Below are positions 1 to 64,000 of a stretch of DNA of 64,000 bases, piece after piece; position 1 is the stretch's first letter, and each line of letters opens with the position of its first letter. Both the position numbers and the translations under genes were made by a program. This DNA comes from Sulfuricella sp. T08 (GTDB lineage Bacteria; Pseudomonadota; Gammaproteobacteria; Burkholderiales; Sulfuricellaceae). The notes under the pieces were generated by a model that was not told where the DNA came from, did not search any database, and worked only from the letters and a program-made list of their open reading frames with translations. Where the stretch lies: positions 62,328 through 126,327 of the forward strand of contig NZ_DF967548.1 in the NCBI RefSeq assembly GCF_000971475.1, read 5' to 3'.

Positions 1-689
1 TAGACAGATTGACGGTGGTCAGCGCGGCTTTACGCACGCATGCATTCAGCCTGGCAAGCCGGGATGATGTGGAAATCATCCCGATGGGGGTCGATTTAGC
101 CGAGACTTTTACGCCCCCCGTCGAATCGGGGCGCAGCAACGCTGAACTTTTGTTTGTCGGGCGTCTGGTTGAACAAAAGGGGGTGCAATACCTGATCATG
201 GCCATGCCGGAGATTCTAAAAAAACACCCCAGGACGACGCTGGTCATCGCCGGCGACGGGCCGGAACGTGAGAATCTGCTGCGGCAGGCCGCCGCTTCGG
301 GCGTGGGCAAACATGTCCGGTTTCTTGGCGCAATGGAGAATGCCACACTGAGTGAGTTGTATGGAAATGCCGCGATATTTGTGTCGCCTTCTCTGGCGGA
401 AGGGTTTGGTCTGGCTCTCGTCGAAGCGTCGGGCTGTGGGTGCCCGGTTATCACCACAGACCTCCCAGCCATCCGGGACTTAGTCATCGACGAGGTCACC
501 GGATTGTTATGCCGGCAAGCGGATAGTGCCGACCTTGCCGCCAAGATAGACTTTCTCCTCGAACATCCCGAACTGCGCGAATCCATGGGGCATGCGGGTC
601 GGCAACATGTACTGGAGCAGTTCGATTGGGAAACAATTTCCCGCCGGTATGCCTCCCTGTTCGAGGGATTGTTGCGGGAACGCCCATGA
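1..689 (+). CDS. Glycosyltransferase family 4, C-terminal part (5' end outside window)
   Basis: The reading frame is open to the window edge (codons run from base 3), so the N-terminal acceptor domain is missing. The visible 220+ residues are a GT-B donor-sugar domain: LLFVGRLVEQKGVQYLI, the nucleotide-contacting strand VIAGDGPERENLL, and the SPSLAEGFGLALVEA motif with the two glutamates typical of GT4 retaining enzymes. It probably transfers a nucleotide-activated sugar to a cell-surface polysaccharide in the cytoplasm. Its stop overlaps the start of the next glycosyltransferase (ATGA), so the two are translationally coupled. The sugar and linkage cannot be read from sequence. Confidence 0.88.
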   Translation, partial: DRLTVVSAALRTHAFSLASRDDVEIIPMGVDLAETFTPPVESGRSNAELLFVGRLVEQKGVQYLIMAMPEILKKHPRTTLVIAGDGPERENLLRQAAASGVGKHVRFLGAMENATLSELYGNAAIFVSPSLAEGFGLALVEASGCGCPVITTDLPAIRDLVIDEVTGLLCRQADSADLAAKIDFLLEHPELRESMGHAGRQHVLEQFDWETISRRYASLFEGLLRERP

Positions 690-1546
690 AAATTTGCGCC
701 ATCGTCCTCAATTACCGCAATGCCGCACGCACAGAAGCCTGTTTATGTTCATTAGCCGGCGAGGGACTGGACGCGGTGCTGGTCGTCGACAATTCAGCCG
801 ATAAGCACGCTGCCGCCGAGCTTGCCTCCGTGATGGCGCGGCAGGAGGGGTATGTGGACTGCACGTTGCGCCTGCTCAACCCTGACCGCAATCTTGGCTT
901 CGCGCGCGGCGTCAATCTGGCGCTCAATGACGAGGCCGCGCGACACTGCGACGCCTTCCTGCTAATCAACAACGATGCCGTCGCCCTGCCTGGTATGCTT
1001 GCGGGTCTCGCAGCCGCGCTTGCCGACACCGGCGCGGGTTTGGTTGCGCCCACGGTGATCGATGCAGAAGGCAAGCCACAACCCATGTTCTGGTACCAAC
1101 GCTTCTTCGGCTTGCAGACTATGCGCCCGCTGCCCGGCTCATTTCCCTACCTGAGCGGTTGCTGCCTACTGGTACGCCGCGACATGCTGGAGGAAGGCAA
1201 ATTGTTCGACGCGGAGTTTTTCATGTATGGAGAAGATACCCTGCTCGGCTGGCGTCTTGCATGTGCGGGGATAAAGCCGCTTCGCCTAGACGATGCCTTT
1301 GTACGCCATGATAGTGCGGGGTCTTCACGGCGTGGCCAATTTTTTTACGAATACCACATGGCACGCGCCCATGTCCTGCTCGCCATGAAAACCTGGCGTC
1401 ACCCGCTGGAGATACCCCTGCTGCTGGCAAGCAAGTGTGTTGGCCTGGTCTTGCGCGCCTTGTGGCGCAGCCTGCGTTTTGGAAGCCCCATTCCGCTCAA
1501 GGCATTTTTCATGGCCTGGGTGGCACTGGACATTCGCGAACCCTGA
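686..1546 (+). CDS. Glycosyltransferase family 2 (rhamnosyltransferase-like)
   Basis: 286 residues from the ATG that overlaps the upstream stop; the frame extends further upstream, but MKICAIVLNYRN is the usual GT2 N-terminus. A GT-A fold is indicated by VVDNSADKH, NLGFARGVN and the metal-binding-site-like LLINNDAV (DxD variant), followed by the acceptor-site motif FMYGEDTLLGWRL with the ED pair. The C-terminal 60 residues are basic and hydrophobic and may lie against the membrane. The product resembles WbbL/RfbF-type rhamnosyltransferases, but the sugar specificity is inference. It overlaps both neighbours by 1-4 bases, which makes a tight three-gene glycosyltransferase operon. Confidence 0.85.
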   Translation: MKICAIVLNYRNAARTEACLCSLAGEGLDAVLVVDNSADKHAAAELASVMARQEGYVDCTLRLLNPDRNLGFARGVNLALNDEAARHCDAFLLINNDAVALPGMLAGLAAALADTGAGLVAPTVIDAEGKPQPMFWYQRFFGLQTMRPLPGSFPYLSGCCLLVRRDMLEEGKLFDAEFFMYGEDTLLGWRLACAGIKPLRLDDAFVRHDSAGSSRRGQFFYEYHMARAHVLLAMKTWRHPLEIPLLLASKCVGLVLRALWRSLRFGSPIPLKAFFMAWVALDIREP

Positions 1547-2604
1547 TGGAAAACGAAAGAATCAAGGCTTGGCTACCGGCGATCCGAGCGGGCAGCGGTA
1601 CCGACGTTTATACCCGACGCCTTGCCGCATCGCTGGAGCGCCACGGCATAATGGCGCAAATCACCTGGTTCCCGTTGTCCCATGAACTGCTGCCAGCCTT
1701 GCTGCAGCGCACGCAACCGCCCCTTGGCACAGACATTATCATCGCCAATAGCTGGAACGGTTTCGCCTTCGAGCGCAACAACCTGCCGCTGGTGGTGATC
1801 GTGCATCACTGCGTGTTTGATCCCGGGTTGCGGCCATACAAAAGCGTACTTCAGTCTCTTTATCATCGCTTCTTTGCGGAACCCCGGGAAGTGCGGTCGA
1901 TGCATGCCGCAGATGCCGTCGTGACGGTCAGCCACTATGTGGCGAATCATCTGCGGCAGAAGATAAGCATGGATGGCGTGGAAGTCATTAACAACTGGGT
2001 CGATACCGAGTTGTTCAAGCCGAAACCACAGGAAACCCACGAAAACAGGCCATTCCGATTACTGTTTATCGGGAAGCCCACACGCCTCAAAGGGGGCGAT
2101 CTGCTTGCGCCACTAATGCGCAGACTGGGAACTGATTTTGAGCTCCGCTTCACAGCAGAACCGCAAGACTGCCGAAGAATGAATCTTCCGGCCAACATGA
2201 TTCCGGTGGGCAAATTTACGGAACAGGGTATGGTTCGAGCCTACCAGGAATGCGATGCGGTACTGCTGCCCTCGCATGCCGAAGGTTTTGGCTATGCAGC
2301 ACTGGAAGGCATGGCGTGCGGCAAGCCAGTCATTACCAGCAACAATACGGCCCTGCCGGAAATAATCATAGACGGTGTTACGGGTATCCTTTGCGAAACC
2401 AATGATATTGAAGCTTTTGCCAGAGCCGGCCAACTGCTTGCGCAAGACTCAACTCTTTGTTCAGTTATGGGCAGTGCAGGTCGTCAGCGAACTATGGAAA
2501 CCTTCTCTGAGAGCATGTTAATCGATAGGTATATCCGCTTGATACACCAGTGTTTAATGCCGAAAAAGGATTCTCTTACCTTACCATCCTCTTCATTTCC
2601 GTGA
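1546..2604 (+). CDS. Glycosyltransferase family 4
   Basis: 352 residues, starting at the ATG that shares its A with the upstream TGA stop (TGATG); an earlier in-frame start would run through the preceding gene. The N-terminal half carries GSGTDVYTRRLAASL, typical of the acceptor domain. The C-terminal half has LLFIGKPTRLKGGDLL and the HAEGFGYAALEGMACGKPV motif with the conserved glutamates, then a GITG-like loop. It is the last gene of the forward glycosyltransferase operon and meets reverse-strand genes at about 2.7 kb. It is likely a cytoplasmic enzyme of polysaccharide assembly; the donor sugar is unknown. Confidence 0.87.
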   Translation: MENERIKAWLPAIRAGSGTDVYTRRLAASLERHGIMAQITWFPLSHELLPALLQRTQPPLGTDIIIANSWNGFAFERNNLPLVVIVHHCVFDPGLRPYKSVLQSLYHRFFAEPREVRSMHAADAVVTVSHYVANHLRQKISMDGVEVINNWVDTELFKPKPQETHENRPFRLLFIGKPTRLKGGDLLAPLMRRLGTDFELRFTAEPQDCRRMNLPANMIPVGKFTEQGMVRAYQECDAVLLPSHAEGFGYAALEGMACGKPVITSNNTALPEIIIDGVTGILCETNDIEAFARAGQLLAQDSTLCSVMGSAGRQRTMETFSESMLIDRYIRLIHQCLMPKKDSLTLPSSSFP

Positions 2605-2665
2605 CTGAGGTTCCCTCGGTATTTCGTCTTCCAACGAGTGGGTTTGATGCTACCAATTTTTTATT

Positions 2666-2719
2666 TTATTGTTTGATCCAGTCCGCCAGAAACTACGCTG
2701 GTGACTTGTAGCCAAGTAT
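2666..2719 (-). pseudogene. Relic of an insertion-sequence transposase C-terminus
   Basis: On the reverse strand this stretch reads ILGYKSPA, then a TAG in place of the expected acidic codon, then FLADWIKQ and a TAA stop. The pattern LGY-x-SPA-x-F near the end of a protein is typical of IS3-type DDE transposases. The upstream frame is closed by TGA, so only about 18 codons survive. The rest of the 174-bp gap between the convergent glycosyltransferase genes (2605-2778) is T-rich and holds nothing else that I recognise. This identification rests on a short motif only. Confidence 0.4.
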
Positions 2720-2778
2720 TCAACACTCAAGGCTTGCACCGATAAATTCGGTCGTAAATAGCAGCATTAACGGCAATC

Positions 2779-4980
2779 TCAGGAAGGCCAGCGGCCAGCC
2801 AACCAAGCTTTAATCATCTTGCGGTTATACGGAGAGAGAATCTTCCCGATTTTTCTAACAACTGGGACTATAATTTTCACCAATCGTAGCAATGGGTTAA
2901 GTATTACCCTCAAGTCAAGAAGCATACGCTCAAGAAGTTTGAAAGGTGGTCGGCAATACGCCACTAATAAATGGCGCACCACAGAAAGGTCGCCCTCTGC
3001 CAATGCTGCACATTTGCCAGTTCTAACATAATCCTGATATCGATAATAGGTGGAACTTTGTGCATCATTCGTGACGGCGGGGCTAACATTAGCTAAAAAA
3101 TTGGCTTCCCTCACCCGCACAAAAAATTCATTCCATTCAACTGCCGAACAATCCCAACGGCATACCCATGACCATGGGCGTTGGCTTACTCTTTCTGTAA
3201 ATGCACCAATATTTGGCACAATTATTGGAAATTCGCTCATCAATGCTGTGCTGAGTGTGTAACTGTAGGTTTCCGGCCATTGAGCAGGGAACCAGATAAC
3301 ATGCGGTCGTGAGTCTAAAATCAATTGCTGCAAATCCACATCTTCATATTCGCCATGGATTGAAAGAACCTCAGCAGGCAATCCTGCCATATCCTTGTAA
3401 GCGTAGCCAATTAAATGAAATTGCAGCGGTAAATTATATTGATTAGCCAATATGGCACAGCGATCCAATATATCCGCACCTTTGATTTGACTCATTGCAC
3501 CAATAACAACGATGCGTAATCTTTCATTTGTGCTCAGTGGTAGTGCTTTCGGAGTTGGCAAGGTGCTTTCTGGCCCAATGTCCAAGTGGGGAGCTAACAC
3601 GACCTTTGCATCATTAAAATAGGTTCGAATTCGCCGCGCTGCATCTTCGCTTGGGACAAACACATGCATTGCTTTATTGAACATGGTTCTATTTTCATCA
3701 CGCCAATTTTGGATATTTGCTGAGCCAACTCGAGGCTTTATATTTAGACATGCATTGCATTGCTGCAAGTCAGGTTCCCCGCAGTAGCGATAATTAATCG
3801 AGGTTAGCGAAATTCTTGGACAAATTGCGTAATAGTCATGAACAGTAAAGTCGAAAGGGACGCCAATATCCTCAGGAATGTTCCTTATTTTAATATTGTG
3901 TCCAAACAAATGATGAAAATGTACCTGACCGATGCGTGCCAACCTGAGAAAGCTCAGTAATGCTTGATAGTCGCGATCCATATGGAAATAAAGTTGGAAC
4001 CGCTCTCCTGGTCTTATCCATTCAAGCGTAATTACACCCCAAAGATAAGGGCGTAGCATTAACACTTCCGCTGCATGATCGAGATGCATGGAAAGCTCTC
4101 GCACATGCCTTTCTGTGCCTCCGCCTCGTCTGTGGGTAACAAAGAGAATAACGGGGCGACGACCGACACGTATCCGCATAAAATCCACCATCAGTCGGTA
4201 AGACCGTGCAGGATCTTTCTTGAGATGCCATGACACCAAAGGCATGTAATGCGGATAACGCCGCCGCAGAATGGACATGGCATTTTCCTTGCGCACATTC
4301 TGCGTTTCAGCGAAGCTCACACCGCCAGCATGGTAAACAAAAGTATCGGCGCACAATATGTGCCGCCAACCACGTCTGCGCGCGCGCATGCAGAAATCAT
4401 TTTCTTCCCCGTACCCCTTACCAAAAGTTTCCGTATCAAACAAACCGACCGCATTCAGACAGGCGCGTTTTATATACATGCAGAAGCCCACCGCCGTGGG
4501 AATTTCAACGCTTTTACCTGAATTGACTTGGTGAAAAATAGCATCGAGTTTGGCGGCATCCCACCCTTCCGGAAGGGTGTTGTCCTCGCAAAACTTCGGG
4601 TAACTACATATCGTTGCGTTATTCGAAAATGGTGTGACCGTGCCGACATCAGGGGCACTGTAGGCACAGCGATGCAACCTGTCGAGCCAGTCTCCAGCAA
4701 CCTCCGTGTCACTGTTGAGCAAAATCACATCGGCATTCGGATCAAGCTCCATGCCACGATTGACCGTTGCCACAAACCCAAGATTCTGTTCGTTGCGTAA
4801 AAGCTGCACCATCCCACCCTTCGATAGCTCGATGAGATAATCCGTCAACTCTGGATCGGGGCTGCAATCGTCAATGATGGTAATGCGGTGATCCAGGCTA
4901 TTGCCAGCGCGAAGTACGCTTTCAATGCACTGTCTCGTTTCCGCAATTCCCCTATAGACAGGAATAATGATGTGAACCAT
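2779..4980 (-). CDS. Two-domain glycosyltransferase (GT2 fused to GT4-like)
   Basis: 733 residues. The first 250 or so form a GT2 domain: MVHIIIPVYRG, ITIIDDCSPD, NLGFVATVNRGM, ILLNSDTEV and GEENDFCMRARRRGW. From about residue 275 a second, GT4-like domain begins with LFVTHRRGGGTERHVREL and continues through RIVVIGAMSQIKGADIL to about residue 620. The canonical E-x7-E stretch of the second domain is weak, so its activity is uncertain. A basic, hydrophobic tail follows. The gene is visibly more AT-rich than the housekeeping genes of the window, which suggests transfer with the polysaccharide locus. A single chain may add two sugars in succession. It lies downstream of the sulfotransferase on the same strand. 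Confidence 0.85.
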   Translation of the reverse strand: MVHIIIPVYRGIAETRQCIESVLRAGNSLDHRITIIDDCSPDPELTDYLIELSKGGMVQLLRNEQNLGFVATVNRGMELDPNADVILLNSDTEVAGDWLDRLHRCAYSAPDVGTVTPFSNNATICSYPKFCEDNTLPEGWDAAKLDAIFHQVNSGKSVEIPTAVGFCMYIKRACLNAVGLFDTETFGKGYGEENDFCMRARRRGWRHILCADTFVYHAGGVSFAETQNVRKENAMSILRRRYPHYMPLVSWHLKKDPARSYRLMVDFMRIRVGRRPVILFVTHRRGGGTERHVRELSMHLDHAAEVLMLRPYLWGVITLEWIRPGERFQLYFHMDRDYQALLSFLRLARIGQVHFHHLFGHNIKIRNIPEDIGVPFDFTVHDYYAICPRISLTSINYRYCGEPDLQQCNACLNIKPRVGSANIQNWRDENRTMFNKAMHVFVPSEDAARRIRTYFNDAKVVLAPHLDIGPESTLPTPKALPLSTNERLRIVVIGAMSQIKGADILDRCAILANQYNLPLQFHLIGYAYKDMAGLPAEVLSIHGEYEDVDLQQLILDSRPHVIWFPAQWPETYSYTLSTALMSEFPIIVPNIGAFTERVSQRPWSWVCRWDCSAVEWNEFFVRVREANFLANVSPAVTNDAQSSTYYRYQDYVRTGKCAALAEGDLSVVRHLLVAYCRPPFKLLERMLLDLRVILNPLLRLVKIIVPVVRKIGKILSPYNRKMIKAWLAGRWPS

Positions 4981-5071
4981 ATCGTTTGTTATTTGGTGGC
5001 TATTTCAGCAGGCTATGGGCAGGTTCCGTTTATATCACCGATTTTTCAACAAGCTCAGCATATTCAATTTT

Positions 5072-6109
5072 TCATGGTTTTCTTGTGCCAGGAATGATCA
5101 GCCGTATCAAATACTGGACCAATCTTAGTGGTTTGGTAATTTGCCAAGAAGCCGTATTTTTGACTCGCTTTATTTCTGAATGCAGCAAAGCATTCTCCGA
5201 TTCAAGGCGGGCAAGATTGGTGCATGAATCTTGATTTTTTGTCTCACTAGACCTAAGCAGTTTTGACAATGGAGCAACGATACTGACGAGTTCTACGGTC
5301 TGAGCGCGCATACGATCAAGTTTCGCTGGGTCTGGCGATTTAGCCAAAAGGAGTTCGAACACTTCCTGAGCCAAGCGGCACACCGGATGGTCAGGCAGTG
5401 TGGCATTGTCGACATAATGTCGCAGAGAAGGGTCGATGAATGCCTCAATGCTAGGGGCGGCATCTTCTACGGTGACAGGCCAAGTCAAACCGAGGGTTTG
5501 GCCGATTGAAGCCACAGTTTTCCGCCAATCAGCCAATAGGCATTCATAATTAACGAAAGCTCGTGGCTGGCCTCTAGTCTGGTATTCAGCTTCCAGCATG
5601 TGGGTGAGCCACAGCAGGCAGGATGTTACTTCTGAGAAATTGTCTCGTTTACGTAAGGAATGCGCCACTTCGGCTGGTTTCCGTAGCATGAGGATAAACA
5701 GCGGTTGGCAGGCCAGTTCACGGAACACCTCCTGCCACAGAGGCAACAGGCGGCACATGCGTGGGTCTTTGATGAGCCAAAGGGGGCTGTTGCTAAAGTC
5801 ACGGCGCAGCACGCTAACGATCCTGTCGCGAAAAACGTCAACGGGGGGTGAACGCCACCACTGGTCGGGCAAAGAGGTTTCTTCGTACCATGAGGAATCG
5901 AATGCCTCCAGTATCTGATCGTGAATGGTCACAACTTCTGCATGCTCCCAGAAGCCTTTGGGGTTAATACCTTCCATCGCTGGCAGGAGAGAGTAGCCAG
6001 GATGAATGCCCAGCATGTGCAGCACGCCAGCCAATGCAGAGGTGCCGCTGCGGTGCATACCCAGAACAACAATGCCGGTTTTTGGCGCGAGTTCTTGTAT
6101 CAAATTCAC
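5072..6109 (-). CDS. Sulfotransferase family protein
   Basis: 345 residues from a GTG start preceded by AGGAAA at a good distance. The N-terminal GIVVLGMHRSGTSALAG is the 5'-phosphosulfate-binding loop of PAPS-dependent sulfotransferases, and LIKDPRMCRLLPLW is the 3'-phosphate-binding segment. The C-terminal 60 residues look coiled-coil-like (SENALLHSEIKRVKNTASW) and resemble tails of glycosyltransferase-associated proteins. The setting among glycosyltransferases and an ABC polysaccharide exporter suggests it sulfates a glycan, but the substrate is inferred from context only. Confidence 0.82.
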   Translation of the reverse strand: MNLIQELAPKTGIVVLGMHRSGTSALAGVLHMLGIHPGYSLLPAMEGINPKGFWEHAEVVTIHDQILEAFDSSWYEETSLPDQWWRSPPVDVFRDRIVSVLRRDFSNSPLWLIKDPRMCRLLPLWQEVFRELACQPLFILMLRKPAEVAHSLRKRDNFSEVTSCLLWLTHMLEAEYQTRGQPRAFVNYECLLADWRKTVASIGQTLGLTWPVTVEDAAPSIEAFIDPSLRHYVDNATLPDHPVCRLAQEVFELLLAKSPDPAKLDRMRAQTVELVSIVAPLSKLLRSSETKNQDSCTNLARLESENALLHSEIKRVKNTASWQITKPLRLVQYLIRLIIPGTRKP

Positions 6110-6213
6110 TTCAGTGATTTCCTGAACAAAACTAGAAAGTGCCGTTGATGGGATGGACGAAATCCATTATGTATAGGTTGAGACATGTCTATCGATTTTA
6201 TGAGATCGATCTG

Positions 6214-7488
6214 TCAGGGCATGAGGCCTGAAAATGAGGAGGATATATCCACTGTTCCTGATCGTATTGAACCATTTTCCTGTGTGATTTTGAACATGGC
6301 TGCATCAAGCACTCTGTGCAAATACACTTCGCCCTTGTCAGGCATAAGACAGGTAATGCCAGCATTAAGAAAATAAGTACCCGATAGCAGGTTGCATCGA
6401 AAACGAAACCGTTGAGAAAGGGTTGTGCCACACTCAACCGAAATACCAGTGTCCGCGGGGTGAGAGAGAAGACCGCCTAGTTCGTAGCCTGTAACTGTTT
6501 TGATCATCATGCCGAAACGTACGCATTTTGCGGGCACGTTGAACTGGGCTTCATAAGCATAGATGTATTCCTCACCACTATGCAGCAGATTTACACATTT
6601 CCCATCAAGGGAAAGAATGCGAGGATTGATGATTTGCGCACCCAAGGAGGTGTATGAAACGGTACTTTCCGGAATTAGTGTTTGGTCAAAGCACGCCGTT
6701 TCTTGCTCTTGGTAAGCTAGCTTAGGGTTATTTTTCACCTCATCTGTGGCGTACGGACGATTGAGATTTTTCAAATAACTCGCTGAAACAAACTTGGGAT
6801 TGCCGATTACAGTGAGTTTACCTTGTTCCAGAAGCAATGCATGATCACAGAGTTCAACCACGGATGCCATGTTATGAGAAACGTAGATGATGGTACATCC
6901 CTGCTCGCGGATTTGGCGAATGCGTTCAAAGCATTTTCGCTGGAATGGTTCATCACCCACAGATAGCGCTTCGTCAATAATTAAAGTATCAGGTGCACTG
7001 TGGATTGCGGTGGCAAATGCCAATCTCACATACATTCCACTGGAATAAATCCGCACTGGCTGGTCAATGAATTCGCCGATGTCTGAGAAGGTGGCGATGT
7101 CGTCGAAGCGTCGCACCATCTCTTTTTTGGGGATACCCATGACAGCCCCCTGAAAGTAAACGTTTTCTCGGCCAGTAAACTCCGGATTGAAGCCTGCCCC
7201 CAGCTCCAGCAGGGCCGATACCCTGCCATTGACTTCAACCTCACCCGAGGTGGGTTTGAGAATACCGCAAATCAATTGCAACAGAGTGCTCTTACCCGAC
7301 CCATTTCGCCCAATGATGCCAACGGTTTCCCCTTTTTTGATTTCAAAGGAAACGTCCCGCAAGGCGGTGAATTCTCGATGAAAGCGCATTCTGCCAAAAG
7401 TAAGCGCCTGCTTGATGCGGTCGCCAGGGTGGCCGAAGATACGGTAGGTCTTTGTGAGGTTTTTGACAGAGATGGCGATTTCGTTCAT
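6214..7488 (-). CDS. wzt: Polysaccharide ABC exporter ATPase (Wzt-like) with C-terminal carbohydrate-binding domain
   Basis: 424 residues from the ATG giving MNEIAISVKNLTKTYRIF; an upstream in-frame TTG would overlap hepT and is less likely. The nucleotide-binding domain (about 1-240) has Walker A GRNGSGKST, signature YSSGMYVRLAFA and Walker B LIIDEAL. The C-terminal 170 residues match the Wzt_C type of jelly-roll domain that recognises the chain terminator of O-antigens (LGAQIINPRILSLDG, then HSGEEYIYAYEAQFNV). With Wzm it exports a finished glycan across the inner membrane. Unusually, its permease partner is not adjacent: a MntA-HepT pair lies between them, with the hepT stop only 7 bases before this start. 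Confidence 0.92.
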   Translation of the reverse strand: MNEIAISVKNLTKTYRIFGHPGDRIKQALTFGRMRFHREFTALRDVSFEIKKGETVGIIGRNGSGKSTLLQLICGILKPTSGEVEVNGRVSALLELGAGFNPEFTGRENVYFQGAVMGIPKKEMVRRFDDIATFSDIGEFIDQPVRIYSSGMYVRLAFATAIHSAPDTLIIDEALSVGDEPFQRKCFERIRQIREQGCTIIYVSHNMASVVELCDHALLLEQGKLTVIGNPKFVSASYLKNLNRPYATDEVKNNPKLAYQEQETACFDQTLIPESTVSYTSLGAQIINPRILSLDGKCVNLLHSGEEYIYAYEAQFNVPAKCVRFGMMIKTVTGYELGGLLSHPADTGISVECGTTLSQRFRFRCNLLSGTYFLNAGITCLMPDKGEVYLHRVLDAAMFKITQENGSIRSGTVDISSSFSGLMP

Positions 7489-7495
7489 GGAATAC

Positions 7496-7912
7496 TTAGA
7501 GCCCAGTTTTCTGGATAACAGCCTGAGCAAACTCCTTGAAATCAGTTAGGTGACTGGTTGCGATGGCATGAACGATTTGCCAGTTGATTGCTTCATAATT
7601 ATGGACGGCGATATTGCGAAAACCCAAGGTTTTTTTCATGCGTATTGCCAGTTCGGTGTTGATGCATCCAAGCTCGGCAAGCACGTCGAAGGTTTGACCC
7701 ATTGTGGCAGGAGGAGGAGTGTCCTTGCCGGCGATAAGGTGCGCTCCGATGTCAACGCAGAGTTGGATGGCTCGAGTCAGATTGAGCGCGAGGATATCTT
7801 GCAAGTCGACATCTCTGCCAAGGGTTTCGGAGGATGGCGGACATTTTTCCTGGATTCGCTGAAGGCAACGGCGAAGAGACTCCAGTTTTTGTTCGATCAC
7901 TTCTCTATCCAT
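7496..7912 (-). CDS. hepT: HepT-like toxin (HEPN RNase, DUF86)
   Basis: 138 residues, mostly helical. The HEPN active-site motif R-x4-H-x-Y is intact as RNIAVHNY (R99, H104, Y106). In characterised HepT proteins Arg and His cleave RNA, and the Tyr is the residue AMPylated by the MntA antitoxin. Its start overlaps the 3' end of mntA by 16 bases, the usual antitoxin-first arrangement. The family assignment is firm from the motif; toxicity here is inferred. The cassette lies inside the wzm-wzt exporter operon and reads in the same direction, so it is probably co-transcribed with it. Confidence 0.9.
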   Translation of the reverse strand: MDREVIEQKLESLRRCLQRIQEKCPPSSETLGRDVDLQDILALNLTRAIQLCVDIGAHLIAGKDTPPPATMGQTFDVLAELGCINTELAIRMKKTLGFRNIAVHNYEAINWQIVHAIATSHLTDFKEFAQAVIQKTGL

Positions 7913-8289
7913 GCGCTGCGCCTTTCCCTGAGAATACGACGATAGTACGGCATGAAATCCGCCTCATCGAATACGTGCCTCTTGATGAGTTCAGCATAGA
8001 GGCTATCTTTACCGAGGAGGCGCTTCCCGTGCCTGAGAATCTGCCCCAGCAGTGGTTCGCCGACGGTCTGAAGATCGATTAAGTCAACAGGACAGCCTGT
8101 GGATTCTGCAAGTTCCGCCATCAATGACATTGATTCTTTAAACCCAAGAGGCTGCCCCGCATCAATTGCCAGATCGACATCGCTGTCATGATGCCCTTGG
8201 CCGGTGGCCAACGAGCCAAAAAGAATGGCCAGCCGAACTTCGGGATGGTTTGCCAGGGTGGCCTGAATTAGGGTCTCGATGGTTGTCAT
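7897..8289 (-). CDS. mntA: MntA-like nucleotidyltransferase antitoxin
   Basis: 130 residues. The minimal nucleotidyltransferase signature GS-x10-DxD is complete: GSLATGQGHHDSDVD, with G25, S26, D37 and D39. Family knowledge: MntA proteins add AMP units to the HepT active-site tyrosine and so neutralise the RNase. The C-terminal part (GEPLLGQILRHGKRLLG) is the helical segment common to this family. It starts 118 bases downstream of the wzm stop. That gap holds no clear promoter and nothing else I can identify. Confidence 0.9.
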   Translation of the reverse strand: MTTIETLIQATLANHPEVRLAILFGSLATGQGHHDSDVDLAIDAGQPLGFKESMSLMAELAESTGCPVDLIDLQTVGEPLLGQILRHGKRLLGKDSLYAELIKRHVFDEADFMPYYRRILRERRSAWIEK

Positions 8290-8407
8290 TTATCTATGGC
8301 TGCGCAGTATTTGTGTAATGGCTAGTTTAACGATGAACAGTTTCGCATTTCTCGCTGGCATATGTCATTCTTTCCTCAGCATTTTATGCAGTGATGTGGC
8401 CGCCTTC

Positions 8408-9208
8408 TTATAGCGCATCGGCAAACTCCTCGCGACTATGCTGAAAAAAGGCATAACCAAGAATGGCCGCTGCCAAACCGATGACCAGAGCAGTGACCCA
8501 GTGAGTCCACGAAATCGGCGCGCCCAAGGCTGCAGTCCGTCCAGCCTCTATCACCGCTCCGAGTGGGTTGTGCAAATAGATGGGGCGCAGCGCTTCAGGC
8601 ACCGCGCTCACAGGGTAAAACACTGGCGAAAGGAACATCAGCATTTGAACGAACAGCGGCACGATCTGGGTCATGTCCTTGATGAATACTCCCCACGCGG
8701 CCAGGAACCAGGAAAACCCCAGAGCGAGCAGCAGGACGGGGGCCAGTAGCAAAGGAAAAAGCAGTATCTGCACATGCAGATTGCCCGTCCAGGCCAGTGC
8801 GGCCAGCAGAATGAGAAAATTGAATGCGCCATGCACCAACCCTGCTCCAAGAGGAACCAAGGGCAGAATTTCCACCGGGAAGATGATTTTTTTGACAAAG
8901 CTGGGGTAGCCGCGAACCGCAGAGGGCGAGCGGGATACGGCTTCGGCAAAGATATTGAAAACGATCAGACCGCAATACAGATTCAGCCAGAAGGGCAACC
9001 CACCCAGTTGCTGGGACCAACGCGCCTGAAAGATATGGCCGAAAACGAAAGCAAAGATACTCAGCATCAATAGCGGGCTGAGAAAAATCCACAGCAAGCC
9101 GAACATCGCACCCCGGTAACGCAGCAGCACATCCCGCTTGATGAGTTGACCAAGCAGGTAGCGGTTGCGCCCGATATCGGCAAAGATGCGCAGGGGATTT
9201 AAAATCAT
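8408..9208 (-). CDS. wzm: Polysaccharide ABC exporter permease (Wzm-like, ABC-2 type)
   Basis: 266 residues. The N-terminal amphipathic stretch LIKRDVLLRYRGAMFGLLW is typical of ABC-2 exporters of O-antigen and capsule, and six membrane segments follow. The motif FLSPVFYPVSAVPEALRPIYLHNPLGAVIEA is cut here to its recognisable core LSPVFYPVSAVPE, found in Wzm/KpsM/RfbA permeases. It forms the channel half of the exporter whose ATPase is encoded at 6214-7488. It follows the MacB-like permease by about 30 bases on the same strand, but this does not imply joint function. Confidence 0.9.
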   Translation of the reverse strand: MILNPLRIFADIGRNRYLLGQLIKRDVLLRYRGAMFGLLWIFLSPLLMLSIFAFVFGHIFQARWSQQLGGLPFWLNLYCGLIVFNIFAEAVSRSPSAVRGYPSFVKKIIFPVEILPLVPLGAGLVHGAFNFLILLAALAWTGNLHVQILLFPLLLAPVLLLALGFSWFLAAWGVFIKDMTQIVPLFVQMLMFLSPVFYPVSAVPEALRPIYLHNPLGAVIEAGRTAALGAPISWTHWVTALVIGLAAAILGYAFFQHSREEFADAL

Positions 9209-9240
9209 ATGCTCATATTGTCTTTGGAATTACTCCACTT

Positions 9241-10464
9241 TTATTCATAGCGCAACGCCTCCACGGGCTTGAGCATGGCCGCGCGCCGTGCCGGGTAATA
9301 ACCGAAAAACACGCCGATCGCGGCAGAAAAGGCAAACGACAGCAGGATCGACCACACCGTGACCACCACGGCCATTTCCGCCATCGAACTGACCAGCCAG
9401 GCACCACCTACACCAAGGAGCACTCCAACCAACCCACCGACTATGCAAATAATCAGCGCCTCAAGCAGAAATTGCAACAGGATGTCGCGGCGGCGCGCAC
9501 CGATCGCCATGCGGATGCCGATTTCCCGGGTGCGCTCTGTGACCGACACCAGCATGATGTTCATAATACCGATTCCGCCCACCAGCAGGGAAATGGAGGC
9601 GATAGCACCGAGCATGAAGGACATGGCTTGCGCCGATCCGGCGGCAGATTGCGCCACCGATGTCAGGTTGCGGATGGTGAAGTCGTTTTCCGCATCTTCA
9701 GCCAGATGATGGCGCTGGCGCAGCACTTGGCCCATCTCCCGCTCTGCCTCATCCATCGTCTCGGTCGATCGCGCCTGCACCATGAGATAGCGCACCGTGC
9801 CCGGAAACTGGTTACCGAAAAGCTTGCGCTGAGCGGTGGTGACCGGCACCACAGCGGTATCGTCCTGGTCGCGCCCGTCCAGGCTTTGTCCTTTTGCGGC
9901 AAGCAATCCGACCACCAGAAAAGGCATGTTCTTGATGCGAATGGTCTTGCCGGTGGGGTCTTCCTCTCCGAACAGGTTCTTCGCCACTGTCTGGCCAAGC
10001 ACAACTACCCGGGTCGCACCGCGCACATCGCTTTCCTCGAAGGGGTGGCCGGCATCCAGTGTCCAGTTGCGCACCGTAAAGTAATCTGGCGTAGAGCCAG
10101 TGACGATGGTGCTCCAGTTGCTTGAGCCATAAGCCAGCTGGGCGTTGCCTGGGTAAGAAGGAGAGACTGCCTTGACCGACGGGATTTGAGCGAGCGCCTG
10201 CGCGTCGCTGACTGTCAGGGTAGGCACACTGCCCGAGCCGAAGCGCAGCCCGCCTGAAGTACTGGCACCGGACAGCACAATGAACAGGTTGCTGCCCATC
10301 GAGGCGATGGACTGGCTGACGGTGTATTGCGCCCCCTGACCGACGGCAAGCATCAGTACCACTGCCGCCACGCCGATCACCATGCCGAGCATGGTCAGGG
10401 CGGTGCGCAAGCCGTTCATCGCCATGGCGCGCCAGGCTTCGGCAAAGATCGCCAGGATCTTCAT
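9241..10464 (-). CDS. macB: MacB-type ABC transporter permease (FtsX-like)
   Basis: 407 residues. One N-terminal membrane helix (TALTMLGMVIGVAAVVLMLAV) precedes a large periplasmic MacB_PCD domain (about 45-240). Three C-terminal helices of the FtsX fold contain the family motif RTREIGIRMAIGARRRDIL. In E. coli MacB the ATPase and permease are one chain; here the permease is separate and its start overlaps the ATPase stop by four bases. Together with the adapter gene it should form a mechanotransmission-type efflux or lipoprotein/peptide export pump. No outer-membrane TolC-type gene is in the window. The substrate is unknown. Confidence 0.88.
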   Translation of the reverse strand: MKILAIFAEAWRAMAMNGLRTALTMLGMVIGVAAVVLMLAVGQGAQYTVSQSIASMGSNLFIVLSGASTSGGLRFGSGSVPTLTVSDAQALAQIPSVKAVSPSYPGNAQLAYGSSNWSTIVTGSTPDYFTVRNWTLDAGHPFEESDVRGATRVVVLGQTVAKNLFGEEDPTGKTIRIKNMPFLVVGLLAAKGQSLDGRDQDDTAVVPVTTAQRKLFGNQFPGTVRYLMVQARSTETMDEAEREMGQVLRQRHHLAEDAENDFTIRNLTSVAQSAAGSAQAMSFMLGAIASISLLVGGIGIMNIMLVSVTERTREIGIRMAIGARRRDILLQFLLEALIICIVGGLVGVLLGVGGAWLVSSMAEMAVVVTVWSILLSFAFSAAIGVFFGYYPARRAAMLKPVEALRYE

Positions 10465-11156
10465 GACACCTCCCCATCCCGTTCCACCCGCCCATCCACG
10501 AAGCGCACCATCCGGTGAGCATAGTGGGCAATATCCGGCTCGTGGGTTACCAGGATGACGGTCATGCCCTGTTCGCGGTTGAGGCGGGTAAATATCTCCA
10601 TGATCTCCTGGCTGGTGTGGGTATCCAGGTTGCCGGTGGGCTCGTCCGCCAGGATCAACGGCGGACGGTTGATCAGCGCGCGGGCGATGGCGACGCGCTG
10701 CTGCTGGCCGCCGGAGAGCTGATTGGGCAGCGATAGGGAAAATTTTTCCAGCCCGGTCTGGCGCAGGACCTCCAGGGCGCGCTCACGCCGCTCAGCCTGC
10801 CCCAGGCCGGCGTAAAGCAGCGGCAGCGCGACGTTGTCCAGCGCGGTGACGCGCTTTAACAAGTTAAAACCCTGGAACACGAATCCAATCAGGCTATTGC
10901 GCAGATGAGCGAGTTCATCCGGATTCAGCTTTGCGACATCCCGGCCATTAAGGAAATAATGCCCGCTGGTGGGCGTGTCGAGACAGCCGAGAATATTCAT
11001 GAAGGTGGACTTGCCCGAGCCGGAAGGCCCCATGATGGCGACAAATTCGCCGGGGGCGATGCTCAGGTTGACGTCATGCAGCACCGGAGCGACTCGCCCG
11101 CCGGTGATTTCATACTGCTTGTGCAGGCCCTCGACGCGGATCAGGGGATCGGCCAT
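10461..11156 (-). CDS. MacB-type ABC transporter ATPase
   Basis: 231 residues, a stand-alone nucleotide-binding subunit of the LolD/MacB group. Walker A is GPSGSGKST, the Q-loop segment is FVFQGFNLL, the signature is [15 protein letters not shown], and Walker B is [12 protein letters not shown] followed by a switch histidine in ILVTHEP. Its start shares a base with the adapter stop (TAATG overlap) and its stop overlaps the permease start, so the order adapter-ATPase-permease is translationally coupled. Confidence 0.92.
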
Positions 11157-12319
11157 TACATCATCCTGAGGCTGAAGCCGGAACCTTTGTCTTTCTTGGC
11201 ACCCATCTCCCTGACTACCAGCGACTCCCCAGGTTTGAGTTCATCGCCCAGCACTTCAGTGTAGGAACCATCAGAGATGCCGGCCTTGACCCTCACCGGC
11301 TTCGGCTCCCCTTGATCGAGCCGGTAAACGGTAGCGCCGCCGCGCCCTTTTTCTTTCCTGTTGTTCTTGCCAGCAGCCTCGCCACCCTCTTCCCTCAGAG
11401 GCTTGAAGCGTAGCGCTGCATTCGGCACGCGCAGTACATTTTCGTGGCGGCTCACGATGACCTGAACGTGGGCGGTCATGCCAGGCAACAACACTTCATC
11501 CGGGTTATCCACCGCCACCACGACATTGTAGGTCACTACGTTCTGCTGCACGGTGGGGTTAAGTCGGACCTGCTTAACCTTGCCGGAAAACTGCCGGTCC
11601 GCAAAGGCGTCGACGGTAAATCGCACCTCCAGGCCAATGTTGAGATTGCCGATATCCGCCTCGGCCACGCTGGTTTCGATCTGCATCTGCTTGAGATCGC
11701 CGGCGATCTGAAAAAGAACGGGGGTCTGGAAGCTGGCCGCAACCGTCTGGCCCACATCGATATTGCGTGCCACCACTACGCCGGAAATCGGGGAACGGAT
11801 CACAGAATAATTCAGGTTGGTGCGGGAGCGCGTCAACTGGGCTTGCGCCAGCTTGAGCTGCGCCAGAGCGGAGTCCAGCTGCTGCCTGGCCTGGTCGACG
11901 GCATCCAGAGAAATGAAGCCCTTCTTCTGCAACAAACGAGCACGCTCCTCCTTGGCTCGCATCAGCACAAGATTGGCCTCCGCATTAGCGATGTTGGCCT
12001 GGTCCTGCCTGAGCTGGGCATCGAACAGGGCAGGATCGAGTTCAGCCAGAATCTGTCCTTCTTTCACCCGGCTGTTGAAATCCGCGTTGAGCTTTTTCAC
12101 CGTACCGGACACTTGGGTGCCCACGTTCACCAGCACCACAGGGCTCAGGGTGCCATTGGCCGAGATACTCTGGACAATATCGCCGCGGTCAACCACTTGG
12201 GTTTTGTACTTTTCCTGGGGTGAGTTGGCGCTCTGGCTCTTCCAGTAATAAACGCCGCCAGCAGCGACGATGAACGCGAGAATAACAAGCGGGATTCGGA
12301 TGGAACGGATTGAGGGCAT
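11156..12319 (-). CDS. macA: MacA-type periplasmic adapter (membrane fusion protein)
   Basis: 387 residues from the ATG giving MPSIRSIRIPL; the longer frame would need a TTG start. An N-terminal anchor helix (LVILAFIVAAGGVYYW) is followed by the biotinyl-lipoyl half-motif GTLSPVVLVNVGTQVSG, a hairpin with long coiled-coil helices (about 90-175, ANLVLMRAKEERARLLQKKG), the second lipoyl half (SVIRSPISGVVVARNIDVGQ) and beta-barrel domains. It links the MacB-like inner-membrane pump to an outer-membrane duct. The first gene of the three-gene operon, it begins 56 bases after the soxB stop, so it could be read through from the sox operon or have its own promoter; none is obvious. Confidence 0.9.
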   Translation of the reverse strand: MPSIRSIRIPLVILAFIVAAGGVYYWKSQSANSPQEKYKTQVVDRGDIVQSISANGTLSPVVLVNVGTQVSGTVKKLNADFNSRVKEGQILAELDPALFDAQLRQDQANIANAEANLVLMRAKEERARLLQKKGFISLDAVDQARQQLDSALAQLKLAQAQLTRSRTNLNYSVIRSPISGVVVARNIDVGQTVAASFQTPVLFQIAGDLKQMQIETSVAEADIGNLNIGLEVRFTVDAFADRQFSGKVKQVRLNPTVQQNVVTYNVVVAVDNPDEVLLPGMTAHVQVIVSRHENVLRVPNAALRFKPLREEGGEAAGKNNRKEKGRGGATVYRLDQGEPKPVRVKAGISDGSYTEVLGDELKPGESLVVREMGAKKDKGSGFSLRMM

Positions 12320-12374
12320 AGGCGTCTTCTGCAAAGAAAAAATTATAGCAGTTGCCCGCCTATCTTACCCTATA

Positions 12375-14090
12375 TCAAGCGATGCCGGCATTTCCCTCCA
12401 CCCCGATCAACCTGGGCAGATTGAGCTTGCGCGGCGTGATCACCTTCTTGTCACGCAGGTAAGACGCAACAACATCCCATACCGGCTCGCCTGTAGCACC
12501 TTCGGCCACCGGCGCCCAACCCGCCACCTTGTATTTCTTGTTCGGGTCAAGCGGCTTGCCTTTCATGATCATGTTATTGATGCGCTTGCCGAATCCCTGC
12601 CGCAAATCGCAGGTATAGCTGATGCCTCCGACGCGCACCATGTCGCCGCCCTGCTGCTTGTAAGGATCGGCATTGAACAGGTTATCGCAGACGTCTTCCA
12701 TGATGGTCTTGATCATTTCGCCGGTCATTTCGGTCAGCGTGGTATAGGGATAGGTAATGGCGGTCTGGTCCATCACATGCTCCATGGTGATGGTGTCGCC
12801 CGGCAACAGTGAAGTACCCCAGCGGAAGCCTGGAGAGAAAGCGGCGTCCGCGCCTTTCACGTCCATCAGGGCATCCAGAATCAATTGGTCGAATGTGCCA
12901 TTGAAGTTGCCGCGGCGGTACAGCGTTCCCTCCGTTACGGCCAGTTTCTCCGCCAGCTTGGCTTCATAGGGCGCGCGAACTTTCTTGATCAGCCCCGCCA
13001 TTTCCGCATCCGGCTCGATCAGGTTGGCAAACACCGGCAGCAGCTTGTATTTAAAACCAGCCACCTTGCCATTCTTGACGTCGAAATCCAGCACGCCAAG
13101 GAACTTGCCATTGGAGCCGGCGTTAGTCACCAGAGTCTGCCCTCTGGCATTCTTGATTATGGATGGAGCAGGCATGCCGTCGTGGGTATGGCCGCCAAGG
13201 ATGGCATCGATGCCGGTGACACGGCTCGCCATTTTCAGATCCACATCCATGCCGTTGTGGGACAGCACCACCACGACCTGAGCACCCTTGGCGCGAGCCT
13301 CATCCACCATCTTCTGCATATTGTCGTCCTGGATGCCGAAGCTCCAGTCCGGGGTCATGTAGCGCGGGTTGGCGATCGGCGTGTAGGGGAATGCCTGGCC
13401 GATGATCGCAACCGGAATGCCATTCATCTGCTTGATGACATAGGGCTGAAACACCTGGTCGCCAAAATCGTTGGTCTTGATGTTCTGCGCCAGAAAATCC
13501 ACCTTGCCCTTGAAATCGTTATCCACAATCTGCTTGACGCGCTCCGCACCCAGAGTGAATTCCCAGTGGCCGGTCATGATGTCCACACCGAGCAACTTGC
13601 AGGCATCCACCATATCCTGGCCATTGGTCCACAGTGCGGTAGCAGAGCCCTGCCAGGTATCGCCGCCATCCAGCAACAAGGCCCCCGGACGGTTGGCGCG
13701 AACTTTCTTTACCAGACCGGCGAGGTGGGCAAAGCCGCCGACCTTGCCGTAGGTGCGGGCGGCCTTTTCGAAATCGAGGGAAGTGAATGCATGGGCATCG
13801 ACCGTGCCGGGCCGGATACCAAATGCCTTGAGCAGTTTCTCGCCCACCAGGTGCGGCGCCTTGTTGTGGCTGACACCCAGGCCGATATTCACGTTGGGCT
13901 CACGGAAATAAATCGGCATCAACTGGGCATGGCAATCGGTAATATGCAGCAAGGAAACATTGCCGAAGGAGGGCAGATCATAGAAACCGCCTGCACTGGC
14001 CGCAGATAGCGCAGAACGGCTGTTCAGCGCAAAGCCTGAGGCAGCTGCAACCGCCAGCATCTGAAGGAATTCTCGGCGATTCATGGACAT
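12375..14090 (-). CDS. soxB: SoxB, thiosulfohydrolase of the Sox system
   Basis: 571 residues from the ATG giving MSMNRREFL, which carries a Tat-type signal (NRREFLQMLAVAAASGFAL); a start ten codons earlier is possible. The protein is a metallophosphatase/5'-nucleotidase relative: HITDCHAQL, LLDGGDTWQGS, MTGHWEFTLG, ILGGHTHDG and a C-terminal nucleotidase domain with the GDTITMEHVMD region. SoxB is a di-manganese periplasmic enzyme that hydrolyses sulfate from the SoxYZ-bound S-sulfonate. A GGAG lies about nine bases before the start. It is the last gene of the sox operon and is separated from soxA by a strong stem-loop. Confidence 0.96.
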   Translation of the reverse strand: MSMNRREFLQMLAVAAASGFALNSRSALSAASAGGFYDLPSFGNVSLLHITDCHAQLMPIYFREPNVNIGLGVSHNKAPHLVGEKLLKAFGIRPGTVDAHAFTSLDFEKAARTYGKVGGFAHLAGLVKKVRANRPGALLLDGGDTWQGSATALWTNGQDMVDACKLLGVDIMTGHWEFTLGAERVKQIVDNDFKGKVDFLAQNIKTNDFGDQVFQPYVIKQMNGIPVAIIGQAFPYTPIANPRYMTPDWSFGIQDDNMQKMVDEARAKGAQVVVVLSHNGMDVDLKMASRVTGIDAILGGHTHDGMPAPSIIKNARGQTLVTNAGSNGKFLGVLDFDVKNGKVAGFKYKLLPVFANLIEPDAEMAGLIKKVRAPYEAKLAEKLAVTEGTLYRRGNFNGTFDQLILDALMDVKGADAAFSPGFRWGTSLLPGDTITMEHVMDQTAITYPYTTLTEMTGEMIKTIMEDVCDNLFNADPYKQQGGDMVRVGGISYTCDLRQGFGKRINNMIMKGKPLDPNKKYKVAGWAPVAEGATGEPVWDVVASYLRDKKVITPRKLNLPRLIGVEGNAGIA

Positions 14091-14126
14091 GGGGGAAACT
14101 CCAAATCGGGTAAACGGCATGAAACA

Positions 14127-14167
14127 AGGGCCGAGAGAAAAGGAATCACTTCCAGCCTCTCGGCCCT
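14127..14167 (-). promoter_or_regulatory. Stem-loop between soxA and soxB
   Basis: An 11-bp perfect inverted repeat (AGGGCCGAGAG at 14127-14137 and its complement at 14157-14167) encloses a 19-base loop that itself contains GGAA/TTCC. In the sox transcript a short imperfect U-rich run (TTGTTTC) follows. It could act as a leaky terminator, or as a 3' stabiliser of the upstream message that lowers soxB output relative to soxA. The structure is read directly; the function is inferred. Confidence 0.6.
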
Positions 14168-14180
14168 CTCTTGGGGAGAC

Positions 14181-15008
14181 TTATTTGCGGAACACCGGGG
14201 TCTGCATCGGCAGGCCTTTGCTCATGTAAGTCATGAAATATTCGAGGTTGTTGTACTCTTCACTGTTATATTCCAGCGGCGCTGCCCGAACATTTTTCTG
14301 GCACTGACGAAAACGCCCTTGCAGCGTAACCAGTTCGGTTCCGGCACGGAATTCCGGCCAGTGAGCCGCCTGCCCGATCATCGGGGACAATTGCTCGCTG
14401 CGAGTGAACTTTCCGGCATTGTCGACATGGCATATTGCGCAGGAGAAATTCAACTGGCCGCGCCGCGAATAGTAATAATCCTTGCCATTTTCATAAGCAG
14501 CCAGGGCATCTTTACCTTCCACCTTGATATTCACCTTCATGCCGTCAGACAGGCTTTTGGCATAAGCCGATAGCAGACCAAGCTCATTACTGCCATATTT
14601 CAACTCCGCCTCATCGTTATGGCGCAGACAGGCATTCAAGGCATTCTCAAAGGTAATCACCTTGCCGACGCCGTTATCGAAGTAGGGATAACTGCCCGCC
14701 ACGTTCTTGCCACCGTTGCGGAAACAGCTGGTGAAGGTTTTCCCATTCTTGAAAGGCTTTTCCCACAGCTCCCTGCCCACATCCACATCATTGACGAAGG
14801 GCGGGAACATCATGATGCTGTCGTACTGTTCCTTGGCATCCGGATTCAGGGCCAAAGCGCCCAGAACATAATCGGCCTGCTTCACATTCGGAAGAATCTG
14901 CTTGTAATGCTTGAGCAGGGCCTTGCGGTCATCCTCGGGACTAGCATATGCGCCAATATTGGCAACAACCAGCAAGCAGCCAAGAAAAATAGAAAGTCTC
15001 CGCTTCAT
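14181..15008 (-). CDS. soxA: SoxA, c-type cytochrome subunit of the SoxAX L-cysteine S-thiosulfotransferase
   Basis: 275 residues with a Sec signal peptide (about 1-22). Only one haem-binding motif is present, C190-A-I-C193-H194. The position of the N-terminal haem of dihaem SoxA proteins is occupied by C95 and C127 without a CxxCH, so this is a monohaem SoxA in which those two cysteines probably form a disulfide. C236 (in GRFRQCQKNV) is the likely catalytic cysteine persulfide and haem ligand. With SoxX it couples thiosulfate oxidatively to the SoxY carrier cysteine in the periplasm. It lies between two intercistronic stem-loops. Confidence 0.95.
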   Translation of the reverse strand: MKRRLSIFLGCLLVVANIGAYASPEDDRKALLKHYKQILPNVKQADYVLGALALNPDAKEQYDSIMMFPPFVNDVDVGRELWEKPFKNGKTFTSCFRNGGKNVAGSYPYFDNGVGKVITFENALNACLRHNDEAELKYGSNELGLLSAYAKSLSDGMKVNIKVEGKDALAAYENGKDYYYSRRGQLNFSCAICHVDNAGKFTRSEQLSPMIGQAAHWPEFRAGTELVTLQGRFRQCQKNVRAAPLEYNSEEYNNLEYFMTYMSKGLPMQTPVFRK

Positions 15009-15045
15009 TAGTCTCTCCTCATAATTCTATTTCTTGTTTTCATCC

Positions 15046-15070
15046 CGGCCGGACGCCACTCGTCCGGCCG
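15046..15070 (-). promoter_or_regulatory. Stem-loop between soxZ and soxA
   Basis: A perfect 10-bp GC-rich inverted repeat (CGGCCGGACG at 15046-15055, complement at 15061-15070) has a five-base loop and lies just after the soxZ stop on the sox transcript. No U-run follows, so it is more likely a processing or stability element than a terminator. It could help keep SoxYZ carrier levels higher than the downstream enzymes. Confidence 0.6.
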
Positions 15071-15078
15071 TGCAGATG

Positions 15079-15393
15079 TCAGGCTACGGTTGTTTCGCCG
15101 CTGAGCTTTTCGCCTTTGTTGTCCACCGCATTTATGGTGATCTTGTCGCCAGCCTTTGCTCCTTTTACCCGGAAACCCAGAAACGGGTTTTTGGCAACCG
15201 CAGCGCCCCATTGCGCCTCCAGCACCGTCTTGCCGTTCACTGCTGCAACCACGCTATTGATAAAGTGCGCCGGAATCAGCTGCCCGGTTTTCGCATCCTT
15301 GCGCAGACCGGTTTCCATAATATGATTCATCAAAACTTTCACGTCGGCGGTATCGCCTTGCATCGTTGCCCGCATTTTCATTGCATCAGCCAT
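15079..15393 (-). CDS. soxZ: SoxZ, sulfur-carrier complex subunit
   Basis: 104 residues, the usual size of SoxZ, with no signal peptide; the family is exported with SoxY. The immunoglobulin-like fold is recognisable by MKVLMNHIMETGLRKD near the start and AAVAKNPFLGFRVKGAK in the second half. SoxZ pairs with SoxY to form the carrier on which thiosulfate sulfur is oxidised. It lies 51 bases downstream of soxY. Confidence 0.95.
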   Translation of the reverse strand: MADAMKMRATMQGDTADVKVLMNHIMETGLRKDAKTGQLIPAHFINSVVAAVNGKTVLEAQWGAAVAKNPFLGFRVKGAKAGDKITINAVDNKGEKLSGETTVA

Positions 15394-15444
15394 GTTCGTA
15401 TCCTCGTCAAACAGATTGAATATTCAAGATCAGGAAATTTTTTA

Positions 15445-15915
15445 TCAACCGCCGCAGCCACCGATTGTCACTTTAACCTCCTTGCTAGCGGTATAGGCCT
15501 TACCGCCGGCTTTCACCGCCACCTTGACGTGAGATGTCGACGCCATCTTGATACGTGTAGAAACGAATCCTTCAGCACCATTCGAAAACTCGAAATCAGC
15601 GATCAAGGGATTCTGGTTCTTGTCTACAAAGATCATGATGGAAGTGGTGCCTGGGATTTTACTGGTTACTTCTACCGGAACAACCGCACCATTCTCGGCA
15701 ATGTCCGGTGCCTTGATCAGGATGTCCTTGCTCTCGACGGCACCCGCAACATTCAAGCCCTTCATCGCATCCGCCGTGGTCGTGGCATCGAAGGCCACCT
15801 TGTTCCATTCCGCTGCCAACACCTGACCAGGCTTGAGCAGGCCCGCCGCAATCGCGATGGCTACGGTACCCGCGGCACCCGTTCCTCTCAAAAATGTTCT
15901 ACGCAGATAATTCAT
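15445..15915 (-). CDS. soxY: SoxY, sulfur-carrier protein
   Basis: 156 residues with a Tat-like leader (YLRRTFLRGTGAAGTVAIA). The C-terminus ends in IGGCGG, the swinging arm whose cysteine (C154) carries the sulfur intermediates. A strong AGGAGAG ribosome-binding site sits seven bases before the ATG. SoxY is exported as a folded heterodimer with SoxZ. Confidence 0.97.
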   Translation of the reverse strand: MNYLRRTFLRGTGAAGTVAIAIAAGLLKPGQVLAAEWNKVAFDATTTADAMKGLNVAGAVESKDILIKAPDIAENGAVVPVEVTSKIPGTTSIMIFVDKNQNPLIADFEFSNGAEGFVSTRIKMASTSHVKVAVKAGGKAYTASKEVKVTIGGCGG

Positions 15916-15936
15916 CGCTCACTCTCCTAAAATTGG

Positions 15937-16305
15937 TTAAAGACTTTGAACAAAATCTACAACAAGATCAATTTCCTGCTCGCTCAGGATACGATGCTTG
16001 CCAAAGGGCGGCATTGCCGTTTTCGGATTGGCCTGAGTCGAGTCCCAAATCTGCGCACGCAACTTCGCACGATCAGGATAGCGCTCCTTCATCATGATAA
16101 AAGGAGGCGCAATATTGCCGGCCGCCACAGCCTTGGGGTCGTTGGGAACCGCGTGACAGGAAAGGCAGTTGCCCTTCTTATTGTCAAAAGCGATGTCCCG
16201 GCCGGACAGCTCTTTCCCCTTGCCGTCGTCAGCCGCCATAACCGGGCCGGCCGAGGCTGCCAGCACAACAGCCAGCACAGTCAGAATGGATGATTTATTT
16301 TTCAA
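15937..16305 (-). CDS. soxX: SoxX, monohaem c-type cytochrome
   Basis: 122 residues. It starts at TTG, supported by the strong GGAGGA six bases upstream. A Sec signal peptide (about 1-24) is followed by the haem motif C47-L-S-C50-H51, and Met98 in TAMPPFG is the likely sixth ligand. SoxX partners SoxA and passes electrons on to cytochromes. It is the first gene of soxXYZAB. A 283-bp region with palindromes separates it from a divergent small gene. Confidence 0.94.
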   Translation of the reverse strand: MKNKSSILTVLAVVLAASAGPVMAADDGKGKELSGRDIAFDNKKGNCLSCHAVPNDPKAVAAGNIAPPFIMMKERYPDRAKLRAQIWDSTQANPKTAMPPFGKHRILSEQEIDLVVDFVQSL

Positions 16306-16345
16306 CTCGCTCCTCCTTCTCCATTTTGCTCATTCCGAGCCGAGT

Positions 16346-16371
16346 GGATGCATTTCCTGGGAGATGCATCC
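16346..16371. promoter_or_regulatory. Inverted repeat in the soxX leader
   Basis: GGATGCAT and its complement ATGCATCC, eight perfect base pairs, flank a ten-base loop about 40 bases upstream of the soxX start. It may be a two-half-site operator or a leader hairpin. The role is inferred from position only. Confidence 0.45.
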
Positions 16372-16390
16372 TGCTTTGCAACGTAAATCA

Positions 16391-16420
16391 AGCATACTCA
16401 ATTTCACTTGCTGAGCGCAA
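16391..16420 (-). promoter_or_regulatory. Candidate sigma-70 promoter of soxXYZAB
   Basis: On the reverse strand TTGCGC (16415-16420) and TATGCT (16391-16396) are separated by 18 bases, and the GGATGCAT repeat lies just downstream. The match to consensus is moderate, and no transcript start is known. Confidence 0.35.
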
Positions 16421-16456
16421 GCATTTTTTACAAAATTTCTTTATTTTTCCGATAGT

Positions 16457-16472
16457 TAGTACAAATGTACTA
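16457..16472. promoter_or_regulatory. Operator-like palindrome TAGTACA-AA-TGTACTA
   Basis: A 16-bp dyad (7-bp arms, 2-bp centre) lies in the AT-rich region between soxX and the divergent small gene, upstream of the candidate sox promoter. Its size and symmetry suit a dimeric helix-turn-helix regulator. The regulator is not identifiable and no regulator gene lies next to the operon in this window. Confidence 0.45.
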
Positions 16473-16588
16473 GGTAAATTAGCATATGGCCAATTACCGA
16501 TTAATCCGGAGGCAATATTTTTTCGCGTGAAAAACCGTCCTGTGCTATATTTCAGTTCAAGAATTTTATTTTTAATGGGTAAATTGCC

Positions 16589-16792
16589 ATGGATATCTCC
16601 AGCGCATCGTCTGTCAGTGCATTCTCTGGCCAATCGGTAGGCACCTCGGTCGAGAATGAGGTTTTGAGGAAGGCCCAGGAAATTCAGGCGCAAAGCGCCG
16701 CAGCACTTATCAATTCCGTACCGCAGCCGACAAAATCTTCCCCCGCAAATATGCCCTCCCATCTGGGGCAAAACGTCAACACTACGGCCTGA
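16589..16792 (+). CDS. YjfB-like small putative motility protein
   Basis: 67 residues. MDISSASSVSAF and VLRKAQEIQAQSAAALINSVP match the short YjfB-type family (a central helix rich in A and Q followed by a Pro-rich tail), found as single small genes in flagellated bacteria and called putative motility proteins; the molecular role is unknown. The ribosome-binding site is weak. The stop codon lies inside a small hairpin, GGCCTGA-CT-TCAGGCC (16786-16801), without a U-run. It is divergent from soxX and shares the upstream region containing the palindromes. Confidence 0.7.
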   Translation: MDISSASSVSAFSGQSVGTSVENEVLRKAQEIQAQSAAALINSVPQPTKSSPANMPSHLGQNVNTTA

Positions 16793-16820
16793 CTTCAGGC
16801 CTTACCACTGCGGCGCGGGG

Positions 16821-17729
16821 CTATGCTGCCTCGCTCAAAAGCTTTTCTATCATCCCTTCTGCTTGCCCAAGATAACCTTCACCAAACATATTCAGATGAT
16901 TGAGTATGTGGTACAGGTTGTATAACGTCTTTCGAATCGGGTAGCCGGAATCTAGAGGAAACGCCTCACGGTAGGCCGCATGGAATGCCGCGGGGAAGCC
17001 GCCGAACAGCTCGGTCATCGCCAGGTCCGTTTCCCTGTCGCCATAGTAGACCGCCGGATCGAAAATAACCGGCTCACCGGCAGCGGAGTAAGCATAATTG
17101 CCGCCCCACAGATCCCCGTGCAATAACGACGGCAACGGTGCATAGCCGGTAAAAAATCCAGCCAGCCCCACCAGTAACCTCTCTCCCTTGCGTTGCAGTG
17201 CGCCGCAGTAACCGTTGCTTGCCGCCAGCGCAAGCTGCCGTCCAAGACGCTGCTCACGCCAAAATTCCGGCCAGTTGTCGGCAGGCGTATTGATCTGGGG
17301 GGTGGAACCGATCGTATTGTCGCGCCGCCAGCCGTATTGTGTGGCACTTACCCGATGCATGTCAGCCAGTTGGCGTCCCAGATATTCTGGCCGCCCCTTT
17401 CTGCCAGCACTGAAATCACCAGAATTGAAATCAACGGCCTCGAGCACCAGAAATGCCGAATCCACAGCGACTCCGGCACATACCGGATAGGGCACGCGAA
17501 TAGTACCGCTACCCGCAATTTCGCACAGCCCGTCGGCCTCCGCCTCAAACATGGCCAGACCAGACACGCGGTTAAGCTTGATGAAGAAACGGCGCACACC
17601 GTCCTCGACCAAATACGTCGAATTGATGCATCCGCCCCCGATAGCGCGGAATTTCTGGACGACGAAACCCTTCCCAGTTGCAACCCGGATTGCTTTGCCG
17701 ATTGCCTGCCACCTCGCTTCATTTTCCAT
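16821..17729 (-). CDS. Fructosamine kinase family protein
   Basis: 302 residues. Aminoglycoside-phosphotransferase-like fold: the N-lobe has FRAIGGGCINSTYLVEDG and the lysine in RRFFIKLN; the catalytic loop LLHGDLWGGNYAY carries the HGDLW-x-GN signature specific to fructosamine-3-kinases, and VIFDPAVYYGDRETDLAM is the metal-binding DPA motif. The family phosphorylates protein-bound ketosamines so that they fall off, which repairs glycation. It is transcribed toward yjfB and divergently from the DUF938 methyltransferase, with overlapping upstream regions. Confidence 0.9.
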   Translation of the reverse strand: MENEARWQAIGKAIRVATGKGFVVQKFRAIGGGCINSTYLVEDGVRRFFIKLNRVSGLAMFEAEADGLCEIAGSGTIRVPYPVCAGVAVDSAFLVLEAVDFNSGDFSAGRKGRPEYLGRQLADMHRVSATQYGWRRDNTIGSTPQINTPADNWPEFWREQRLGRQLALAASNGYCGALQRKGERLLVGLAGFFTGYAPLPSLLHGDLWGGNYAYSAAGEPVIFDPAVYYGDRETDLAMTELFGGFPAAFHAAYREAFPLDSGYPIRKTLYNLYHILNHLNMFGEGYLGQAEGMIEKLLSEAA

Positions 17730-17802
17730 GGTTCATTTTACCCACAGAAATTCGCATGTAAAATTCCAACCACTCCTGTCCAACATCTATTACCATAAAA
17801 AC

Positions 17803-18393
17803 ATGAAACCTTACGCCGAGTCCTGCGAGCAAAATCAGGGCCCCATACTCGAAGTCCTGCAGGATATCTTTGCCGACCGGCAACGCGTGCTGGAAATCGC
17901 CAGCGGTACCGGACAGCACGCCGTTTATTTTGGCCGGGCACTGCCTCACCTGACTTGGCAGACCAGCGAGCTGGCGCAGAACCATGCGGGCATCCAGGCA
18001 TGGCTGGATGAATCTCTGCTGCCGAATGTGCTGCCGCCTGTTGCCATCGACGTTAGCGACCCCGAGTGGCCGATCGAAAGCGTGGATGCCGTGTTCAATG
18101 CCAACACCGTGCACATCGTTGCGTGGCAAGAAGTAGAAACGATGTTTGCAGGCATAGCACGCATTCTGGACGAAGGCGGGCTTCTCTGCCTGTATGGGCC
18201 ATTCAACTACGGGGGAAGATTTACATCCGAAAGCAATGCACGATTCGATGCCTGGCTCAAATCACGCGACCCGAACAGCGGTGTCCGGGATTTTGCAACC
18301 CTGAATCGGCTCGCCGAATCACAAGGGCTGCTGCTGCAGAAAGATGTGGCCATGCCTGCCAACAACCGTATCCTGATATGGCAGCGCGCCTAA
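17803..18393 (+). CDS. DUF938 family SAM-dependent methyltransferase
   Basis: 196 residues from the ATG giving MKPYAESCEQNQGPIL; the upstream part of the frame overlaps the divergent kinase and is not expected to be coding. A class I methyltransferase fold is indicated by VLEIASGTGQHAVYFG (SAM-binding loop), then AVFNANTVHIVAW and LCLYGPFNYGG. DUF938 proteins are widespread in proteobacteria with no established substrate. It converges on selO with only four bases between the stops. Confidence 0.88.
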   Translation: MKPYAESCEQNQGPILEVLQDIFADRQRVLEIASGTGQHAVYFGRALPHLTWQTSELAQNHAGIQAWLDESLLPNVLPPVAIDVSDPEWPIESVDAVFNANTVHIVAWQEVETMFAGIARILDEGGLLCLYGPFNYGGRFTSESNARFDAWLKSRDPNSGVRDFATLNRLAESQGLLLQKDVAMPANNRILIWQRA

Positions 18394-18397
18394 GCCG

Positions 18398-19867
18398 TCA
18401 CGACGAACAGCTCACCGAGATATGCTGCGCCCAGTCCGGCGGTGACGCGGCATAATCCGCCATCTCCGGTTGCTCGTCGAAGGGGCGGCCCAGCAACTTC
18501 AGCAAGCGATCCACTTCTGAAAAATCGCGCTCCTTCTCGGCCTTGTCGATCGCGACTTGCGCCAGATAATTGCGCAGGATGTACTTGGGATTGACCCTGT
18601 CCATGCGCACCTTGCGCTCCTCATCCGTGCCCGGCTCATTTTGCAACCGGGCGCGATAAGTTTCGGCCCAGGCATCGAACGCTGGACGGTCGATGAATTG
18701 ATCGCGCACCACGCTGTTCTGCTCGCCCGAAGTGGATTTGAAATTGCCCAGGCTGCGGAACAGATGGGTATAGTCCACCTTGTTTGCGTGCATCAGCCCC
18801 AGTAGCGATTCTATCAGCGGAACATCGTCTTGGCCTGCATGGGTCATGCCCAGTTTCTGGCCCATCAAGTCCACGTAGTGCTCGGCATAAGTCGGGCCAT
18901 AGTGACCTAGCACCGCTCTGGCTTCCTCCACCGGAATAATCGGCGTCAAGGCCTGCGCCAGACAGGTCAGATTCCACAGACCGATTTGCGGCTGCCGGTC
19001 AAATGCGTAGCGACCGCCATGGTCGGAATGGTTGCAGACGTAGCCCGGATTATAGGCATCCATGAAACCGAATGGGCCATAGTCGAAAGTCAAACCGAGG
19101 ATGGACATGTTGTCCGTATTCATCACCCCATGCGAGAAGCCGACCGCCTGCCATTTGGCCATCAGCCGTGCGGTGCGGGTAACCACTTCGTTCAGAAAGC
19201 GTGGATATTTGTCAGACGCATCGGCCAGCTCGGGAAAATGCTTGGCGATCACATAATCGGCAAGCCGGGCAATCGGTTCAGGCTGATCCCGATAGAAAAA
19301 CACCTCGAACGAACCGAATCGTACGTGGGAAGGCGCGATACGAGTCACCACCGCGGCACTTTCAACGGTCTCGCGCCAAATCTCTTCGTCGCTGCCGACG
19401 ATGCACAAGGCGCGAGTGGTTGGAATACCCAGGCCATGCATGGCCTCAGAACACAAGTATTCACGGATGCTGGAACGCAACACGGAACGGCCATCGCCAC
19501 TGCGCGAAAACGGCGTGGCCCCTGCCCCCTTCAGCTGAAGATCCCAGTGCTCCCCGGCGCGATTCTTTACTTCACCCAGCAAGATCGCCCTGCCATCGCC
19601 CAGCTGCGGCACGAAATGGCCAAACTGGTGGCCTGCATAGAGCATCGCCAGCGGGTCGCTGCCGGGCAGCAAACGGTTGCCGATGAAATACTCGGCAAAG
19701 TCGGCGCGCATCGCTTCGTCCGGATCCAGATCGATCAATTCTGCCGCATTCGCGTTGAAGCTGACCAGGTAAGGCTCGGGCAGAGGCGTGGGGTGCAAGC
19801 GACTGTGAAAAGTCTCCGGCAGATGAGCAAAGGTATTCTGAAAATTCAGCTGATCGAGTTTCTTCAT
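18398..19867 (-). CDS. selO: SelO (YdiU) protein adenylyltransferase
   Basis: 489 residues from the ATG giving MKKLDQLNFQ; a longer TTG-started frame is possible. SelO is a pseudokinase that binds ATP upside-down and transfers AMP to Ser/Thr/Tyr of target proteins, with a role in redox stress. Visible signatures include LYAGHQFGHFVPQLGDGRAI, the conserved GDGRSVLRSSIREYL, and GFSHGVMNTDNMSILGLTFD with the catalytic-loop N and the metal-binding D. The C-terminus DWAQHISVSCSS keeps the cysteine near the end that is a selenocysteine in animal SelO. Confidence 0.94.
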   Translation of the reverse strand: MKKLDQLNFQNTFAHLPETFHSRLHPTPLPEPYLVSFNANAAELIDLDPDEAMRADFAEYFIGNRLLPGSDPLAMLYAGHQFGHFVPQLGDGRAILLGEVKNRAGEHWDLQLKGAGATPFSRSGDGRSVLRSSIREYLCSEAMHGLGIPTTRALCIVGSDEEIWRETVESAAVVTRIAPSHVRFGSFEVFFYRDQPEPIARLADYVIAKHFPELADASDKYPRFLNEVVTRTARLMAKWQAVGFSHGVMNTDNMSILGLTFDYGPFGFMDAYNPGYVCNHSDHGGRYAFDRQPQIGLWNLTCLAQALTPIIPVEEARAVLGHYGPTYAEHYVDLMGQKLGMTHAGQDDVPLIESLLGLMHANKVDYTHLFRSLGNFKSTSGEQNSVVRDQFIDRPAFDAWAETYRARLQNEPGTDEERKVRMDRVNPKYILRNYLAQVAIDKAEKERDFSEVDRLLKLLGRPFDEQPEMADYAASPPDWAQHISVSCSS

Positions 19868-19952
19868 GGAGCGATTCAATCCCGAGTGTATTACTGGGAG
19901 AATCGGGCCGACTCGGCTAGAATCAAGAGGATCTCATAAAAGGACTGGTAAA

Positions 19953-21092
19953 TTGCCCCCCTCCCCTGATCTCAAGATTATCGAAACCATCGCGGACATC
20001 CCCGAGGCGCAGTGGAACGCACTGGCAGGAAACAATCCGTTTCTGTCACACGCCTTTCTGCGCGCACTCCAGGAAAGCGGATGCGCCACGCCGCGCACCG
20101 GCTGGCAGGCACAGTTCCTCACCCTCTGGCAGGGCAACACCCTCGCTGGAGCCATGCCGCTGTATCTCAAAAATCACTCCTACGGCGAATTCGTTTTCGA
20201 TTGGGCTTGGGCGGAGGCTTACCAGAAACGGGGGCTGAACTATTACCCCAAACTGCTGTGTGCCATCCCCTTCACCCCGGTAGCGGGGCTGCGGCTGCTG
20301 GCCGCATCGTCCGAGATCCGGGCAGAGCTGATACGCTCAGCCCTGCAACTAGCAAAAAGCTCAGGCGTCTCTTCCCTGCATTGCTTATTTCCCTACGAAG
20401 ACCAGGCGCTGGAGATGCAGCAGCAAGGCATGATGTTGCGCCAGGGCGTGCAATTTCACTGGCGGAATCCCGGTTACACCGATTTCGATTCCTTCCTATC
20501 CGGCATGAGCCACGACAAGCGCAAAAAAATCAAACAGGAAAGACGCAAGGTAAAGGATGCCGGCATCAGCTTCGAACACATCCGAGGAAAAGAGATTACA
20601 ACAGAACAATGGACGTTCTTTTTTAGTTGTTTTACTCACACTTTCCGGCAATACAACTCGCCGCAACCTTTGAATCTGGATTTTTTCCGGCGCATCGGCG
20701 CGTCCATGCCCGAAAACATTCTGCTCATCATCGCCTCACGCAATGGCGAACCGATTGCCAGCGCACTCAATTTCTTCAACAACGACGCCCTGTATGGACG
20801 CTCCTGGGGAGCGCTTGAATACCACCCCGGCCTGCACTTCGAAACCTGCTACTACCAGGCGATAGAATTTTGCATCGAACGGAAAATCGCCCTATTCGAA
20901 GGTGGCGCTCAAGGCGAGCACAAGATCGCACGGGGATTTTTGCCCGAGGCAACCTGGTCAGCACACTGGCTAGCTCACCCCGAATTCTCGCGTGCCGTGG
21001 AAGATTTTCTGCAGCGCGAAGCAAAAGGCATGAGCCAGTATGTTGATGAATTGAACGACAGCAATCCTTTCAAGCAAAAACCCAGTGAATGA
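19953..21092 (+). CDS. COG3146 (DUF482) GNAT-fold acyltransferase-like protein
   Basis: 379 residues. The start is placed at the TTG preceded by AAAGGA at eight bases, giving PPSPDLKIIETIADIP; upstream codons of the frame overlap selO. Features are NPFLSHAFLRALQESGCA, FDWAWAEAYQKRGLNYYPKL, the basic segment HDKRKKIKQERRKVKD and LFEGGAQGEHKIARGFLP, all typical of this FemAB-like/peptidogalycan-associated family. The biochemical function is not established. It is divergent from selO. Confidence 0.85.
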   Translation: MPPSPDLKIIETIADIPEAQWNALAGNNPFLSHAFLRALQESGCATPRTGWQAQFLTLWQGNTLAGAMPLYLKNHSYGEFVFDWAWAEAYQKRGLNYYPKLLCAIPFTPVAGLRLLAASSEIRAELIRSALQLAKSSGVSSLHCLFPYEDQALEMQQQGMMLRQGVQFHWRNPGYTDFDSFLSGMSHDKRKKIKQERRKVKDAGISFEHIRGKEITTEQWTFFFSCFTHTFRQYNSPQPLNLDFFRRIGASMPENILLIIASRNGEPIASALNFFNNDALYGRSWGALEYHPGLHFETCYYQAIEFCIERKIALFEGGAQGEHKIARGFLPEATWSAHWLAHPEFSRAVEDFLQREAKGMSQYVDELNDSNPFKQKPSE

Positions 21093-21125
21093 TGCTTTCA
21101 CCAGCATTGCCATCAGATTGGATCC

Positions 21126-21236
21126 GTTTTCGTCAAGTTCAAAAAAACAAATAGCCTAGGGGTGTTATCACTAAGCTATTATTTTACATTATTAAAAAGC
21201 ACGGACCGAACCGTGGAACGAAGGATTATGAATCAG
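21126..21236 (-). repeat. Decayed direct copy of the tRNA(CAU) 3' half plus terminator
   Basis: This block aligns with 27404-27512 in the same orientation. Shared segments include GTTTTCGTCA, AAAACAAA, GCCTAGGGG, CTAAGCTATT, GAACCG and AAGGATTATGA (the last spans the anticodon of the intact copy). On the reverse strand it gives tRNA anticodon and T-arm remnants and then a hairpin with a 10-bp stem followed by a T-rich run. The acceptor stem and CCA end have decayed, so it is not a working tRNA. The rest of the 297-bp gap up to 21389 holds nothing I recognise; a 68-codon open frame here (21162-21368) runs across the relic and is not credible. Confidence 0.7.
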
Positions 21237-21389
21237 TTCATCGCGCGGGGCGTGCAAAACTCGACCCGTTTCTGGCCCAGCGCCAAAGTGACAGTCATGC
21301 GCATCCAGCGGCGGGGCATCCGGGTCGCTGACCAGGTAGGTTCAACATCGCGCAGCCAGTGCCGGTGATTTACCTCGGCGAACACACCC

Positions 21390-23660
21390 TCAGATCATCG
21401 CGGTTCGGGCTACGCCTCCACTAGACCGTCCAGGCGACATCCTGGGATGCCAGGACGCCACCCAACCGGGTAGTTCCACCGCCGACATCGGGCGGGCGAT
21501 ACCGTAGCCCTGCGCCAGTTCGCAGCCCAGCGATATCAGCAGTTCTCCGTGGGGCCCCGTTTCCACGCCTTCGGCGATCACCTCCAACCCGAAGGCCGTG
21601 GCCAACCCTATCAAGACCTCGACCATGGCAAGGTCATCCGGATCGTCGAGCATGCCGCGCACGAAGCTCTGGTCGATCTTGAGCAGTTTGGCCGGCAGGA
21701 ACTTGAGATTGGTGAGCGGGGAATGGCCAGTGCCGAAGTCGTCCAGCGCGAAGCGCACGCCGAGTGCGCGGCAGGCGTGCATGACTTCGGACACCTGCGC
21801 CATGTCCTCCAGCGCGCTGCTTTCCCGGATTTCCAATTCCAGACGACTGGGCTGAACATCGGGATGCGCGGCGAGCAGCGCGGCGAGGCGCGGCACGAAG
21901 TTGCCCTGCTGTAACTGCATGGTTCCGACGTTCACACTGACCGGGATGTCCAGCCCTGCGGCACGCCATTCGGTCATCTGGGTCAGCGCCGTTTCGATCA
22001 CCCATTCACCCAGTTCCACGCTGATTGGGAGGTTCTCAATGATGGGCAGGAAGACGGCGGGCTGAAGCAGACCGCGCTCCGGGTGCCTCCAGCGGATCAA
22101 GGCTTCGGCGCCGATTACCTCGCCGGTCTTCATGTTTACCTTGGGCTGGTAATGCAGCACGAATTCTTGCCGGTCAAGGGCGTGGCGGATGCGCTCCAGG
22201 CCCTCGCGCAGAGTCTTCACCGCCGCGTCCTGATTCACATCGAACATCTGATAGCGGTTCTTGCCCGCCTGCTTGGCGACATACATGGCCTGGTCGGCAT
22301 GGCGCAGCAACAGGTCAGCATCGGCCTCATCCTGCGGGTAGAGCGTCACGCCGATGCTGGCGGATACTTGCAGCACAGCATCGCCCACCGTCGCCGGATC
22401 GGCGGTGGCCTGCAACAGGCGAGCGAGCACCGGCTCACAGTCCTTCTGCTGTTCCAGATCGACCAGTACGGCGATGAACTCATCGCCGCCGATGCGGGAC
22501 AGCGTATCGCCCTCGCGCAGCGCCTCCTTCATGCGTTGCGAGATGGCGATCAGCAACTCGTCACCGACATTATGTCCATAGGTGTCGTTCACCGCCTTGA
22601 AGCCGTCCAGATCGATATAGGCCACGGCCAGCGACTGGCCTCGCCGCTGGCTCTGGACGATGGCGTGCTGCAGGCGGTCGGCGAGCAGCACACGGTTGGG
22701 CAGGCCGGTCAATGAATCGTAGTGGGCGATGTGTTCGAGCTGCCGCTGTTGTTCCTTCATCGGCGTGATGTCGCTGAACAAGGCAACATAGTGCTGCGTC
22801 TTCCCGGTGGCATCGCGCACGGCGCTGATGGTGAGTAGTTCCGCGTACACCTCGCCGTCCTTGTGCCGGTTCCAGATTTCGCCGTGCCAGTGGCACTGTT
22901 CGGTGAGGGCATGCCACATCGCCGCGTAGAATTCCGGTCCTTGCCGGTCGGATTTGAGCATGCGCGGGTTCTGGCCCAAGGCTTCTTCGCGGCTGTAGCC
23001 GGTGATGCGGGGGAAGGTGTCATTGACATCGAGGATGCTGCCGTCGGCATCGGTGATCATGATGCCCTCGTTGGCGTGGGTGAACACGCTGGCGGCGAGC
23101 TTCAGCTTATCCTCCGCCTGCTTGCGCTCGGTGATATCCATCACCACGCAGCGACATTCCTGTCCATCGGCGGCGAGCGTGGCTTCGATCTGCACGTTCC
23201 GCGGCGGTCGGCCTTTTTCCGCCAGTGCCACTTCGCAGGTTTGCTTGGTACCGGTAGCAGAGACCTGCTGGAGAAAGGCGTTGAAAACGGGCCGATCTGC
23301 CATTGCCACGAACAACTCGAATCGGTCGCCGGCCAACTGGGCGCGCTCCCTGTTCAGTAGGCGCGCAGCGGCGAGATTCACCTGGATAATCGCTCCATTG
23401 CGTTCCAGACTGACGAAGCCCATCGGGGCAAAGTCGTAGAAGTCGGAGTAGCGCGCCAACCCCGCCCCCACCTCTGCCCGTGAGTTTCTCAGTTCCTCGT
23501 TCTGCATCTCCAGTTCAACCTGATGGATCTGCAGTTCGCCGAGGAGACGCTGCACTTCATGCGCTGATTGCAGAGCATAGTCGGGTGGCGCCTTGCTCTG
23601 CAGGTGCTCTTCCGCGCGGCGGCGCAGTTCGGCTGCATCGGGTGGTGTGTCAGGTTTCAC
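21390..23660 (-). CDS. PAS-PAS-GGDEF-EAL cyclic-di-GMP signalling protein
   Basis: 756 residues from a GTG start. The N-terminal helical segment (about 1-65) is followed by two PAS domains (about 65-185 and 185-305, the second ending in FSDITPMKEQQRQLEHIAHYD), a GGDEF domain (SRIGGDEFIAVL intact) and an EAL domain (GAEALIRWRHPERG, SVNVGTMQL, ELEIRES, DDFGTGHS, KIDQSFV, IAEGVET). All main catalytic residues of both domains appear present, so it could make or degrade cyclic-di-GMP; the net activity cannot be read. No signal peptide or membrane helix is visible, so it is probably cytoplasmic. Confidence 0.93.
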   Translation of the reverse strand: MKPDTPPDAAELRRRAEEHLQSKAPPDYALQSAHEVQRLLGELQIHQVELEMQNEELRNSRAEVGAGLARYSDFYDFAPMGFVSLERNGAIIQVNLAAARLLNRERAQLAGDRFELFVAMADRPVFNAFLQQVSATGTKQTCEVALAEKGRPPRNVQIEATLAADGQECRCVVMDITERKQAEDKLKLAASVFTHANEGIMITDADGSILDVNDTFPRITGYSREEALGQNPRMLKSDRQGPEFYAAMWHALTEQCHWHGEIWNRHKDGEVYAELLTISAVRDATGKTQHYVALFSDITPMKEQQRQLEHIAHYDSLTGLPNRVLLADRLQHAIVQSQRRGQSLAVAYIDLDGFKAVNDTYGHNVGDELLIAISQRMKEALREGDTLSRIGGDEFIAVLVDLEQQKDCEPVLARLLQATADPATVGDAVLQVSASIGVTLYPQDEADADLLLRHADQAMYVAKQAGKNRYQMFDVNQDAAVKTLREGLERIRHALDRQEFVLHYQPKVNMKTGEVIGAEALIRWRHPERGLLQPAVFLPIIENLPISVELGEWVIETALTQMTEWRAAGLDIPVSVNVGTMQLQQGNFVPRLAALLAAHPDVQPSRLELEIRESSALEDMAQVSEVMHACRALGVRFALDDFGTGHSPLTNLKFLPAKLLKIDQSFVRGMLDDPDDLAMVEVLIGLATAFGLEVIAEGVETGPHGELLISLGCELAQGYGIARPMSAVELPGWVASWHPRMSPGRSSGGVARTAMI

Positions 23661-24161
23661 ATTTTCCCCACCGCACGCCCTCCACTGGCAAAAATCGGGG
23701 TCCAGCGCCGCTTAGCAGGCACTTTCCACATTCAATGGTTAATTGTAGGCAATTTTGAGAGATCAGTTTTTTCAAATATTGTCCCGCTTGCCGCCCCGAT
23801 TGAATTTTTCAACGGAAAGGGTCAGGAACCACCTTTCGCTAATGCCTGCTTGGCGCCAATACGACCTTTCAGGATGGATACTCATCGCAGGGGTTTTCAT
23901 CAGAATTTGCTGAACCGATCCAGTCGCCGTTCGTCGCAAAAGTGCCACGAACAGTCATTAGGAGTCTGATGGAATTGGACTGTTGATTGTCAGCTTCCAC
24001 CTCATTGGCCGCCATCAACGGTTAAGCGTAGGCCATCAATTCCTTACGAGATATATTGGAGGTGGCACTGATATGATCTGGTCCATTTCCCAAGACGAGG
24101 TCACCAAGAGTAACTTATTTTACGAGTGTTGGAATAAAAACAGGCTTGTTCCCGTTTATGC
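23661..24161. other. Intergenic region, 501 bp, no recognisable gene
   Basis: The region lies between the divergent GGDEF-EAL gene and the lipoprotein gene. It should contain the promoters of both, including any ECF-type promoter of the downstream operon. I found no clear sigma-70 pair, terminator or conserved protein fragment. Open frames here lack family features and plausible starts. Confidence 0.5.
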
Positions 24162-24581
24162 ATGTGTAGGACCCAAATACCAACGGAGATCATCATAAAA
24201 ATACATAATTTAGCGCTCGCCCTGATTTTATCCGCCACTCTCGCGGCTTGCACCGCTTATGAAATCCGACCTGCCGCACCTGCCATGGTGTCCAATGGCA
24301 TACTCATCGGCAACAACAGCATGACGCTTTACACCTTCGACAAGGATGTCGCCGACAGCGGCAAGAGCGTTTGCAATGGCCCGTGCGCCACCAACTGGCC
24401 GCCGCTGTACGCTATGGATGGCATTAGCGCCAGCGGCGATTACAGCATCATCACTCGCGATGACGGCAAGAAACAGTGGGCGCTGAAGGGCAAGCCACTA
24501 TATTACTGGGCCAAGGACCAGAAGCCGGGCGACAAGACCGGTGATGGCTTTAACAACGTCTGGCACGTCGCCAAGCCCTAG
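24162..24581 (+). CDS. Predicted lipoprotein of the COG4315 type
   Basis: Up to 139 residues. The lipobox LAAC (in LSATLAACTAYE) predicts lipidation and export. The mature part has the family pattern LYTFDKDVADSGKSVCNGPC with TNWPPL, then WALKGKPLYYWAKDQKPGD, a repeated Y-x-[FWY]-x-x-D domain. The start is odd: the natural start of the signal peptide (KIHNLALALIL) follows an ATA at 24195 that sits six to eight bases after GGAG, while the nearest ATG, at 24162, has no ribosome-binding site. It lies eight bases before the ECF sigma gene and is probably in the same operon. The function is unknown. Confidence 0.8.
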   Translation: MCRTQIPTEIIIKIHNLALALILSATLAACTAYEIRPAAPAMVSNGILIGNNSMTLYTFDKDVADSGKSVCNGPCATNWPPLYAMDGISASGDYSIITRDDGKKQWALKGKPLYYWAKDQKPGDKTGDGFNNVWHVAKP

Positions 24582-24589
24582 GTCGCAGA

Positions 24590-25090
24590 GTGGAAAGCAG
24601 CGCGATCCTGGCCGAGATTCCCCGCCTGCGCCGTTATGCGCGGGTGATGCTCGGTGATCGCGCGGCCGCCGACGATCTGGTGCAGGACACTCTCGAACGG
24701 GCCTGGTCCCGGCTCTCCCAGTGGCGAGCCGGTAGCGACATGCGCGCCTGGCTGTTCGGTATTATGCACAACCTTCGGGTCGACCAATTGCGCCGCCCAA
24801 CGCTGCCCACGCATTCCATCGACGAGGATGATTTCGAGATGCCGACGCGTCCCACCCAGGCCGACAAGCTGGAAGTGAGGGATATCGAATCCGCCCTGAG
24901 CGGGCTCCCGGACGAACAGCGCGAAGTTCTGCTGCTGATCGCGCTGGAAGAAATGACCTATGCAGAAATCGCCGCGACGCTTGGCATCCCTGTCGGTACT
25001 GTCATGTCCCGCTTGTCACGCGGGCGCGAAAGGCTACGCATGGTAATGGATGGCTGGCATCCGACAGTCAAGCTGAGAGTTGTGCGATGA
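24590..25090 (+). CDS. ECF-type RNA polymerase sigma factor
   Basis: 166 residues from a GTG start. Region 2 is ILAEIPRLRRYARVMLGD with the core-binding DDLVQDTLERAW and the -10 recognition segment MRAWLFGIMHNLRVDQLRR. Region 4 is LPDEQREVLLLIALEEMTYAEIAATLGIPVGTVMSRLSRGRERL, of which the helix-turn-helix is IAATLGIPVGTVMSRLSRG. The next gene overlaps it (ATGA) and encodes its likely anti-sigma factor. It probably drives this operon in response to an envelope or oxidative signal (inferred from the neighbours). Confidence 0.93.
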   Translation: MESSAILAEIPRLRRYARVMLGDRAAADDLVQDTLERAWSRLSQWRAGSDMRAWLFGIMHNLRVDQLRRPTLPTHSIDEDDFEMPTRPTQADKLEVRDIESALSGLPDEQREVLLLIALEEMTYAEIAATLGIPVGTVMSRLSRGRERLRMVMDGWHPTVKLRVVR

Positions 25091-25893
25091 GTAAACCTCC
25101 CATTACCGAAGCCGACCTGCAAGCTTACGTCGATGCCGCCCTGCCCGAAGCGCGCTACGGAGAGGTAGAGGACTACTTGGCCGCTCACCCGGAAGAAGCC
25201 GAGCGTGTGCATGCCTATCAGGCCCAGAAGCAGGCTCTCAGGGCCTTATTCAACCCGATACTCGACGAGCCGTTGCCGGAAAATCTACGCGCGCTGGCAT
25301 CTCCACCTCCCATAGCCGGGGTCGACCGTCCCCCAAGGCCATTTTTGGCCCGCTGGTCGCTGGAGCGCATTGCCGCCGGTGTCGTCATTGCTGTGTTCAG
25401 CAGCGTTGCCGGCTGGATGGCGCACGGCCAGTACCAACCGGCGGAGAGCATGGCCAGAGCGCCGCTTCTCCCCCGGCAGGCTGCGGTGGCCCACGTGGTG
25501 TTCAGTCCCGATGTGCGCCGTCCGGTCGAAATCAGCGCCGAGCATGAAGACCAGCTCGTCGCCTGGCTTTCCAAACGTCTCGGCACACCAGTGCACCCTC
25601 CTAAATTGGGAGCGCTCGGTTATGAACTGATCGGCGGCCGCCTGCTGCCAGGCAACAGCGGCCCCGTCGCCCAGTTCATGTACCACGACGCCACGGGTCA
25701 GCGGCTGACCCTCTACGTCTCCACCGAAAACACCGCCAACCACGACACCGCTTTCCGCTTCGCGCAGGAAGGCCCGGTCAATGTCTTCTACTGGATCGAT
25801 GGCAAGTTCGGCTACGCCCTCTCGGCCGGGATAGACAAAGGCGAACTGGCCCGCGTCGCATCGGCGGTTTACGACCAGATCGAACACAAATAA
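25087..25893 (+). CDS. Membrane-bound anti-sigma factor
   Basis: 268 residues. The N-terminal cytoplasmic part (ITEADLQAYVDAALPE, VEDYLAAHPEEAERVHAY) is the zinc-less anti-sigma domain common to COG5662-type proteins. A single membrane helix (RIAAGVVIAVFSSVAGWMA, about 98-116) is followed by a periplasmic domain of about 150 residues (VEISAEHEDQLVAWLSKRLG). No HxxxCxxC zinc motif is seen. Its start overlaps the sigma-factor stop, so production of the two is coupled. The periplasmic domain may sense the inducing signal. Confidence 0.88.
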   Translation: MSKPPITEADLQAYVDAALPEARYGEVEDYLAAHPEEAERVHAYQAQKQALRALFNPILDEPLPENLRALASPPPIAGVDRPPRPFLARWSLERIAAGVVIAVFSSVAGWMAHGQYQPAESMARAPLLPRQAAVAHVVFSPDVRRPVEISAEHEDQLVAWLSKRLGTPVHPPKLGALGYELIGGRLLPGNSGPVAQFMYHDATGQRLTLYVSTENTANHDTAFRFAQEGPVNVFYWIDGKFGYALSAGIDKGELARVASAVYDQIEHK

Positions 25894-25923
25894 CACCCTC
25901 AACCCAAACAAAAAGGAATCAAA

Positions 25924-26925
25924 ATGCAGAAGAATACTTTGTCGCAGTACGCGCTCGCCGGCCTGCTAACCCTCGGCACCCCGCTGGCCATATCAGCGGA
26001 AAACCAAGTGGCGCCCGACCAGGTGGTCACTGCCATTGAAGGCGCCTTTGGCGTAACGCCGGGCGAACGCCGCAACCACATCAAGGGTACCTGTGCGGTC
26101 GGTGAATTCGTCGGCAGCAAGGATGCCGCGCGCTATTCCCGCTCTGCCCTGTTTTCCGGAAAGCCTGTGCCGGTCATCGCCCGCTTTTCGCTCTCCGGCG
26201 GCAACCCGAAAGCGCCGGATACGGCAAAAAGCGGTCGCGGCATGGCGCTGGAATTCAAATTGCCAGGCAACCAGCTACACCACATTACTATGCTCAACAC
26301 GCCCGTTTTCGGCGCCGCTTCACCGCAGACCTTCCTCGACATGATGCTAGCCCAGCAGCCCGACCCCGCTACTGGCAAGCCCGACCCGGAAAAGATGAAG
26401 GCCTTCAAGGCCAGCCACCCGGACAATCTTGCTCAGACTCAGTTTCTGGCGAACAACAATCCACCCGTAAGCTATGCCAACAGCTCCTACTTTGGCATCC
26501 ATACCTTCAAATTCATTAACAAGAAAAACAAGACGACGCTCGTGCGCTGGCAATTTGTGCCTCAGGACGGAGAAAAGAGACTGTCTGATGAAGAGCTGAA
26601 AGCCGCTGGCCCCAACTTCCTGGAACAGGCGCTGATCAGCCGCGTTAAGCAAGGCCAGGTGCGCTGGGATATGGTGGTGTCGATCGGCGAAGCCGGCGAT
26701 TCCGAAGACAACCCCACGCTGGCCTGGCCGGATGAGCGCAAAAAAGTGAAGGTCGGCACGCTGGCTATCAACACCGCCATGCCACAAAAAGGCGCCGTGT
26801 GCGAACCCATCAACTTCGACCCGTTGGTCATGGCTGACGGCATCGCCCCGACTAACGACCCCGTGCTCCAATTCCGTTCCCCTGCCTATGCGGTTTCGTT
26901 TGCCAAACGGCTCGGAGGGCTTTAA
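25924..26925 (+). CDS. Periplasmic catalase-related peroxidase (SrpA-like)
   Basis: 333 residues with a Sec signal peptide (about 1-25, ending AISA-EN). It is a short-chain member of the haem catalase superfamily: the distal-side HIKGTCAVGEFVGS with its His, the RFSLSGGNPKAPD segment, MALEFKLPGNQLHHITMLN, and a C-terminal proximal region. It lacks the flavodoxin-like domain and the NADPH-binding parts of full catalases. It probably reduces peroxides in the periplasm and is the likely effector of the ECF sigma/anti-sigma pair 30 bases upstream. A hairpin terminator follows. Confidence 0.88.
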   Translation: MQKNTLSQYALAGLLTLGTPLAISAENQVAPDQVVTAIEGAFGVTPGERRNHIKGTCAVGEFVGSKDAARYSRSALFSGKPVPVIARFSLSGGNPKAPDTAKSGRGMALEFKLPGNQLHHITMLNTPVFGAASPQTFLDMMLAQQPDPATGKPDPEKMKAFKASHPDNLAQTQFLANNNPPVSYANSSYFGIHTFKFINKKNKTTLVRWQFVPQDGEKRLSDEELKAAGPNFLEQALISRVKQGQVRWDMVVSIGEAGDSEDNPTLAWPDERKKVKVGTLAINTAMPQKGAVCEPINFDPLVMADGIAPTNDPVLQFRSPAYAVSFAKRLGGL

Positions 26926-26960
26926 CAAGTAGATATTTCATGCCGATTGACGCGATATCA

Positions 26961-26986
26961 GGCAGCCGCCCTTCGGGGTGGCTGTC
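26961..26986 (+). terminator. Terminator hairpin after the peroxidase gene
   Basis: An 11-bp stem (26961-26971 with 26976-26986, allowing G-T pairs) is closed by a TTCG tetraloop, 36 bases after the stop. The following GTTTCGTT is only moderately T-rich. It probably ends the lipoprotein-ECF-anti-sigma-peroxidase operon. Confidence 0.65.
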
Positions 26987-27000
26987 GTTTCGTTGCCTAG

Positions 27001-27324
27001 GCGCTGCATCGCAGGGATGAAATCAATAAGGTGGTGGTCTTGTATCCTGAATCACTAGAAACATTGAAACGGAAGACTCATCTTTACACCACCTTCGCCG
27101 TATTCTTTTCACTGATACAAGGTAACTATGTTCTCGATCCAGCTAAAATTGGTGAAAAGTTGAGCACATGGTTTTCGTGGACAGATAAATAGAAGGATGT
27201 CGACAAAGAGTGGGAGGAGCTCATTAAAGAATACCGTCGTCTCAGTCAAGAAGGCGTGCAAAATAAGGCTAACAGGTTCCGTCGCTTCGAAATATTGCGC
27301 GCTTATATATTAAGCCCCGCATAG
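27001..27324 (+). pseudogene. Remnant of an unidentified gene interrupted by a stop codon
   Basis: A single frame reads 63 codons (including TLKRKTHLYTTFAVFFSLI and PAKIGEKLSTWFSW) to a TAG at 27190, then 43 more codons in the same frame (DVDKEWEELIKEYRRLSQEG, ANRFRRFEILRAYILSP) to a TAG at 27322. There is no start codon, and a stop lies directly before base 27001. Composition is clearly more AT-rich than the neighbours, and the protein-like character continues across the internal stop, which suggests a decayed 3' end of a foreign gene. Resemblance to C-terminal parts of DUF262-like defence proteins is a weak impression only. Confidence 0.5.
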
Positions 27325-27403
27325 ATATTGTGGTCGATACCACTCCCCGCCGCCGGCCAGTCAGCCTTGCTAAAAAGAAAAAACACAACCGGGTAGAGTT
27401 GAG

Positions 27404-27512
27404 GTTTTCGTCACGTTCCAAAAACAAAAAGCCTAGGGGATTATCCCTAAGCTATTGTTTTTTATGGTGGGCCCGCTCGGACTTGAACCGAGGACCAAAG
27501 GATTATGAGTCC
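27404..27512 (-). repeat. Intact partner of the tRNA-3'-half/terminator direct repeat
   Basis: This copy contains the terminator and the anticodon-to-3'-end half of the tRNA at 27465-27541. It aligns with 21126-21236 over about 110 bases with interrupted identity. The two copies bracket a segment of about 6.3 kb, the geometry expected of attachment sites at a tRNA 3' end or of a local duplication. Confidence 0.7.
27418..27453 (-). terminator. Intrinsic terminator of the rpoD-tRNA transcript
   Basis: On the reverse strand a 9-bp stem (AGCTTAGGG with CCCTAGGCT, one G-U pair, six-base loop) is followed by TTTTTGTTTTT. It lies 11 bases beyond the tRNA CCA end. Confidence 0.85.
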
Positions 27513-27541
27513 TCTGCTCTAACCAACTGAGCTACAGGCCC
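27465..27541 (-). tRNA. tRNA with CAU anticodon (probably tRNA-Ile2, lysidine type)
   Basis: 77 bases forming a full cloverleaf with encoded CCA. The acceptor is GGGCCTG paired with CGGGCCC, the D-arm is AGCTCAGTTGGTTAGAGC, the anticodon loop is CTCATAA (CAT at 27505-27507), the variable loop is TGGTC and the T-arm is CTCGGTTCAAGTCCGAG. Initiator features are absent. The anticodon stem and variable loop look more like tRNA-Ile2 than elongator tRNA-Met, but the choice between them is not certain. It lies 28 bases downstream of rpoD on the same strand. Confidence 0.93.
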
Positions 27542-27569
27542 AATAACTCTGTGCTACGCCAGCATTGGA

Positions 27570-29456
<1,887 letters not shown>

Positions 29457-29508
29457 AACATTCTGTTCCAGCAAAGGATTTCGTTGCAAAAAAGTGCTAA
29501 ATTATATA

Positions 29509-31266
29509 CTATTTTTGGGTTGATTGGGCACTATTTGTCGGAGCGGAACCACCCTGTAGCAGGCGCTGCAACTCCTGCTTCTCTTCCGGAGACAACCCCT
29601 GTACACGGGAGAGCGCAAGCAGCGATTCGATCCGCCGCTGACGGCCCGACTTTTTCAACTGCTCCAGCGCGCCAGCAAATTCCTCTGCCACTTCGAATTC
29701 CTCGTCCCACTGAAGAATCTCGCCCGACACCTCACTCAACAAAGCCTCATGTGACGTACCGCGAAAACTCTCCAGTACGGCTACCGTCGTCGTTGACTGT
29801 GAATGGCTGGCGGCGACGAGACCAAGCAGTGCCGACAAGGTCTTCAGTTCCTCCGAACCCTCACCCAACAGGCTCAGGTCGAAGTCTGCCCCCAGTTCTG
29901 GCTGGACAAGCAACAACTGAAGCAGCTTTCTGGCCAGCGAGGGCGGCTTGCGGGAAGGACGGGATCGAGTAGCAGCAGGTTTTACCGTCGATTTGACCGG
30001 AATCAGTCCTTCTAGTTCATTCCGTGTAACACCTGCCAATTCCGATAGACGCTGCTGCAGCATCATGCGTAGCGCCGGTGCAGCCACCTGCTGCACCAAA
30101 GGCTGCGCCAGTTTGAGAAAGTGCGCCCGTCCTTCCATGGTTTGCATGTCCACCCCGGCGGCCAGTTCACGCAGGAGAAACTCCGACATTGGCATCGCAC
30201 TTTCTAACTGCGCCTCGAATGCCGCCTTCCCTTCCTTACGGATGTAACTGTCGGGGTCCTCGCCCTGGGGCAGAAACAGGAACTTGATGCTTTTTTCGTC
30301 CCCCACCAGCGCCAGGCTGTTTTCCAGGGCACGCCACGCCGCCTTGCGTCCCGCCGTGTCGCCGTCGAAGCAGAACACCACGTTATCGGTCTGCCGCAAC
30401 AACTTTTGCACATGCACCGGCGTGGTCGCGGTACCCAGCGTCGCCACCGCATATTCGACACCGTGTTGCGCCAGCGCCACCACATCCATGTAACCTTCCA
30501 CCACGATCACTTTGCCGGCGGCCCGGATCGCCTGGCGCGCCTGGAACAGGCCGTAAAGCTCACGACCTTTCTCGAACAGCGGTGTTTCCGGAGAATTAAG
30601 GTACTTGGGTTCCCCCGTTTCCAGCACCCGCCCGCCGAAACCGATCACCGCACCCTTCTGGTTGATGATGGGAAACATGATACGGTCGCGAAAACGGTCG
30701 TAGCGCTTGCCTTCGCCCTCGATCACCAGCCCCGCCTGCACCAGCGATTTTGCCTGGTAATCGGAAAAAACTGTGGCGAGGTTTTGCCAGCCTCCCGGCG
30801 CATAACCGATGCCGAAGCGCGCCGCGATTTCGCCGGAAAGACCGCGCTTTTTCAGGTATGCGATCGCCCCTTCTGAGCGCTTTAGCTCATCGCGGTAATA
30901 ATGGGTCGCATGCTGCATAGCCTCGGTCAGGGCCTCAAAATCACCCTCTGTCTTGCGCTCATAATGCCCGGATTCCTCTTTCGGCACCGTCAGGCCAGCG
31001 CTTCTGGCCAACTCCCCCACCGCTTCGACGAAGCCCAGACCCTGATGCTCCATGACAAACCCAATGGCGCTGCCGTGCGCGCCGCAACCGAAGCAATGGT
31101 AAAACTGCTTGGTCGGACTAACCGAAAATGATGGGGATTTTTCGCTGTGGAACGGGCAGCATGCGACATAGTTCGCGCCCGCCTTTTTGAGCGGGACGTA
31201 ACGGTCCACCACGTCAACGATATCCAGGCGATTGAGAAGATCCTGGACGAAGGACTGCGGAATCAT
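29509..31266 (-). CDS. dnaG: DnaG, DNA primase
   Basis: 585 residues from the ATG giving MIPQSFVQDLL, preceded by the strong AGGGGGG site; a longer frame to 31302 lacks this support. The N-terminal CHC2 zinc finger reads CPFHSEKSPSFSVSPTK with YHCFGC. The Toprim core has VIVEGYMDVVALAQHGVEYA and CFDGDTAGRKAAWRAL, and a helicase-binding C-terminal domain follows (about 430-585). It makes RNA primers for replication. It lies between yqeY and rpoD on the same strand. Confidence 0.98.
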   Translation of the reverse strand: MIPQSFVQDLLNRLDIVDVVDRYVPLKKAGANYVACCPFHSEKSPSFSVSPTKQFYHCFGCGAHGSAIGFVMEHQGLGFVEAVGELARSAGLTVPKEESGHYERKTEGDFEALTEAMQHATHYYRDELKRSEGAIAYLKKRGLSGEIAARFGIGYAPGGWQNLATVFSDYQAKSLVQAGLVIEGEGKRYDRFRDRIMFPIINQKGAVIGFGGRVLETGEPKYLNSPETPLFEKGRELYGLFQARQAIRAAGKVIVVEGYMDVVALAQHGVEYAVATLGTATTPVHVQKLLRQTDNVVFCFDGDTAGRKAAWRALENSLALVGDEKSIKFLFLPQGEDPDSYIRKEGKAAFEAQLESAMPMSEFLLRELAAGVDMQTMEGRAHFLKLAQPLVQQVAAPALRMMLQQRLSELAGVTRNELEGLIPVKSTVKPAATRSRPSRKPPSLARKLLQLLLVQPELGADFDLSLLGEGSEELKTLSALLGLVAASHSQSTTTVAVLESFRGTSHEALLSEVSGEILQWDEEFEVAEEFAGALEQLKKSGRQRRIESLLALSRVQGLSPEEKQELQRLLQGGSAPTNSAQSTQK

Positions 31267-31368
31267 GAGCCCCCCTGCTAAAGCATTACACCAAAACAGC
31301 ACCGCCCACTACTGAATACGGGAATCGGAAACGGCGGTCGGACGGATGAAACTGTGGAGTTGAAACGC

Positions 31369-31815
31369 TTAGTCGCCCAGCTTGGCTTTAATCAGGGCGG
31401 ACACCTTGCCCATATCGGCACGGCCGGCCATTTGCGGCTTGACGATCGCCATGATCTTGCCCATGTCCTTCACGCCAGCCGCCCCGGAGGAAACAATCGC
31501 GGCAACAACCAGCGCCTCGGTCTCGGAGTCCGTCAGGGGCTGCGGCATATAACCCTGCAGCACCGACACCTCGAACTTCTCGATGTCAGCCAGGTCCTGT
31601 CGTCCAGCGGATTCGAACTGGGAAATGGAGTCGCGCCGCTGTTTGAGCATTTTCTCGATCGCCGCGATCACCTGATCATCGGAGAGCTCGATGCGCTCGT
31701 CCACCTCGCGCTGCTTGATCGCGGCCATAAGCAGCCGGATCGCCGCTAGGCGTGACACATCCTTGGCACGCATCGCCGATTTCATATCCTCGGCGATTTG
31801 AAGCCTGAGACTCAT
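31369..31815 (-). CDS. yqeY: YqeY, GatB/YqeY-domain protein
   Basis: 148 residues. It has the N-terminal MSLRLQIAEDMKSAMRAKD, the helical AIRLLMAAIKQREVDER and the C-terminal KDMGKIMAIVKPQMAGRADM motif typical of GatB/YqeY proteins. The family resembles the tail domain of the amidotransferase GatB; its role is unsettled, perhaps tRNA-related. It starts three bases after the rpsU stop, the usual neighbour in proteobacteria. Confidence 0.94.
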   Translation of the reverse strand: MSLRLQIAEDMKSAMRAKDVSRLAAIRLLMAAIKQREVDERIELSDDQVIAAIEKMLKQRRDSISQFESAGRQDLADIEKFEVSVLQGYMPQPLTDSETEALVVAAIVSSGAAGVKDMGKIMAIVKPQMAGRADMGKVSALIKAKLGD

Positions 31816-31818
31816 TGC

Positions 31819-32031
31819 TCAGTAAAGCTTGGGGGGGAGCATCTGGCTGCGCAGGCGCTTGAAGTGACGCTTGACGGCAGCAGCCATCTTGCGCTTGCGC
31901 TCGGCAGTGGGCTTCTCGTAAAATTCGCGGGCGCGAAGTTCAGTCAGCAGACCGGTTTTTTCCACAGCGCGCTTGAAGCGGCGCAGAGCTACATCGAACG
32001 GCTCGTTTTCCTTGACACGTACACTCGGCAT
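31819..32031 (-). CDS. rpsU: Ribosomal protein bS21
   Basis: 70 residues, the family's normal length: [40 protein letters not shown] and a basic C-terminus. It is a small-subunit protein near the anti-Shine-Dalgarno region, important for initiation. It is the first gene of the macromolecular-synthesis block, divergent from tsaD with 120 bases of shared upstream sequence. Confidence 0.97.
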
Positions 32032-32151
32032 GAGTAAATCACCTTAAATTTAGTAATGAGTTTTGAAGCAAGTCGATAATTATATCGGCTAAATAATCTT
32101 TTTCATAGCCAAATTTACCGTTGCCTGCAAAACCGCTATGATGGCGGCCTT

Positions 32152-33156
32152 ATGCTCGTCCTCGGAATCGAAACCTCCTGCGATGAAACCGGCGTTGCTC
32201 TGTACCATACGGAACGCGGCTTGCTCGCCCATGCACTGCACTCGCAGGTGGCGATGCACGCTGAATATGGCGGAGTGGTGCCGGAACTCGCTTCGCGTGA
32301 TCACATCCGGCGTGTACTACCGCTGACCCGGCAAACCCTGCAGCAAGCCGGCTGCACCCTGGACGATATCGGGGCCATCGCCTATACCGAAGGGCCGGGA
32401 CTGGCCGGGGCGCTGCTGGTCGGTGCCAGTATTGCCGCCGCGCTTGGATTCGCGCTCAAGGTGCCGGTTATCGGCATCCACCATCTTGAAGGCCACCTGC
32501 TCGCACCATTGCTCGAACCCAATCCGCCTGCCTTCCCGTTCGTCGCCCTGCTGGTTTCCGGCGGCCACAGCCAGCTGATGAAAGTTTCCGGCATCGGCGC
32601 CTACGAAACCCTGGGGGAAACCCTGGACGATGCCGCCGGCGAAGCCTTCGACAAGACCGCCAAGCTGCTCGGACTGGGTTATCCGGGTGGGCCGGCCCTG
32701 TCCATGCGGGCCGAGCGGGGCGTGCCGGGACGTTTCAAGCTGCCGCGTCCCATGATCAACAGCGGCGACCTCAATTTCAGCTTCAGCGGCCTGAAGACTG
32801 CGGTGCTGACCCTGGCCAGGCAACAGACGCTGGATGACCAGACCGTGAATGACATCGCCCGCGCCTTTCAGGACGCCATCGTCGAAGTGCTCGCCGCCAA
32901 ATCACTGGCCGCGCTGAGCCAGAGTGGCCTGGACCGGCTGGTGGTAGCCGGCGGAGTGGGCGCCAACCGGCAGTTGCGCGAACAGCTCTCCGCGCTTTCC
33001 GCCCGCCGGGGCTTTGAAGTGTTTTATCCGAAGCTCGAATTCTGCACCGACAACGGCGCCATGATTGCCTTTGCAGGCGCGATGAGGCTCAAGCTTTCTC
33101 CCGCCAAGAGCTGGAAATTCAACGTGCGGCCGCGCTGGGATCTGGCGACTATTTGA
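32152..33156 (+). CDS. tsaD: TsaD, tRNA threonylcarbamoyladenosine transferase subunit
   Basis: 334 residues. ASKHA-fold protein with [15 protein letters not shown], the metal-binding [44 protein letters not shown] (core GEAFDK) and a C-terminal [13 protein letters not shown]. With TsaB and TsaE it transfers the threonylcarbamoyl group to A37 of ANN-decoding tRNAs. It is divergent from rpsU, a conserved arrangement. Its last eight bases overlap the convergent gene that follows. Confidence 0.97.
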
Positions 33157-33943
33157 TTCCATGCAATCCGCTCACCCAGCGGATCAGGGATTCATTGCCG
33201 ATCATCTGAGTCACTTCCAGCGGAAAAAACAGCACCGCATAGAACGCGATCAGGATCAGGATCAACAGCACGTGGCCAAACACACTTTCAGGCCGCAGCA
33301 CACCCCAGTACTTCATGGCGAGGAACACCAGATCCTTCTTGTGTTCCGCCATGCTGCGGTATTTCAACACCAGCTTGACCAGCAGATAGACGGCGTAGCC
33401 GCCGCTAAGCGACAGGAAGACCACGCGAAACAAGCTGTACATGTCCATGCCGCCAAGCAGGGCGCGGTGATACATCAGCGAAAGCCCCCCCATGACCACA
33501 GAAGCAACCACCGCGATCAGGATATTGGCGATCAAGCGCCGACGTTCGCGTGCCAGATCCTGCTGGCGCTGAATGAAGAAGTTGTCTACCTCGCGCTTCA
33601 GATACTCGACGCGGTCCTGCACCAAGGCGGTGATTTCCGCCTTCATCACGCCCACACGAGCATCAACAGTGGCGCCAAGCCTCTCTGCTGCGTAGTCCAC
33701 CAGTTCGATCACGTCGTCCTTGGTGAACTGGCGCTGGCTATGCAATTCAGCGGAAATCTTGTCAAGCTTGTGGTCAACTTCCCGGCTCGCGCTCAACACT
33801 GCCTCACGCAGTTCGCCGCTAGCCTCTTTCACCCCATCCTGGACAACGACATTCAACTTCTCCGCGGCCTGCTCGATGGCCGTGCGAGATACCTGTTCCA
33901 GGCTTTCCCGTGCGTAATCCATTTCCTTTTCGAACCAGGCCAC
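33149..33943 (-). CDS. Uncharacterised coiled-coil membrane protein
   Basis: 264 residues from the second of two in-frame GTG codons, which is the one properly spaced from GGAGGT; the first GTG (33949) touches that site. The first 135 residues are helical and apolipoprotein-like with alternating charges ([38 protein letters not shown]). Three membrane segments follow (about 140-160, 175-195, 222-242). No enzymatic motif is seen and I do not recognise the family. It converges on and overlaps tsaD. Confidence 0.8.
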
Positions 33944-33974
33944 AGCCACACCTCCAGTATCTTAAGTATAGAGC

Positions 33975-34598
33975 CTACGGTGGCGGCGCATCGCCGGGCT
34001 GAGTCTTGCCAATCGCATGCTCCTTGCCGGAAAGCAGGTTCTGGATATTACTCTTGTGCCGCCAGATCAGGAGTAGCGACACCACCGCCACCGCCGCCAC
34101 CAGCACACCGGATTTCAACCACAACCAGCCGTAAAACGGCGTGAACACCGCCGCGATCAAGGCGGACAAAGAAGAAATTCGCCACATGTAGGTCGCCAGC
34201 AGCCAGGTTGCCAAGGCAGCGAGGCCCAGCCAGGGATTAAGCGCCAGCAGGATGCCCAGCACCGTGGCAACGCCCTTGCCGCCGTGGAAGCCAAAAAAAA
34301 CCGGGTAGGCATGGCCGAGGAACACCGCTATGGCCGATGCGGCGACGACCGTCTCGTTCAGGCCATAAACGGGTGCCAGGCGCAACGCCAGAAAAACCGC
34401 CAGCCAGCCCTTGGCGCCATCGCCCAGCAAGGTCACTGCGGCGGCCAGCTTTTTGCCGGTGCGCAAGACATTGGTCGCACCCGGATTTTTCGAGCCGAAA
34501 GTGCGCGGATCGGGCAGGCCGAACACTTTGCTGGTAAGTACAGCAAAGGAAACCGAACCAATCAGGTAAGCGGCGAGGATGAAAATTACCGTATTCAT
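33975..34598 (-). CDS. plsY: PlsY, glycerol-3-phosphate acyltransferase
   Basis: 207 residues with five or so membrane segments. Family motifs are AYLIGSVSFAV, the SKNPGATNVLRTGKK motif with the glycerol-3-phosphate-binding GATN, and FFGFHGGKGVATVLG. It uses acyl-phosphate to acylate glycerol-3-phosphate at the inner membrane, the first step of phospholipid synthesis. It is divergent from folB. Confidence 0.95.
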   Translation of the reverse strand: MNTVIFILAAYLIGSVSFAVLTSKVFGLPDPRTFGSKNPGATNVLRTGKKLAAAVTLLGDGAKGWLAVFLALRLAPVYGLNETVVAASAIAVFLGHAYPVFFGFHGGKGVATVLGILLALNPWLGLAALATWLLATYMWRISSLSALIAAVFTPFYGWLWLKSGVLVAAVAVVSLLLIWRHKSNIQNLLSGKEHAIGKTQPGDAPPP

Positions 34599-34659
34599 AT
34601 CAAATCACTTAAAATGGCCACTTTTAGATTTTACGGCAAATTGCCCGCCCTAACACCCG

Positions 34660-35022
34660 ATGGACATCGTTTTCCTGGAAGAAATCAAGCTCGACATCGT
34701 CATCGGCATCTATGAGTGGGAGCGCAAAGTCCCGCAGACTATTCGCATCGACATCGACATCGGCCTGCCGCACAGCCGTGCCGGCGAAACCGACAGTATC
34801 GCCGACACCATCGACTACGGTGCGGTGATGGCTCGCATCCGTCAAACTGCGGCCGCACAGCACTTTTCCCTGGTAGAAGCCCTGGCGGAGCATATTGCCG
34901 CCCTGATCCGCACCGAATTCGGCGCACCCTGGGTCAAAGTCTCTGTCGCCAAACTGGGCATGCTGCGCGGTGTCAAGCGGCTGGGAATCGTGATTGAGCG
35001 CGGGGAACGACCATCAGCCTAG
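34660..35022 (+). CDS. folB: FolB, dihydroneopterin aldolase
   Basis: 120 residues. MDIVFLEEIKLDIVIGIYEWER contains the pterin-binding start, ETDSIADTIDYGAVM and FSLVEALAEHIAALI contain the substrate-binding Glu, and VSVAKLGMLRGVKRLGIVIER closes the domain. It acts in folate biosynthesis. Its 3' end overlaps the beginning of the TauE-like gene by about ten bases. Confidence 0.94.
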   Translation: MDIVFLEEIKLDIVIGIYEWERKVPQTIRIDIDIGLPHSRAGETDSIADTIDYGAVMARIRQTAAAQHFSLVEALAEHIAALIRTEFGAPWVKVSVAKLGMLRGVKRLGIVIERGERPSA

Positions 35023-35747
35023 AAGCATTAGCGGTCGCACTGCTGATCCTCCTTCTCGCCTACTTCATCCGCGGCATCACGGGTTTCGGCTCCGGACTGA
35101 TTGCGGTACCCCTCCTGGCGCACTTCCTGCCTCTCCAATTCGTCGTGCCGTTGGTGCTGGTGCTGGATTTTTCGGCTTCCATTGCGCTCGGCGGCAAAAC
35201 CCGCAAGCATATCAACTGGAACGAACTAAAACCCTTGCTGCCCTTCGGCGCGATCGGCGTGATCCTGGGAGTGACGCTGCTCATCCACACGCCGCGCGAG
35301 CCGCTGCTGATCGGACTGGGAATTTTCGTGCTGATCTTCGGCGTGCGCAACCTGCTCAACATCCACGGCGAAGCCACCATCTCACGCTGGTGGGCCATAC
35401 CGACGGGACTCACCGGCGGCACCGTAGGCGCACTGTTCGGCACGGGCGGTCCGCCCTACATCATCTATCTGTCCCACCGCCTGAAAGACAAAGCCGAACT
35501 GCGCGCCACCTTCTCCGGCCTGTTCACCTTCGAGGGCGGACTGCGCATCATTTCTTTCCTCGCTACCGGCCTGCTGCTGCAGAACGGAATGCTCACCGCC
35601 ATCCTCACCGCCCTTCCGGTCATGGCGCTTGGCCTGTATCTCGGCCACCGCGCCCACCTCGGCATCTCCAGCCAGCAAATGCTCAAGCTCATCGGCGTGC
35701 TGCTCATCAGCAGCAGCGTCTCACTGATCTGGAAAGCCTTGGCCTGA
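35013..35747 (+). CDS. TauE/SafE-family membrane permease (start codon anomalous)
   Basis: About 244 residues. Family signatures are FIRGITGFGSGLIAVPLL near the start and its repeat TGLTGGTVGALFGTGGPPYI, with eight or so membrane segments; the family exports sulfite and small sulfur or organo-acid anions. The homologous N-terminus begins near 35013, but the frame has no ATG, GTG or TTG between the stop at 34995 and a GTG at 35145, which would remove the first repeat's key motif. The codon best placed after GGGGA is an ATC at 35013, overlapping the folB stop. Either ATC/CTG initiation, coupling with folB, or a sequence change is implied. Confidence 0.82.
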   Translation: MSLEALAVALLILLLAYFIRGITGFGSGLIAVPLLAHFLPLQFVVPLVLVLDFSASIALGGKTRKHINWNELKPLLPFGAIGVILGVTLLIHTPREPLLIGLGIFVLIFGVRNLLNIHGEATISRWWAIPTGLTGGTVGALFGTGGPPYIIYLSHRLKDKAELRATFSGLFTFEGGLRIISFLATGLLLQNGMLTAILTALPVMALGLYLGHRAHLGISSQQMLKLIGVLLISSSVSLIWKALA

Positions 35748-35751
35748 CATC

Positions 35752-35773
35752 CCATCACCCGCGTGGGTGATGG
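35752..35773. terminator. Hairpin at the convergent tauE-like/xerD junction
   Basis: A 9-bp perfect stem (CCATCACCC with GGGTGATGG) has a four-base loop and overlaps the last codons of xerD. No U-run follows on either strand, so termination efficiency is doubtful. Confidence 0.4.
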
Positions 35774-36651
35774 CTTGCATGCAGCTGCTTCAGACGTTCC
35801 CGTGCCACATGAGTGTAGATTTGAGTGGTAGAAATATCGGCGTGCCCGAGCAGCATCTGCACCACGCGCAAATCTGCACCATGGTTGAGCAGATGGGTAG
35901 CGAAGGCATGGCGCAGGGTATGTGGTGACAACGGTTTCCCGACCCCGCCCTGGACGGCGCGGCGCTTGATCAAGTACCAGAAGGCCTGACGCGTCATTGC
36001 CCCGCGCCGGGCAGTGACAAACAGAGCGTCACTGGCTTTACCATTGAGCAGATGAGGGCGTGCTTCGGCCAGATAGTGCTTTAGCCAGCCGACAGCCTCT
36101 TCGCCCAGAGGGACCAGTCTTTCCTTGCCACCTTTACCCATGACGCGCACCACGCCCATATCCAGGCTCGCTTCGGCCACCTTCAGCGTCACCAGTTCGG
36201 AAACCCGCAGGCCGGTGGCATAAAGCGTTTCCAGCATCGCTTTGTCGCGCAATCCCAGCGCGTCGCCAATATCAGGCGCATTCAACAAAGCTTCCACATC
36301 CGCTTCGGTCAGGCTTTTTGGCAGTGCCCTGACCTGTTTCGGCGAGGAGATATTGAGCGTCGGGTCGGCGCTTATCCGGCCTTGGCGCAGCAGGTAGCGG
36401 TAAAACCGCCGAAAGCTGGAAAGCTCGCGACTCGCCGTACTGGCACGGGTTTTCACCACGTTGTACTGATGCGACAAAAAACCCTCCAGCTCGGCATGGC
36501 CCGCTTCCTGCAAGCTCTTGCTGCATGTTCCCTGGAGCCAAACGGCGAACTGCTGCAAATCACGCCGGTAGCTCTCCAGGGTGTTGCGCGCCAGGCCTTC
36601 CTCCAGCCATAGCGCATCGCAGAATTCGTCAAGCAGGCTGTCTGTGCTCAT
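35755..36651 (-). CDS. xerD: XerD, site-specific tyrosine recombinase
   Basis: 298 residues, the normal XerC/D size. The N-terminal core-binding domain (about 1-100) has LARNTLESYRRDLQQFAVWL. The catalytic domain shows the first Arg in YATGLRVSELVTLKV, the H-x-x-R box in HTLRHAFATHLLNHGADL and the LGHADISTTQIYTHV segment with the nucleophilic Tyr. It resolves chromosome dimers at dif with XerC. It overlaps the start region of ogt by 23 bases on the same strand. Assignment to XerD rather than XerC rests on overall resemblance. Confidence 0.92.
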   Translation of the reverse strand: MSTDSLLDEFCDALWLEEGLARNTLESYRRDLQQFAVWLQGTCSKSLQEAGHAELEGFLSHQYNVVKTRASTASRELSSFRRFYRYLLRQGRISADPTLNISSPKQVRALPKSLTEADVEALLNAPDIGDALGLRDKAMLETLYATGLRVSELVTLKVAEASLDMGVVRVMGKGGKERLVPLGEEAVGWLKHYLAEARPHLLNGKASDALFVTARRGAMTRQAFWYLIKRRAVQGGVGKPLSPHTLRHAFATHLLNHGADLRVVQMLLGHADISTTQIYTHVARERLKQLHASHHPRG

Positions 36652-37099
36652 GCTGTAACAGCCAACGTTTGATCGCCAGCGGATCGCCGCCGGTACTGTT
36701 CATGAACCCGCCCAGACCGTCTCGCGCCAGCACGCGGTGGCAGGGGATGATCACCGGAATGGGATTAGCGCCGCAGGCTTGCCCCACCGCGCGCGGCGCG
36801 GAGTGGAGTTGCTTGGCCAAATCACCGTAGCTTTGTGTAGAGCCGCTGGGAATTTGCCGCAACGCCTGCCACACCCTGGACTGAAACACGGTGCCATGCA
36901 ACGCGAGGGGCAAGTCGAAGCTAAAGAGAGGATCGGCGAGGTAAGCCTGCAACTGCGTGCAAACCTGACTGGAAATGGCGTCCTGCGGCTCCAGAACCGG
37001 CGTTCCAGGCGGCAGAAAATCAAGGGCGGCCAGCGCCGTGCCGTCGGTCATGATGCCGAGCACCGCAAAAGGCGCAGGAAATCTCGCCTGGTAAGCCAT
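36629..37099 (-). CDS. ogt: Ogt-type methylated-DNA-protein-cysteine methyltransferase
   Basis: 156 residues from ATG (a GTG lies directly before it). The C-terminal active-site motif IPCHRVLARDG has the acceptor Cys120, preceded by the helix-turn-helix with the arginine finger in SAPRAVGQACGANP. It removes O6-alkyl groups from guanine in a suicide reaction. Its 3' end overlaps the start of xerD by 23 bases, so the two are co-transcribed. Confidence 0.93.
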   Translation of the reverse strand: MAYQARFPAPFAVLGIMTDGTALAALDFLPPGTPVLEPQDAISSQVCTQLQAYLADPLFSFDLPLALHGTVFQSRVWQALRQIPSGSTQSYGDLAKQLHSAPRAVGQACGANPIPVIIPCHRVLARDGLGGFMNSTGGDPLAIKRWLLQHEHRQPA

Positions 37100-37189
37100 C
37101 ACCTCGCAACAGCGCCGCAGACGGCGCTTGTGAACGGGGAAAAAAGCGGGTACATCAGAACCAGATAATGCATAGCATCATTCTAGCCG

Positions 37190-37232
37190 ATCAAAACAAC
37201 AAAGGCCACGATGGCAATGCCTTCGTGGCCTT
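37190..37232 (-). terminator. Intrinsic terminator of the rpsP-rimM-trmD-rplS operon
   Basis: A 10-bp stem (AAGGCCACGA at 37202-37211, complement at 37223-37232) lies 18 bases after the rplS stop and is followed on the reverse strand by TTTGTTGTTTTG. Confidence 0.8.
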
Positions 37233-37250
37233 GGACTACAGCGTACAGGT

Positions 37251-37634
37251 TTACTGTGCCGGCTTCGCCGTCTGAGTACGGGCGACCAGCTTTTCCTTGA
37301 TACGTGCAGATTTGCCGGAGCGATCGCGCAGGTAGTACAGCTTGGCGCGGCGCACATCTCCGCGACGCTTCACTTCGATGCTGGCAATCAGCGGGGAGTG
37401 GGTCTGGAAAGTACGCTCCACGCCTTCGCCATTGGAAATTTTACGGACGATAAAGGCGGAGTTGAGCCCCCTGTTGCGCTTGGCAATCACCACACCTTCA
37501 AAAACCTGAACCCGCTTGCGGGTACCTTCCACGACGTTAACGCCGACGATCACCGTGTCGCCTGGCGCGAAATCGGGGATGGTTTTGCCCAGGCGGGCGA
37601 TTTCTTCCTGTTCCAGCTGCTTGATAATATCCAT
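37251..37634 (-). CDS. rplS: Ribosomal protein bL19
   Basis: 127 residues. [40 protein letters not shown] and the terminal [17 protein letters not shown] are diagnostic. It sits at the 30S-50S interface. It is the last gene of the rpsP-rimM-trmD-rplS operon. Confidence 0.98.
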
Positions 37635-37652
37635 TTAAAACTCCTTGCTTCG

Positions 37653-38423
37653 TTATTTATTGGATTCCTGTTCCTGCTGGTTTTCTGCTTTGAATGCAGC
37701 CAGCAGCCCGGATTCCTCTTTTGTCAACTGACGGGCGGCCAATAAGTCCGGCCGCCTCAGCCAGGTTCTGCCCAACGCCTGCTTCAACCGCCAGCGTTGA
37801 ATTTCTGCATGGTGACCGGACATCAAAACTTCCGGCACCGTCTCGCCCTGATAAACCTCGGGGCGGGTATAGTGGGGACAATCCAGCAGCCCATCCACGA
37901 ATGAATCCTGTACTGCCGATTCGGCATCGCCGAGTACGCCCGGCAACTGCCTGACGACGGCGTCGATCAGCACCATCGCCGCCAGTTCCCCGCCGGACAG
38001 CACGTAGTCGCCGATCGAGATTTCTTCATCCACCTGATGGTGCAACAAGCGCTCGTCCACACCTTCATAACGACTCGCCAGCAGCACCAAACCTGGCTCC
38101 TGGGTCAGTTCCATCACACGCTGGTGGGTTAGCACCTTGCCTTGGGGAGAAAGATGTATCACCCTCGGGTTTGCCACACCGGCCTGCTTCTGCCGCTCTT
38201 TCGCAGCCAGAATCGCCTTTCCCAGTGGCTCGGCCAGCATCACCATGCCTGGCCCACCTCCGTAGGGGCGATCATCTACCGTACGATAGTTGTCCTCGGT
38301 GAAATCGCGCGGATTCCACAACTGCAACTGGAAACGCTCCTGCTCCAGCGCGCGCCGCGTGATGCCGTGTTTGGCAAGTGCGTCGAACATCGGCGGGAAC
38401 AAGGTGATGACGTCGAAATTCAA
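37653..38423 (-). CDS. trmD: TrmD, tRNA (guanine-N1)-methyltransferase
   Basis: 256 residues. It has [45 protein letters not shown] and the SAM-binding trefoil knot [20 protein letters not shown]. It methylates G37 of several tRNAs and prevents frameshifting. Its start overlaps the rimM stop by four bases. Confidence 0.98.
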
Positions 38424-38905
38424 TAATCCGCGCCCCAGTCCACGTCGATCCGTCCCGCCGCCAAGTCGACTTTGAGGATGACCTGGGCAGTAAACGGCAG
38501 CAGTCTTTCGCGCTCGCCCTCTACCACCAGCACGTCGTTCGCCCCGGTTTCCAGGAGTTCCGCCACCTTACCCAGCACTTCACCCTGGACATTCACCACT
38601 TCCAGCCCGATCAGATCGGACCAGTAATATTCATTTTCAGGCGCTTCCGGCAGCGCCTCACGCGGCACTGCGACTTCAAGACCCTTCAGCGCCGCCGCGG
38701 CATCGCGGTCATTACACCCATCCAGCCTGGCAACCAAGGTCTTGTGGTGGGCTTCCATCTCCAGAACCTTGACTTCGCGCCACTGCTCGCCTCGCCCAAG
38801 ATTCCAGACAGGAAAATCCAGCAGTCCACCGATTTTTTCGGTAAACGGCTGTACCTTGACCCAACCGAGGATGCCAAAGGGGGCGGCGATGCGCCCCATT
38901 ACCAC
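38420..38905 (-). CDS. rimM: RimM, 16S rRNA processing factor
   Basis: 161 residues. The start is set at the GTG at 38905, giving (M)[17 protein letters not shown], because the family begins just before the GRI motif and AAGAA lies four bases upstream; the ATG two codons later is the alternative. The N-terminal barrel is followed by a PRC-barrel ([19 protein letters not shown]). It binds S19 and the 30S head during maturation. It starts eight bases after the rpsP stop. Confidence 0.95.
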
Positions 38906-38912
38906 CAGATTC

Positions 38913-39155
38913 TTAAGCTGCGGCACGCTTGACGAGTTTGGCCACAGCGTCAGACAGCAACGCACCGTGTCCCTGCCAGTAGCTGATGCGCTCGCTATCG
39001 AGGCGCACAGCCTCCTGACCTTCACGCGCAACCGGGTTATAGAAACCTACGCGCTCGATGAATCGGCCGTCACGGCGATTGCGGGAATCAGCCACGACTA
39101 CGTTGAAAAACGGGCGCTTCTTGGCACCACCACGGGCAAGTCGAATCACAACCAT
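38913..39155 (-). CDS. rpsP: Ribosomal protein bS16
   Basis: 80 residues: [38 protein letters not shown] and [14 protein letters not shown]. It is the first gene of the conserved rpsP-rimM-trmD-rplS operon. Confidence 0.98.
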
Positions 39156-39198
39156 AATTAAATGTCACCCTTAAAAAATTCGGTCTAAAAAGCCGGCC

Positions 39199-39228
39199 AT
39201 TTTACGCTAAGTTTTGGAATAAACGCAA
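39199..39228 (-). promoter_or_regulatory. Candidate promoter of the rpsP operon
   Basis: On the reverse strand TTGCGT (39223-39228) and TAAAAT (39199-39204) are 18 bases apart, 44 bases upstream of the rpsP start. It is a reasonable sigma-70 match, but nothing else confirms it. Confidence 0.45.
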
Positions 39229-39240
39229 GAAAGATATTCA

Positions 39241-40584
39241 TCACATGCCGGGCAGCATGCCCTTCATGCCCCTCATCATCTTCGCCATGCCGCCCTTGGC
39301 GACCATCTTCATCATTTTCTGGGTTTGCTCGAACTGGTTCAACAACCGGTTCACTTCCTGTACCTGCACCCCGGCGCCGGCAGCGATGCGGCGCTTGCGC
39401 GAAGCCTTGAGAAGTGCCGGATTGCGGCGCTCTCCCGGTGTCATCGAGTTGATGATGCCCTCGATCCGATTGATCGACTTGTCGTCCGCCATACCCGCCG
39501 CTGCCTGTCCCATCTGTGCCGGCAACTTGTCCATCAGGGCGGCGACACCGCCCATTTTTTTCATTTGTTGCAGCTGCGCCTTGAAATCCTCGAGATCGAA
39601 GCTCTTGCCGGACTTGATTTTCTTTGCCAGTTTGACCGCTTCTTCCTGGTCGACGCCGCGATGGGCTTCTTCAATCAGGGACAACACGTCGCCCATGCCG
39701 AGGATGCGAGAAGCCATCCGCTCCGGATGGAAGGCTTCGAGACCACCTACTTTTTCACCTACGCCAGCGAACTTGATCGGCTTGCCGGTGACCTGGCGCA
39801 CCGACAGCGCTGCACCACCGCGTGCATCGCCGTCGAGCTTGGTGAGCACCACGCCAGTCAGCGGTAACGCTTCACTGAAGGCCTTGGCGGTATTAACCGC
39901 ATCCTGCCCCTGCATGGCGTCGACCACAAATAAGGTCTCTATCGGCTTGAGGACTTCATGCAGGCGCTGGATTTCGGCCATCATGGCTTCGTCTATCGCC
40001 AGACGGCCCGCAGTGTCTATGATCAGGACATCGTGGAAATGCTTGTCGGCGTAATCCCGTGCCGCCAGCGCGATCTGCTCCGGGCTCTGCCCCGCCTCGG
40101 CAGGAAAATAATCCGTCTCGATCTGCTGCGCCAAGGCACGCAACTGTTCCATAGCCGCCGGACGGTAAACGTCGCAACTTGCCAGCAACACCTTTTTCTT
40201 CATCTGCTCACGCAGGTATTTGGCCAGCTTGGCCGAGGTGGTGGTTTTACCTGCACCCTGGAGGCCTGCCATCAGTATCACCGCGGGTGGCAGCGTAGTG
40301 AAATTGAGCGCGGCGTTCTGGCCACCCATCAGTCTGGCCATTTCCTGATGAACGATACCTATCACGGCCTGACCCGGTGTCAGACTGGCGAGTACCTCCT
40401 GGCCCTGTGCACGCTCCTTGACGTGGGCAATGAAATCCTTCACCACCGGCAAGGCAACGTCAGCCTCGAGCAGTGCCATGCGCACCTCGCGCAGGGCGTC
40501 CTGGATATTGGCTTCGGTCAGGCGGGCCTGGCCGCGCAGAGTTTTTATTACACCGGAAAGGCGATTGGTGAGATTGTCGAACAT
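39241..40584 (-). CDS. ffh: Ffh, signal recognition particle protein
   Basis: 447 residues. The N domain (1-95) is followed by the G domain with GLQGAGKTTTSAKLA, DTAGRLAIDEAMM and TKLDGDARGGAAL, and a methionine-rich M domain (about 300-447, ending MKMVAKGGMAKMMRGMKGM) that binds 4.5S RNA and signal peptides. It targets membrane proteins co-translationally with FtsY. It is divergent from the CcsA-like gene. Confidence 0.98.
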   Translation of the reverse strand: MFDNLTNRLSGVIKTLRGQARLTEANIQDALREVRMALLEADVALPVVKDFIAHVKERAQGQEVLASLTPGQAVIGIVHQEMARLMGGQNAALNFTTLPPAVILMAGLQGAGKTTTSAKLAKYLREQMKKKVLLASCDVYRPAAMEQLRALAQQIETDYFPAEAGQSPEQIALAARDYADKHFHDVLIIDTAGRLAIDEAMMAEIQRLHEVLKPIETLFVVDAMQGQDAVNTAKAFSEALPLTGVVLTKLDGDARGGAALSVRQVTGKPIKFAGVGEKVGGLEAFHPERMASRILGMGDVLSLIEEAHRGVDQEEAVKLAKKIKSGKSFDLEDFKAQLQQMKKMGGVAALMDKLPAQMGQAAAGMADDKSINRIEGIINSMTPGERRNPALLKASRKRRIAAGAGVQVQEVNRLLNQFEQTQKMMKMVAKGGMAKMMRGMKGMLPGM

Positions 40585-40676
40585 GGCGGCAAATTGTCCT
40601 GCTGAATGTTAATCCGAATGCGGATAGTGTAGACTTGTGTTTAGAGAAACAATAACGCCGACAAGTTTACAACACA

Positions 40677-41504
40677 ATGAGCGGTTCACTCCATTTCCTC
40701 GCCTTTCTGCTTTACAGCGCGCTCGGCCTGCTTTTCTGGCGCTCGGTCTGGCGCCCCGCCGGCCCAGAAAGGGCACACCACGCTGCCGAAGCCTCAATGG
40801 CCGGGCGGCTTGCCATACTGGTGCCACTCGCGCTGCATGGCGCACTGCTTTATCCCTCCCTACTTCCCGGCGCGGGCCTGAATCTCGGCATCGGCAATAC
40901 TGTATCGGCAATCTCCTGGCTCACCGTACTGGTCTACTGGCTCGCCAGCTTCCATTACAACATGGAAGGCCTGCAAACCCTGGTATTGCCCGGCGCTGCG
41001 ATCTGCCTGCTATTGCCGCTGATTTTTCCGGAAGCGCATACCATCGCCCATACCGAGCTACCGCTTTTCAAGGTTCACTTGCTGATTTCACTGCTCGCCT
41101 ACAGCCTGTTCACTATCGCGGCAGTGCACGCGGTGCTGATGGCACTGGTGGAACGCCGTCTTCACGGCCACGCCCTGTCACGCATCCAGGGTAAATTGCC
41201 ACCCTTGCTGGCAATGGAGGCGTTGCTGTTTCGCATCATCACCGTGGGATTCATACTGCTCACCCTGTCTATCCTGAGCGGCGTGATGTTCTCCGAGGAA
41301 CTCTTCCACAAACCCCTGCAGTTCAACCACAAATCGCTGTTCGCACTGCTTTCCTGGGGTATTTACGCAGCCCTGCTGGGAGGACGGCAAATTTACGGCT
41401 GGCGTGGTCGCACCGCCATCCTCTGGACGCTCGCAGGATTTTCTATGCTGCTGCTGGCTTATCTCGGCAGCAAGTTCGTGCTGGAAGTAATCCTGCAACG
41501 CTGA
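40677..41504 (+). CDS. CcsA/YpjD-type cytochrome c assembly membrane protein
   Basis: 275 residues with about eight membrane helices (FLLYSALGLLFW, LTVLVYWLASFHYN, LLISLLAYSLFTIAAVHAVL, and FALLSWGIYAALLGGRQIYG with the HK/W residues of the haem-handling family). It belongs to the HemX/CcsA superfamily; the E. coli YpjD homologue has no settled role. It precedes the CorC-like gene, its common partner, and is divergent from ffh. Confidence 0.88.
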   Translation: MSGSLHFLAFLLYSALGLLFWRSVWRPAGPERAHHAAEASMAGRLAILVPLALHGALLYPSLLPGAGLNLGIGNTVSAISWLTVLVYWLASFHYNMEGLQTLVLPGAAICLLLPLIFPEAHTIAHTELPLFKVHLLISLLAYSLFTIAAVHAVLMALVERRLHGHALSRIQGKLPPLLAMEALLFRIITVGFILLTLSILSGVMFSEELFHKPLQFNHKSLFALLSWGIYAALLGGRQIYGWRGRTAILWTLAGFSMLLLAYLGSKFVLEVILQR

Positions 41505-41517
41505 AAATGAATGAAGC

Positions 41518-41615
41518 GAGGAGTAAGGGGTTAGGGGTGAGGAGTAAAACCAGGCTCGGTGGCGTTTTTGACTTTACTCCTCACTCCTCACCCCTCACTT
41601 CTACCCCCTAACTCA
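41518..41615. repeat. Degenerate 7-bp repeats arranged as an inverted repeat
   Basis: The left arm (41518-41548) reads as heptamers GAGGAGT-AAGGGGT-TAGGGGT-GAGGAGT then AAAA; the right arm (41573-41615) reads as complementary heptamers ACTCCTC-ACTCCTC-ACCCCTC-ACTTCTA-CCCCCTA. An 11-bp core (TGAGGAGTAAA with TTTACTCCTCA) can pair. It occupies nearly all of the gap between the CcsA-like and CorC-like genes and could fold as a long imperfect hairpin in the transcript. Confidence 0.7.
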
Positions 41616-41627
41616 TCACCTCGAAAA

Positions 41628-42896
41628 ATGGATGACATCCCGTTAAGCGTTCTGCTGGCTGTGCTGGCACTGATTCTGATCGTTTCCGGATTCTTTGCCA
41701 TCGCCGAAACCAGCATGATGGCGCTCAACCGCTACCGCTTGAAGCATCTGGTCAAACACGGCCACCGCGGTGCAAAGCTTACTGCCCATCTGCTCGAAAA
41801 AACCGACAAGCTGCTCGGCGTAATCCTGCTTGGCAACAACCTCCTCAACGCCGCCGCCGCCGCACTGGTCACGGTCATCACTATCAGGCTGTTTGGCGAC
41901 AACGAGTGGTCGTTAACGTTGGGTACACTTGCCGTCACTTTCCTGATCCTGGTGTTTAGCGAAGTCACCCCCAAGGTACTCGGAGCAGCCTATCCAGAAC
42001 GCATCGCGATTCCCTCCAGCTATGTTCTCACGCCGCTGCTCAAGTTGTTTTACCCGGTGATATGGTTCATCAATCTGTTCGTTCGTTCCCTGCTCTGGCT
42101 GCTACGCCTGAAACCTCCCGCCACGGCAACCGCCCTCAACATGGAGGAACTGCGCACGCTGGTGCTGGAAGCAGGCCATTACATTCCGCCCAAGCACCAG
42201 AGCATTTTCCTCAACCTGTTCGAGCTGGAAAACGTCAACGTGGACGATGTCATGATTCCGCGCAACCAGATCGAGGCGATCGACCTTGACGCGCCCGAGG
42301 AAATGATCCGGGAACAGCTCGCTACCAGCCACCACACGAGGCTGCCGGTGTACCGAGGCAGGCTGGACAATATCGTCGGCGTGATCCATATCCGCCATGT
42401 CCTGCACCAGGTTCGCAACAACGAAATCAACACTGAGTTGCTGCGGGAAATCGTGCGTGAACCTTATTTCATCCCCGCCGGAACTTCGCTTTTTTCCCAA
42501 CTGCAACACTTCCAGGAAAATCGCCACCATATCGGACTGGTGGTGGACGAGTATGGCGAACTGCTCGGATTGGTGAGCCTGGAAGACATTCTGGAAGAAA
42601 TCGTCGGCGAATTCGCCTCACGACCTACTGCCCACGGCGGCATTTACCCGCAGGACGACGGTAGTTGGCTGGTCGATGGCGGCTGCTCTCTGCGTGACCT
42701 GAACCGCAAGCTCAAACTCAATTTACCGCTGGATGGCCCTAAAACCCTGAACGGCCTGATTCTCGAACATTTCGAGGATATCCCGGAAGCCGACACCAGC
42801 TTCAAAATCAACGGACTTACACTGGAAATCGTCCAGACTCAGGATCGCATTGTCAAAGTCGTGCGTATTTTCCCACTCTTATCCTCCTCGGAATAG
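41628..42896 (+). CDS. HlyC/CorC (CNNM) family transporter
   Basis: 422 residues from the ATG giving MDDIPLSVLLAVLAL; the frame's upstream part lies in the repeat. A DUF21/CNNM membrane domain with four helices (FFAIAETSMMALNRYRL, LLGNNLLNAAAAALVTV, FSEVTPKVLGAAYPE) is followed by a CBS pair (VMIPRNQIEAIDLD, HTRLPVYRGRLDNIVGVIH, LVVDEYGELLGLVSLEDI) and a CorC_HlyC domain. The family handles Mg/Co ions; the exact substrate is inferred. Confidence 0.92.
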   Translation: MDDIPLSVLLAVLALILIVSGFFAIAETSMMALNRYRLKHLVKHGHRGAKLTAHLLEKTDKLLGVILLGNNLLNAAAAALVTVITIRLFGDNEWSLTLGTLAVTFLILVFSEVTPKVLGAAYPERIAIPSSYVLTPLLKLFYPVIWFINLFVRSLLWLLRLKPPATATALNMEELRTLVLEAGHYIPPKHQSIFLNLFELENVNVDDVMIPRNQIEAIDLDAPEEMIREQLATSHHTRLPVYRGRLDNIVGVIHIRHVLHQVRNNEINTELLREIVREPYFIPAGTSLFSQLQHFQENRHHIGLVVDEYGELLGLVSLEDILEEIVGEFASRPTAHGGIYPQDDGSWLVDGGCSLRDLNRKLKLNLPLDGPKTLNGLILEHFEDIPEADTSFKINGLTLEIVQTQDRIVKVVRIFPLLSSSE

Positions 42897-42971
42897 ACTT
42901 CGCCGTCTTTACAAAAAAACTTGCCAAGTGCATTATTGGGCTGTTTTTAATCCCTAGGCGGACAATCCCAG

Positions 42972-44687
42972 ATGGCAGCAGCAACAACTTCGAGCAAGCT
43001 TAGCGGACTGGCCAACGCACTGGTACAAAGCGGACGCCTGCTGGAGGCCGATGCCGAAGCCATTCAGTCCCAGGCCGGCGCCGATGAGACTGGCTTTGTT
43101 GCCCAGTTGGTGCAAAGCAAAAAAATGAGTTCCCTGGAAGTTGCAGAATTTGCTGCGCGGACATTCGGTTTTCCCCTGCTGGACTTGGCTGCCATCGATG
43201 TGGATCACCTGCCCAATGATGTGCTCGATGCCAAGCTGATCAGAAGCCGGCGCGTTCTAGCCCTGCAAAAGCGCGGTAATCGCCTGTTTATCGCCACCTC
43301 CGATCCAGCCAACTTGCGCGCCCTGGACGATGTGCGTTTCAAAACCAGCCTCACGGTTGAACCGGTGGTGGTAGAGGACGACAAACTCGGCAAGCTGATA
43401 GAAAAAATTGCCGAAGCTACCGACACTACACTACAGAATCTAGCTGGCGAAGACATCAACCTCGAATTTACCGACGAGGAAGCGCTGGCGCAAAAAGATG
43501 AGGGCGCCAGCGCCGAGGTTGATGACGCGCCAGTCGTCCGTTTCCTCCAGAAAATCCTGCTGGACGCAATCAATGCCGGCGTTTCAGATATCCATTTTGA
43601 ACCCTACGAAAAATACTACCGCATCCGCTACCGCCTCGACGGCATACTCTCTGAAGTAGCGCAACCGCCCCTGGCGATCAAGGAAAAGCTCTCGTCCCGC
43701 ATCAAAGTGATTTCCAAGCTCGACATTTCAGAGAAACGGGTGCCCCAGGACGGTCGCATGAAGCTGGTGCTGTCCAAGAACCGCGCCATCGATTTCCGCG
43801 TCAGCACTCTGCCTACTCTGTACGGCGAGAAAATCGTGATGAGGATTCTTGACCCGACCAGCGCCACGCTGGGCGTTGATGCACTGGGCTATGAGCCGGA
43901 CCAAAAAGAGTTGCTGCTCAACGCCGTCCGCCGTCCCTATGGCATGGTGCTGGTAACCGGACCGACTGGTAGCGGAAAAACCGTATCGCTTTATACCTGC
44001 CTGAATATCCTGAACGAACCAGGCGTTAACATCTCCACCGCGGAAGACCCTGCCGAGATCAACCTTCCCGGCGTCAACCAGGTCAACGTCAACGACAAGG
44101 CAGGACTGACCTTCGCTGCAGCACTCAAGTCTTTCCTGCGTCAAGACCCGGATGTCATCATGGTGGGCGAGATCCGCGACCTGGAAACGGCGGACATCTC
44201 TATCAAGGCGGCGCAAACCGGCCACATGGTTCTGTCCACCCTGCACACCAACGATGCCCCCGGCACCTTGACCCGCCTGATGAACATGGGAGTCGCCCCT
44301 TTCAACATCGCCTCCGCGGTAATCCTGATTACCGCACAGCGCCTGGCGCGGCGTCTGTGCAAGTGCAAACAGCCCATCAACATTCCCAGGGAGGCGCTAT
44401 TGCGTGCAGGCTATACCGAAGAAAACCTCGACGGCAGCTGGCAGCCTTATGGCCATATCGGCTGCGATATCTGCAAGGGTACCGGCTACAAGGGGCGCGT
44501 CGGCATTTACCAGGTAATGCCGATCAGTGACGAAATGAGCCGCATCATCATGAAAAATGGCACCGCGCATGACATCGCCGACCAGGCAAAGCGCGAAGGT
44601 GTTCGTGATTTGCGTCAATCCGGCCTGCTCAAGGTAAAAGCCGGACTGACAACGCTGGAAGAAATCGAAGCCGTCACCAACGAGTAA
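42972..44687 (+). CDS. pilB: PilB, type IV pilus extension ATPase
   Basis: 571 residues. An MshE-like N-terminal domain (about 15-150) is followed by the secretion ATPase core: DIHFEPYEKYYRIRYRLDG, Walker A GPTGSGKT near residue 335, the Asp box, Walker B-like VGEIRDLETADISIKAAQTG and the His box HMVLSTLHTNDAP. A tetracysteine zinc site is present (CKCKQ and CDICKGTGYKGRVG). It powers pilin polymerisation at the inner membrane. It starts a pilB-pilC-pilD group. Confidence 0.97.
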   Translation: MAAATTSSKLSGLANALVQSGRLLEADAEAIQSQAGADETGFVAQLVQSKKMSSLEVAEFAARTFGFPLLDLAAIDVDHLPNDVLDAKLIRSRRVLALQKRGNRLFIATSDPANLRALDDVRFKTSLTVEPVVVEDDKLGKLIEKIAEATDTTLQNLAGEDINLEFTDEEALAQKDEGASAEVDDAPVVRFLQKILLDAINAGVSDIHFEPYEKYYRIRYRLDGILSEVAQPPLAIKEKLSSRIKVISKLDISEKRVPQDGRMKLVLSKNRAIDFRVSTLPTLYGEKIVMRILDPTSATLGVDALGYEPDQKELLLNAVRRPYGMVLVTGPTGSGKTVSLYTCLNILNEPGVNISTAEDPAEINLPGVNQVNVNDKAGLTFAAALKSFLRQDPDVIMVGEIRDLETADISIKAAQTGHMVLSTLHTNDAPGTLTRLMNMGVAPFNIASAVILITAQRLARRLCKCKQPINIPREALLRAGYTEENLDGSWQPYGHIGCDICKGTGYKGRVGIYQVMPISDEMSRIIMKNGTAHDIADQAKREGVRDLRQSGLLKVKAGLTTLEEIEAVTNE

Positions 44688-44697
44688 AGGGATAAGC

Positions 44698-45921
44698 ATG
44701 GCCGTCGCAAAAAAAAAGGTAGCAGTGAAAGATCTCCTCTACGCTTGGGAGGGTACGGACAAAAAAGGCAAAACCGTAAAGGGCGAGATGAGCGCACCGG
44801 GTACAGCGGTAGTGCATACCATGCTGCGGCGCCAAGGCATCACCGTTCTCAAGGTTAAAAAACAAGGCGGTTTCGGAAAGGGCAAGAAAGTCACCGACAA
44901 GGACATCTCCCTGTTCACACGGCAACTGGCCGTCATGATGAAGGCGGGTGTGCCGCTGCTCCAGTCCTTCGACATTGTCGGCAAAGGGCACAGCAATCCG
45001 GCCGTATCGAAGCTGCTTGGCAACATCAAGGCCGATATCGAAACCGGCAGCAGCATGAGCCAGGCCTTCCGCAAATATCCTTTGTATTTCGACGCACTGT
45101 ACTGCAACCTGGTCAACGCTGGCGAACAGGCAGGCATTATCGACACGGTACTGGATCGCCTTGCAACCTACAAAGAAAAGATCCTCGCCATCAAGGGCAA
45201 GATCAAATCCGCACTGTTCTATCCCATCTCCATTCTGGTCGTCGCTTTCGTCATCACGGCAATCATCATGATCTTCGTGGTACCGGCGTTCAAGGAACTG
45301 TTTACCAGCTTTGGCGCCGATTTACCCACCCCAACGCTGGTGGTGATGGCCATCTCGGACTTTTTCGTTGCCTACTGGTGGGCAATTTTCGGGAGTATTT
45401 ATGGCGCGTTACAGTTCTTTTTCTACACCTGGAAACGCTCAAAAAAAATGCAGTATTTCATGGATCGCCTGTCTCTCCAGCTACCTATTTTCGGCCCGGT
45501 AATCGAGAAAGCCACTATCGCGCGCTGGACTCGCACCCTGTCGACCATGTTTGCCGCCGGCGTACCCTTGGTTGAAGCACTGGACTCGGTCGGCGGCGCT
45601 GCCGGCAACGCCTTGTATTTTGACGCCACAAAAAAAATCCAGAGCGAAGTCAGCACCGGTACCAGCCTGACCGTGGCGATGCAGAACTCCAATCTGTTTC
45701 CCAACATGGTGCTGCAAATGGTCGCCATTGGCGAGGAATCAGGTGCTTTGGACTCCATGCTCTCCAAGGTGGCCGATTTTTATGAAGCAGAAGTGGACGA
45801 TGCCGTGGAAGCGCTTTCCAGCCTGATGGAACCGATAATCATGGTGGTTCTGGGCGTGATTATCGGCGGCCTGGTTATCGCCATGTATCTGCCGATCTTC
45901 AAGATGGGCCAGGTCGTTTAA
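44698..45921 (+). CDS. pilC: PilC, type IV pilus inner-membrane platform protein
   Basis: 407 residues. Two GspF domains are visible: DISLFTRQLAVMMKAGVPLLQ with FRKYPLYFDALYCNLVNAGE, and WTRTLSTMFAAGVPLVEALD with MVLQMVAIGEESGALDSML. Three membrane segments include FYPISILVVAFVITAIIMIFV. It anchors the PilB motor. It starts ten bases after the pilB stop. Confidence 0.97.
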   Translation: MAVAKKKVAVKDLLYAWEGTDKKGKTVKGEMSAPGTAVVHTMLRRQGITVLKVKKQGGFGKGKKVTDKDISLFTRQLAVMMKAGVPLLQSFDIVGKGHSNPAVSKLLGNIKADIETGSSMSQAFRKYPLYFDALYCNLVNAGEQAGIIDTVLDRLATYKEKILAIKGKIKSALFYPISILVVAFVITAIIMIFVVPAFKELFTSFGADLPTPTLVVMAISDFFVAYWWAIFGSIYGALQFFFYTWKRSKKMQYFMDRLSLQLPIFGPVIEKATIARWTRTLSTMFAAGVPLVEALDSVGGAAGNALYFDATKKIQSEVSTGTSLTVAMQNSNLFPNMVLQMVAIGEESGALDSMLSKVADFYEAEVDDAVEALSSLMEPIIMVVLGVIIGGLVIAMYLPIFKMGQVV

Positions 45922-45940
45922 AACCAGCCCTGAGCGCGGG

Positions 45941-45996
45941 GTGCTGAGTCCTGAGTGGACTGCGCTCAGCGCTTAGGTCTCAGCACTCAGGACTCA
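45941..45996. repeat. Degenerate 7-bp repeats forming an inverted repeat ahead of pilD
   Basis: Eight consecutive heptamers can be read: GTGCTGA-GTCCTGA-GTGGACT-GCGCTCA-GCGCTTA-GGTCTCA-GCACTCA-GGACTCA, ending two bases before the pilD ATG. TGAGTCCTGAGT (45945-45956) pairs perfectly with ACTCAGGACTCA (45985-45996). The only ribosome-binding-site-like AGGA for pilD lies in the 3' arm, so the fold could hide it. Confidence 0.7.
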
Positions 45997-45997
45997 A

Positions 45998-46852
45998 ATG
46001 ATCTTCGAACCCCTGCAATCCTCCCCGGCACTGTACGTTAGTGTGGCCGCACTCCTCGGCCTGATGGTCGGCAGCTTTTTGAACGTCGTCATCCATCGTG
46101 TGCCCCGAATGATGGAACGCGAGTGGCGCGAGCAATGCAACACTTTGGACGGAGAAGAAGCCGCGCCCGCCACACCCTATAACCTGGTTGTTCCGCGCTC
46201 GGCCTGCCCGTCCTGTGGCCACATGATATCGGCATGGGAAAACGTTCCGCTAATTTCCTGGCTGATCTTGCGCGGCCGCTGTGCACACTGCAAGACCCCG
46301 ATCAGCCCACGTTACCCCATAGTCGAGGCCCTTACCGGCATTATCAGCGGCTACGTCGCCTGGCGTTTCGGTTTTGGACCGACCGCCCTGGCCGCCATGC
46401 TCTTCACATGGGCGCTGATCGCACTGACATTCATCGACTTCGACACCCAACTGCTACCGGACAGCATCACCCAACCCCTGATCTGGCTCGGTCTATTGCT
46501 CAATCTCAACGGCTTCTTCACCGGCCTGGACTCCGCCCTGGTCGGGGCAGTGGCAGGTTACCTGTCGCTCTGGAGCGTTTACTGGCTGTTCAAGCTGGTT
46601 ACAAAAAAGGAAGGCATGGGTTACGGTGATTTCAAGCTGCTTGCCGCGATCGGCGCATGGCTGGGCTGGCAGATGTTGCCGCTGGTCATCCTGCTTTCTT
46701 CGCTGGTCGGAGCGACGGTCGGCCTTTCACTGATCCTGTTTGCCGGCCATGGCCGCCAGATTCCGATCCCCTTCGGTCCCTACCTAGCGGGTGGCGGCCT
46801 GATCGCCCTGCTGTGGGGAAAGCAAATCACCCAGGCTTATCTCGGGCTCTAG
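45998..46852 (+). CDS. pilD: PilD, prepilin peptidase and N-methyltransferase
   Basis: 284 residues. The zinc-binding cytoplasmic loop has CPSCG and CAHCK, and RVPRMMEREWREQC is the usual preceding loop. The aspartate-protease residues lie in FIDFDTQLLPD and GYGDFKLLAAIGAWLG (the GxGD motif), within about eight membrane helices. It cleaves and methylates type IV prepilins. It is preceded by a heptamer-repeat hairpin and followed directly by coaE. Confidence 0.97.
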   Translation: MIFEPLQSSPALYVSVAALLGLMVGSFLNVVIHRVPRMMEREWREQCNTLDGEEAAPATPYNLVVPRSACPSCGHMISAWENVPLISWLILRGRCAHCKTPISPRYPIVEALTGIISGYVAWRFGFGPTALAAMLFTWALIALTFIDFDTQLLPDSITQPLIWLGLLLNLNGFFTGLDSALVGAVAGYLSLWSVYWLFKLVTKKEGMGYGDFKLLAAIGAWLGWQMLPLVILLSSLVGATVGLSLILFAGHGRQIPIPFGPYLAGGGLIALLWGKQITQAYLGL

Positions 46853-47464
46853 ATGATGCTGGTGATCGGCCTCACTGGCGGCATCGGCAGCGGAAAGAGC
46901 AGCGCCGCCAGAATTTTTTCCCCCTTGGGCGCCGCAGTTATCGACACCGATGAGATCGCGCATCGCCTGACGGAAAAAGGCACTCCGGCACTTGCCGCCA
47001 TCATCGAGCAGTTCGGTTCCTGCTACCAATTACCGGACGAAAACCTCGACCGTGCCAAGCTGCGCAAACGGATATTTTCCGATCAGGCCGCCAAGGAAAA
47101 ACTGGAAACGCTACTCCATCCTCTGATCAAACAACAGCTCGTCTCGGAAATAGCTAAGGCACGAGGGCCCTATCTGGTGCTAATGATCCCGCTGTTTTTC
47201 GAGACCGGTGCATATCGCGATCTGGTTGACCGGGTACTGGTAGTGGATTGCGATGAAAATCAGCAAATTACCCGAACCATGTCCCGTAGCAAGATTTCCG
47301 CTGATGAGGTTCGAGCCATTATGGCGCACCAGGTTCCTCGCACAGAGCGCATCAAACAAGCCGATGACATCCTGTCCAACCTGGGTAACCAAGCTGATCT
47401 TGAAAAACAAGTCCAGGAACTGCATCAGCATTACTTGACACTGGCATTGCAGCGGCAGGTCTGA
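46853..47464 (+). CDS. coaE: CoaE, dephospho-CoA kinase
   Basis: 203 residues. The P-loop is GLTGGIGSGKSSAARIF, followed by IDTDEIAHRLTEKG, LHPLIKQQLVSEI and VVDCDENQQITRTMSRSK. It phosphorylates the 3' hydroxyl of dephospho-CoA, the last step of CoA synthesis. It begins right after the pilD stop; pilD-coaE-zapD-yacG is a widespread gene order. Confidence 0.96.
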   Translation: MMLVIGLTGGIGSGKSSAARIFSPLGAAVIDTDEIAHRLTEKGTPALAAIIEQFGSCYQLPDENLDRAKLRKRIFSDQAAKEKLETLLHPLIKQQLVSEIAKARGPYLVLMIPLFFETGAYRDLVDRVLVVDCDENQQITRTMSRSKISADEVRAIMAHQVPRTERIKQADDILSNLGNQADLEKQVQELHQHYLTLALQRQV

Positions 47465-47581
47465 TACCGCTTTACTAAAAACCAAAACAATTCAAGGTTT
47501 CATGTAATTATGTTAATACAAATTATTGTCAGATCGCTTATAATTCGGCAGTATTGAACTTTGCCGACCCCAGACCCGACA

Positions 47582-48337
47582 GTGATCACCTACGACCACC
47601 CTCTTAACGAGCGGATTCGCACTCTCCTGCGACTGGAGGATCTCTATGCCAAAGCGCATTACTTTTCCTCCCAGTCGCATCAGATGGATCACCACGCCGC
47701 ACTGCTGGTTGTGTTCGAAATTCTGGAAGTTTCCTGCCGTGCCGATCTAAAATCCGACCTGCTCCAGGAACTGGAGCGGCAGAAGCAAACCCTGGAAGCC
47801 CTGCGCAACAATCCCGCCATTTCGGAAATAGCCTTGAATGAAGTGCTGCGCGATATCGACAATGTCGCCGGCCTTCTGCACAGCCTGCCTGGCAAGATCG
47901 GCCAGCACCTGCGCGAAAATGAATGGCTGATGAGCATCAAGCAGCGCACCTCCATCCCCGGCGGAGTGTGCGAATTCGACCTGCCTTCCTATCATTTCTG
48001 GCTGAACCAGGATGAAAGTCTGCGTCGCTTGAATCTGACGGAATGGCTGGCACCGATGCTGCCAATTCGAGATGGATTGAGGATCATCTTGCGCATGCTG
48101 CGAGACAGCGGCAAGTCCAGCCACCACTCCGCACCGCAAGGCGCATTTCAGCAGATGCTGAGCGGCAGAGTGGCACAGATGCTGCGCATCTCAGTCGCAC
48201 GCGACTTACCCTGTTTCCCAGAAATCAGCGCCAACAAATACGCGATCAACATCCGCTTCACCGCTCTGGGCGGCCCCCAGAAGCCACGAGGATGCGACAC
48301 TGACGTCGAATTTGATTTAACCCTTTGCAACCTTTAA
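47582..48337 (+). CDS. zapD: ZapD, FtsZ-bundling cell-division protein
   Basis: 251 residues from the GTG giving (M)ITYDHPLNERIRTLLRLED, which matches the family N-terminus; a TTG seven codons earlier is the alternative. Further family segments are HHAALLVVFEILEVSCRADL and LPSYHFWLNQDESLRRLNL. It cross-links FtsZ filaments at the division ring. A TATAAT at 47539-47544 may be its -10 box, but no good -35 is seen. Confidence 0.93.
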   Translation: MITYDHPLNERIRTLLRLEDLYAKAHYFSSQSHQMDHHAALLVVFEILEVSCRADLKSDLLQELERQKQTLEALRNNPAISEIALNEVLRDIDNVAGLLHSLPGKIGQHLRENEWLMSIKQRTSIPGGVCEFDLPSYHFWLNQDESLRRLNLTEWLAPMLPIRDGLRIILRMLRDSGKSSHHSAPQGAFQQMLSGRVAQMLRISVARDLPCFPEISANKYAINIRFTALGGPQKPRGCDTDVEFDLTLCNL

Positions 48338-48369
48338 GGCCAGGCAATCATTAGTTGGCATTACCGCAC

Positions 48370-48567
48370 ATGAATACCCCTGCAAAACCCTCACCCTCCG
48401 TCCCGTGCCCCGTTTGTGGCAATCCTGCGCTCTTCAGCCCTAAAAATCCATTCCGCCCATTCTGCTCGGAGCGTTGCAAGCTGATAGACCTTGGTCAGTG
48501 GGCAACGGAGGGCTATCGTATCCCGCTGGACGAGGAAGAGACGGAAAAGGGCGAGAATCTCAACTAG
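48370..48567 (+). CDS. yacG: YacG, DNA gyrase inhibitor zinc protein
   Basis: 65 residues from the ATG giving MNTPAKPSP. Four cysteines bind zinc: [10 protein letters not shown] and [21 protein letters not shown]. The acidic tail is EEETEKGE. Family members bind GyrB and inhibit gyrase. It closes the pilBCD-coaE-zapD-yacG run and converges on the reverse-strand gene that follows. Confidence 0.93.
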
Positions 48568-48583
48568 CCCAATGGGCTAAACC

Positions 48584-49015
48584 CTACTGCTTGACTGCGA
48601 CAAAGGGGATTTGCCGCTTTACGCCATCCAGTTCCAGGGTCATAGCCCAATTACTGGCACCGCTAACGCACACCGGCAACAGAATCTTTCCTTGCCATGC
48701 CCCATCAGCTTTACGCTGCAACACATAATGGTTTGGCCCCATGTTCATGCCCTGCATGGCAAAATCGGCGGAGACCTGACCGGCATCGGGCGCCTTCACC
48801 ACCAGATCGAACCGCTTGAGCGGTGTTGGGGCGGAGAGGAATCGGACCTCCACCGTCCGCTCCCCGAATGCCACTCGGCAACCTTGAACCAGGTCTGAGC
48901 AGTGCGCCATTAATATCGGCCCTCCGACATCACCGCCAATAAAGCGGGGCAAGCCCAATGCCAGCAGCACCGGCAGGAGCAAGAGCAGGAAAGGCCAGAT
49001 TTTTTTCATGTTCAT
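48584..49015 (-). CDS. Uncharacterised exported or membrane-anchored protein
   Basis: 143 residues from the ATG giving MNMKKIWPFLLLLLP; an ATG two codons later is equally possible. An N-terminal membrane anchor or signal (LLLLLPVLLALGLPRFIGG) is followed by two cysteines (HCSDLVQGCRVAFGE), an Ig-like stretch (FDLVVKAPDAGQVSADF), a MQGMNMGPNHYVL segment and a third cysteine in ILLPVCVSGASNWAMTLEL. The layout recalls FixH/YtkA-like periplasmic domains, some of which handle copper, but I cannot assign a family. It begins nine bases after the Nudix-ThiE fusion. Confidence 0.75.
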   Translation of the reverse strand: MNMKKIWPFLLLLLPVLLALGLPRFIGGDVGGPILMAHCSDLVQGCRVAFGERTVEVRFLSAPTPLKRFDLVVKAPDAGQVSADFAMQGMNMGPNHYVLQRKADGAWQGKILLPVCVSGASNWAMTLELDGVKRQIPFVAVKQ

Positions 49016-49023
49016 TCTATCGG

Positions 49024-49956
49024 CTACCATGCCCCGCGCAACATGGCGATTCCATGAGCCCCATGCTGCCACGCTTCGTCCAAGTCTGCACCTGAGACCC
49101 CACCCAGCGCATAGACTGGCATCGGCAAATCCTTTACCAGGCGCGCAAAACCATCCCAGCCCAAAACCGGTGCTCCGGGATGGCTCAGAGTCGGCCGCAC
49201 CGGCGACAGCAACGCAAAATCCAGCTCCAGTTCGGCAGCCTTATCCAGCTCACGTCTGTCATGGCAGGAAGCGCTCACCAACTCCACTTCCGGCCGGGCC
49301 GCCAACGCCATCAGCTGTGCTGAATTCAACTGCACCCCATCCGCACCGACCTCCCGGGCCAAGGCTGCATCGCCATTAATCACCACACGAGCACCGTGAG
49401 AATGCGCCCGCTGTACCACCTCGGCAGCGAAAACACGCAATGTTGCCGCATCCATGGCCTTCTCTCGCACCTGGATCAGTTTGACTCCCTGCTGCAGCGC
49501 AATCTGAAGCCGCTCCAGAAATGGCTCTATACCAAGCTCGTTGGCATGAGTAATTGCACACACTGGAGGCAATATAAGCGAGCGCAGAATCGGCCCATTG
49601 GCCGGCAATAGCGGCGTTACACTTACCGCGTCGGGATATTGCCAGGAAAGACGCTGGTTTTCCTTACCGTGTGGCTCGCCGTGCCAGTTCACCACGCGAA
49701 AGAAATGCAGCCGCACCGTGGCATGCGGGTAAGTATAGACGCGGGTCAGCCAGGGGTGAGCCACCGCTACCTCGATCCCCAGTTCCTCGCGCAGTTCACG
49801 CTCCAGAGCATGGTAGGGCGACTCGCCCTCTTCGATCTTGCCGCCAGGAAACTCCCACCATCCGGCATAAGGCTTGCCCGCCGGACGTTCTGCCAAAAGA
49901 AATTCGCCATCGGGCCGCTGCAAGACAGCGGCGGCGACCTCCAGAATTTTCGTCAT
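49024..49956 (-). CDS. Nudix hydrolase fused to a thiamine-phosphate-synthase-like domain
   Basis: 310 residues. The first 130 or so are a MutT-like Nudix domain with an intact Nudix box (GGKIEEGESPYHALERELREELGIE; core ELREELGIE), likely an 8-oxo-dGTP diphosphatase. The C-terminal 175 residues form a ThiE/TenI-like TIM barrel (LIQVREKAMDAATLRVFAAE, RVVINGDAALAREVGADGVQ, VYALGGVSGADLDEAWQHGA). This fusion is known in many beta- and gammaproteobacteria; the role of the second domain is unclear. Its ATG overlaps the argJ stop by one base. Confidence 0.92.
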   Translation of the reverse strand: MTKILEVAAAVLQRPDGEFLLAERPAGKPYAGWWEFPGGKIEEGESPYHALERELREELGIEVAVAHPWLTRVYTYPHATVRLHFFRVVNWHGEPHGKENQRLSWQYPDAVSVTPLLPANGPILRSLILPPVCAITHANELGIEPFLERLQIALQQGVKLIQVREKAMDAATLRVFAAEVVQRAHSHGARVVINGDAALAREVGADGVQLNSAQLMALAARPEVELVSASCHDRRELDKAAELELDFALLSPVRPTLSHPGAPVLGWDGFARLVKDLPMPVYALGGVSGADLDEAWQHGAHGIAMLRGAW

Positions 49957-51185
49957 CAGCTTCGGTACTCGGCATTGATCTTGACGTAATCATAAGAGAA
50001 GTCGCAGGTCCATACTGTGGCCAAGGCCGAACCCCGGCCAAGCTGTACCCTCACGGTGATCTCGGGCTCCCTCATCACCCGCTGGCCATCCTGCTCCTGA
50101 TAGCTCGCCGCGCGGCAGCCATTTTCCGCCACCAGCACATCCCCCAGATAGAGCTTGAGCCTGTCCACATCCAGATCGGCAATGCCAGCATAGCCAATGG
50201 CGGCGAGTATCCGCCCCAGATTGGGATCCGAAGCGAAGAAAGCGGTCTTGACCAGGGGCGAGTGTGCAATGGCATACGCCACCTGGCGGCATTCCGCTTC
50301 CGTGGCTCCACCCTCGACGGTGATGGTCATGAACTTGGTCGCGCCTTCGCCATCCCGGACTATGGCCTGGGCCAGCATTTGCGACACTTCGGTGACAGCA
50401 TCGCGCAGAGCGGCGTAGTGAGTGCTTGCGGCATCGGTAATTTCTGGCACACCAGCCTCGCCGGTCGCAATCAGCATGAAGGAATCGTTGGTAGAAGTAT
50501 CGCCATCCACCGTGATGCAGTTGAAGGAACGGTCGGCGGCATGGCGCACCAGCGCTTCCAGCAGGGGCTGGCTGAGCGCCGCGTCAGTGGCGACATAGCC
50601 GAGCATGGTCGCCATATTGGGATGAATCATGCCGGAGCCCTTGGCTATGCCGGTGATGGTGATAGTCGCATCGCCCAGCCTGATCTGCTTCGACACCGCC
50701 TTGGAGACTATGTCAGTGGTCATGATCGCCTGCGCAGCGTCGAACCAGTTGCCCTCCTTAAGGTCGGCCACTGCCGCCGGCAGGCCGGCAATAATTTTTT
50801 CTACCGGCAGCGGCTCCAGGATCACGCCAGTAGAGAAAGGCAACACTTGTTCCTCCACGCAACCCAGCAGCTTCGCCACCTCGGCACAGGTCCGCCGGGC
50901 TCGATTCAGACCCTCCTCACCCGTGCCGGCATTGGCGTTGCCGGTGTTCACTACTAGCGCTCGGATGCCCTGGCCGGCTGCCAAGTGGCTCTTGCACAGC
51001 ACCACCGGCGCAGCACAGAAGCGGTTCAGGGTAAACACGCCCGCCACGCGGGCCTTTTCGCCCAACCACATGATCAGAAGATCCTTGCGGTTCGCCTTTT
51101 TGATGCCGGCTTCGGCAATACCGAGGTTGATGCCTTTAACGGGCAGCAATTGATCGGGGTTGGGCGGAGAGAGATTAACGGGCAT
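49956..51185 (-). CDS. argJ: ArgJ, bifunctional ornithine acetyltransferase/N-acetylglutamate synthase
   Basis: 409 residues. [20 protein letters not shown], here [16 protein letters not shown], contains the autocleavage site at the Ala/Met-Thr-Met-Leu motif that splits the protein into alpha and beta chains and makes Thr the nucleophile. [18 protein letters not shown] and the C-terminal [20 protein letters not shown] are also diagnostic. It recycles acetyl groups in arginine synthesis. It is followed directly by the Nudix-ThiE gene. Confidence 0.97.
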
Positions 51186-51268
51186 TAAGAAATCCTGAAC
51201 GGTGAAGTTAACGAATTGGGATTATTTTAAACCAAAAAACCAGCGGAACGCCTATCGGCATCAAGGTT

Positions 51269-52000
51269 TCAGATTTCTGTTGCTGAACCCGCCCGCAATG
51301 TCTGCAGTTCAGCGAGACAGAAATGAATATAGGCAAGGCCAATGTAGATCGGTAGAAACAGGTTGAGGAAAGGCACGAACTGCACCAGCCCGAGCAATCC
51401 ACCCAGGACATACATCCGGCCTCCCGCACGCTCCACGACCTGCAGATACTCATCGCGGGAGGCATGGTCAGCGAGCGCATCGTAGCGGAACAGGCGCTGG
51501 TTCAGGTAAGCGGAAAGAAAAACCGGCACAAGCAGCGCGAACGGTCCAAACAGCCACAACGGCAGCGCAAGCAACCATAACACTGCAAACACGAAAACCC
51601 CAGCCAGCCCGTTCCAGATAGACCCTAGCACGGTGCCACCTCGCTTCATCTGCATACCGGGGTAGTCCTTCTCGGCAACGAAGCGCAACATATAGGGCAT
51701 TGCCACCACTGCGGCGATCAGAAGCGCGGTCACCACGCTTAGCGGGACTAGCACCATGAAGGCCAGCGTGGTTGCGGCGGCTCGCGCCACCCAGGCAAGC
51801 TCGTGCCGCCCCAGGAAATCGTGCACGGCGGCGTGATCAATCAAGCCTTGCAGCCCGGCCACCCAATCCGACCAGAAGAAGAAAGCCAGCCCACCCCACA
51901 GAATAGCGGCCAGCACCACCGGCCACAGCACCAAAGCCAGCATCTTCGGGTGAAACAAGCTTTTTAACGCCTTCAACAAGGCGTTCAGGATTTCTTGCAT
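51269..52000 (-). CDS. EI24 domain (CysZ-like) membrane protein
   Basis: 243 residues from the ATG giving MQEILNALLKALKSLFHPK, preceded by GGAGGGG; the frame's upstream extension lies in the secA terminator region. Four to six membrane segments (MLALVLWPVVLAAILWGG, LVPLSVVTALLIAAVVAMPY, VFVFAVLWLLALPLWLFG, LLGLVQFVPFLNLFLPIYIG). E. coli CysZ of this fold is a sulfate channel, but this gene's substrate is not evident. Confidence 0.85.
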   Translation of the reverse strand: MQEILNALLKALKSLFHPKMLALVLWPVVLAAILWGGLAFFFWSDWVAGLQGLIDHAAVHDFLGRHELAWVARAAATTLAFMVLVPLSVVTALLIAAVVAMPYMLRFVAEKDYPGMQMKRGGTVLGSIWNGLAGVFVFAVLWLLALPLWLFGPFALLVPVFLSAYLNQRLFRYDALADHASRDEYLQVVERAGGRMYVLGGLLGLVQFVPFLNLFLPIYIGLAYIHFCLAELQTLRAGSATEI

Positions 52001-52059
52001 AGCACCATCCCCTCCGCCATCGCGCCCTTCAAAATACATTGTAGCAACGAATTCTAACC

Positions 52060-52085
52060 AAAAAAAAGCCGGCAATCCTGCCGGC
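52060..52085 (-). terminator. Intrinsic terminator after secA
   Basis: A 7-bp GCCGGCA/TGCCGGC stem (52068-52074 and 52079-52085) has a four-base loop and is followed on the reverse strand by a run of T (52060-52067). It lies 23 bases after the secA stop. Confidence 0.9.
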
Positions 52086-52107
52086 TTTTGCGCCCATCAA
52101 ATTTTCC

Positions 52108-54828
52108 TCAGCTGAGCTTGCCATGGCACTGCTTGTACTTCTTGCCAGAACCACACGGGCAGGGATCGTTGCGGCCGACCTTGTCGCCGGCGCGGACGAA
52201 GGGGTGATGCTCCTCACCCTCGGCATCCTCGTCAGCTCCTCCCAGCGCCTCGTCGTAATCGGCGTGGTGGTATTGGACATTGGACGGTTGCGGTTGGGCT
52301 TCAACCGCTTCCACATCCTCTTCGCTGCGGATCTGCACGGTCAGCACGATCTTGGTGACTTCGCGCTTGATGCGATCGAGCATGTCGGAGAACAACTCGA
52401 ACGCTTCGCGCTTGTATTCCTGTTTCGGATTTTTCTGAGCGTAACCGCGCAGATGGATACCCTGGCGCAGATGATCCAGCGCCGCCAGATGCTCGCGCCA
52501 GTGTGTATCCAGGCTTTGCAGCATGACTGCGCGTTCGAAGTGGTGCATGGTTTCGACGCCGACCGATTCCAGCTTGTGCTGGTACTGTGCGTTGGCTGCA
52601 TCGATGATGCGTTTGCGCAGACCGTGTTCGTCCAGGCTTGATTCCTTATCCAGCCACTCGCGTAGCGGCAGATCAAGCTGCCACTCAGCGTGCAGCGACT
52701 TCTCCAGCCCCGCCACGTCCCATTGCTCTTCCATGCTTTCCGGCATGATAAACTGGCTGATATGGTCGTTGATCACATCCTCGCGCATCGCCTGGATGGT
52801 TTCGGAAATATCGGTGGCCTCCAGCAACTCGTTGCGCTGGGCGTAGATCACCTTGCGCTGGTCGTTGGAGACATCATCGTACTCCAGCAACTGTTTGCGG
52901 ATGTCGAAGTTGCGCGCCTCCACCTTGCGCTGGGCATTCTCGATGGCACGAGTCACCCACGGATGCTCGATCGCCTCGCCCTCCGGCATCTTCAGGCGAT
53001 CCATGATGGCCGCCACGCGGTCGGAGGCGAAGATGCGCAGCAGCGGATCTTCCAGTGACAGATAAAAACGGCTTGACCCATCATCGCCCTGTCGCCCGGC
53101 GCGGCCGCGCAACTGGTTATCCACCCGACGCGACTCATGGCGCTCGGTACCGATGATGTGCAGGCCGCCCGCAATCAGGACCTGGTCATGCACGGGCTGC
53201 CATTCGCTCTTGATCGCGTCGTGACGTTTGATCTTCTCCTCTTCGCTCAGGCTCTCGTCGTGGCGAATCTTTTCGAAATCGCCTTCGATGCTACCTCCCA
53301 GCACGATGTCGGTGCCGCGGCCTGCCATGTTGGTGGCGATGGTAATCGCTTTCGGCCGACCTGCCTGCGCCACAATCTCGGCCTCGCGAGCGTGCTGCTT
53401 GGCGTTGAGCACCTGATGCGCAAGCTTTTCCTTCTCCAGCAGATTGGAAATGTATTCCGAAGTTTCGATTGAGGTCGTGCCGACCAGAACAGGCTGACCC
53501 CGGCTCTGGCACTCCTTGATATCGTTGATCACCGCCTGGTATTTTTCTTTTGCAGTACGATAAACCTGATCCATGCGATCCTGGCGTATCATGGGCCGGT
53601 GGGGCGGAATCACCACGGTTTCCAGCCCGTAGATCTGCTGGAATTCGTAAGCTTCGGTGTCGGCCGTGCCAGTCATGCCGGAGAGCTTCAAATACATGCG
53701 GAAATAGTTCTGGAAGGTAATCGATGCCAGCGTCTGGTTTTCCTTCTGGATCGCCACGCCTTCCTTCGCCTCCACCGCCTGATGCAGGCCATCCGACCAG
53801 CGTCGCCCGGACATCAGGCGACCGGTAAATTCGTCGACGATGACCACTTCACCATCCTGCACCACATAGTGCTGGTCGAGATGGTACAGGGCATGAGCGC
53901 GCAACGCCGCATAGAGGTGATGGACCAGGCTGATGTTGGCCGCATCGTAAAGGCTGGTGCCGGGCAGCAGCAGGCCGGCCTGCGTCAACAACTGCTCGGC
54001 GTGCTCGTGTCCCTCTTCGCTGAGCAGAACCTGGTGCGACTTTTCATCGACACTATAATCGCCAGGCCCATCTTCCTGTTCTTGCTTGACCAGTTTCGGC
54101 GCCAGATCGTTGATACGGTAGTACAGATCGACGTTGTCCTCGGCCTGACCGGAGATGATCAGCGGGGTGCGCGCCTCGTCGATCAGGATCGAATCCACCT
54201 CGTCGACGATAGCGTAATTCAGACTGCGCTGCACCCGCTCCGTGGGCTGGTACACCATATTGTCGCGCAGGTAGTCGAACCCGAATTCGTTGTTGGTACC
54301 GTAAGTGATGTCGGCAGCGTAGGCAGCCTGCTTTTCCTCGTGGTCCATCTGCGACAGGTTGACGCCAACGGTGAGTCCGAGGAAATTGTGGATACGGCCC
54401 ATCCACTCGGCATCGCGCTTGGCCAGGTAGTCGTTCACCGTAATCACGTGTACGCCCTTGCCGGACAATGCATTGAGATACGCAGGCAGAGTGGCAACCA
54501 GGGTTTTGCCCTCGCCGGTACGCATTTCAGCAATTTTTCCATAATGCAGCACCATGCCGCCGATCATCTGCATGTCGAAATGGCGCATCTCGAGCACACG
54601 CTTGCCGGCCTCGCGCACAACGGCGAAAGCCTCTGGCAATAGCGCATCCAGGGATTCCCCGTTCTGGTAGCGTTGCCTGAATTCATCGGTTTTGGCACGC
54701 AGCTCCGCATCGGACAGCGGGGCGATTTTCGGCTCCAGCGCGTTGATGGCCTGGACTGTTTGCGTGTATTGCTTAATTAGCCGATCGTTGCGGCTACCAA
54801 AGATTTTTCTGACCAGACGGGATATCAT
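52108..54828 (-). CDS. secA: SecA, preprotein translocase ATPase
   Basis: 906 residues. It has Walker A-type [40 protein letters not shown], the DEAD-like [30 protein letters not shown] and [21 protein letters not shown] (each quoted to its core). The C-terminal zinc-binding tail is [16 protein letters not shown]. It drives protein export through SecYEG. It is followed by an intrinsic terminator. Confidence 0.98.
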
Positions 54829-54945
54829 GAGTTTTCAGGAAGTAAAATAAACAAAAAGCCAGCGCCGAGCCGGGCGATGGCCGTCAATTTCAAAAGGGTG
54901 TCTCTTGTCGAATTCTGACTCCAGAGGCTCCCATAAAGTACCAAG

Positions 54946-55860
54946 TCAGCCCAGATGCAGGTAATGCTCCGGATTCTGTGGAGCGCCACGGTGACGTACC
55001 TCAAAGTGCAAGTGCGGCCCGGTGGAGCGACCCGTGCTGCCGACCTCACCAATTTCTTGCCCTTTCATCACCACGTCACCGACCTTGGCCAGCAATTTCG
55101 AAGCATGTGCGTAACGGCTGATCAGTCCGTTGCCGTGATCAATCTCTATCATATTACCATAGCCGGCATAAGTATCGGCATAAACCACGATACCACCCCC
55201 CGCCGCATGGATAGCCGTACCTTGATCAGCCATGAAATCCACACCTTCATGAAAGGCTTTCTGGCCGGTGAAAGGGTCGATGCGGTAGCCATAATTGGAG
55301 GAATACCAACCCGTGGTCACCGGCCGCGTGGACGGAATGGCGACTTTCTTCGCCTGCTGCTGAACCAGCACCGCCTCCATCAACCCAAGCTGATCGGATC
55401 GATCGTCGAGTTTTTTCATTAAACCGTCAAGCTGCTGACCAAACTCGCTCAGGGTCATGTCGCGTGCCGGCAGGCTGGACTCCGCGCCGCCCTGGCCCGG
55501 TTTTTTGTCAAAATTAAATTCCTGTTTGCCCATATTTGTCAGCGTCGCCAATCGCTCGCCCAGGGAGTCGAGGCGCAGCACATGCGCCTGCATCTGGCCA
55601 AGTTTCACCGCCATGGCGTTAAGATTCTCCCGCAAGTACACCTGATTCTTCGCCGCCTCGGTGCGTTGCGAGCTTAACACCAGGGATTGCAGGTAGGGGT
55701 GTGGAATGTCTGCGGCGTGAAACAGCAACAGATAGGTGAAGGTCATCGCCAGCAACAACGGGAAAACCAGAAGCGCCATACCCAGGGTCATCACTTGGGC
55801 ATGGCTCAATGCCACGGTCTTTCCCTTTGCCAACTTACCGGAAACTAGAATAATATTCAT
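54946..55860 (-). CDS. M23 family metallopeptidase, membrane-anchored
   Basis: 304 residues from the ATG giving MNIILVSGKLAKGK, with AAAGGGAG upstream. There is one N-terminal membrane helix (VMTLGMALLVFPLLLAMTFTYL), a coiled-coil-like region (about 75-165), and a C-terminal LytM domain with the zinc ligands in FHEGVDFMADQGT (H-x3-D), AGYGNMIEIDHGNGL, and THLHFEVRH-like GPHLHFEVRH. Such proteins cut or regulate cutting of cross-linked peptidoglycan. The neighbourhood lpxC-dciA-M23-secA is a common betaproteobacterial arrangement. Confidence 0.93.
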   Translation of the reverse strand: MNIILVSGKLAKGKTVALSHAQVMTLGMALLVFPLLLAMTFTYLLLFHAADIPHPYLQSLVLSSQRTEAAKNQVYLRENLNAMAVKLGQMQAHVLRLDSLGERLATLTNMGKQEFNFDKKPGQGGAESSLPARDMTLSEFGQQLDGLMKKLDDRSDQLGLMEAVLVQQQAKKVAIPSTRPVTTGWYSSNYGYRIDPFTGQKAFHEGVDFMADQGTAIHAAGGGIVVYADTYAGYGNMIEIDHGNGLISRYAHASKLLAKVGDVVMKGQEIGEVGSTGRSTGPHLHFEVRHRGAPQNPEHYLHLG

Positions 55861-55888
55861 AGATCTCCCTTTAGTTTGTTCGTATCTT

Positions 55889-56329
55889 ATGCCCGCCCAT
55901 CCAGCACATTCATTCCTGAGCGCCGCGCCCAACCTGCAGGCACTCCTTCAACAGGCGCAAAAACTGCTGGTATTGCAGAAGGCCTGGAGTGAAGTCGCGC
56001 CCAAACCGCTGGCCGCTGCATCCAGGGTCGGCGCGGTGCGCCAGCAAACGCTGATCGTCTATGCGAACAATGGCGCGGTTGCCGGCAAACTTCGGCAACT
56101 CGTGCCCAGCCTGCTGGAAAAAATTCAAAATCGGGGGGTTGAGGTTACTGCAATTCGAGTGGACGTGCAAGTCGAGGCTCCGCCTCCGGGGAAAAAACCG
56201 AAAGACCTGACGGTAAGCACTAACGCCTTGAGCAGCCTTGAGAAACTGGAACAAAGCCTGGAGGACTCACCTCTGAAAAACGCCCTTCATACCTTAATCC
56301 GGCGGCATTCAGACGCGGTAAAGGATTAA
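55889..56329 (+). CDS. dciA: DciA, replicative-helicase loader (DUF721)
   Basis: 146 residues from the ATG giving MPAHPAHSFLSAAPNLQALL; upstream codons overlap the divergent M23 gene. The KH-like DUF721 core is WSEVAPKPLAAASRVGAVRQ, TLIVYANNGAVAGKLRQLVP and the following LEKIQNRG. DciA is the ancestral bacterial loader of DnaB, used where DnaC is absent. The C-terminal 50 residues look unstructured. It converges on a small membrane-protein gene and overlaps it by 21 bases. Confidence 0.88.
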   Translation: MPAHPAHSFLSAAPNLQALLQQAQKLLVLQKAWSEVAPKPLAAASRVGAVRQQTLIVYANNGAVAGKLRQLVPSLLEKIQNRGVEVTAIRVDVQVEAPPPGKKPKDLTVSTNALSSLEKLEQSLEDSPLKNALHTLIRRHSDAVKD

Positions 56330-56497
56330 ACGTCCCATCATTAGCAGGACTGCGAAAACCAGCAGGAATACCAGAGAGAACTTGAAAATCTGCCAGGCGA
56401 AGCGAAGATAGCGGACATCGCGGGTGAACAGGAACATTACCACTGCAACAACGATGGCAATAAGACCGAGATAGACAAATAACCTGAGTATTAACAA
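56309..56497 (-). CDS. Small two-helix membrane protein
   Basis: 62 residues from a TTG, five bases after the lpxC stop and on the same strand. Two membrane helices (LFVYLGLIAIVVAVVMFLFT and FKFSLVFLLVFAVLLMMGRL) are joined by RDVRYLRFAWQIF. I do not recognise a named family. It overlaps the 3' end of dciA by 21 bases. Its position after lpxC, lack of stops and clean helix pattern support it, though there is no ribosome-binding site and the exact start is unsure. Confidence 0.65.
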   Translation of the reverse strand: MLILRLFVYLGLIAIVVAVVMFLFTRDVRYLRFAWQIFKFSLVFLLVFAVLLMMGRLILYRV

Positions 56498-56501
56498 GCG
56501 G

Positions 56502-57416
56502 TCAAACAGCCAGGCTGTTCAATCGCAACAATGCGGCCGGAGCATCTTCCTGGCGTTCAAAGCTGACGAATTCCCACGCCTCGGCATCCGCCATCAAACA
56601 GCGCAACAGACGGTTATTCATGGCGTGTCCGGATTTGTAGCCGGTAAATGCGCCGATCAGCGGGTGGCCGAGCAAGTAAAGATCGCCGATGGCATCCAGC
56701 ACCTTATGCTTGACGAACTCATCCTCGTAGCGCAGGCCATCGCTGTTGAGAACGCGATATTCGTCCATCACGATCGCGTTATCGAGGCTGCCGCCCAGCG
56801 CCAGACCTTGCGAACGCATTGCCTCCACCTCGTGCATGAAGCCGAAGGTTCGGGCACGTGCAATTTCCTTGATGAAGGAGGTGTCGGCAAAATCCACCGT
56901 GACGGACTGGCCGGAATTTGACAATACCGGGTGATCGAAAGCAATGGTGAGGTTCAGCCTGAAGCCTGGATGAGGATCGAAGCGCACCCATTTGTCGCCG
57001 TCCCTGACCTCCACCGGTTTTTTGACGCGGATGAATTTTTTCGCTGCCGGCTGCTCTTCGATGCCTGCAGACTGCAGCAAAAACACGAAGGGCGAGGCGC
57101 TGCCGTCCATGATCGGCACTTCCGGCGCAGACAGGTCGACATAGGCATTGTCGATACCCAAACCGGCAAAGGCAGACATCAGATGCTCGACGGTAGACAC
57201 CTTGACACCATCCCGCACCAGCGTCGAGGACAACCGGGTTTCTCCGACACTGTACGGTTCCGCCTTGATCTCCACAGGCTCAGCCAGATCGACGCGACGA
57301 AACACGATACCGGTGTCGACCGCGGCCGGACGCAAGGTGAGGTACACCTTCTCGCCGGTATGCAGCCCCACCCCGGTGGCGCGTATGATATTTTTCAGTG
57401 TCCGCTGTCTAATCAC
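56502..57416 (-). CDS. lpxC: LpxC, UDP-3-O-acyl-N-acetylglucosamine deacetylase
   Basis: 304 residues from the GTG giving (M)[20 protein letters not shown], preceded by GGGAAA at five bases; this gives the normal family length, whereas upstream ATGs would add seven residues. Zinc ligands are in [35 protein letters not shown] and the His of [13 protein letters not shown]. It is the committed step of lipid A synthesis. It follows ftsZ by 133 bases, closing the dcw cluster. Confidence 0.97.
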
Positions 57417-57549
57417 GAAATTTCCCATGAGCATCATGGTGTTGTCAGGGCCGGCAGTTTAGCACAGCGAGTGGGGCAGGCCAACCCTCGCACCGAAATC
57501 GACACCCCGCGCGCCCCGTAGGCGCCGCCATTCAGCTCATCAGCGCGGG

Positions 57550-58704
57550 TCAGTCAGCCTGCTTGCGCAGGAATGCCGGAATATCAAGCAATTCCACGCC
57601 GGACTGCTTCATCGCCTCGACTTGGGCATCACGCCGACGCCGCATCACTGCAGGCTGTTCCAACTCGGTGTAATCCACCATCATCGGCTCATTGTCGGTA
57701 CCGGTCTTCGATATCACTATGCTTAACGGCTTGCTCTGCTGACGGTTGACCGGCGAACCCAGACCGGTAGCTACCACTGTCACGCGCAATTCGTCCTGCA
57801 GTGTGCTGTCGAACACCGTACCAAAAATCACAGTTGCATCTTCTGCGGTGAAACTGCGGATGGTGTTCATCACTTCGTAGACTTCCTCGAGATTCATGTC
57901 CTCGCTGGCACTGATGTTGACCAGTACGCCGCGCGCGCCGGAGAGGTTGACATCTTCCAGCAGCGGACTGGCCACTGCCTGCTCTGCCGCCATGCGGGCA
58001 CGGTCTACGCCGGTTGCCTGGGCCGAACCCATCATCGCCATACCCATCTCCGACATCACAGTGCGCACGTCGGCAAAATCGACGTTGATCAAGCCAGTGC
58101 ATTTGATCAGCTCGGCAATACCTGCCACCGCGCCGTGCAACACGCCATCGGCAGCCTTGAAGGCATCGCGGAAACCAATCTTGCCGCCCAGCACTTCCAT
58201 CAGCTTGTCGTTGGGGATCACGATCAGGGAATCTACATGCTGCGTCAGCGCCTCAATACCTTCGAGCGCCACTTTCATGCGCTTGCCCTCGAAACCGAAC
58301 GGCTTGGTCACCACCGCCACGGTCAGGATGCCCAACTCCTTGGCCACCTCGGCCACCACAGGCGCGGCACCGGTACCGGTGCCACCGCCCATGCCGGCGG
58401 TGATGAACAGCATGTCGGCACCGTCAATCAGCTCGGCGATACGCTCTCTGTCCTCCAGTGCCGCCTCGCGCCCGACTGCGGGATTTGCGCCCGCGCCCAA
58501 CCCCTTGGTGATGGCCGAGCCCAGCTGCACGGTAACGCCAGCCTGATTGCGCTTGAGTGCCTGAGCATCGGTATTGACGCAGATAAACTCGACGCCACCC
58601 AGGCCACTGGCGATCATATGATCCACTGCATTACCGCCGCAGCCGCCCACGCCGATTACCTTGATTACCGCTTCCTGTGTTTGTGTGTCCATGATCTCAA
58701 ACAT
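57550..58704 (-). CDS. ftsZ: FtsZ, tubulin-like cell-division GTPase
   Basis: 384 residues from the ATG giving MFEIMDTQTQ, with AAAGGAGA seven bases upstream. The tubulin signature GGGTGTGAAPV is at 106-116, and the T7 loop NVDFADVRTVM is present. The C-terminal conserved peptide is LLDIPAFLRKQAD, which binds FtsA and ZipA. It polymerises at midcell. It lies after ftsA in the dcw cluster. Confidence 0.98.
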   Translation of the reverse strand: MFEIMDTQTQEAVIKVIGVGGCGGNAVDHMIASGLGGVEFICVNTDAQALKRNQAGVTVQLGSAITKGLGAGANPAVGREAALEDRERIAELIDGADMLFITAGMGGGTGTGAAPVVAEVAKELGILTVAVVTKPFGFEGKRMKVALEGIEALTQHVDSLIVIPNDKLMEVLGGKIGFRDAFKAADGVLHGAVAGIAELIKCTGLINVDFADVRTVMSEMGMAMMGSAQATGVDRARMAAEQAVASPLLEDVNLSGARGVLVNISASEDMNLEEVYEVMNTIRSFTAEDATVIFGTVFDSTLQDELRVTVVATGLGSPVNRQQSKPLSIVISKTGTDNEPMMVDYTELEQPAVMRRRRDAQVEAMKQSGVELLDIPAFLRKQAD

Positions 58705-58758
58705 GCCTGTCTCCTTTGTTGTTATACCCAAAGTTTAAAAAACCCAAAAATTACCTGC

Positions 58759-59997
58759 TTAAAAGTTCCCTTGAAACCAACTCTTCATCCGATTGAAAAT
58801 CTGTGTCACCGAGCCGTTCTGTAGCGTTGCCAGGTGATGCCGCTGGTGCTGATCCATACCCGCGAGCAACAGCCCAACGCCGGTGGCGAAACGCGGATTG
58901 CGCACCACTTCGGCCAGCCCGCCCACGTACTGTGGCATCCCCAGCCGCACCGGCATGTGAAACACCTCCTCGCCCAGTTCCGCCATACCTTCCATGGCGC
59001 TGCTGCCACCGGTGATGACAATGCCGGAAGAGAGCAGCTCCTCGAAACCGCTACGGCGCAATTCCGCCTGCACCAGGCTGTACAGTTCCTCGACGCGCGG
59101 CTCGATCACTTCGGCCAAAGTCTGGCGAGACAGCTGGCGCGCAGGCCGGTCGCCGACCCCGAGCACCTCGATCATTTGCTTCGCGTCAGCCAGCTGACGC
59201 AGCGCACAGCCGTATTTCACCTTCAGGTCCTCGGCATCCGCCGTCGGCGTCCTGAGCGCCATGGCCACATCGTTGGTGATCTGGTCGCCGGCGATCGGAA
59301 TCACCGAGGTGTGGCGGATCGCACCACCGGTGAATACCGCTATGTCGGTGGTGCCGCCGCCGATATCCACCAGGCACACACCCAGGTCTTTTTCATCCTC
59401 CGACAATACCGCCATGCTGGATGCCAGCGGCTGCAGGATCAGGTCGCGCACTTCCAGCCCGCAGCGGCGCACGCACTTGATGATGTTCTGGGCCGCGCTG
59501 ATCGCGCCGGTGACGATGTGTACCTTGACCTCCAACTTTACCCCGCTCATGCCGAGCGGCTCGCGCACGTCTTCCTGTCCGTCGATGATGAATTCCTGGG
59601 TGAGGATGTGCAGCACCTGCTGGTCGGTCGGGATGATCACCGCGCGCGCCGTTTCGATCACCCGGTCAACGTCGGATTGATTCACTTCCTTGTCCTTGAT
59701 CGCCACCATGCCATGCGAGTTGATACTCCTGATATGGCTGCCGGCGATGCCGGTGTAGACCTCGCGAATCTTGCAGTCGGCCATCAGTTCGGCCTCTTCC
59801 AGCGCGCGCTGGATGGCATTGACGGTGGACTCGATATTCACCACCACGCCCTTCTTCAGGCCGCGTGACGGCGTCTGCCCCATGCCGATGATCTCCAGCC
59901 GCCCTTCCGGCAGGATCTCTGCGACAATGGCGACGATTTTCGAGGTTCCGATATCCAGCCCCACGATCAGATTTTTTTGCTCTTTAGTCTTGCTCAT
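58759..59997 (-). CDS. ftsA: FtsA, actin-like cell-division protein
   Basis: 412 residues. It has LIVGLDIGTSKIVAIVAEIL, the 1C domain, VCLVDIGGGTTDIAVFTGGA, GIVITGGSSAMEGMAELGEE and the C-terminal amphipathic membrane anchor IFNRMKSWFQGNF. It tethers FtsZ to the membrane. It follows ftsQ by 15 bases. Confidence 0.97.
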   Translation of the reverse strand: MSKTKEQKNLIVGLDIGTSKIVAIVAEILPEGRLEIIGMGQTPSRGLKKGVVVNIESTVNAIQRALEEAELMADCKIREVYTGIAGSHIRSINSHGMVAIKDKEVNQSDVDRVIETARAVIIPTDQQVLHILTQEFIIDGQEDVREPLGMSGVKLEVKVHIVTGAISAAQNIIKCVRRCGLEVRDLILQPLASSMAVLSEDEKDLGVCLVDIGGGTTDIAVFTGGAIRHTSVIPIAGDQITNDVAMALRTPTADAEDLKVKYGCALRQLADAKQMIEVLGVGDRPARQLSRQTLAEVIEPRVEELYSLVQAELRRSGFEELLSSGIVITGGSSAMEGMAELGEEVFHMPVRLGMPQYVGGLAEVVRNPRFATGVGLLLAGMDQHQRHHLATLQNGSVTQIFNRMKSWFQGNF

Positions 59998-60012
59998 CCC
60001 TTGTCTCCCTTG

Positions 60013-60819
60013 TCAGGCGGCAGTTGCCAGATAATTGGCATCACGTCGCCACCCGACTTTTTTCTTCAAATTTCCCTGACCCGGCCTTGCTGCCGGCTGC
60101 GCCTTCTTTGCTGGCGTCGAAGCTATCTGCGGATAGCGCACCGCGAACCCGTTGGGGTAGCGCAGGTCGGCATAGGCGACGGCAATCGTGAGCTTGGCGA
60201 CGGTCTGGTCGTACACCCCGACGAATTTCTCCAAGCGCTCGTGCACCTTTTCCCGGCCCAATTCCACCACCAGTCCATTATTCAGTTTGAGCTGCAGCGC
60301 ACGGCGATCCGACAGAGTCATGCGGGTCAAAGCCAGGTTGAGCGGCTTGAGCAACCGGCTGAATTCCTCATAATGTCCGGTCACTTCCCTAGCCGCGTCT
60401 TCCGGGCCGTTAAACTCTGGCAGCAGCGCGTTCGAGGCCGCCCTGAACAGCTCGCCGTGGGTATTGACCAACGCCGAACTTCCCCAGCGCGCCAGCACCA
60501 TATGTTCCTCTATCGCCACTTCCAGCCTGTCCGGCCAGCGCCGCCTCACGTTCACGTTGCGCACCCAGGGCAGCTTCTCGAACGCCGCGCGGGTACGGTT
60601 CAGATCCAGGGTAAAGAAGTTCCCCTTCATCTCGCGTGCAACGATGAACTGCACTTGCTCGCGATTGACGTGCTGCAGCTCTCCCTTGACGTCCACCTTG
60701 CGCAGCGGAAACACCGGCAGATGCACCACCAGGAACAGCACGGCATATACAAGCAGCACCGCTGCCAAGGCGTAAAGCGTGTTCGCTAGCCACAGTGTCA
60801 TCTGGGTTTTATCCCACAC
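60013..60819 (-). CDS. ftsQ: FtsQ, division protein
   Basis: 268 residues from a GTG, with GGAG seven bases upstream. A single N-terminal membrane helix (TLYALAAVLLVYAVLFLVVH) is followed by the POTRA domain (FPLRKVDVKGELQHVNREQV, VRNVNVRRRWPDRLEVAIEE) and the FtsQ beta domain (RALQLKLNNGLVVELGREKV). It bridges FtsK and the FtsLB complex. Confidence 0.94.
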   Translation of the reverse strand: MWDKTQMTLWLANTLYALAAVLLVYAVLFLVVHLPVFPLRKVDVKGELQHVNREQVQFIVAREMKGNFFTLDLNRTRAAFEKLPWVRNVNVRRRWPDRLEVAIEEHMVLARWGSSALVNTHGELFRAASNALLPEFNGPEDAAREVTGHYEEFSRLLKPLNLALTRMTLSDRRALQLKLNNGLVVELGREKVHERLEKFVGVYDQTVAKLTIAVAYADLRYPNGFAVRYPQIASTPAKKAQPAARPGQGNLKKKVGWRRDANYLATAA

Positions 60820-60857
60820 GGTTCAGCTCCAGTTCCTGAAATCAGGGTTCATGACGT

Positions 60858-61775
60858 TCATCCCGCTCGCGCCAGTTCAAGAACCTTGATCACCAAATCT
60901 TCAAAGCTCAGGCCTGCGGCCCGCGCCGCCATCGGCACCAGGCTATGGTCGGTCATTCCGGGCGAGGTATTGGCTTCCAGCAGGTACGGCTTGCCCGCCG
61001 CGTCGAGCAGGAAATCCACCCGCCCCCAGCCGGCGCCACCGATCACCGCGTAGCCCTGCTTTGCCAAACGCTGAATTTCGCTCTCCTGTTCCGCTGACAG
61101 CCCGCACGGGCAAAGGTAGCGGGTGTCGTCGCGCAGGTATTTTGCCTCGTAATCGTAGAACTCGTTGGCCGGCTCGATCTTGATCACCGGCAGTGTCTCG
61201 CTGCCGAGGATCGCGACGGTGTACTCTCCGCCACCGACGAACTGTTCGGCGATCACCAAATCGTCGTAGCGCGCCGCCAGTTCGTAAGCAGCGCGCAGAT
61301 CTGCGACTGTCTTCACCTTGCTGATGCCGACGCTGGAGCCCTCGTTAGCCGGCTTGACGAACAGCGGCAAGCCGAGGCGCGCGGCGACAGCCGCGAAATC
61401 GCTGGCGGCATCAAGCAACTCGTAGGCGGGTACCGGCAATCCCGCCGCCTGCCACACCAGCTTGCTGCGCCATTTGTCCATGGCCAGGGCAGACGCCAGC
61501 ACACCGCTTCCGGTATAGGGAATATCCAGCAGGGCCAGCGCGCCCTGCACCGTACCGTCCTCGCCTTGACCGCCGTGCAGGGTGATAAAGACACGCTGGT
61601 AACCATCCCGCTTCAGTTCACCTAACTCCCGCTCGGCCGGATCGAACGCATGCGCATCGACGCCGCTGCGCTTGAGCGCCGCCAGCACCGCATTGCCGCT
61701 TTTAAGCGACACCTCGCGCTCTGCGGATTTTCCGCCCAGCAGCACCGCGACCTTGCCGAATTCCTCTGCTTTCAT
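60858..61775 (-). CDS. ddl: Ddl, D-alanine-D-alanine ligase
   Basis: 305 residues. ATP-grasp enzyme: [40 protein letters not shown], the [13 protein letters not shown] loop, and [20 protein letters not shown]. It makes the dipeptide that MurF adds to peptidoglycan precursors. Its ATG overlaps the murB stop by one base. Confidence 0.97.
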
Positions 61776-62704
61776 TAACCTTCTTCTCCGATAACACGCA
61801 CTTCCGTGACCAGTTCAATGCCGTGCTGCTCCTTCACCGTTTGCCGCACCCTGGCGATCAGCGCCTCGATGTCCGCTGCCGTGGCTCCGCCGGCGTTGAC
61901 GATGAAATTTGCGTGCTTGGGCGACACCATCGCCCCGCCGATCGTCGTTCCCTTCAGGCCGCATGCCTCGATCAGTCGCGCCGCATAGTCCCCAGCCGGA
62001 TTGCGGAACACCGAGCCGGCGTTGGGCGTACCAATCGGCTGGCTCGCCACCCGCTTTTCCAGCAAGCCCTTGATCTTTTTCCGCGAAACCTCACCGTTGC
62101 CGGGCTTGAAAGCGAACCATGCGGCGACGAACCATTCGCTTCCTATCCCTGCCTTGAGCGCCACGTGACGGTAGCTAATGTCAAAATCCTGCGGCGTACG
62201 ACGGCGCAATTCGCCAAAACCGTCGATGGTCAGCACTTCGGTCACGTGTTGCCAGGTTTCAGCTCCGTAGCAACCGGCGTTCATCGCCAGCGCGCCACCC
62301 ACCGTGCCGGGAATGCCAGCGAGAAACTCGGCGCCCTCGAAACCGTTCAAAGCTGCAAATCGCGCCACCTTCGGGCTGGCCACCCCGGCCTCGGCGTAAA
62401 CCCCGGCTGGCTCGCCCGGCTTTCCGTGCCAAAGTGTGATCTGGTTGAGCGCACTGTGCAGAAGCACTACCGTGCCGCGCACTCCGCCATCGCGCACCAG
62501 CAAATTGCTGCCCAGTCCAATGAAGTGCACTGGCTCGTCCGCTGCCAGCCCCTGCAAAAACTGCGACAAATCGGCGATATCCGCCGGAATGTAAAAACGT
62601 TCTGCCGGCCCACCGACGCGCCAGCTGGTATGTTTGCTCATTGGCTCGTTGTACTTCAACACGCCGCGCAACCGCTGAGGTGAATGCGCCAATGCCATAT
62701 TCAT
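61775..62704 (-). CDS. murB: MurB, UDP-N-acetylenolpyruvoylglucosamine reductase
   Basis: 309 residues from the ATG giving [12 protein letters not shown], with GAGGAGG eight bases upstream. FAD-binding segments are [20 protein letters not shown] and [20 protein letters not shown], then [20 protein letters not shown]. The catalytic serine region is [20 protein letters not shown] and the C-terminal H-A-N is in [18 protein letters not shown]. It reduces the enolpyruvyl group in peptidoglycan synthesis. Confidence 0.97.
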
Positions 62705-62776
62705 GTCCTTGTCCTCCTCACCTTTCATATACGATCTTTCATGCAACTTGTTGCATAGTAAAGTCGGAATCCCACG

Positions 62777-64000
62777 TTAGAGGGACGCCCCGCCCCGCGT
62801 CAAATTGCCCGCCACCTGGCCGATCGAGCCGGCACCCATGGTCAGCACCACATCGCCGTCCCGCGCCGCATTCAGAATTTCACCCGGCAGTTCCGCCACT
62901 GTTTCCACGAAAATCGGCTCAACCTTGCCCGCGACCCTGATGGCACGCGCCAATGCTCTGCCGTCTGCGGCTACGATCGGCGCTTCGCCGGCCGGATAGA
63001 TTTCGGTCAGCAACAGGGCGTCGACGGTCGACAGCACCTTGACGAAATCCTCGAACAAATCGCGAGTGCGGGTGTAACGGTGCGGCTGGAATGCCAACAC
63101 CAGCCTCCGACCCGGGAATGCACCTCGCGCCGCCGCCAGGGTCGCCGCCATTTCCACTGGGTGATGGCCATAATCGTCAATTAAAGTAAAACTTCCACTC
63201 CCGCTTGCGGGAGCGGAAACGATCGCCCTTTCTCCCGCTTGCGGGAGAGAGTTGGAGAGAGGGTGATCAGGCAATATGACCTCGCCATAACGTTCGAAGC
63301 GCCGTCCAACCCCGCTGAATTCGGCCAATCCCTTGACGATGGCCGTATCCGGCGCACCCACTTCCATCGCCACCGCAATCGCCGCAAGCGCATTCAACAC
63401 GTTATGCTGGCCGGGCATGTTGAGCGTCACCGCCAGTTCCGGCAGACCGGCTCGTTGCACCTTGAAATCCATCCGGCCGCCGCAATGACCAAGATCCGTA
63501 CCCCGAACCTGCGCGCCTTCTTCCAGGCCATAGGTAGTCACCGGCTTGGTAATGCGCGGCATGATTTCGCGTACGTTTGCATCGTCTGAGCACAATACCG
63601 CCATGCCGTAGAAAGGCAGGCGCTGGACGAAGTCGACGAAGGCCTGTTTCAACCGGTTAAAATCATGGCCGTAGGTTTCCATATGGTCGGCGTCGATATT
63701 GGTCACCACCGCCATCACCGGCATCAGGTAGAGGAAGGAGGCATCGGACTCATCCGCCTCGGCGACGATGAATTCGCCTTGGCCCAGCCGCGCATTGGCA
63801 CCGGCGGCCTCCAGCTTGCCGCCGATAACGAAAGTCGGGTCCATACCTGCCTCGCCGAGTATGCTGGCGATCAGGCTGGTAGTTGTAGTCTTGCCGTGGG
63901 TGCCGGCCACTGCAATGCCCTGTTTGAAGCGCATCAGCTCCGCCAGCATCATGGCGCGAGGCACCACCGGGATGTTGCGCTCCCGCGCAGCCGCCACTTC
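62777..64000 (-). CDS. murC: MurC, UDP-N-acetylmuramate-L-alanine ligase (N-terminal part outside window)
   Basis: About 408 residues are visible and the frame is open to the window's end, so the first 70 or so residues are missing. Central ATPase domain: [59 protein letters not shown]. The C-terminal domain has [20 protein letters not shown] and [20 protein letters not shown]. Between [10 protein letters not shown] and [10 protein letters not shown] there are about 20 extra residues, encoded by a palindromic repeat inserted in frame. The enzyme adds the first amino acid of the peptidoglycan stem peptide. Confidence 0.96.
63187..63272. repeat. Palindromic repeat inserted in frame within murC
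   Basis: Two copies of the palindrome CTCCCGCTTGCGGGAG (63198-63213 and, with one more base at each end, 63231-63248) are followed by GAGTTGGAGAGAGGGTG. This combination looks like the dispersed intergenic hairpin repeats of betaproteobacteria. Here it lies inside the murC reading frame and encodes about 20 residues ([20 protein letters not shown] and a Ser/Gly/Ala-rich end) in the loop before the conserved DDYGHHP motif. Confidence 0.75.

Follow-up and report, generated by a model that had tools for sequence, protein, structure and literature searches.

The two genes of a Wzm-Wzt exporter in Sulfuricella sp. T08 are separated by a type VII toxin-antitoxin pair, MntA-HepT, and we consider it probable that this pair is a functional module and a passenger, selfish or addictive, in exchangeable surface-glycan operons. 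The window analysed here is a whole stretch of 64,000 nucleotides, in which the minus strand reads wzm (9208–8408), mntA (8289–7897), hepT (7912–7496) and wzt (7488–6214). The product of wzm is a 266 aa exporter membrane subunit (Pfam ABC2_membrane, 91.5 bits) with orthologues of 77–91% identity within the genus, and that of wzt is a 424 aa ATPase, counted from its ATG (Pfam ABC_tran and Wzt_C); the ABC-2 membrane subunit and the ATPase with its Wzt_C domain are the parts of a Wzm-Wzt ABC exporter of the O-antigen/capsule type. The adjacent or overlapping arrangement that is typical of Wzm-Wzt, and not strictly required, is absent from the window, and unlike in a typical exporter the genes are 919 bp apart and wzt is without its native ribosome-binding site. 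A 118 bp spacer (8290–8407), whose first bases after wzm are common to the window and the congeners G002 and G006, leads to mntA (130 aa), which overlaps hepT (138 aa) by 16 bp with the antitoxin gene first, and exactly 7 bp (7489–7495) separate the hepT stop at 7496 from the wzt ATG at 7488. An alternative in-frame TTG upstream of this ATG, at 7530, would overlap hepT. An earlier note on this DNA had described the pair as wedged between wzm and wzt, reading in the same direction and ending 7 bases before wzt, and every detail that we checked is correct.

MntA scores 90 bits against the NCBIfam model MntA_antitoxin (NF047752) and HepT 141 bits against HepT_toxin (NF047751), both with an equivalog cut-off of 60, and both proteins match the Shewanella HepT/MntA structures (PDB 5yep, 6m6u and 7aer). 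The adenylyltransferase motif of MntA is intact (G25-S26-x10-D37-x-D39, i.e. GS-x10-DxD, plus D69), as is the R-x4-H-x-Y motif of HepT (R99-N-I-A-V-H104-N-Y106), in agreement with the earlier identification of the pair, and both genes are under purifying selection (dN/dS ~0.15 for HepT and 0.14–0.20 for MntA). Judged by its sequence, the pair is an ordinary member of the known type VII family. It shares gene order, overlap, both motifs, size and sequence similarity with the Shewanella oneidensis pair (SO_3165/SO_3166; PMC4621449, PMC7641770) and is of the same widespread, mobile two-gene class as the HepT-like (DUF86)/NTP_transf_2 HEPN-MNT modules (PMC2701414, PMC3710099). Among the predicted toxin-antitoxin classes of prokaryotes, HEPN-MNT has been termed the most abundant, with an unclear role, and MntA is reported to inactivate HepT by covalent AMPylation of a toxin tyrosine (PMC7641770). 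In the window, HepT would be an RNase that MntA disarms by adding AMP to Tyr106.

We compared 189 distinct wzm-wzt pairs drawn from the order, the class and one named GTDB collection. The genes overlap or are no more than 20 bp apart in 129 of them, typically with an ATGA-type overlap, which bears out the earlier statement that they are normally adjacent and are split here. A gap of 21–150 bp is present in 41 pairs, one of 151–300 bp in none, and one of more than 300 bp in 19, a distribution indicating that an insert is mostly absent or else holds at least one gene. Toxin-antitoxin genes are found in eight of the 19 inserts longer than 300 bp. Seven of these eight include a minimal nucleotidyltransferase, and they come from the window genome, the congeners G001, G002 and G006, and three other lineages (HGW-Betaproteobacteria-18, Candidatus Propionivibrio aalborgensis and a Methylococcaceae genome; L115, L123 and L162); the eighth has a PIN toxin alone (G067, locus L204). 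Several of the remaining inserts are glycan-related, with an APS kinase (L125, L128, L158) or a glycosyltransferase (L106). A six-frame scan of 127 loci (1.9 Mb), from two samples selected without regard to HepT, gave nine nucleotidyltransferase domains, three of them in a wzm-wzt gap and two more 0.6–0.9 kb upstream of wzm; counted as five of eight sites, the placement at wzm has p=0.002 if all gene junctions are equally likely. The second insert to recur at wzm is the APS-kinase-like gene, which was named from its sequence by eye and is also present upstream of wzm in L064 and L066; it would fit a sulfated surface glycan, and the window also has a sulfotransferase at 5072–6109. In L129 (7130–7956), L123 (7691–8517) and L162 (6863–7704), the nucleotidyltransferase genes that adjoin wzm or wzt, or lie between them, have partners of 159–181 aa that are without a Pfam match and alike by eye, and these are possibly an undescribed HEPN-like partner family.

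Within Sulfuricella, the junction is split in four of the five congeners with an orthologous wzm (the window genome counted). The overlap is retained in the fifth, G011, as it is in the relatives G014, G055 and G140, and homology to the overlapping-gene relatives resumes at wzt codons 3–4 beyond the insert. The G006 junction has an mntA 85% identical to that of the window with only the first ~32 bp of hepT left, followed downstream by two more nucleotidyltransferases with broken partners and then an AAA-DUF4143 ATPase (AAA_14-DUF4143; L066, 12541–13794), which lies between the decayed nucleotidyltransferases and wzt and has a stop that overlaps the wzt start (ATGA). The G002 junction holds a PIN pair together with a nucleotidyltransferase and its HepT-like partner, and G001 a single truncated nucleotidyltransferase. 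The same G002 stretch (L065) also has a ParE-like toxin and putative antitoxin between a macB-like permease and wzm (692–1169), which places three different toxin-antitoxin modules in a small region. With the exception of the 85% orthologue, the junction nucleotidyltransferases are 20–30% identical to the window MntA, and they span at least four subfamilies. A single ancestral insertion for all of the Sulfuricella cases is unlikely given these dissimilar subfamilies, although the window, G002 and G006 share a left flank. The junction is a recurrent landing site with several occupants already decaying, and the most economical history has the overlap disrupted in this lineage and a turnover of modules that arrived, were replaced and decayed.

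The main rival explanation is neutral accumulation, in which frequently recombining glycan loci gather any small module, and MntA-HepT is of no benefit to the locus or the cell and is being lost. It is favored by the decayed state of the copies that G001 and G006 have at this junction, by the other gene types that split wzm and wzt (e.g. the APS kinase of L125, L128 and L158 and the glycosyltransferase of L106) and by the presence of other toxin-antitoxin types, PIN (G002, L204) and ParE-like (G002). However, both window genes are under purifying selection with all motifs retained, and the occurrence of toxin-antitoxin genes in eight of 19 split junctions is far above their share of genes, and we view neutral landing as rather unlikely. 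A quite different proposal is that the pair has ceased to work as a toxin-antitoxin system and that the MNT protein acts in the glycan pathway, e.g. through nucleotidylation of a partner. Although nucleotidyltransferases recur in glycan operons, where some lack an intact HEPN partner (G001, G006, L115), the window pair has the full toxin and antitoxin motifs and passes the equivalog cut-offs, and the dissimilarity of the nucleotidyltransferases at one junction (at least four subfamilies) argues against a single pathway role; this proposal is highly improbable.

In relatives with overlapping genes, wzt starts within the 3′ end of wzm behind a strong Shine-Dalgarno sequence (e.g. G011, dG −10.3). 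The native Shine-Dalgarno survives at the end of the window wzm (dG −8.4) with an ATG at the position of the relatives' wzt start, and this remnant of the ancestral start now opens a 17-codon dead-end frame (8418–8365, minus strand; MRYKKAATSLHKMLRKE and a stop). The wzt start in use has a Shine-Dalgarno of dG −2.4, weaker than in all 74 of the 74 overlapped pairs that were measured (mean −6.3, weakest −2.5). The wzt gene has lost its native ribosome-binding site, and because the native Shine-Dalgarno was left behind in wzm and the current one is weak, coupling of wzt translation to hepT is plausible. The suggestion in the earlier note that wzt may depend on passage through hepT is thus plausible; 7 bp alone does not prove coupling, since close spacing is common among operon genes. 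In G001 and G006 the wzt start also abuts or overlaps a cassette gene, with an overlap of the truncated frame in G001 and an ATGA overlap with the preceding gene in G006. Simple scans of the coding strand for sigma-70-like sites gave none in the 118 bp spacer or elsewhere near the cassette, where a weak promoter is possible, and no terminator-like site was detected inside the cassette. The Shewanella pair, in contrast, has its own mapped and autoregulated promoter (PMC4621449), whereas the window pair sits inside the exporter operon. We infer that little more than the two genes was inserted into an overlapping wzm/wzt junction and that this cut wzt from its native ribosome-binding site. Translation of wzt now probably depends on coupling to the hepT stop codon, which lies 7 bp upstream, and the module is probably transcribed with the glycan operon.

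The association extends to other surface-glycan operons. HepT loci were sampled regardless of context and glycan genes were scored within 4 kb, with a random control of 20 loci only, two of which have a glycan gene in this range. The corresponding numbers are 14 of 24 loci for the window HepT subfamily (p=0.001), 11 of 34 for other HepT subfamilies (p=0.06), and 25 of 58 for the two pooled (p=0.006); about 40% of the window subfamily loci and two thirds of the others have no glycan neighbour within 4 kb. The pair is co-directional with the glycan genes in 24 of the 25 glycan-linked loci, and Pfam counts point the same way, with epimerase-family proteins as 22 of 228 HepT-locus neighbours versus 2 of 127 random-locus neighbours. 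Of the 73 small nucleotidyltransferases in the family's 22 genomes, 12 are within 3 kb of wzm or rmlC against 0.3 expected, a result whose p-value is not to be taken literally as the test is partly post hoc, wzm and rmlC having been picked after examples had been seen. Individual cassettes are found between rmlC and rmlD, 8 bp before rmlD (G048), inside a neuB/pseG-type (pseudaminate-type) operon and overlapping neuB (G015), between wza and wzz (G089), between manC and wzm and followed by a duplicate of the manC 3′ end (G480), and adjoining a CDP-sugar cluster (G020). Placements away from glycan genes include one beside rnr (G008) and a degenerate copy beside xerD (G016). The DNA block shared with the G020 cassette (82% identical) begins 13 bp before mntA and ends with the hepT stop, and no mobile-element ends are visible at it. 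The duplication in G480 (L265, 5395–7963) is a partial second copy of the manC 3′ end (~78 codons), and it may trace the mode of insertion.

These placements suggest that the pairs use often-exchanged surface-glycan loci as a home. Pairs do recur between wzm and wzt in related genomes, where the earlier note had proposed to look, and the link to the exporter as such that it had drawn is not supported; we rejected an exporter-specific linkage given the presence of the same modules in rml, wza/wzz and pse-type operons, with some elsewhere. The splitting of surface-glycan operons seen here is absent from the HEPN-MNT surveys (PMC2701414, PMC3710099), and lodging in such operons goes unmentioned in these and in PMC4621449, PMC7641770 and PMC11586414, in which the word polysaccharide is absent, as is glycosyl from the two surveys; a literature search that was mostly without subscription journals found no paper on HEPN-MNT in glycan operons.

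A functional coupling to the exporter would tie wzt to hepT such that export and RNase rise and fall together, with disturbed export or phage attack on the glycan releasing the toxin. The 7 bp junction with its lost ribosome-binding site, and the abutting or overlapping wzt starts in G001 and G006, would be expected of such an arrangement. Against it, members of the same subfamily are found in rml and wza/wzz operons, in pse-type operons and next to rnr or xerD, with no need of an exporter partner, and G006, which has a wzm-wzt insert, has lost the toxin and keeps wzt. There is also no defence or phage link among the PADLOC results and phage records: HepT matches nothing in 50,697 phage records and has no PADLOC hit, and MntA hits only the candidate models PDC-S09 and PDC-M05A. 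HepT thus has neither a known defence family match nor a phage-linked context that would place it in anti-phage defence. We conclude that exporter coupling is very unlikely, and that a direct tie to export or phage defence, as put forward earlier, is supported by nothing that we found. Plasmid matches of the window subfamily do not exceed 40% identity and come mostly from Bacillaceae, and with no phage match a phage or plasmid origin of the subfamily was also rejected.

Returning to the passenger module, such elements would repeatedly settle co-directionally in exchangeable surface-glycan operons and travel with them, may resist replacement of the operon, and would decay in time. The same-type Shewanella pair stabilises a plasmid and inhibits growth (PMC4621449), and by analogy the window pair could stabilise a transferred glycan locus, as the earlier note had proposed; the recurrence in glycan operons is consistent with this. 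Its further proposal, that loss of the locus would free the toxin, fares less well, because AMPylation of HepT is covalent (PMC7641770) and locus loss need not release active toxin, so that the classic post-segregational picture may not apply. The tolerance of toxin loss by relatives argues against strong addiction. More tentatively, the MNT-HEPN class as a whole may prefer surface-glycan operons, be expressed by way of them and, as addiction elements, bias recombination at phage- and host-selected loci; we consider this broader reading rather unlikely, but if it is true then toxin-antitoxin genes hold some of the diversity of surface glycans in place. A preferred home in these operons would give HEPN-MNT a testable role in retaining, or hitchhiking on, the loci under the most selection by phages and hosts. 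Toxin genes within glycan clusters can also make cluster deletions look harmful for reasons unrelated to the glycan.

The window genome has a second MntA-HepT pair, between rmlC and rmlD of a dTDP-rhamnose operon (C76:105000–118000; L077, 4168–8224), which is 31% identical to the first. Two further nucleotidyltransferase/HEPN-like pairs are in tandem with it between rmlC and rmlD, and a RelE-like pair and another nucleotidyltransferase follow rmlD. The same rmlC/HepT arrangement is present in G002 (L319).

Follow-up and report, generated by a model that had tools for sequence, protein, structure and literature searches.

The hairpin ahead of pilD in Sulfuricella sp. T08 is probably a copy of a dispersed heptamer element that affects pilD incidentally

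Introduction

In a 64,000-nucleotide stretch of the Sulfuricella sp. T08 genome (hereafter the window; the genome itself is G000), the gap between pilC and pilD holds a tract of degenerate heptamers that folds over the presumed ribosome-binding site of pilD. A first-pass annotation of the sequence proposed that pilD translation could depend on repeat number or on unfolding of the RNA. The question raised by this locus is whether the hairpin is there to control pilD or for another reason. We consider it likely that the tract is one copy of an intergenic heptamer hairpin that is dispersed through the genome and turns over between species, its effect on pilD being incidental.

Results

Layout and predicted fold of the pilC-pilD gap

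The hairpin tract was found where it had been described (45941-45997), with small corrections. The features of the region are as follows:

44698-45921, forward strand: pilC open reading frame (T2SSF domain, PF00482)
45922-45997, forward strand: pilC-pilD gap of 76 nt, filled entirely by the heptamer element (from ORF limits and sequence)
45928-45955, forward strand: 5' arm, CCCTGAG CGCGGGG TGCTGAG TCCTGAG (from sequence)
45945-45957, forward strand: 5' half of a 13-bp perfect inverted repeat (repeat search)
45965-45996, forward strand: 3' arm, CTCAGCG CTTAGGT CTCAGCA CTCAGGA CTCA (from sequence)
45984-45996, forward strand: 3' half of the 13-bp perfect inverted repeat (repeat search)
45989-45992, forward strand: AGGA within the 3' arm, presumed Shine-Dalgarno sequence of pilD (from sequence)
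45998-46852, forward strand: pilD prepilin peptidase open reading frame (PF06750, PF01478)

The inverted repeat is perfect, as first described, but measures 13 bp rather than 12 and stops one base short of the ATG rather than two; its halves are separated by 26 nt. The units are degenerate TGAG/CTCA heptamers that form no perfect array in this genome, and GTGGACT, counted among the original eight, is loop. The left limit first given fell short by two heptamer-length units, which begin at 45928. AGGA does occur only once in the gap, inside the 3' arm, and lies 5 nt from the pilD ATG at 45998. The tract contains a single run of three or more G residues.

Perfect stems of at least 13 bp (loop up to 60) were found at only two places in the window, the pilD tract and a tract at 41.5 kb:

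41518-41622, forward strand: sister element of the GRGTGAG family, a larger hairpin (fold z -5.2), flanked by genes for a cytochrome c assembly protein and for CNNM/CorC

The claim that the two tracts differ in unit sequence was only half right, as both are built from CTCANNN / NNNTGAG and differ in the NNN. A stem of at least 13 bp appeared in 18 of 100 dinucleotide shuffles of the window, and a stem of at least 12 bp with equal period-7 matching in none of the 100, which places the tract outside chance expectation.

The RNA from 45900 to 46030 has a predicted folding energy of -51.5 kcal/mol (z -2.2; 6 of 200 shuffles were equally good), and the core hairpin is predicted at -31.2 kcal/mol. 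The presumed Shine-Dalgarno sequence is paired in the predicted mRNA fold, and the core hairpin is still predicted when the stretch that a ribosome terminating on pilC would cover (to 45933) is held unpaired. The stem is not among the calls of a terminator scan and does not have the form of an intrinsic terminator (a GC hairpin followed by a T run), there being no T run after it on either strand. Scanning 40000-48000 gave no Rfam match at the gathering threshold.

Predicted effect of the hairpin on pilD translation

Sequestration of the Shine-Dalgarno sequence, as the first-pass annotation had suggested, is possible in the predicted fold, including the fold with the pilC ribosome span open. 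The predicted cost of opening positions -15 to +3 of pilD is 9.5 kcal/mol in this genome, compared with a median of 6.9 kcal/mol for the ATG genes of the window (n=25), four of which cost 9.5 kcal/mol or more. Among the 17 genomes computed, this value ranks fourth, behind G011 (14.6 kcal/mol), G001 (10.1) and G016 (9.9). The corresponding costs are 7.1 in G005, 5.9 in G006 and 4.7 in G007, with the remaining twelve genomes between 2.9 and 10.1 kcal/mol; four of them in which other hairpins occupy the gap (G003, G004, G008 and G009) have pilD starts that are cheaper to open, at 2.9-6.0 kcal/mol. The opening costs of these 17 genomes gave no evidence of a genus-wide occlusion of the pilD start. 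On these models the occlusion in G000 is moderate and the hairpin likely dampens pilD initiation somewhat. Such dampening is not unusual, because 9.5 kcal/mol stands against a median of 6.9 and is reached by four of 25 genes, and the occlusion is not conserved.

A possible constraint on the element emerged from the comparison with the sister genome G011, in which the core (45941-45997) is identical at 57 of 57 positions. At four-fold sites in the end of pilC and the start of pilD, 45 of 176 positions differ between the two genomes (25.6%). Identity over the whole core would have a chance of 5e-8 at the four-fold rate and 2e-3 at 10% divergence, which suggests constraint at pilC-pilD; a constrained role of the core hairpin is thus possible, judging from the sequence comparison. 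However, G005, which is about 93-95% identical to G011 around pilC-pilD and closer to it, has lost most of the element, and any constraint is therefore not common to the nearest relatives. A donor for gene conversion was also sought and rejected as a source of the identical cores: a 68-bp core query against the 12 genomes of the genus found no other near-full copy, and the closest hit elsewhere, at 82% over 56 bp, was the pilC-pilD gap of G006.

These data bear on the idea of translational control, in which the hairpin would hide the Shine-Dalgarno sequence and AUG of pilD until unfolded by temperature, an RNA-binding protein, a helicase or the pilC ribosome. The position of the Shine-Dalgarno sequence within the 3' arm, the opening costs in G011 and G000 and the identical core all speak for such control. 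We nevertheless consider it unlikely, as equally or more closed starts are found in the window itself, G007 lacks the element, and most replacements leave the Shine-Dalgarno sequence free. Moreover, the same elements adjoin many unrelated genes and occur inside coding sequences. The effect on pilD is probably incidental to where the hairpin lies, with no dedicated switch.

The element belongs to a dispersed family

A search for CTCANNN repeated four times with up to two mismatches gave 91 matches in the 3.42-Mb genome, which were merged by hand into 47 loci and each fetched. With up to one mismatch there were 53 matches, compared with a single match, itself inside a heptamer element, for ACCTNNN x4, a control of the same composition. 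(A reversed-pattern control was dropped for CTCANNN and replaced by ACCTNNN: ACTC occurs within GGACTCA too, and this control scored almost as many matches.) Heptamer tracts were present in all 12 genomes of the genus, with 13 to 158 matches each. At least three unit families exist: GRGTGAG, represented at 41.5 kb, TSCTGAG, to which the pilD tract belongs, and TGATGAG.

The elements typically occupy short gaps; by approximate gene calls, the 47 loci comprise 34 gaps between co-directional genes, 2 convergent and 3 divergent gaps, 5 positions inside ORFs and 3 contig ends. Housekeeping genes are among those flanking the family genome-wide. In the genes for CysRS and a 2-oxoacid dehydrogenase E2, heptamers encode residues between Pfam domains; in-ORF tracts at L085 (CysRS), L091 (E2), L100 and L104 read as PHPSPLT-like peptides.

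Arm structure was compared in 105 elements drawn from the loci of G000 and G011 and from some of those of G005; 71 had recognised units in both arms, and the other 34 were dropped. Both arms carried the same unit family in 67 of the 71, and the order TGAG..CTCA was found in 68 and the reversed order in none. The 55 listed NNCTGAG runs most often had four units, a length that may include a first unit picked up by chance by the run finder. By eye, TCCTGAG-TTGCGAG-TGCTGAG-TCCTGAG looked like a plausible single ordered ancestral arm, an idea given up when the run table proved too mixed. TCCTGAG-type tracts lie at, or next to, the ends of some contigs of G011 and of C62 of this genome. Separately, repeated CTCCCGCTTGCGGGAG palindromes occupy 63184-63260 of the window and are lacking at the same place in G005.

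Turnover between sister species

Of 22 G000 element loci matched to G011 stretches, two were one-sided and dropped (L093, L103), leaving 20 aligned junctions. Five were near-identical (L058, L064, L067, which is the pilD locus, L084 and L085), and by eye ten kept the unit family with changed units, while five differed in unit family between conserved flanks (L065, L066, L073, L094, L099). In L065, L073 and L094, GRGTGAG in G000 corresponds to TSCTGAG in G011; L066 changed to a TGATGAG-like form and L099 from mixed to pure TSCTGAG. At 61761-61772, 12 bp in this genome stand where G005 has a GRGTGAG hairpin and G011 also has a tract (L218, ~11323; L283), a difference of presence and absence. The junction of the 41518-41622 element holds a TGATGAG-like hairpin in G011 and a shorter, different sequence in G005. 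That both arms change together while the orientation stays the same suggests movement or conversion of the entire hairpin.

Within arms, own arms beat arms swapped in from other loci of the same family in fractions of only 0.42 (GRGTGAG) and 0.37 (NNCTGAG). Own arms thus pair no better than swapped ones, and arm-to-arm templated copying or strict compensatory evolution is unsupported beyond family identity. Unit number also changes: the TCCTGAG array of L077 (~1534) in this genome has 13-14 units compared with two or three in its G011 orthologue, and a TCCTGAG array in G005 (L298, ~1002) reaches 26.

Such differences might recall phase variation, with pilD switched by changes in the copy number of a simple sequence repeat. 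Repeat number at pilC-pilD does vary between species, each represented by one genome: eight perfect GGACTCA units in G006, few units in G005 and none in G007. Phase variation is nonetheless extremely improbable, given that the G000 units are degenerate, that the G000 and G011 cores are identical across about 10% divergence, and that housekeeping genes flank the family elsewhere.

The pilC-pilD gap across relatives

PilD turned up in 76 of the 80 related genomes; most of those with names are MAGs carrying labels such as Sulfuricella and Gallionellaceae. G011 has the same element, with the 5' arm TCCTGAG TGCCGGG TGCTGAG TCCTGAG. G006 has a left arm followed by its tandem GGACTCA array, and the element of G005 is shrunken. 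G007, a MAG that is apparently one record with L135, has TAA AAACAA ATG, a stop-to-ATG gap of 6 nt. GTAG-type palindromes replace the heptamer element in several relatives. The gaps of G001, G004, G008 and G009 contain GTAGGAGCGGC-like or related palindromes, and G003 has another hairpin. CAGGAC is present just before the ATG in G001, G003, G008 and G009 as well, and the pilD Shine-Dalgarno sequence therefore probably predates the heptamers.

A survey of 110 loci yielded 88 distinct pilC-pilD gaps. Among the 55 gaps of 40-300 nt, 35 contained a perfect stem of at least 8 bp and 14 a period of seven (p<=0.01); nine of these 14 were heptamer tracts by eye, four of them in the genus itself and five, in other dialects, beyond its limits (L146, L155, L170, L174, L183). 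One such dialect, CACTNNC, was dispersed in G080, G081 and G082 (58, 33 and 59 matches, compared with 3, 1 and 0 for the reversed control) and gave 5 matches against 0 in G044. It is not general: two of the six genomes, G083 and G084, had no matches, and the reversed control gave 11 in G083. In L125, L141, L148 and L157 (Gallionellaceae/Sideroxydans), the gap holds a terminator-like hairpin, GGCGCGGC..GCCGCGCC with a T run, suggesting that pilC and pilD are separate at the transcript level there.

This survey raises the possibility that an intercistronic hairpin is selected as such, free in sequence, and separates pilC from pilD by 3'-end protection, partial termination or processing. Stems in 35 of 55 gaps (measured for pilC-pilD alone), the unrelated kinds to which they belong (heptamers, GTAG-type palindromes, terminator-like hairpins with T runs) and the location of 34 of 47 elements between co-directional genes are what such selection would lead one to expect. 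But 30 of the 88 gaps are shorter than 30 nt, too short for a hairpin of this kind, the pilD stem has no T run behind it, and some elements lie inside ORFs; we regard this explanation as rather unlikely.

Tentatively, the observations could be extended to a broader picture of lineage-specific heptamer-hairpin dialects in many Nitrosomonadales genomes. Operon junctions would act as fixed addresses, at which whole hairpins, both arms in one orientation, are swapped without a transposase, for example by copying through template switching at hairpins, so that the fold rather than the sequence is kept. This wider generalization is possible but doubtful.

Origin and spread of the hairpins

The reading that we prefer, of the pilD tract as a copy of a dispersed and turning-over hairpin, would work as follows. 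Whole hairpins may be copied into, or swapped at, permissive sites such as short operon gaps and protein linkers, where the arrays would lengthen or shorten by 7-bp slippage; the arrays of 13-14 and 26 units fit such slippage. At pilC-pilD the outcome would be an intercistronic mRNA hairpin, with a core predicted at about -31 kcal/mol and the presumed Shine-Dalgarno sequence in its 3' arm, which would probably lower pilD initiation modestly and uncouple it from the termination of pilC, an incidental result of its position.

Neither a transposase nor an insertion signature was linked to the heptamer family. The candidate known from other dispersed hairpins is a RAYT (Y1) transposase moving REP/REPIN-type palindromes. 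Y1_Tnp matches, a level of assignment that covers RAYT without subtyping it, occur in 11 of 12 genus genomes, with nine in G000; the hairpin shape and the GTAG-type palindromes at the same place in several relatives also fit. Against this, G005 (99% complete, 2 contigs) has 137 heptamer-tract matches and no Y1_Tnp match, and the pilD element carries no GTAG (or CGTC) tag. With so element-rich a genome free of a Y1 transposase match, RAYT-driven movement is disfavoured and we judge it very unlikely. Separately, G005 contains a MITE-like insertion of 270 bp (L217, 7865-8134) relative to window position 40601/40602. Its ends are imperfect inverted repeats (GGCTCGTTAATGG... / ...CCATTAACGAGCC), and its interior contains long palindromes.

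Comparison with known systems

The open-licence papers searched contained no description of this heptamer family in Sulfuricella or its relatives. The kind, dispersed heptameric repeats, is already known, and the Sulfuricella family is apparently undescribed in those papers. According to Rehm et al. 2015 (PMC4692102), heptamer repeats are over-represented in bacteria, which is unexplained, and G-rich GGGNATC repeats occur in Xanthomonas and Nostoc, with a quadruplex proposed. The repeats described there most often number four units. They resemble the present family in being 7-bp tandem units that are dispersed, mostly between aligned ORFs, and hug stop or start codons; in often forming convergent (inverted) pairs in Xanthomonas; and in persisting at a given junction across sister species while their length changes, with no tie to gene function. 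The elements described here likewise consist of tandem 7-bp units, lie dispersed mostly between aligned ORFs and form inverted pairs. Their units (NNCTGAG, GRGTGAG, TGATGAG) are not the quadruplex-capable GGGNATC / GGGGAYT, and they differ from the repeats of PMC4692102 in having several families per genome and whole-hairpin family differences between sisters. A quadruplex cannot underlie the pilD-type unit because TSCTGAG has no G-tract, and the quadruplex idea cannot cover this family.

A second parallel is the P6b stem of the Nostoc trnL intron, which PMC4476775 describes as built of degenerate heptanucleotides, with one class at a time, repeated replacement of the whole stem by another class and length changes of 7 nt. 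That stem is a single site in a cyanobacterial tRNA-Leu group I intron, whereas the present elements occupy many sites between protein genes genome-wide. In Sulfuricella, too, one repeat class makes up both sides of the stem and classes are replaced between lineages. The Class II consensus of Costa in 2002 is said to be NNTGAGT, which would resemble the pilD unit.

Three further systems were compared. The TAACTGA repeats of marine Beggiatoaceae (PMC4679880) are direct repeats of one unit that form no hairpins and have no Shine-Dalgarno character. The heptanucleotides of Geobacter metallireducens (PMC2700814) are similar in occurring as four to five tandem units at tens of intergenic and intragenic places; they differ in unit (GGACCGG, MTYCTGA) and are annotated there as putative regulatory sites. 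REP/REPIN elements (PMC3116915, PMC3733652) are also dispersed intergenic hairpins, but they have no heptamer structure, and the GTAG tag and RAYT association are theirs. Set beside these systems, the finding that both arms change unit family while the junction stays fixed offers a direct handle on how heptamer hairpins originate and spread, and the pilD case advises caution against reading a hairpin that covers a Shine-Dalgarno sequence as a designed switch when its family is dispersed.
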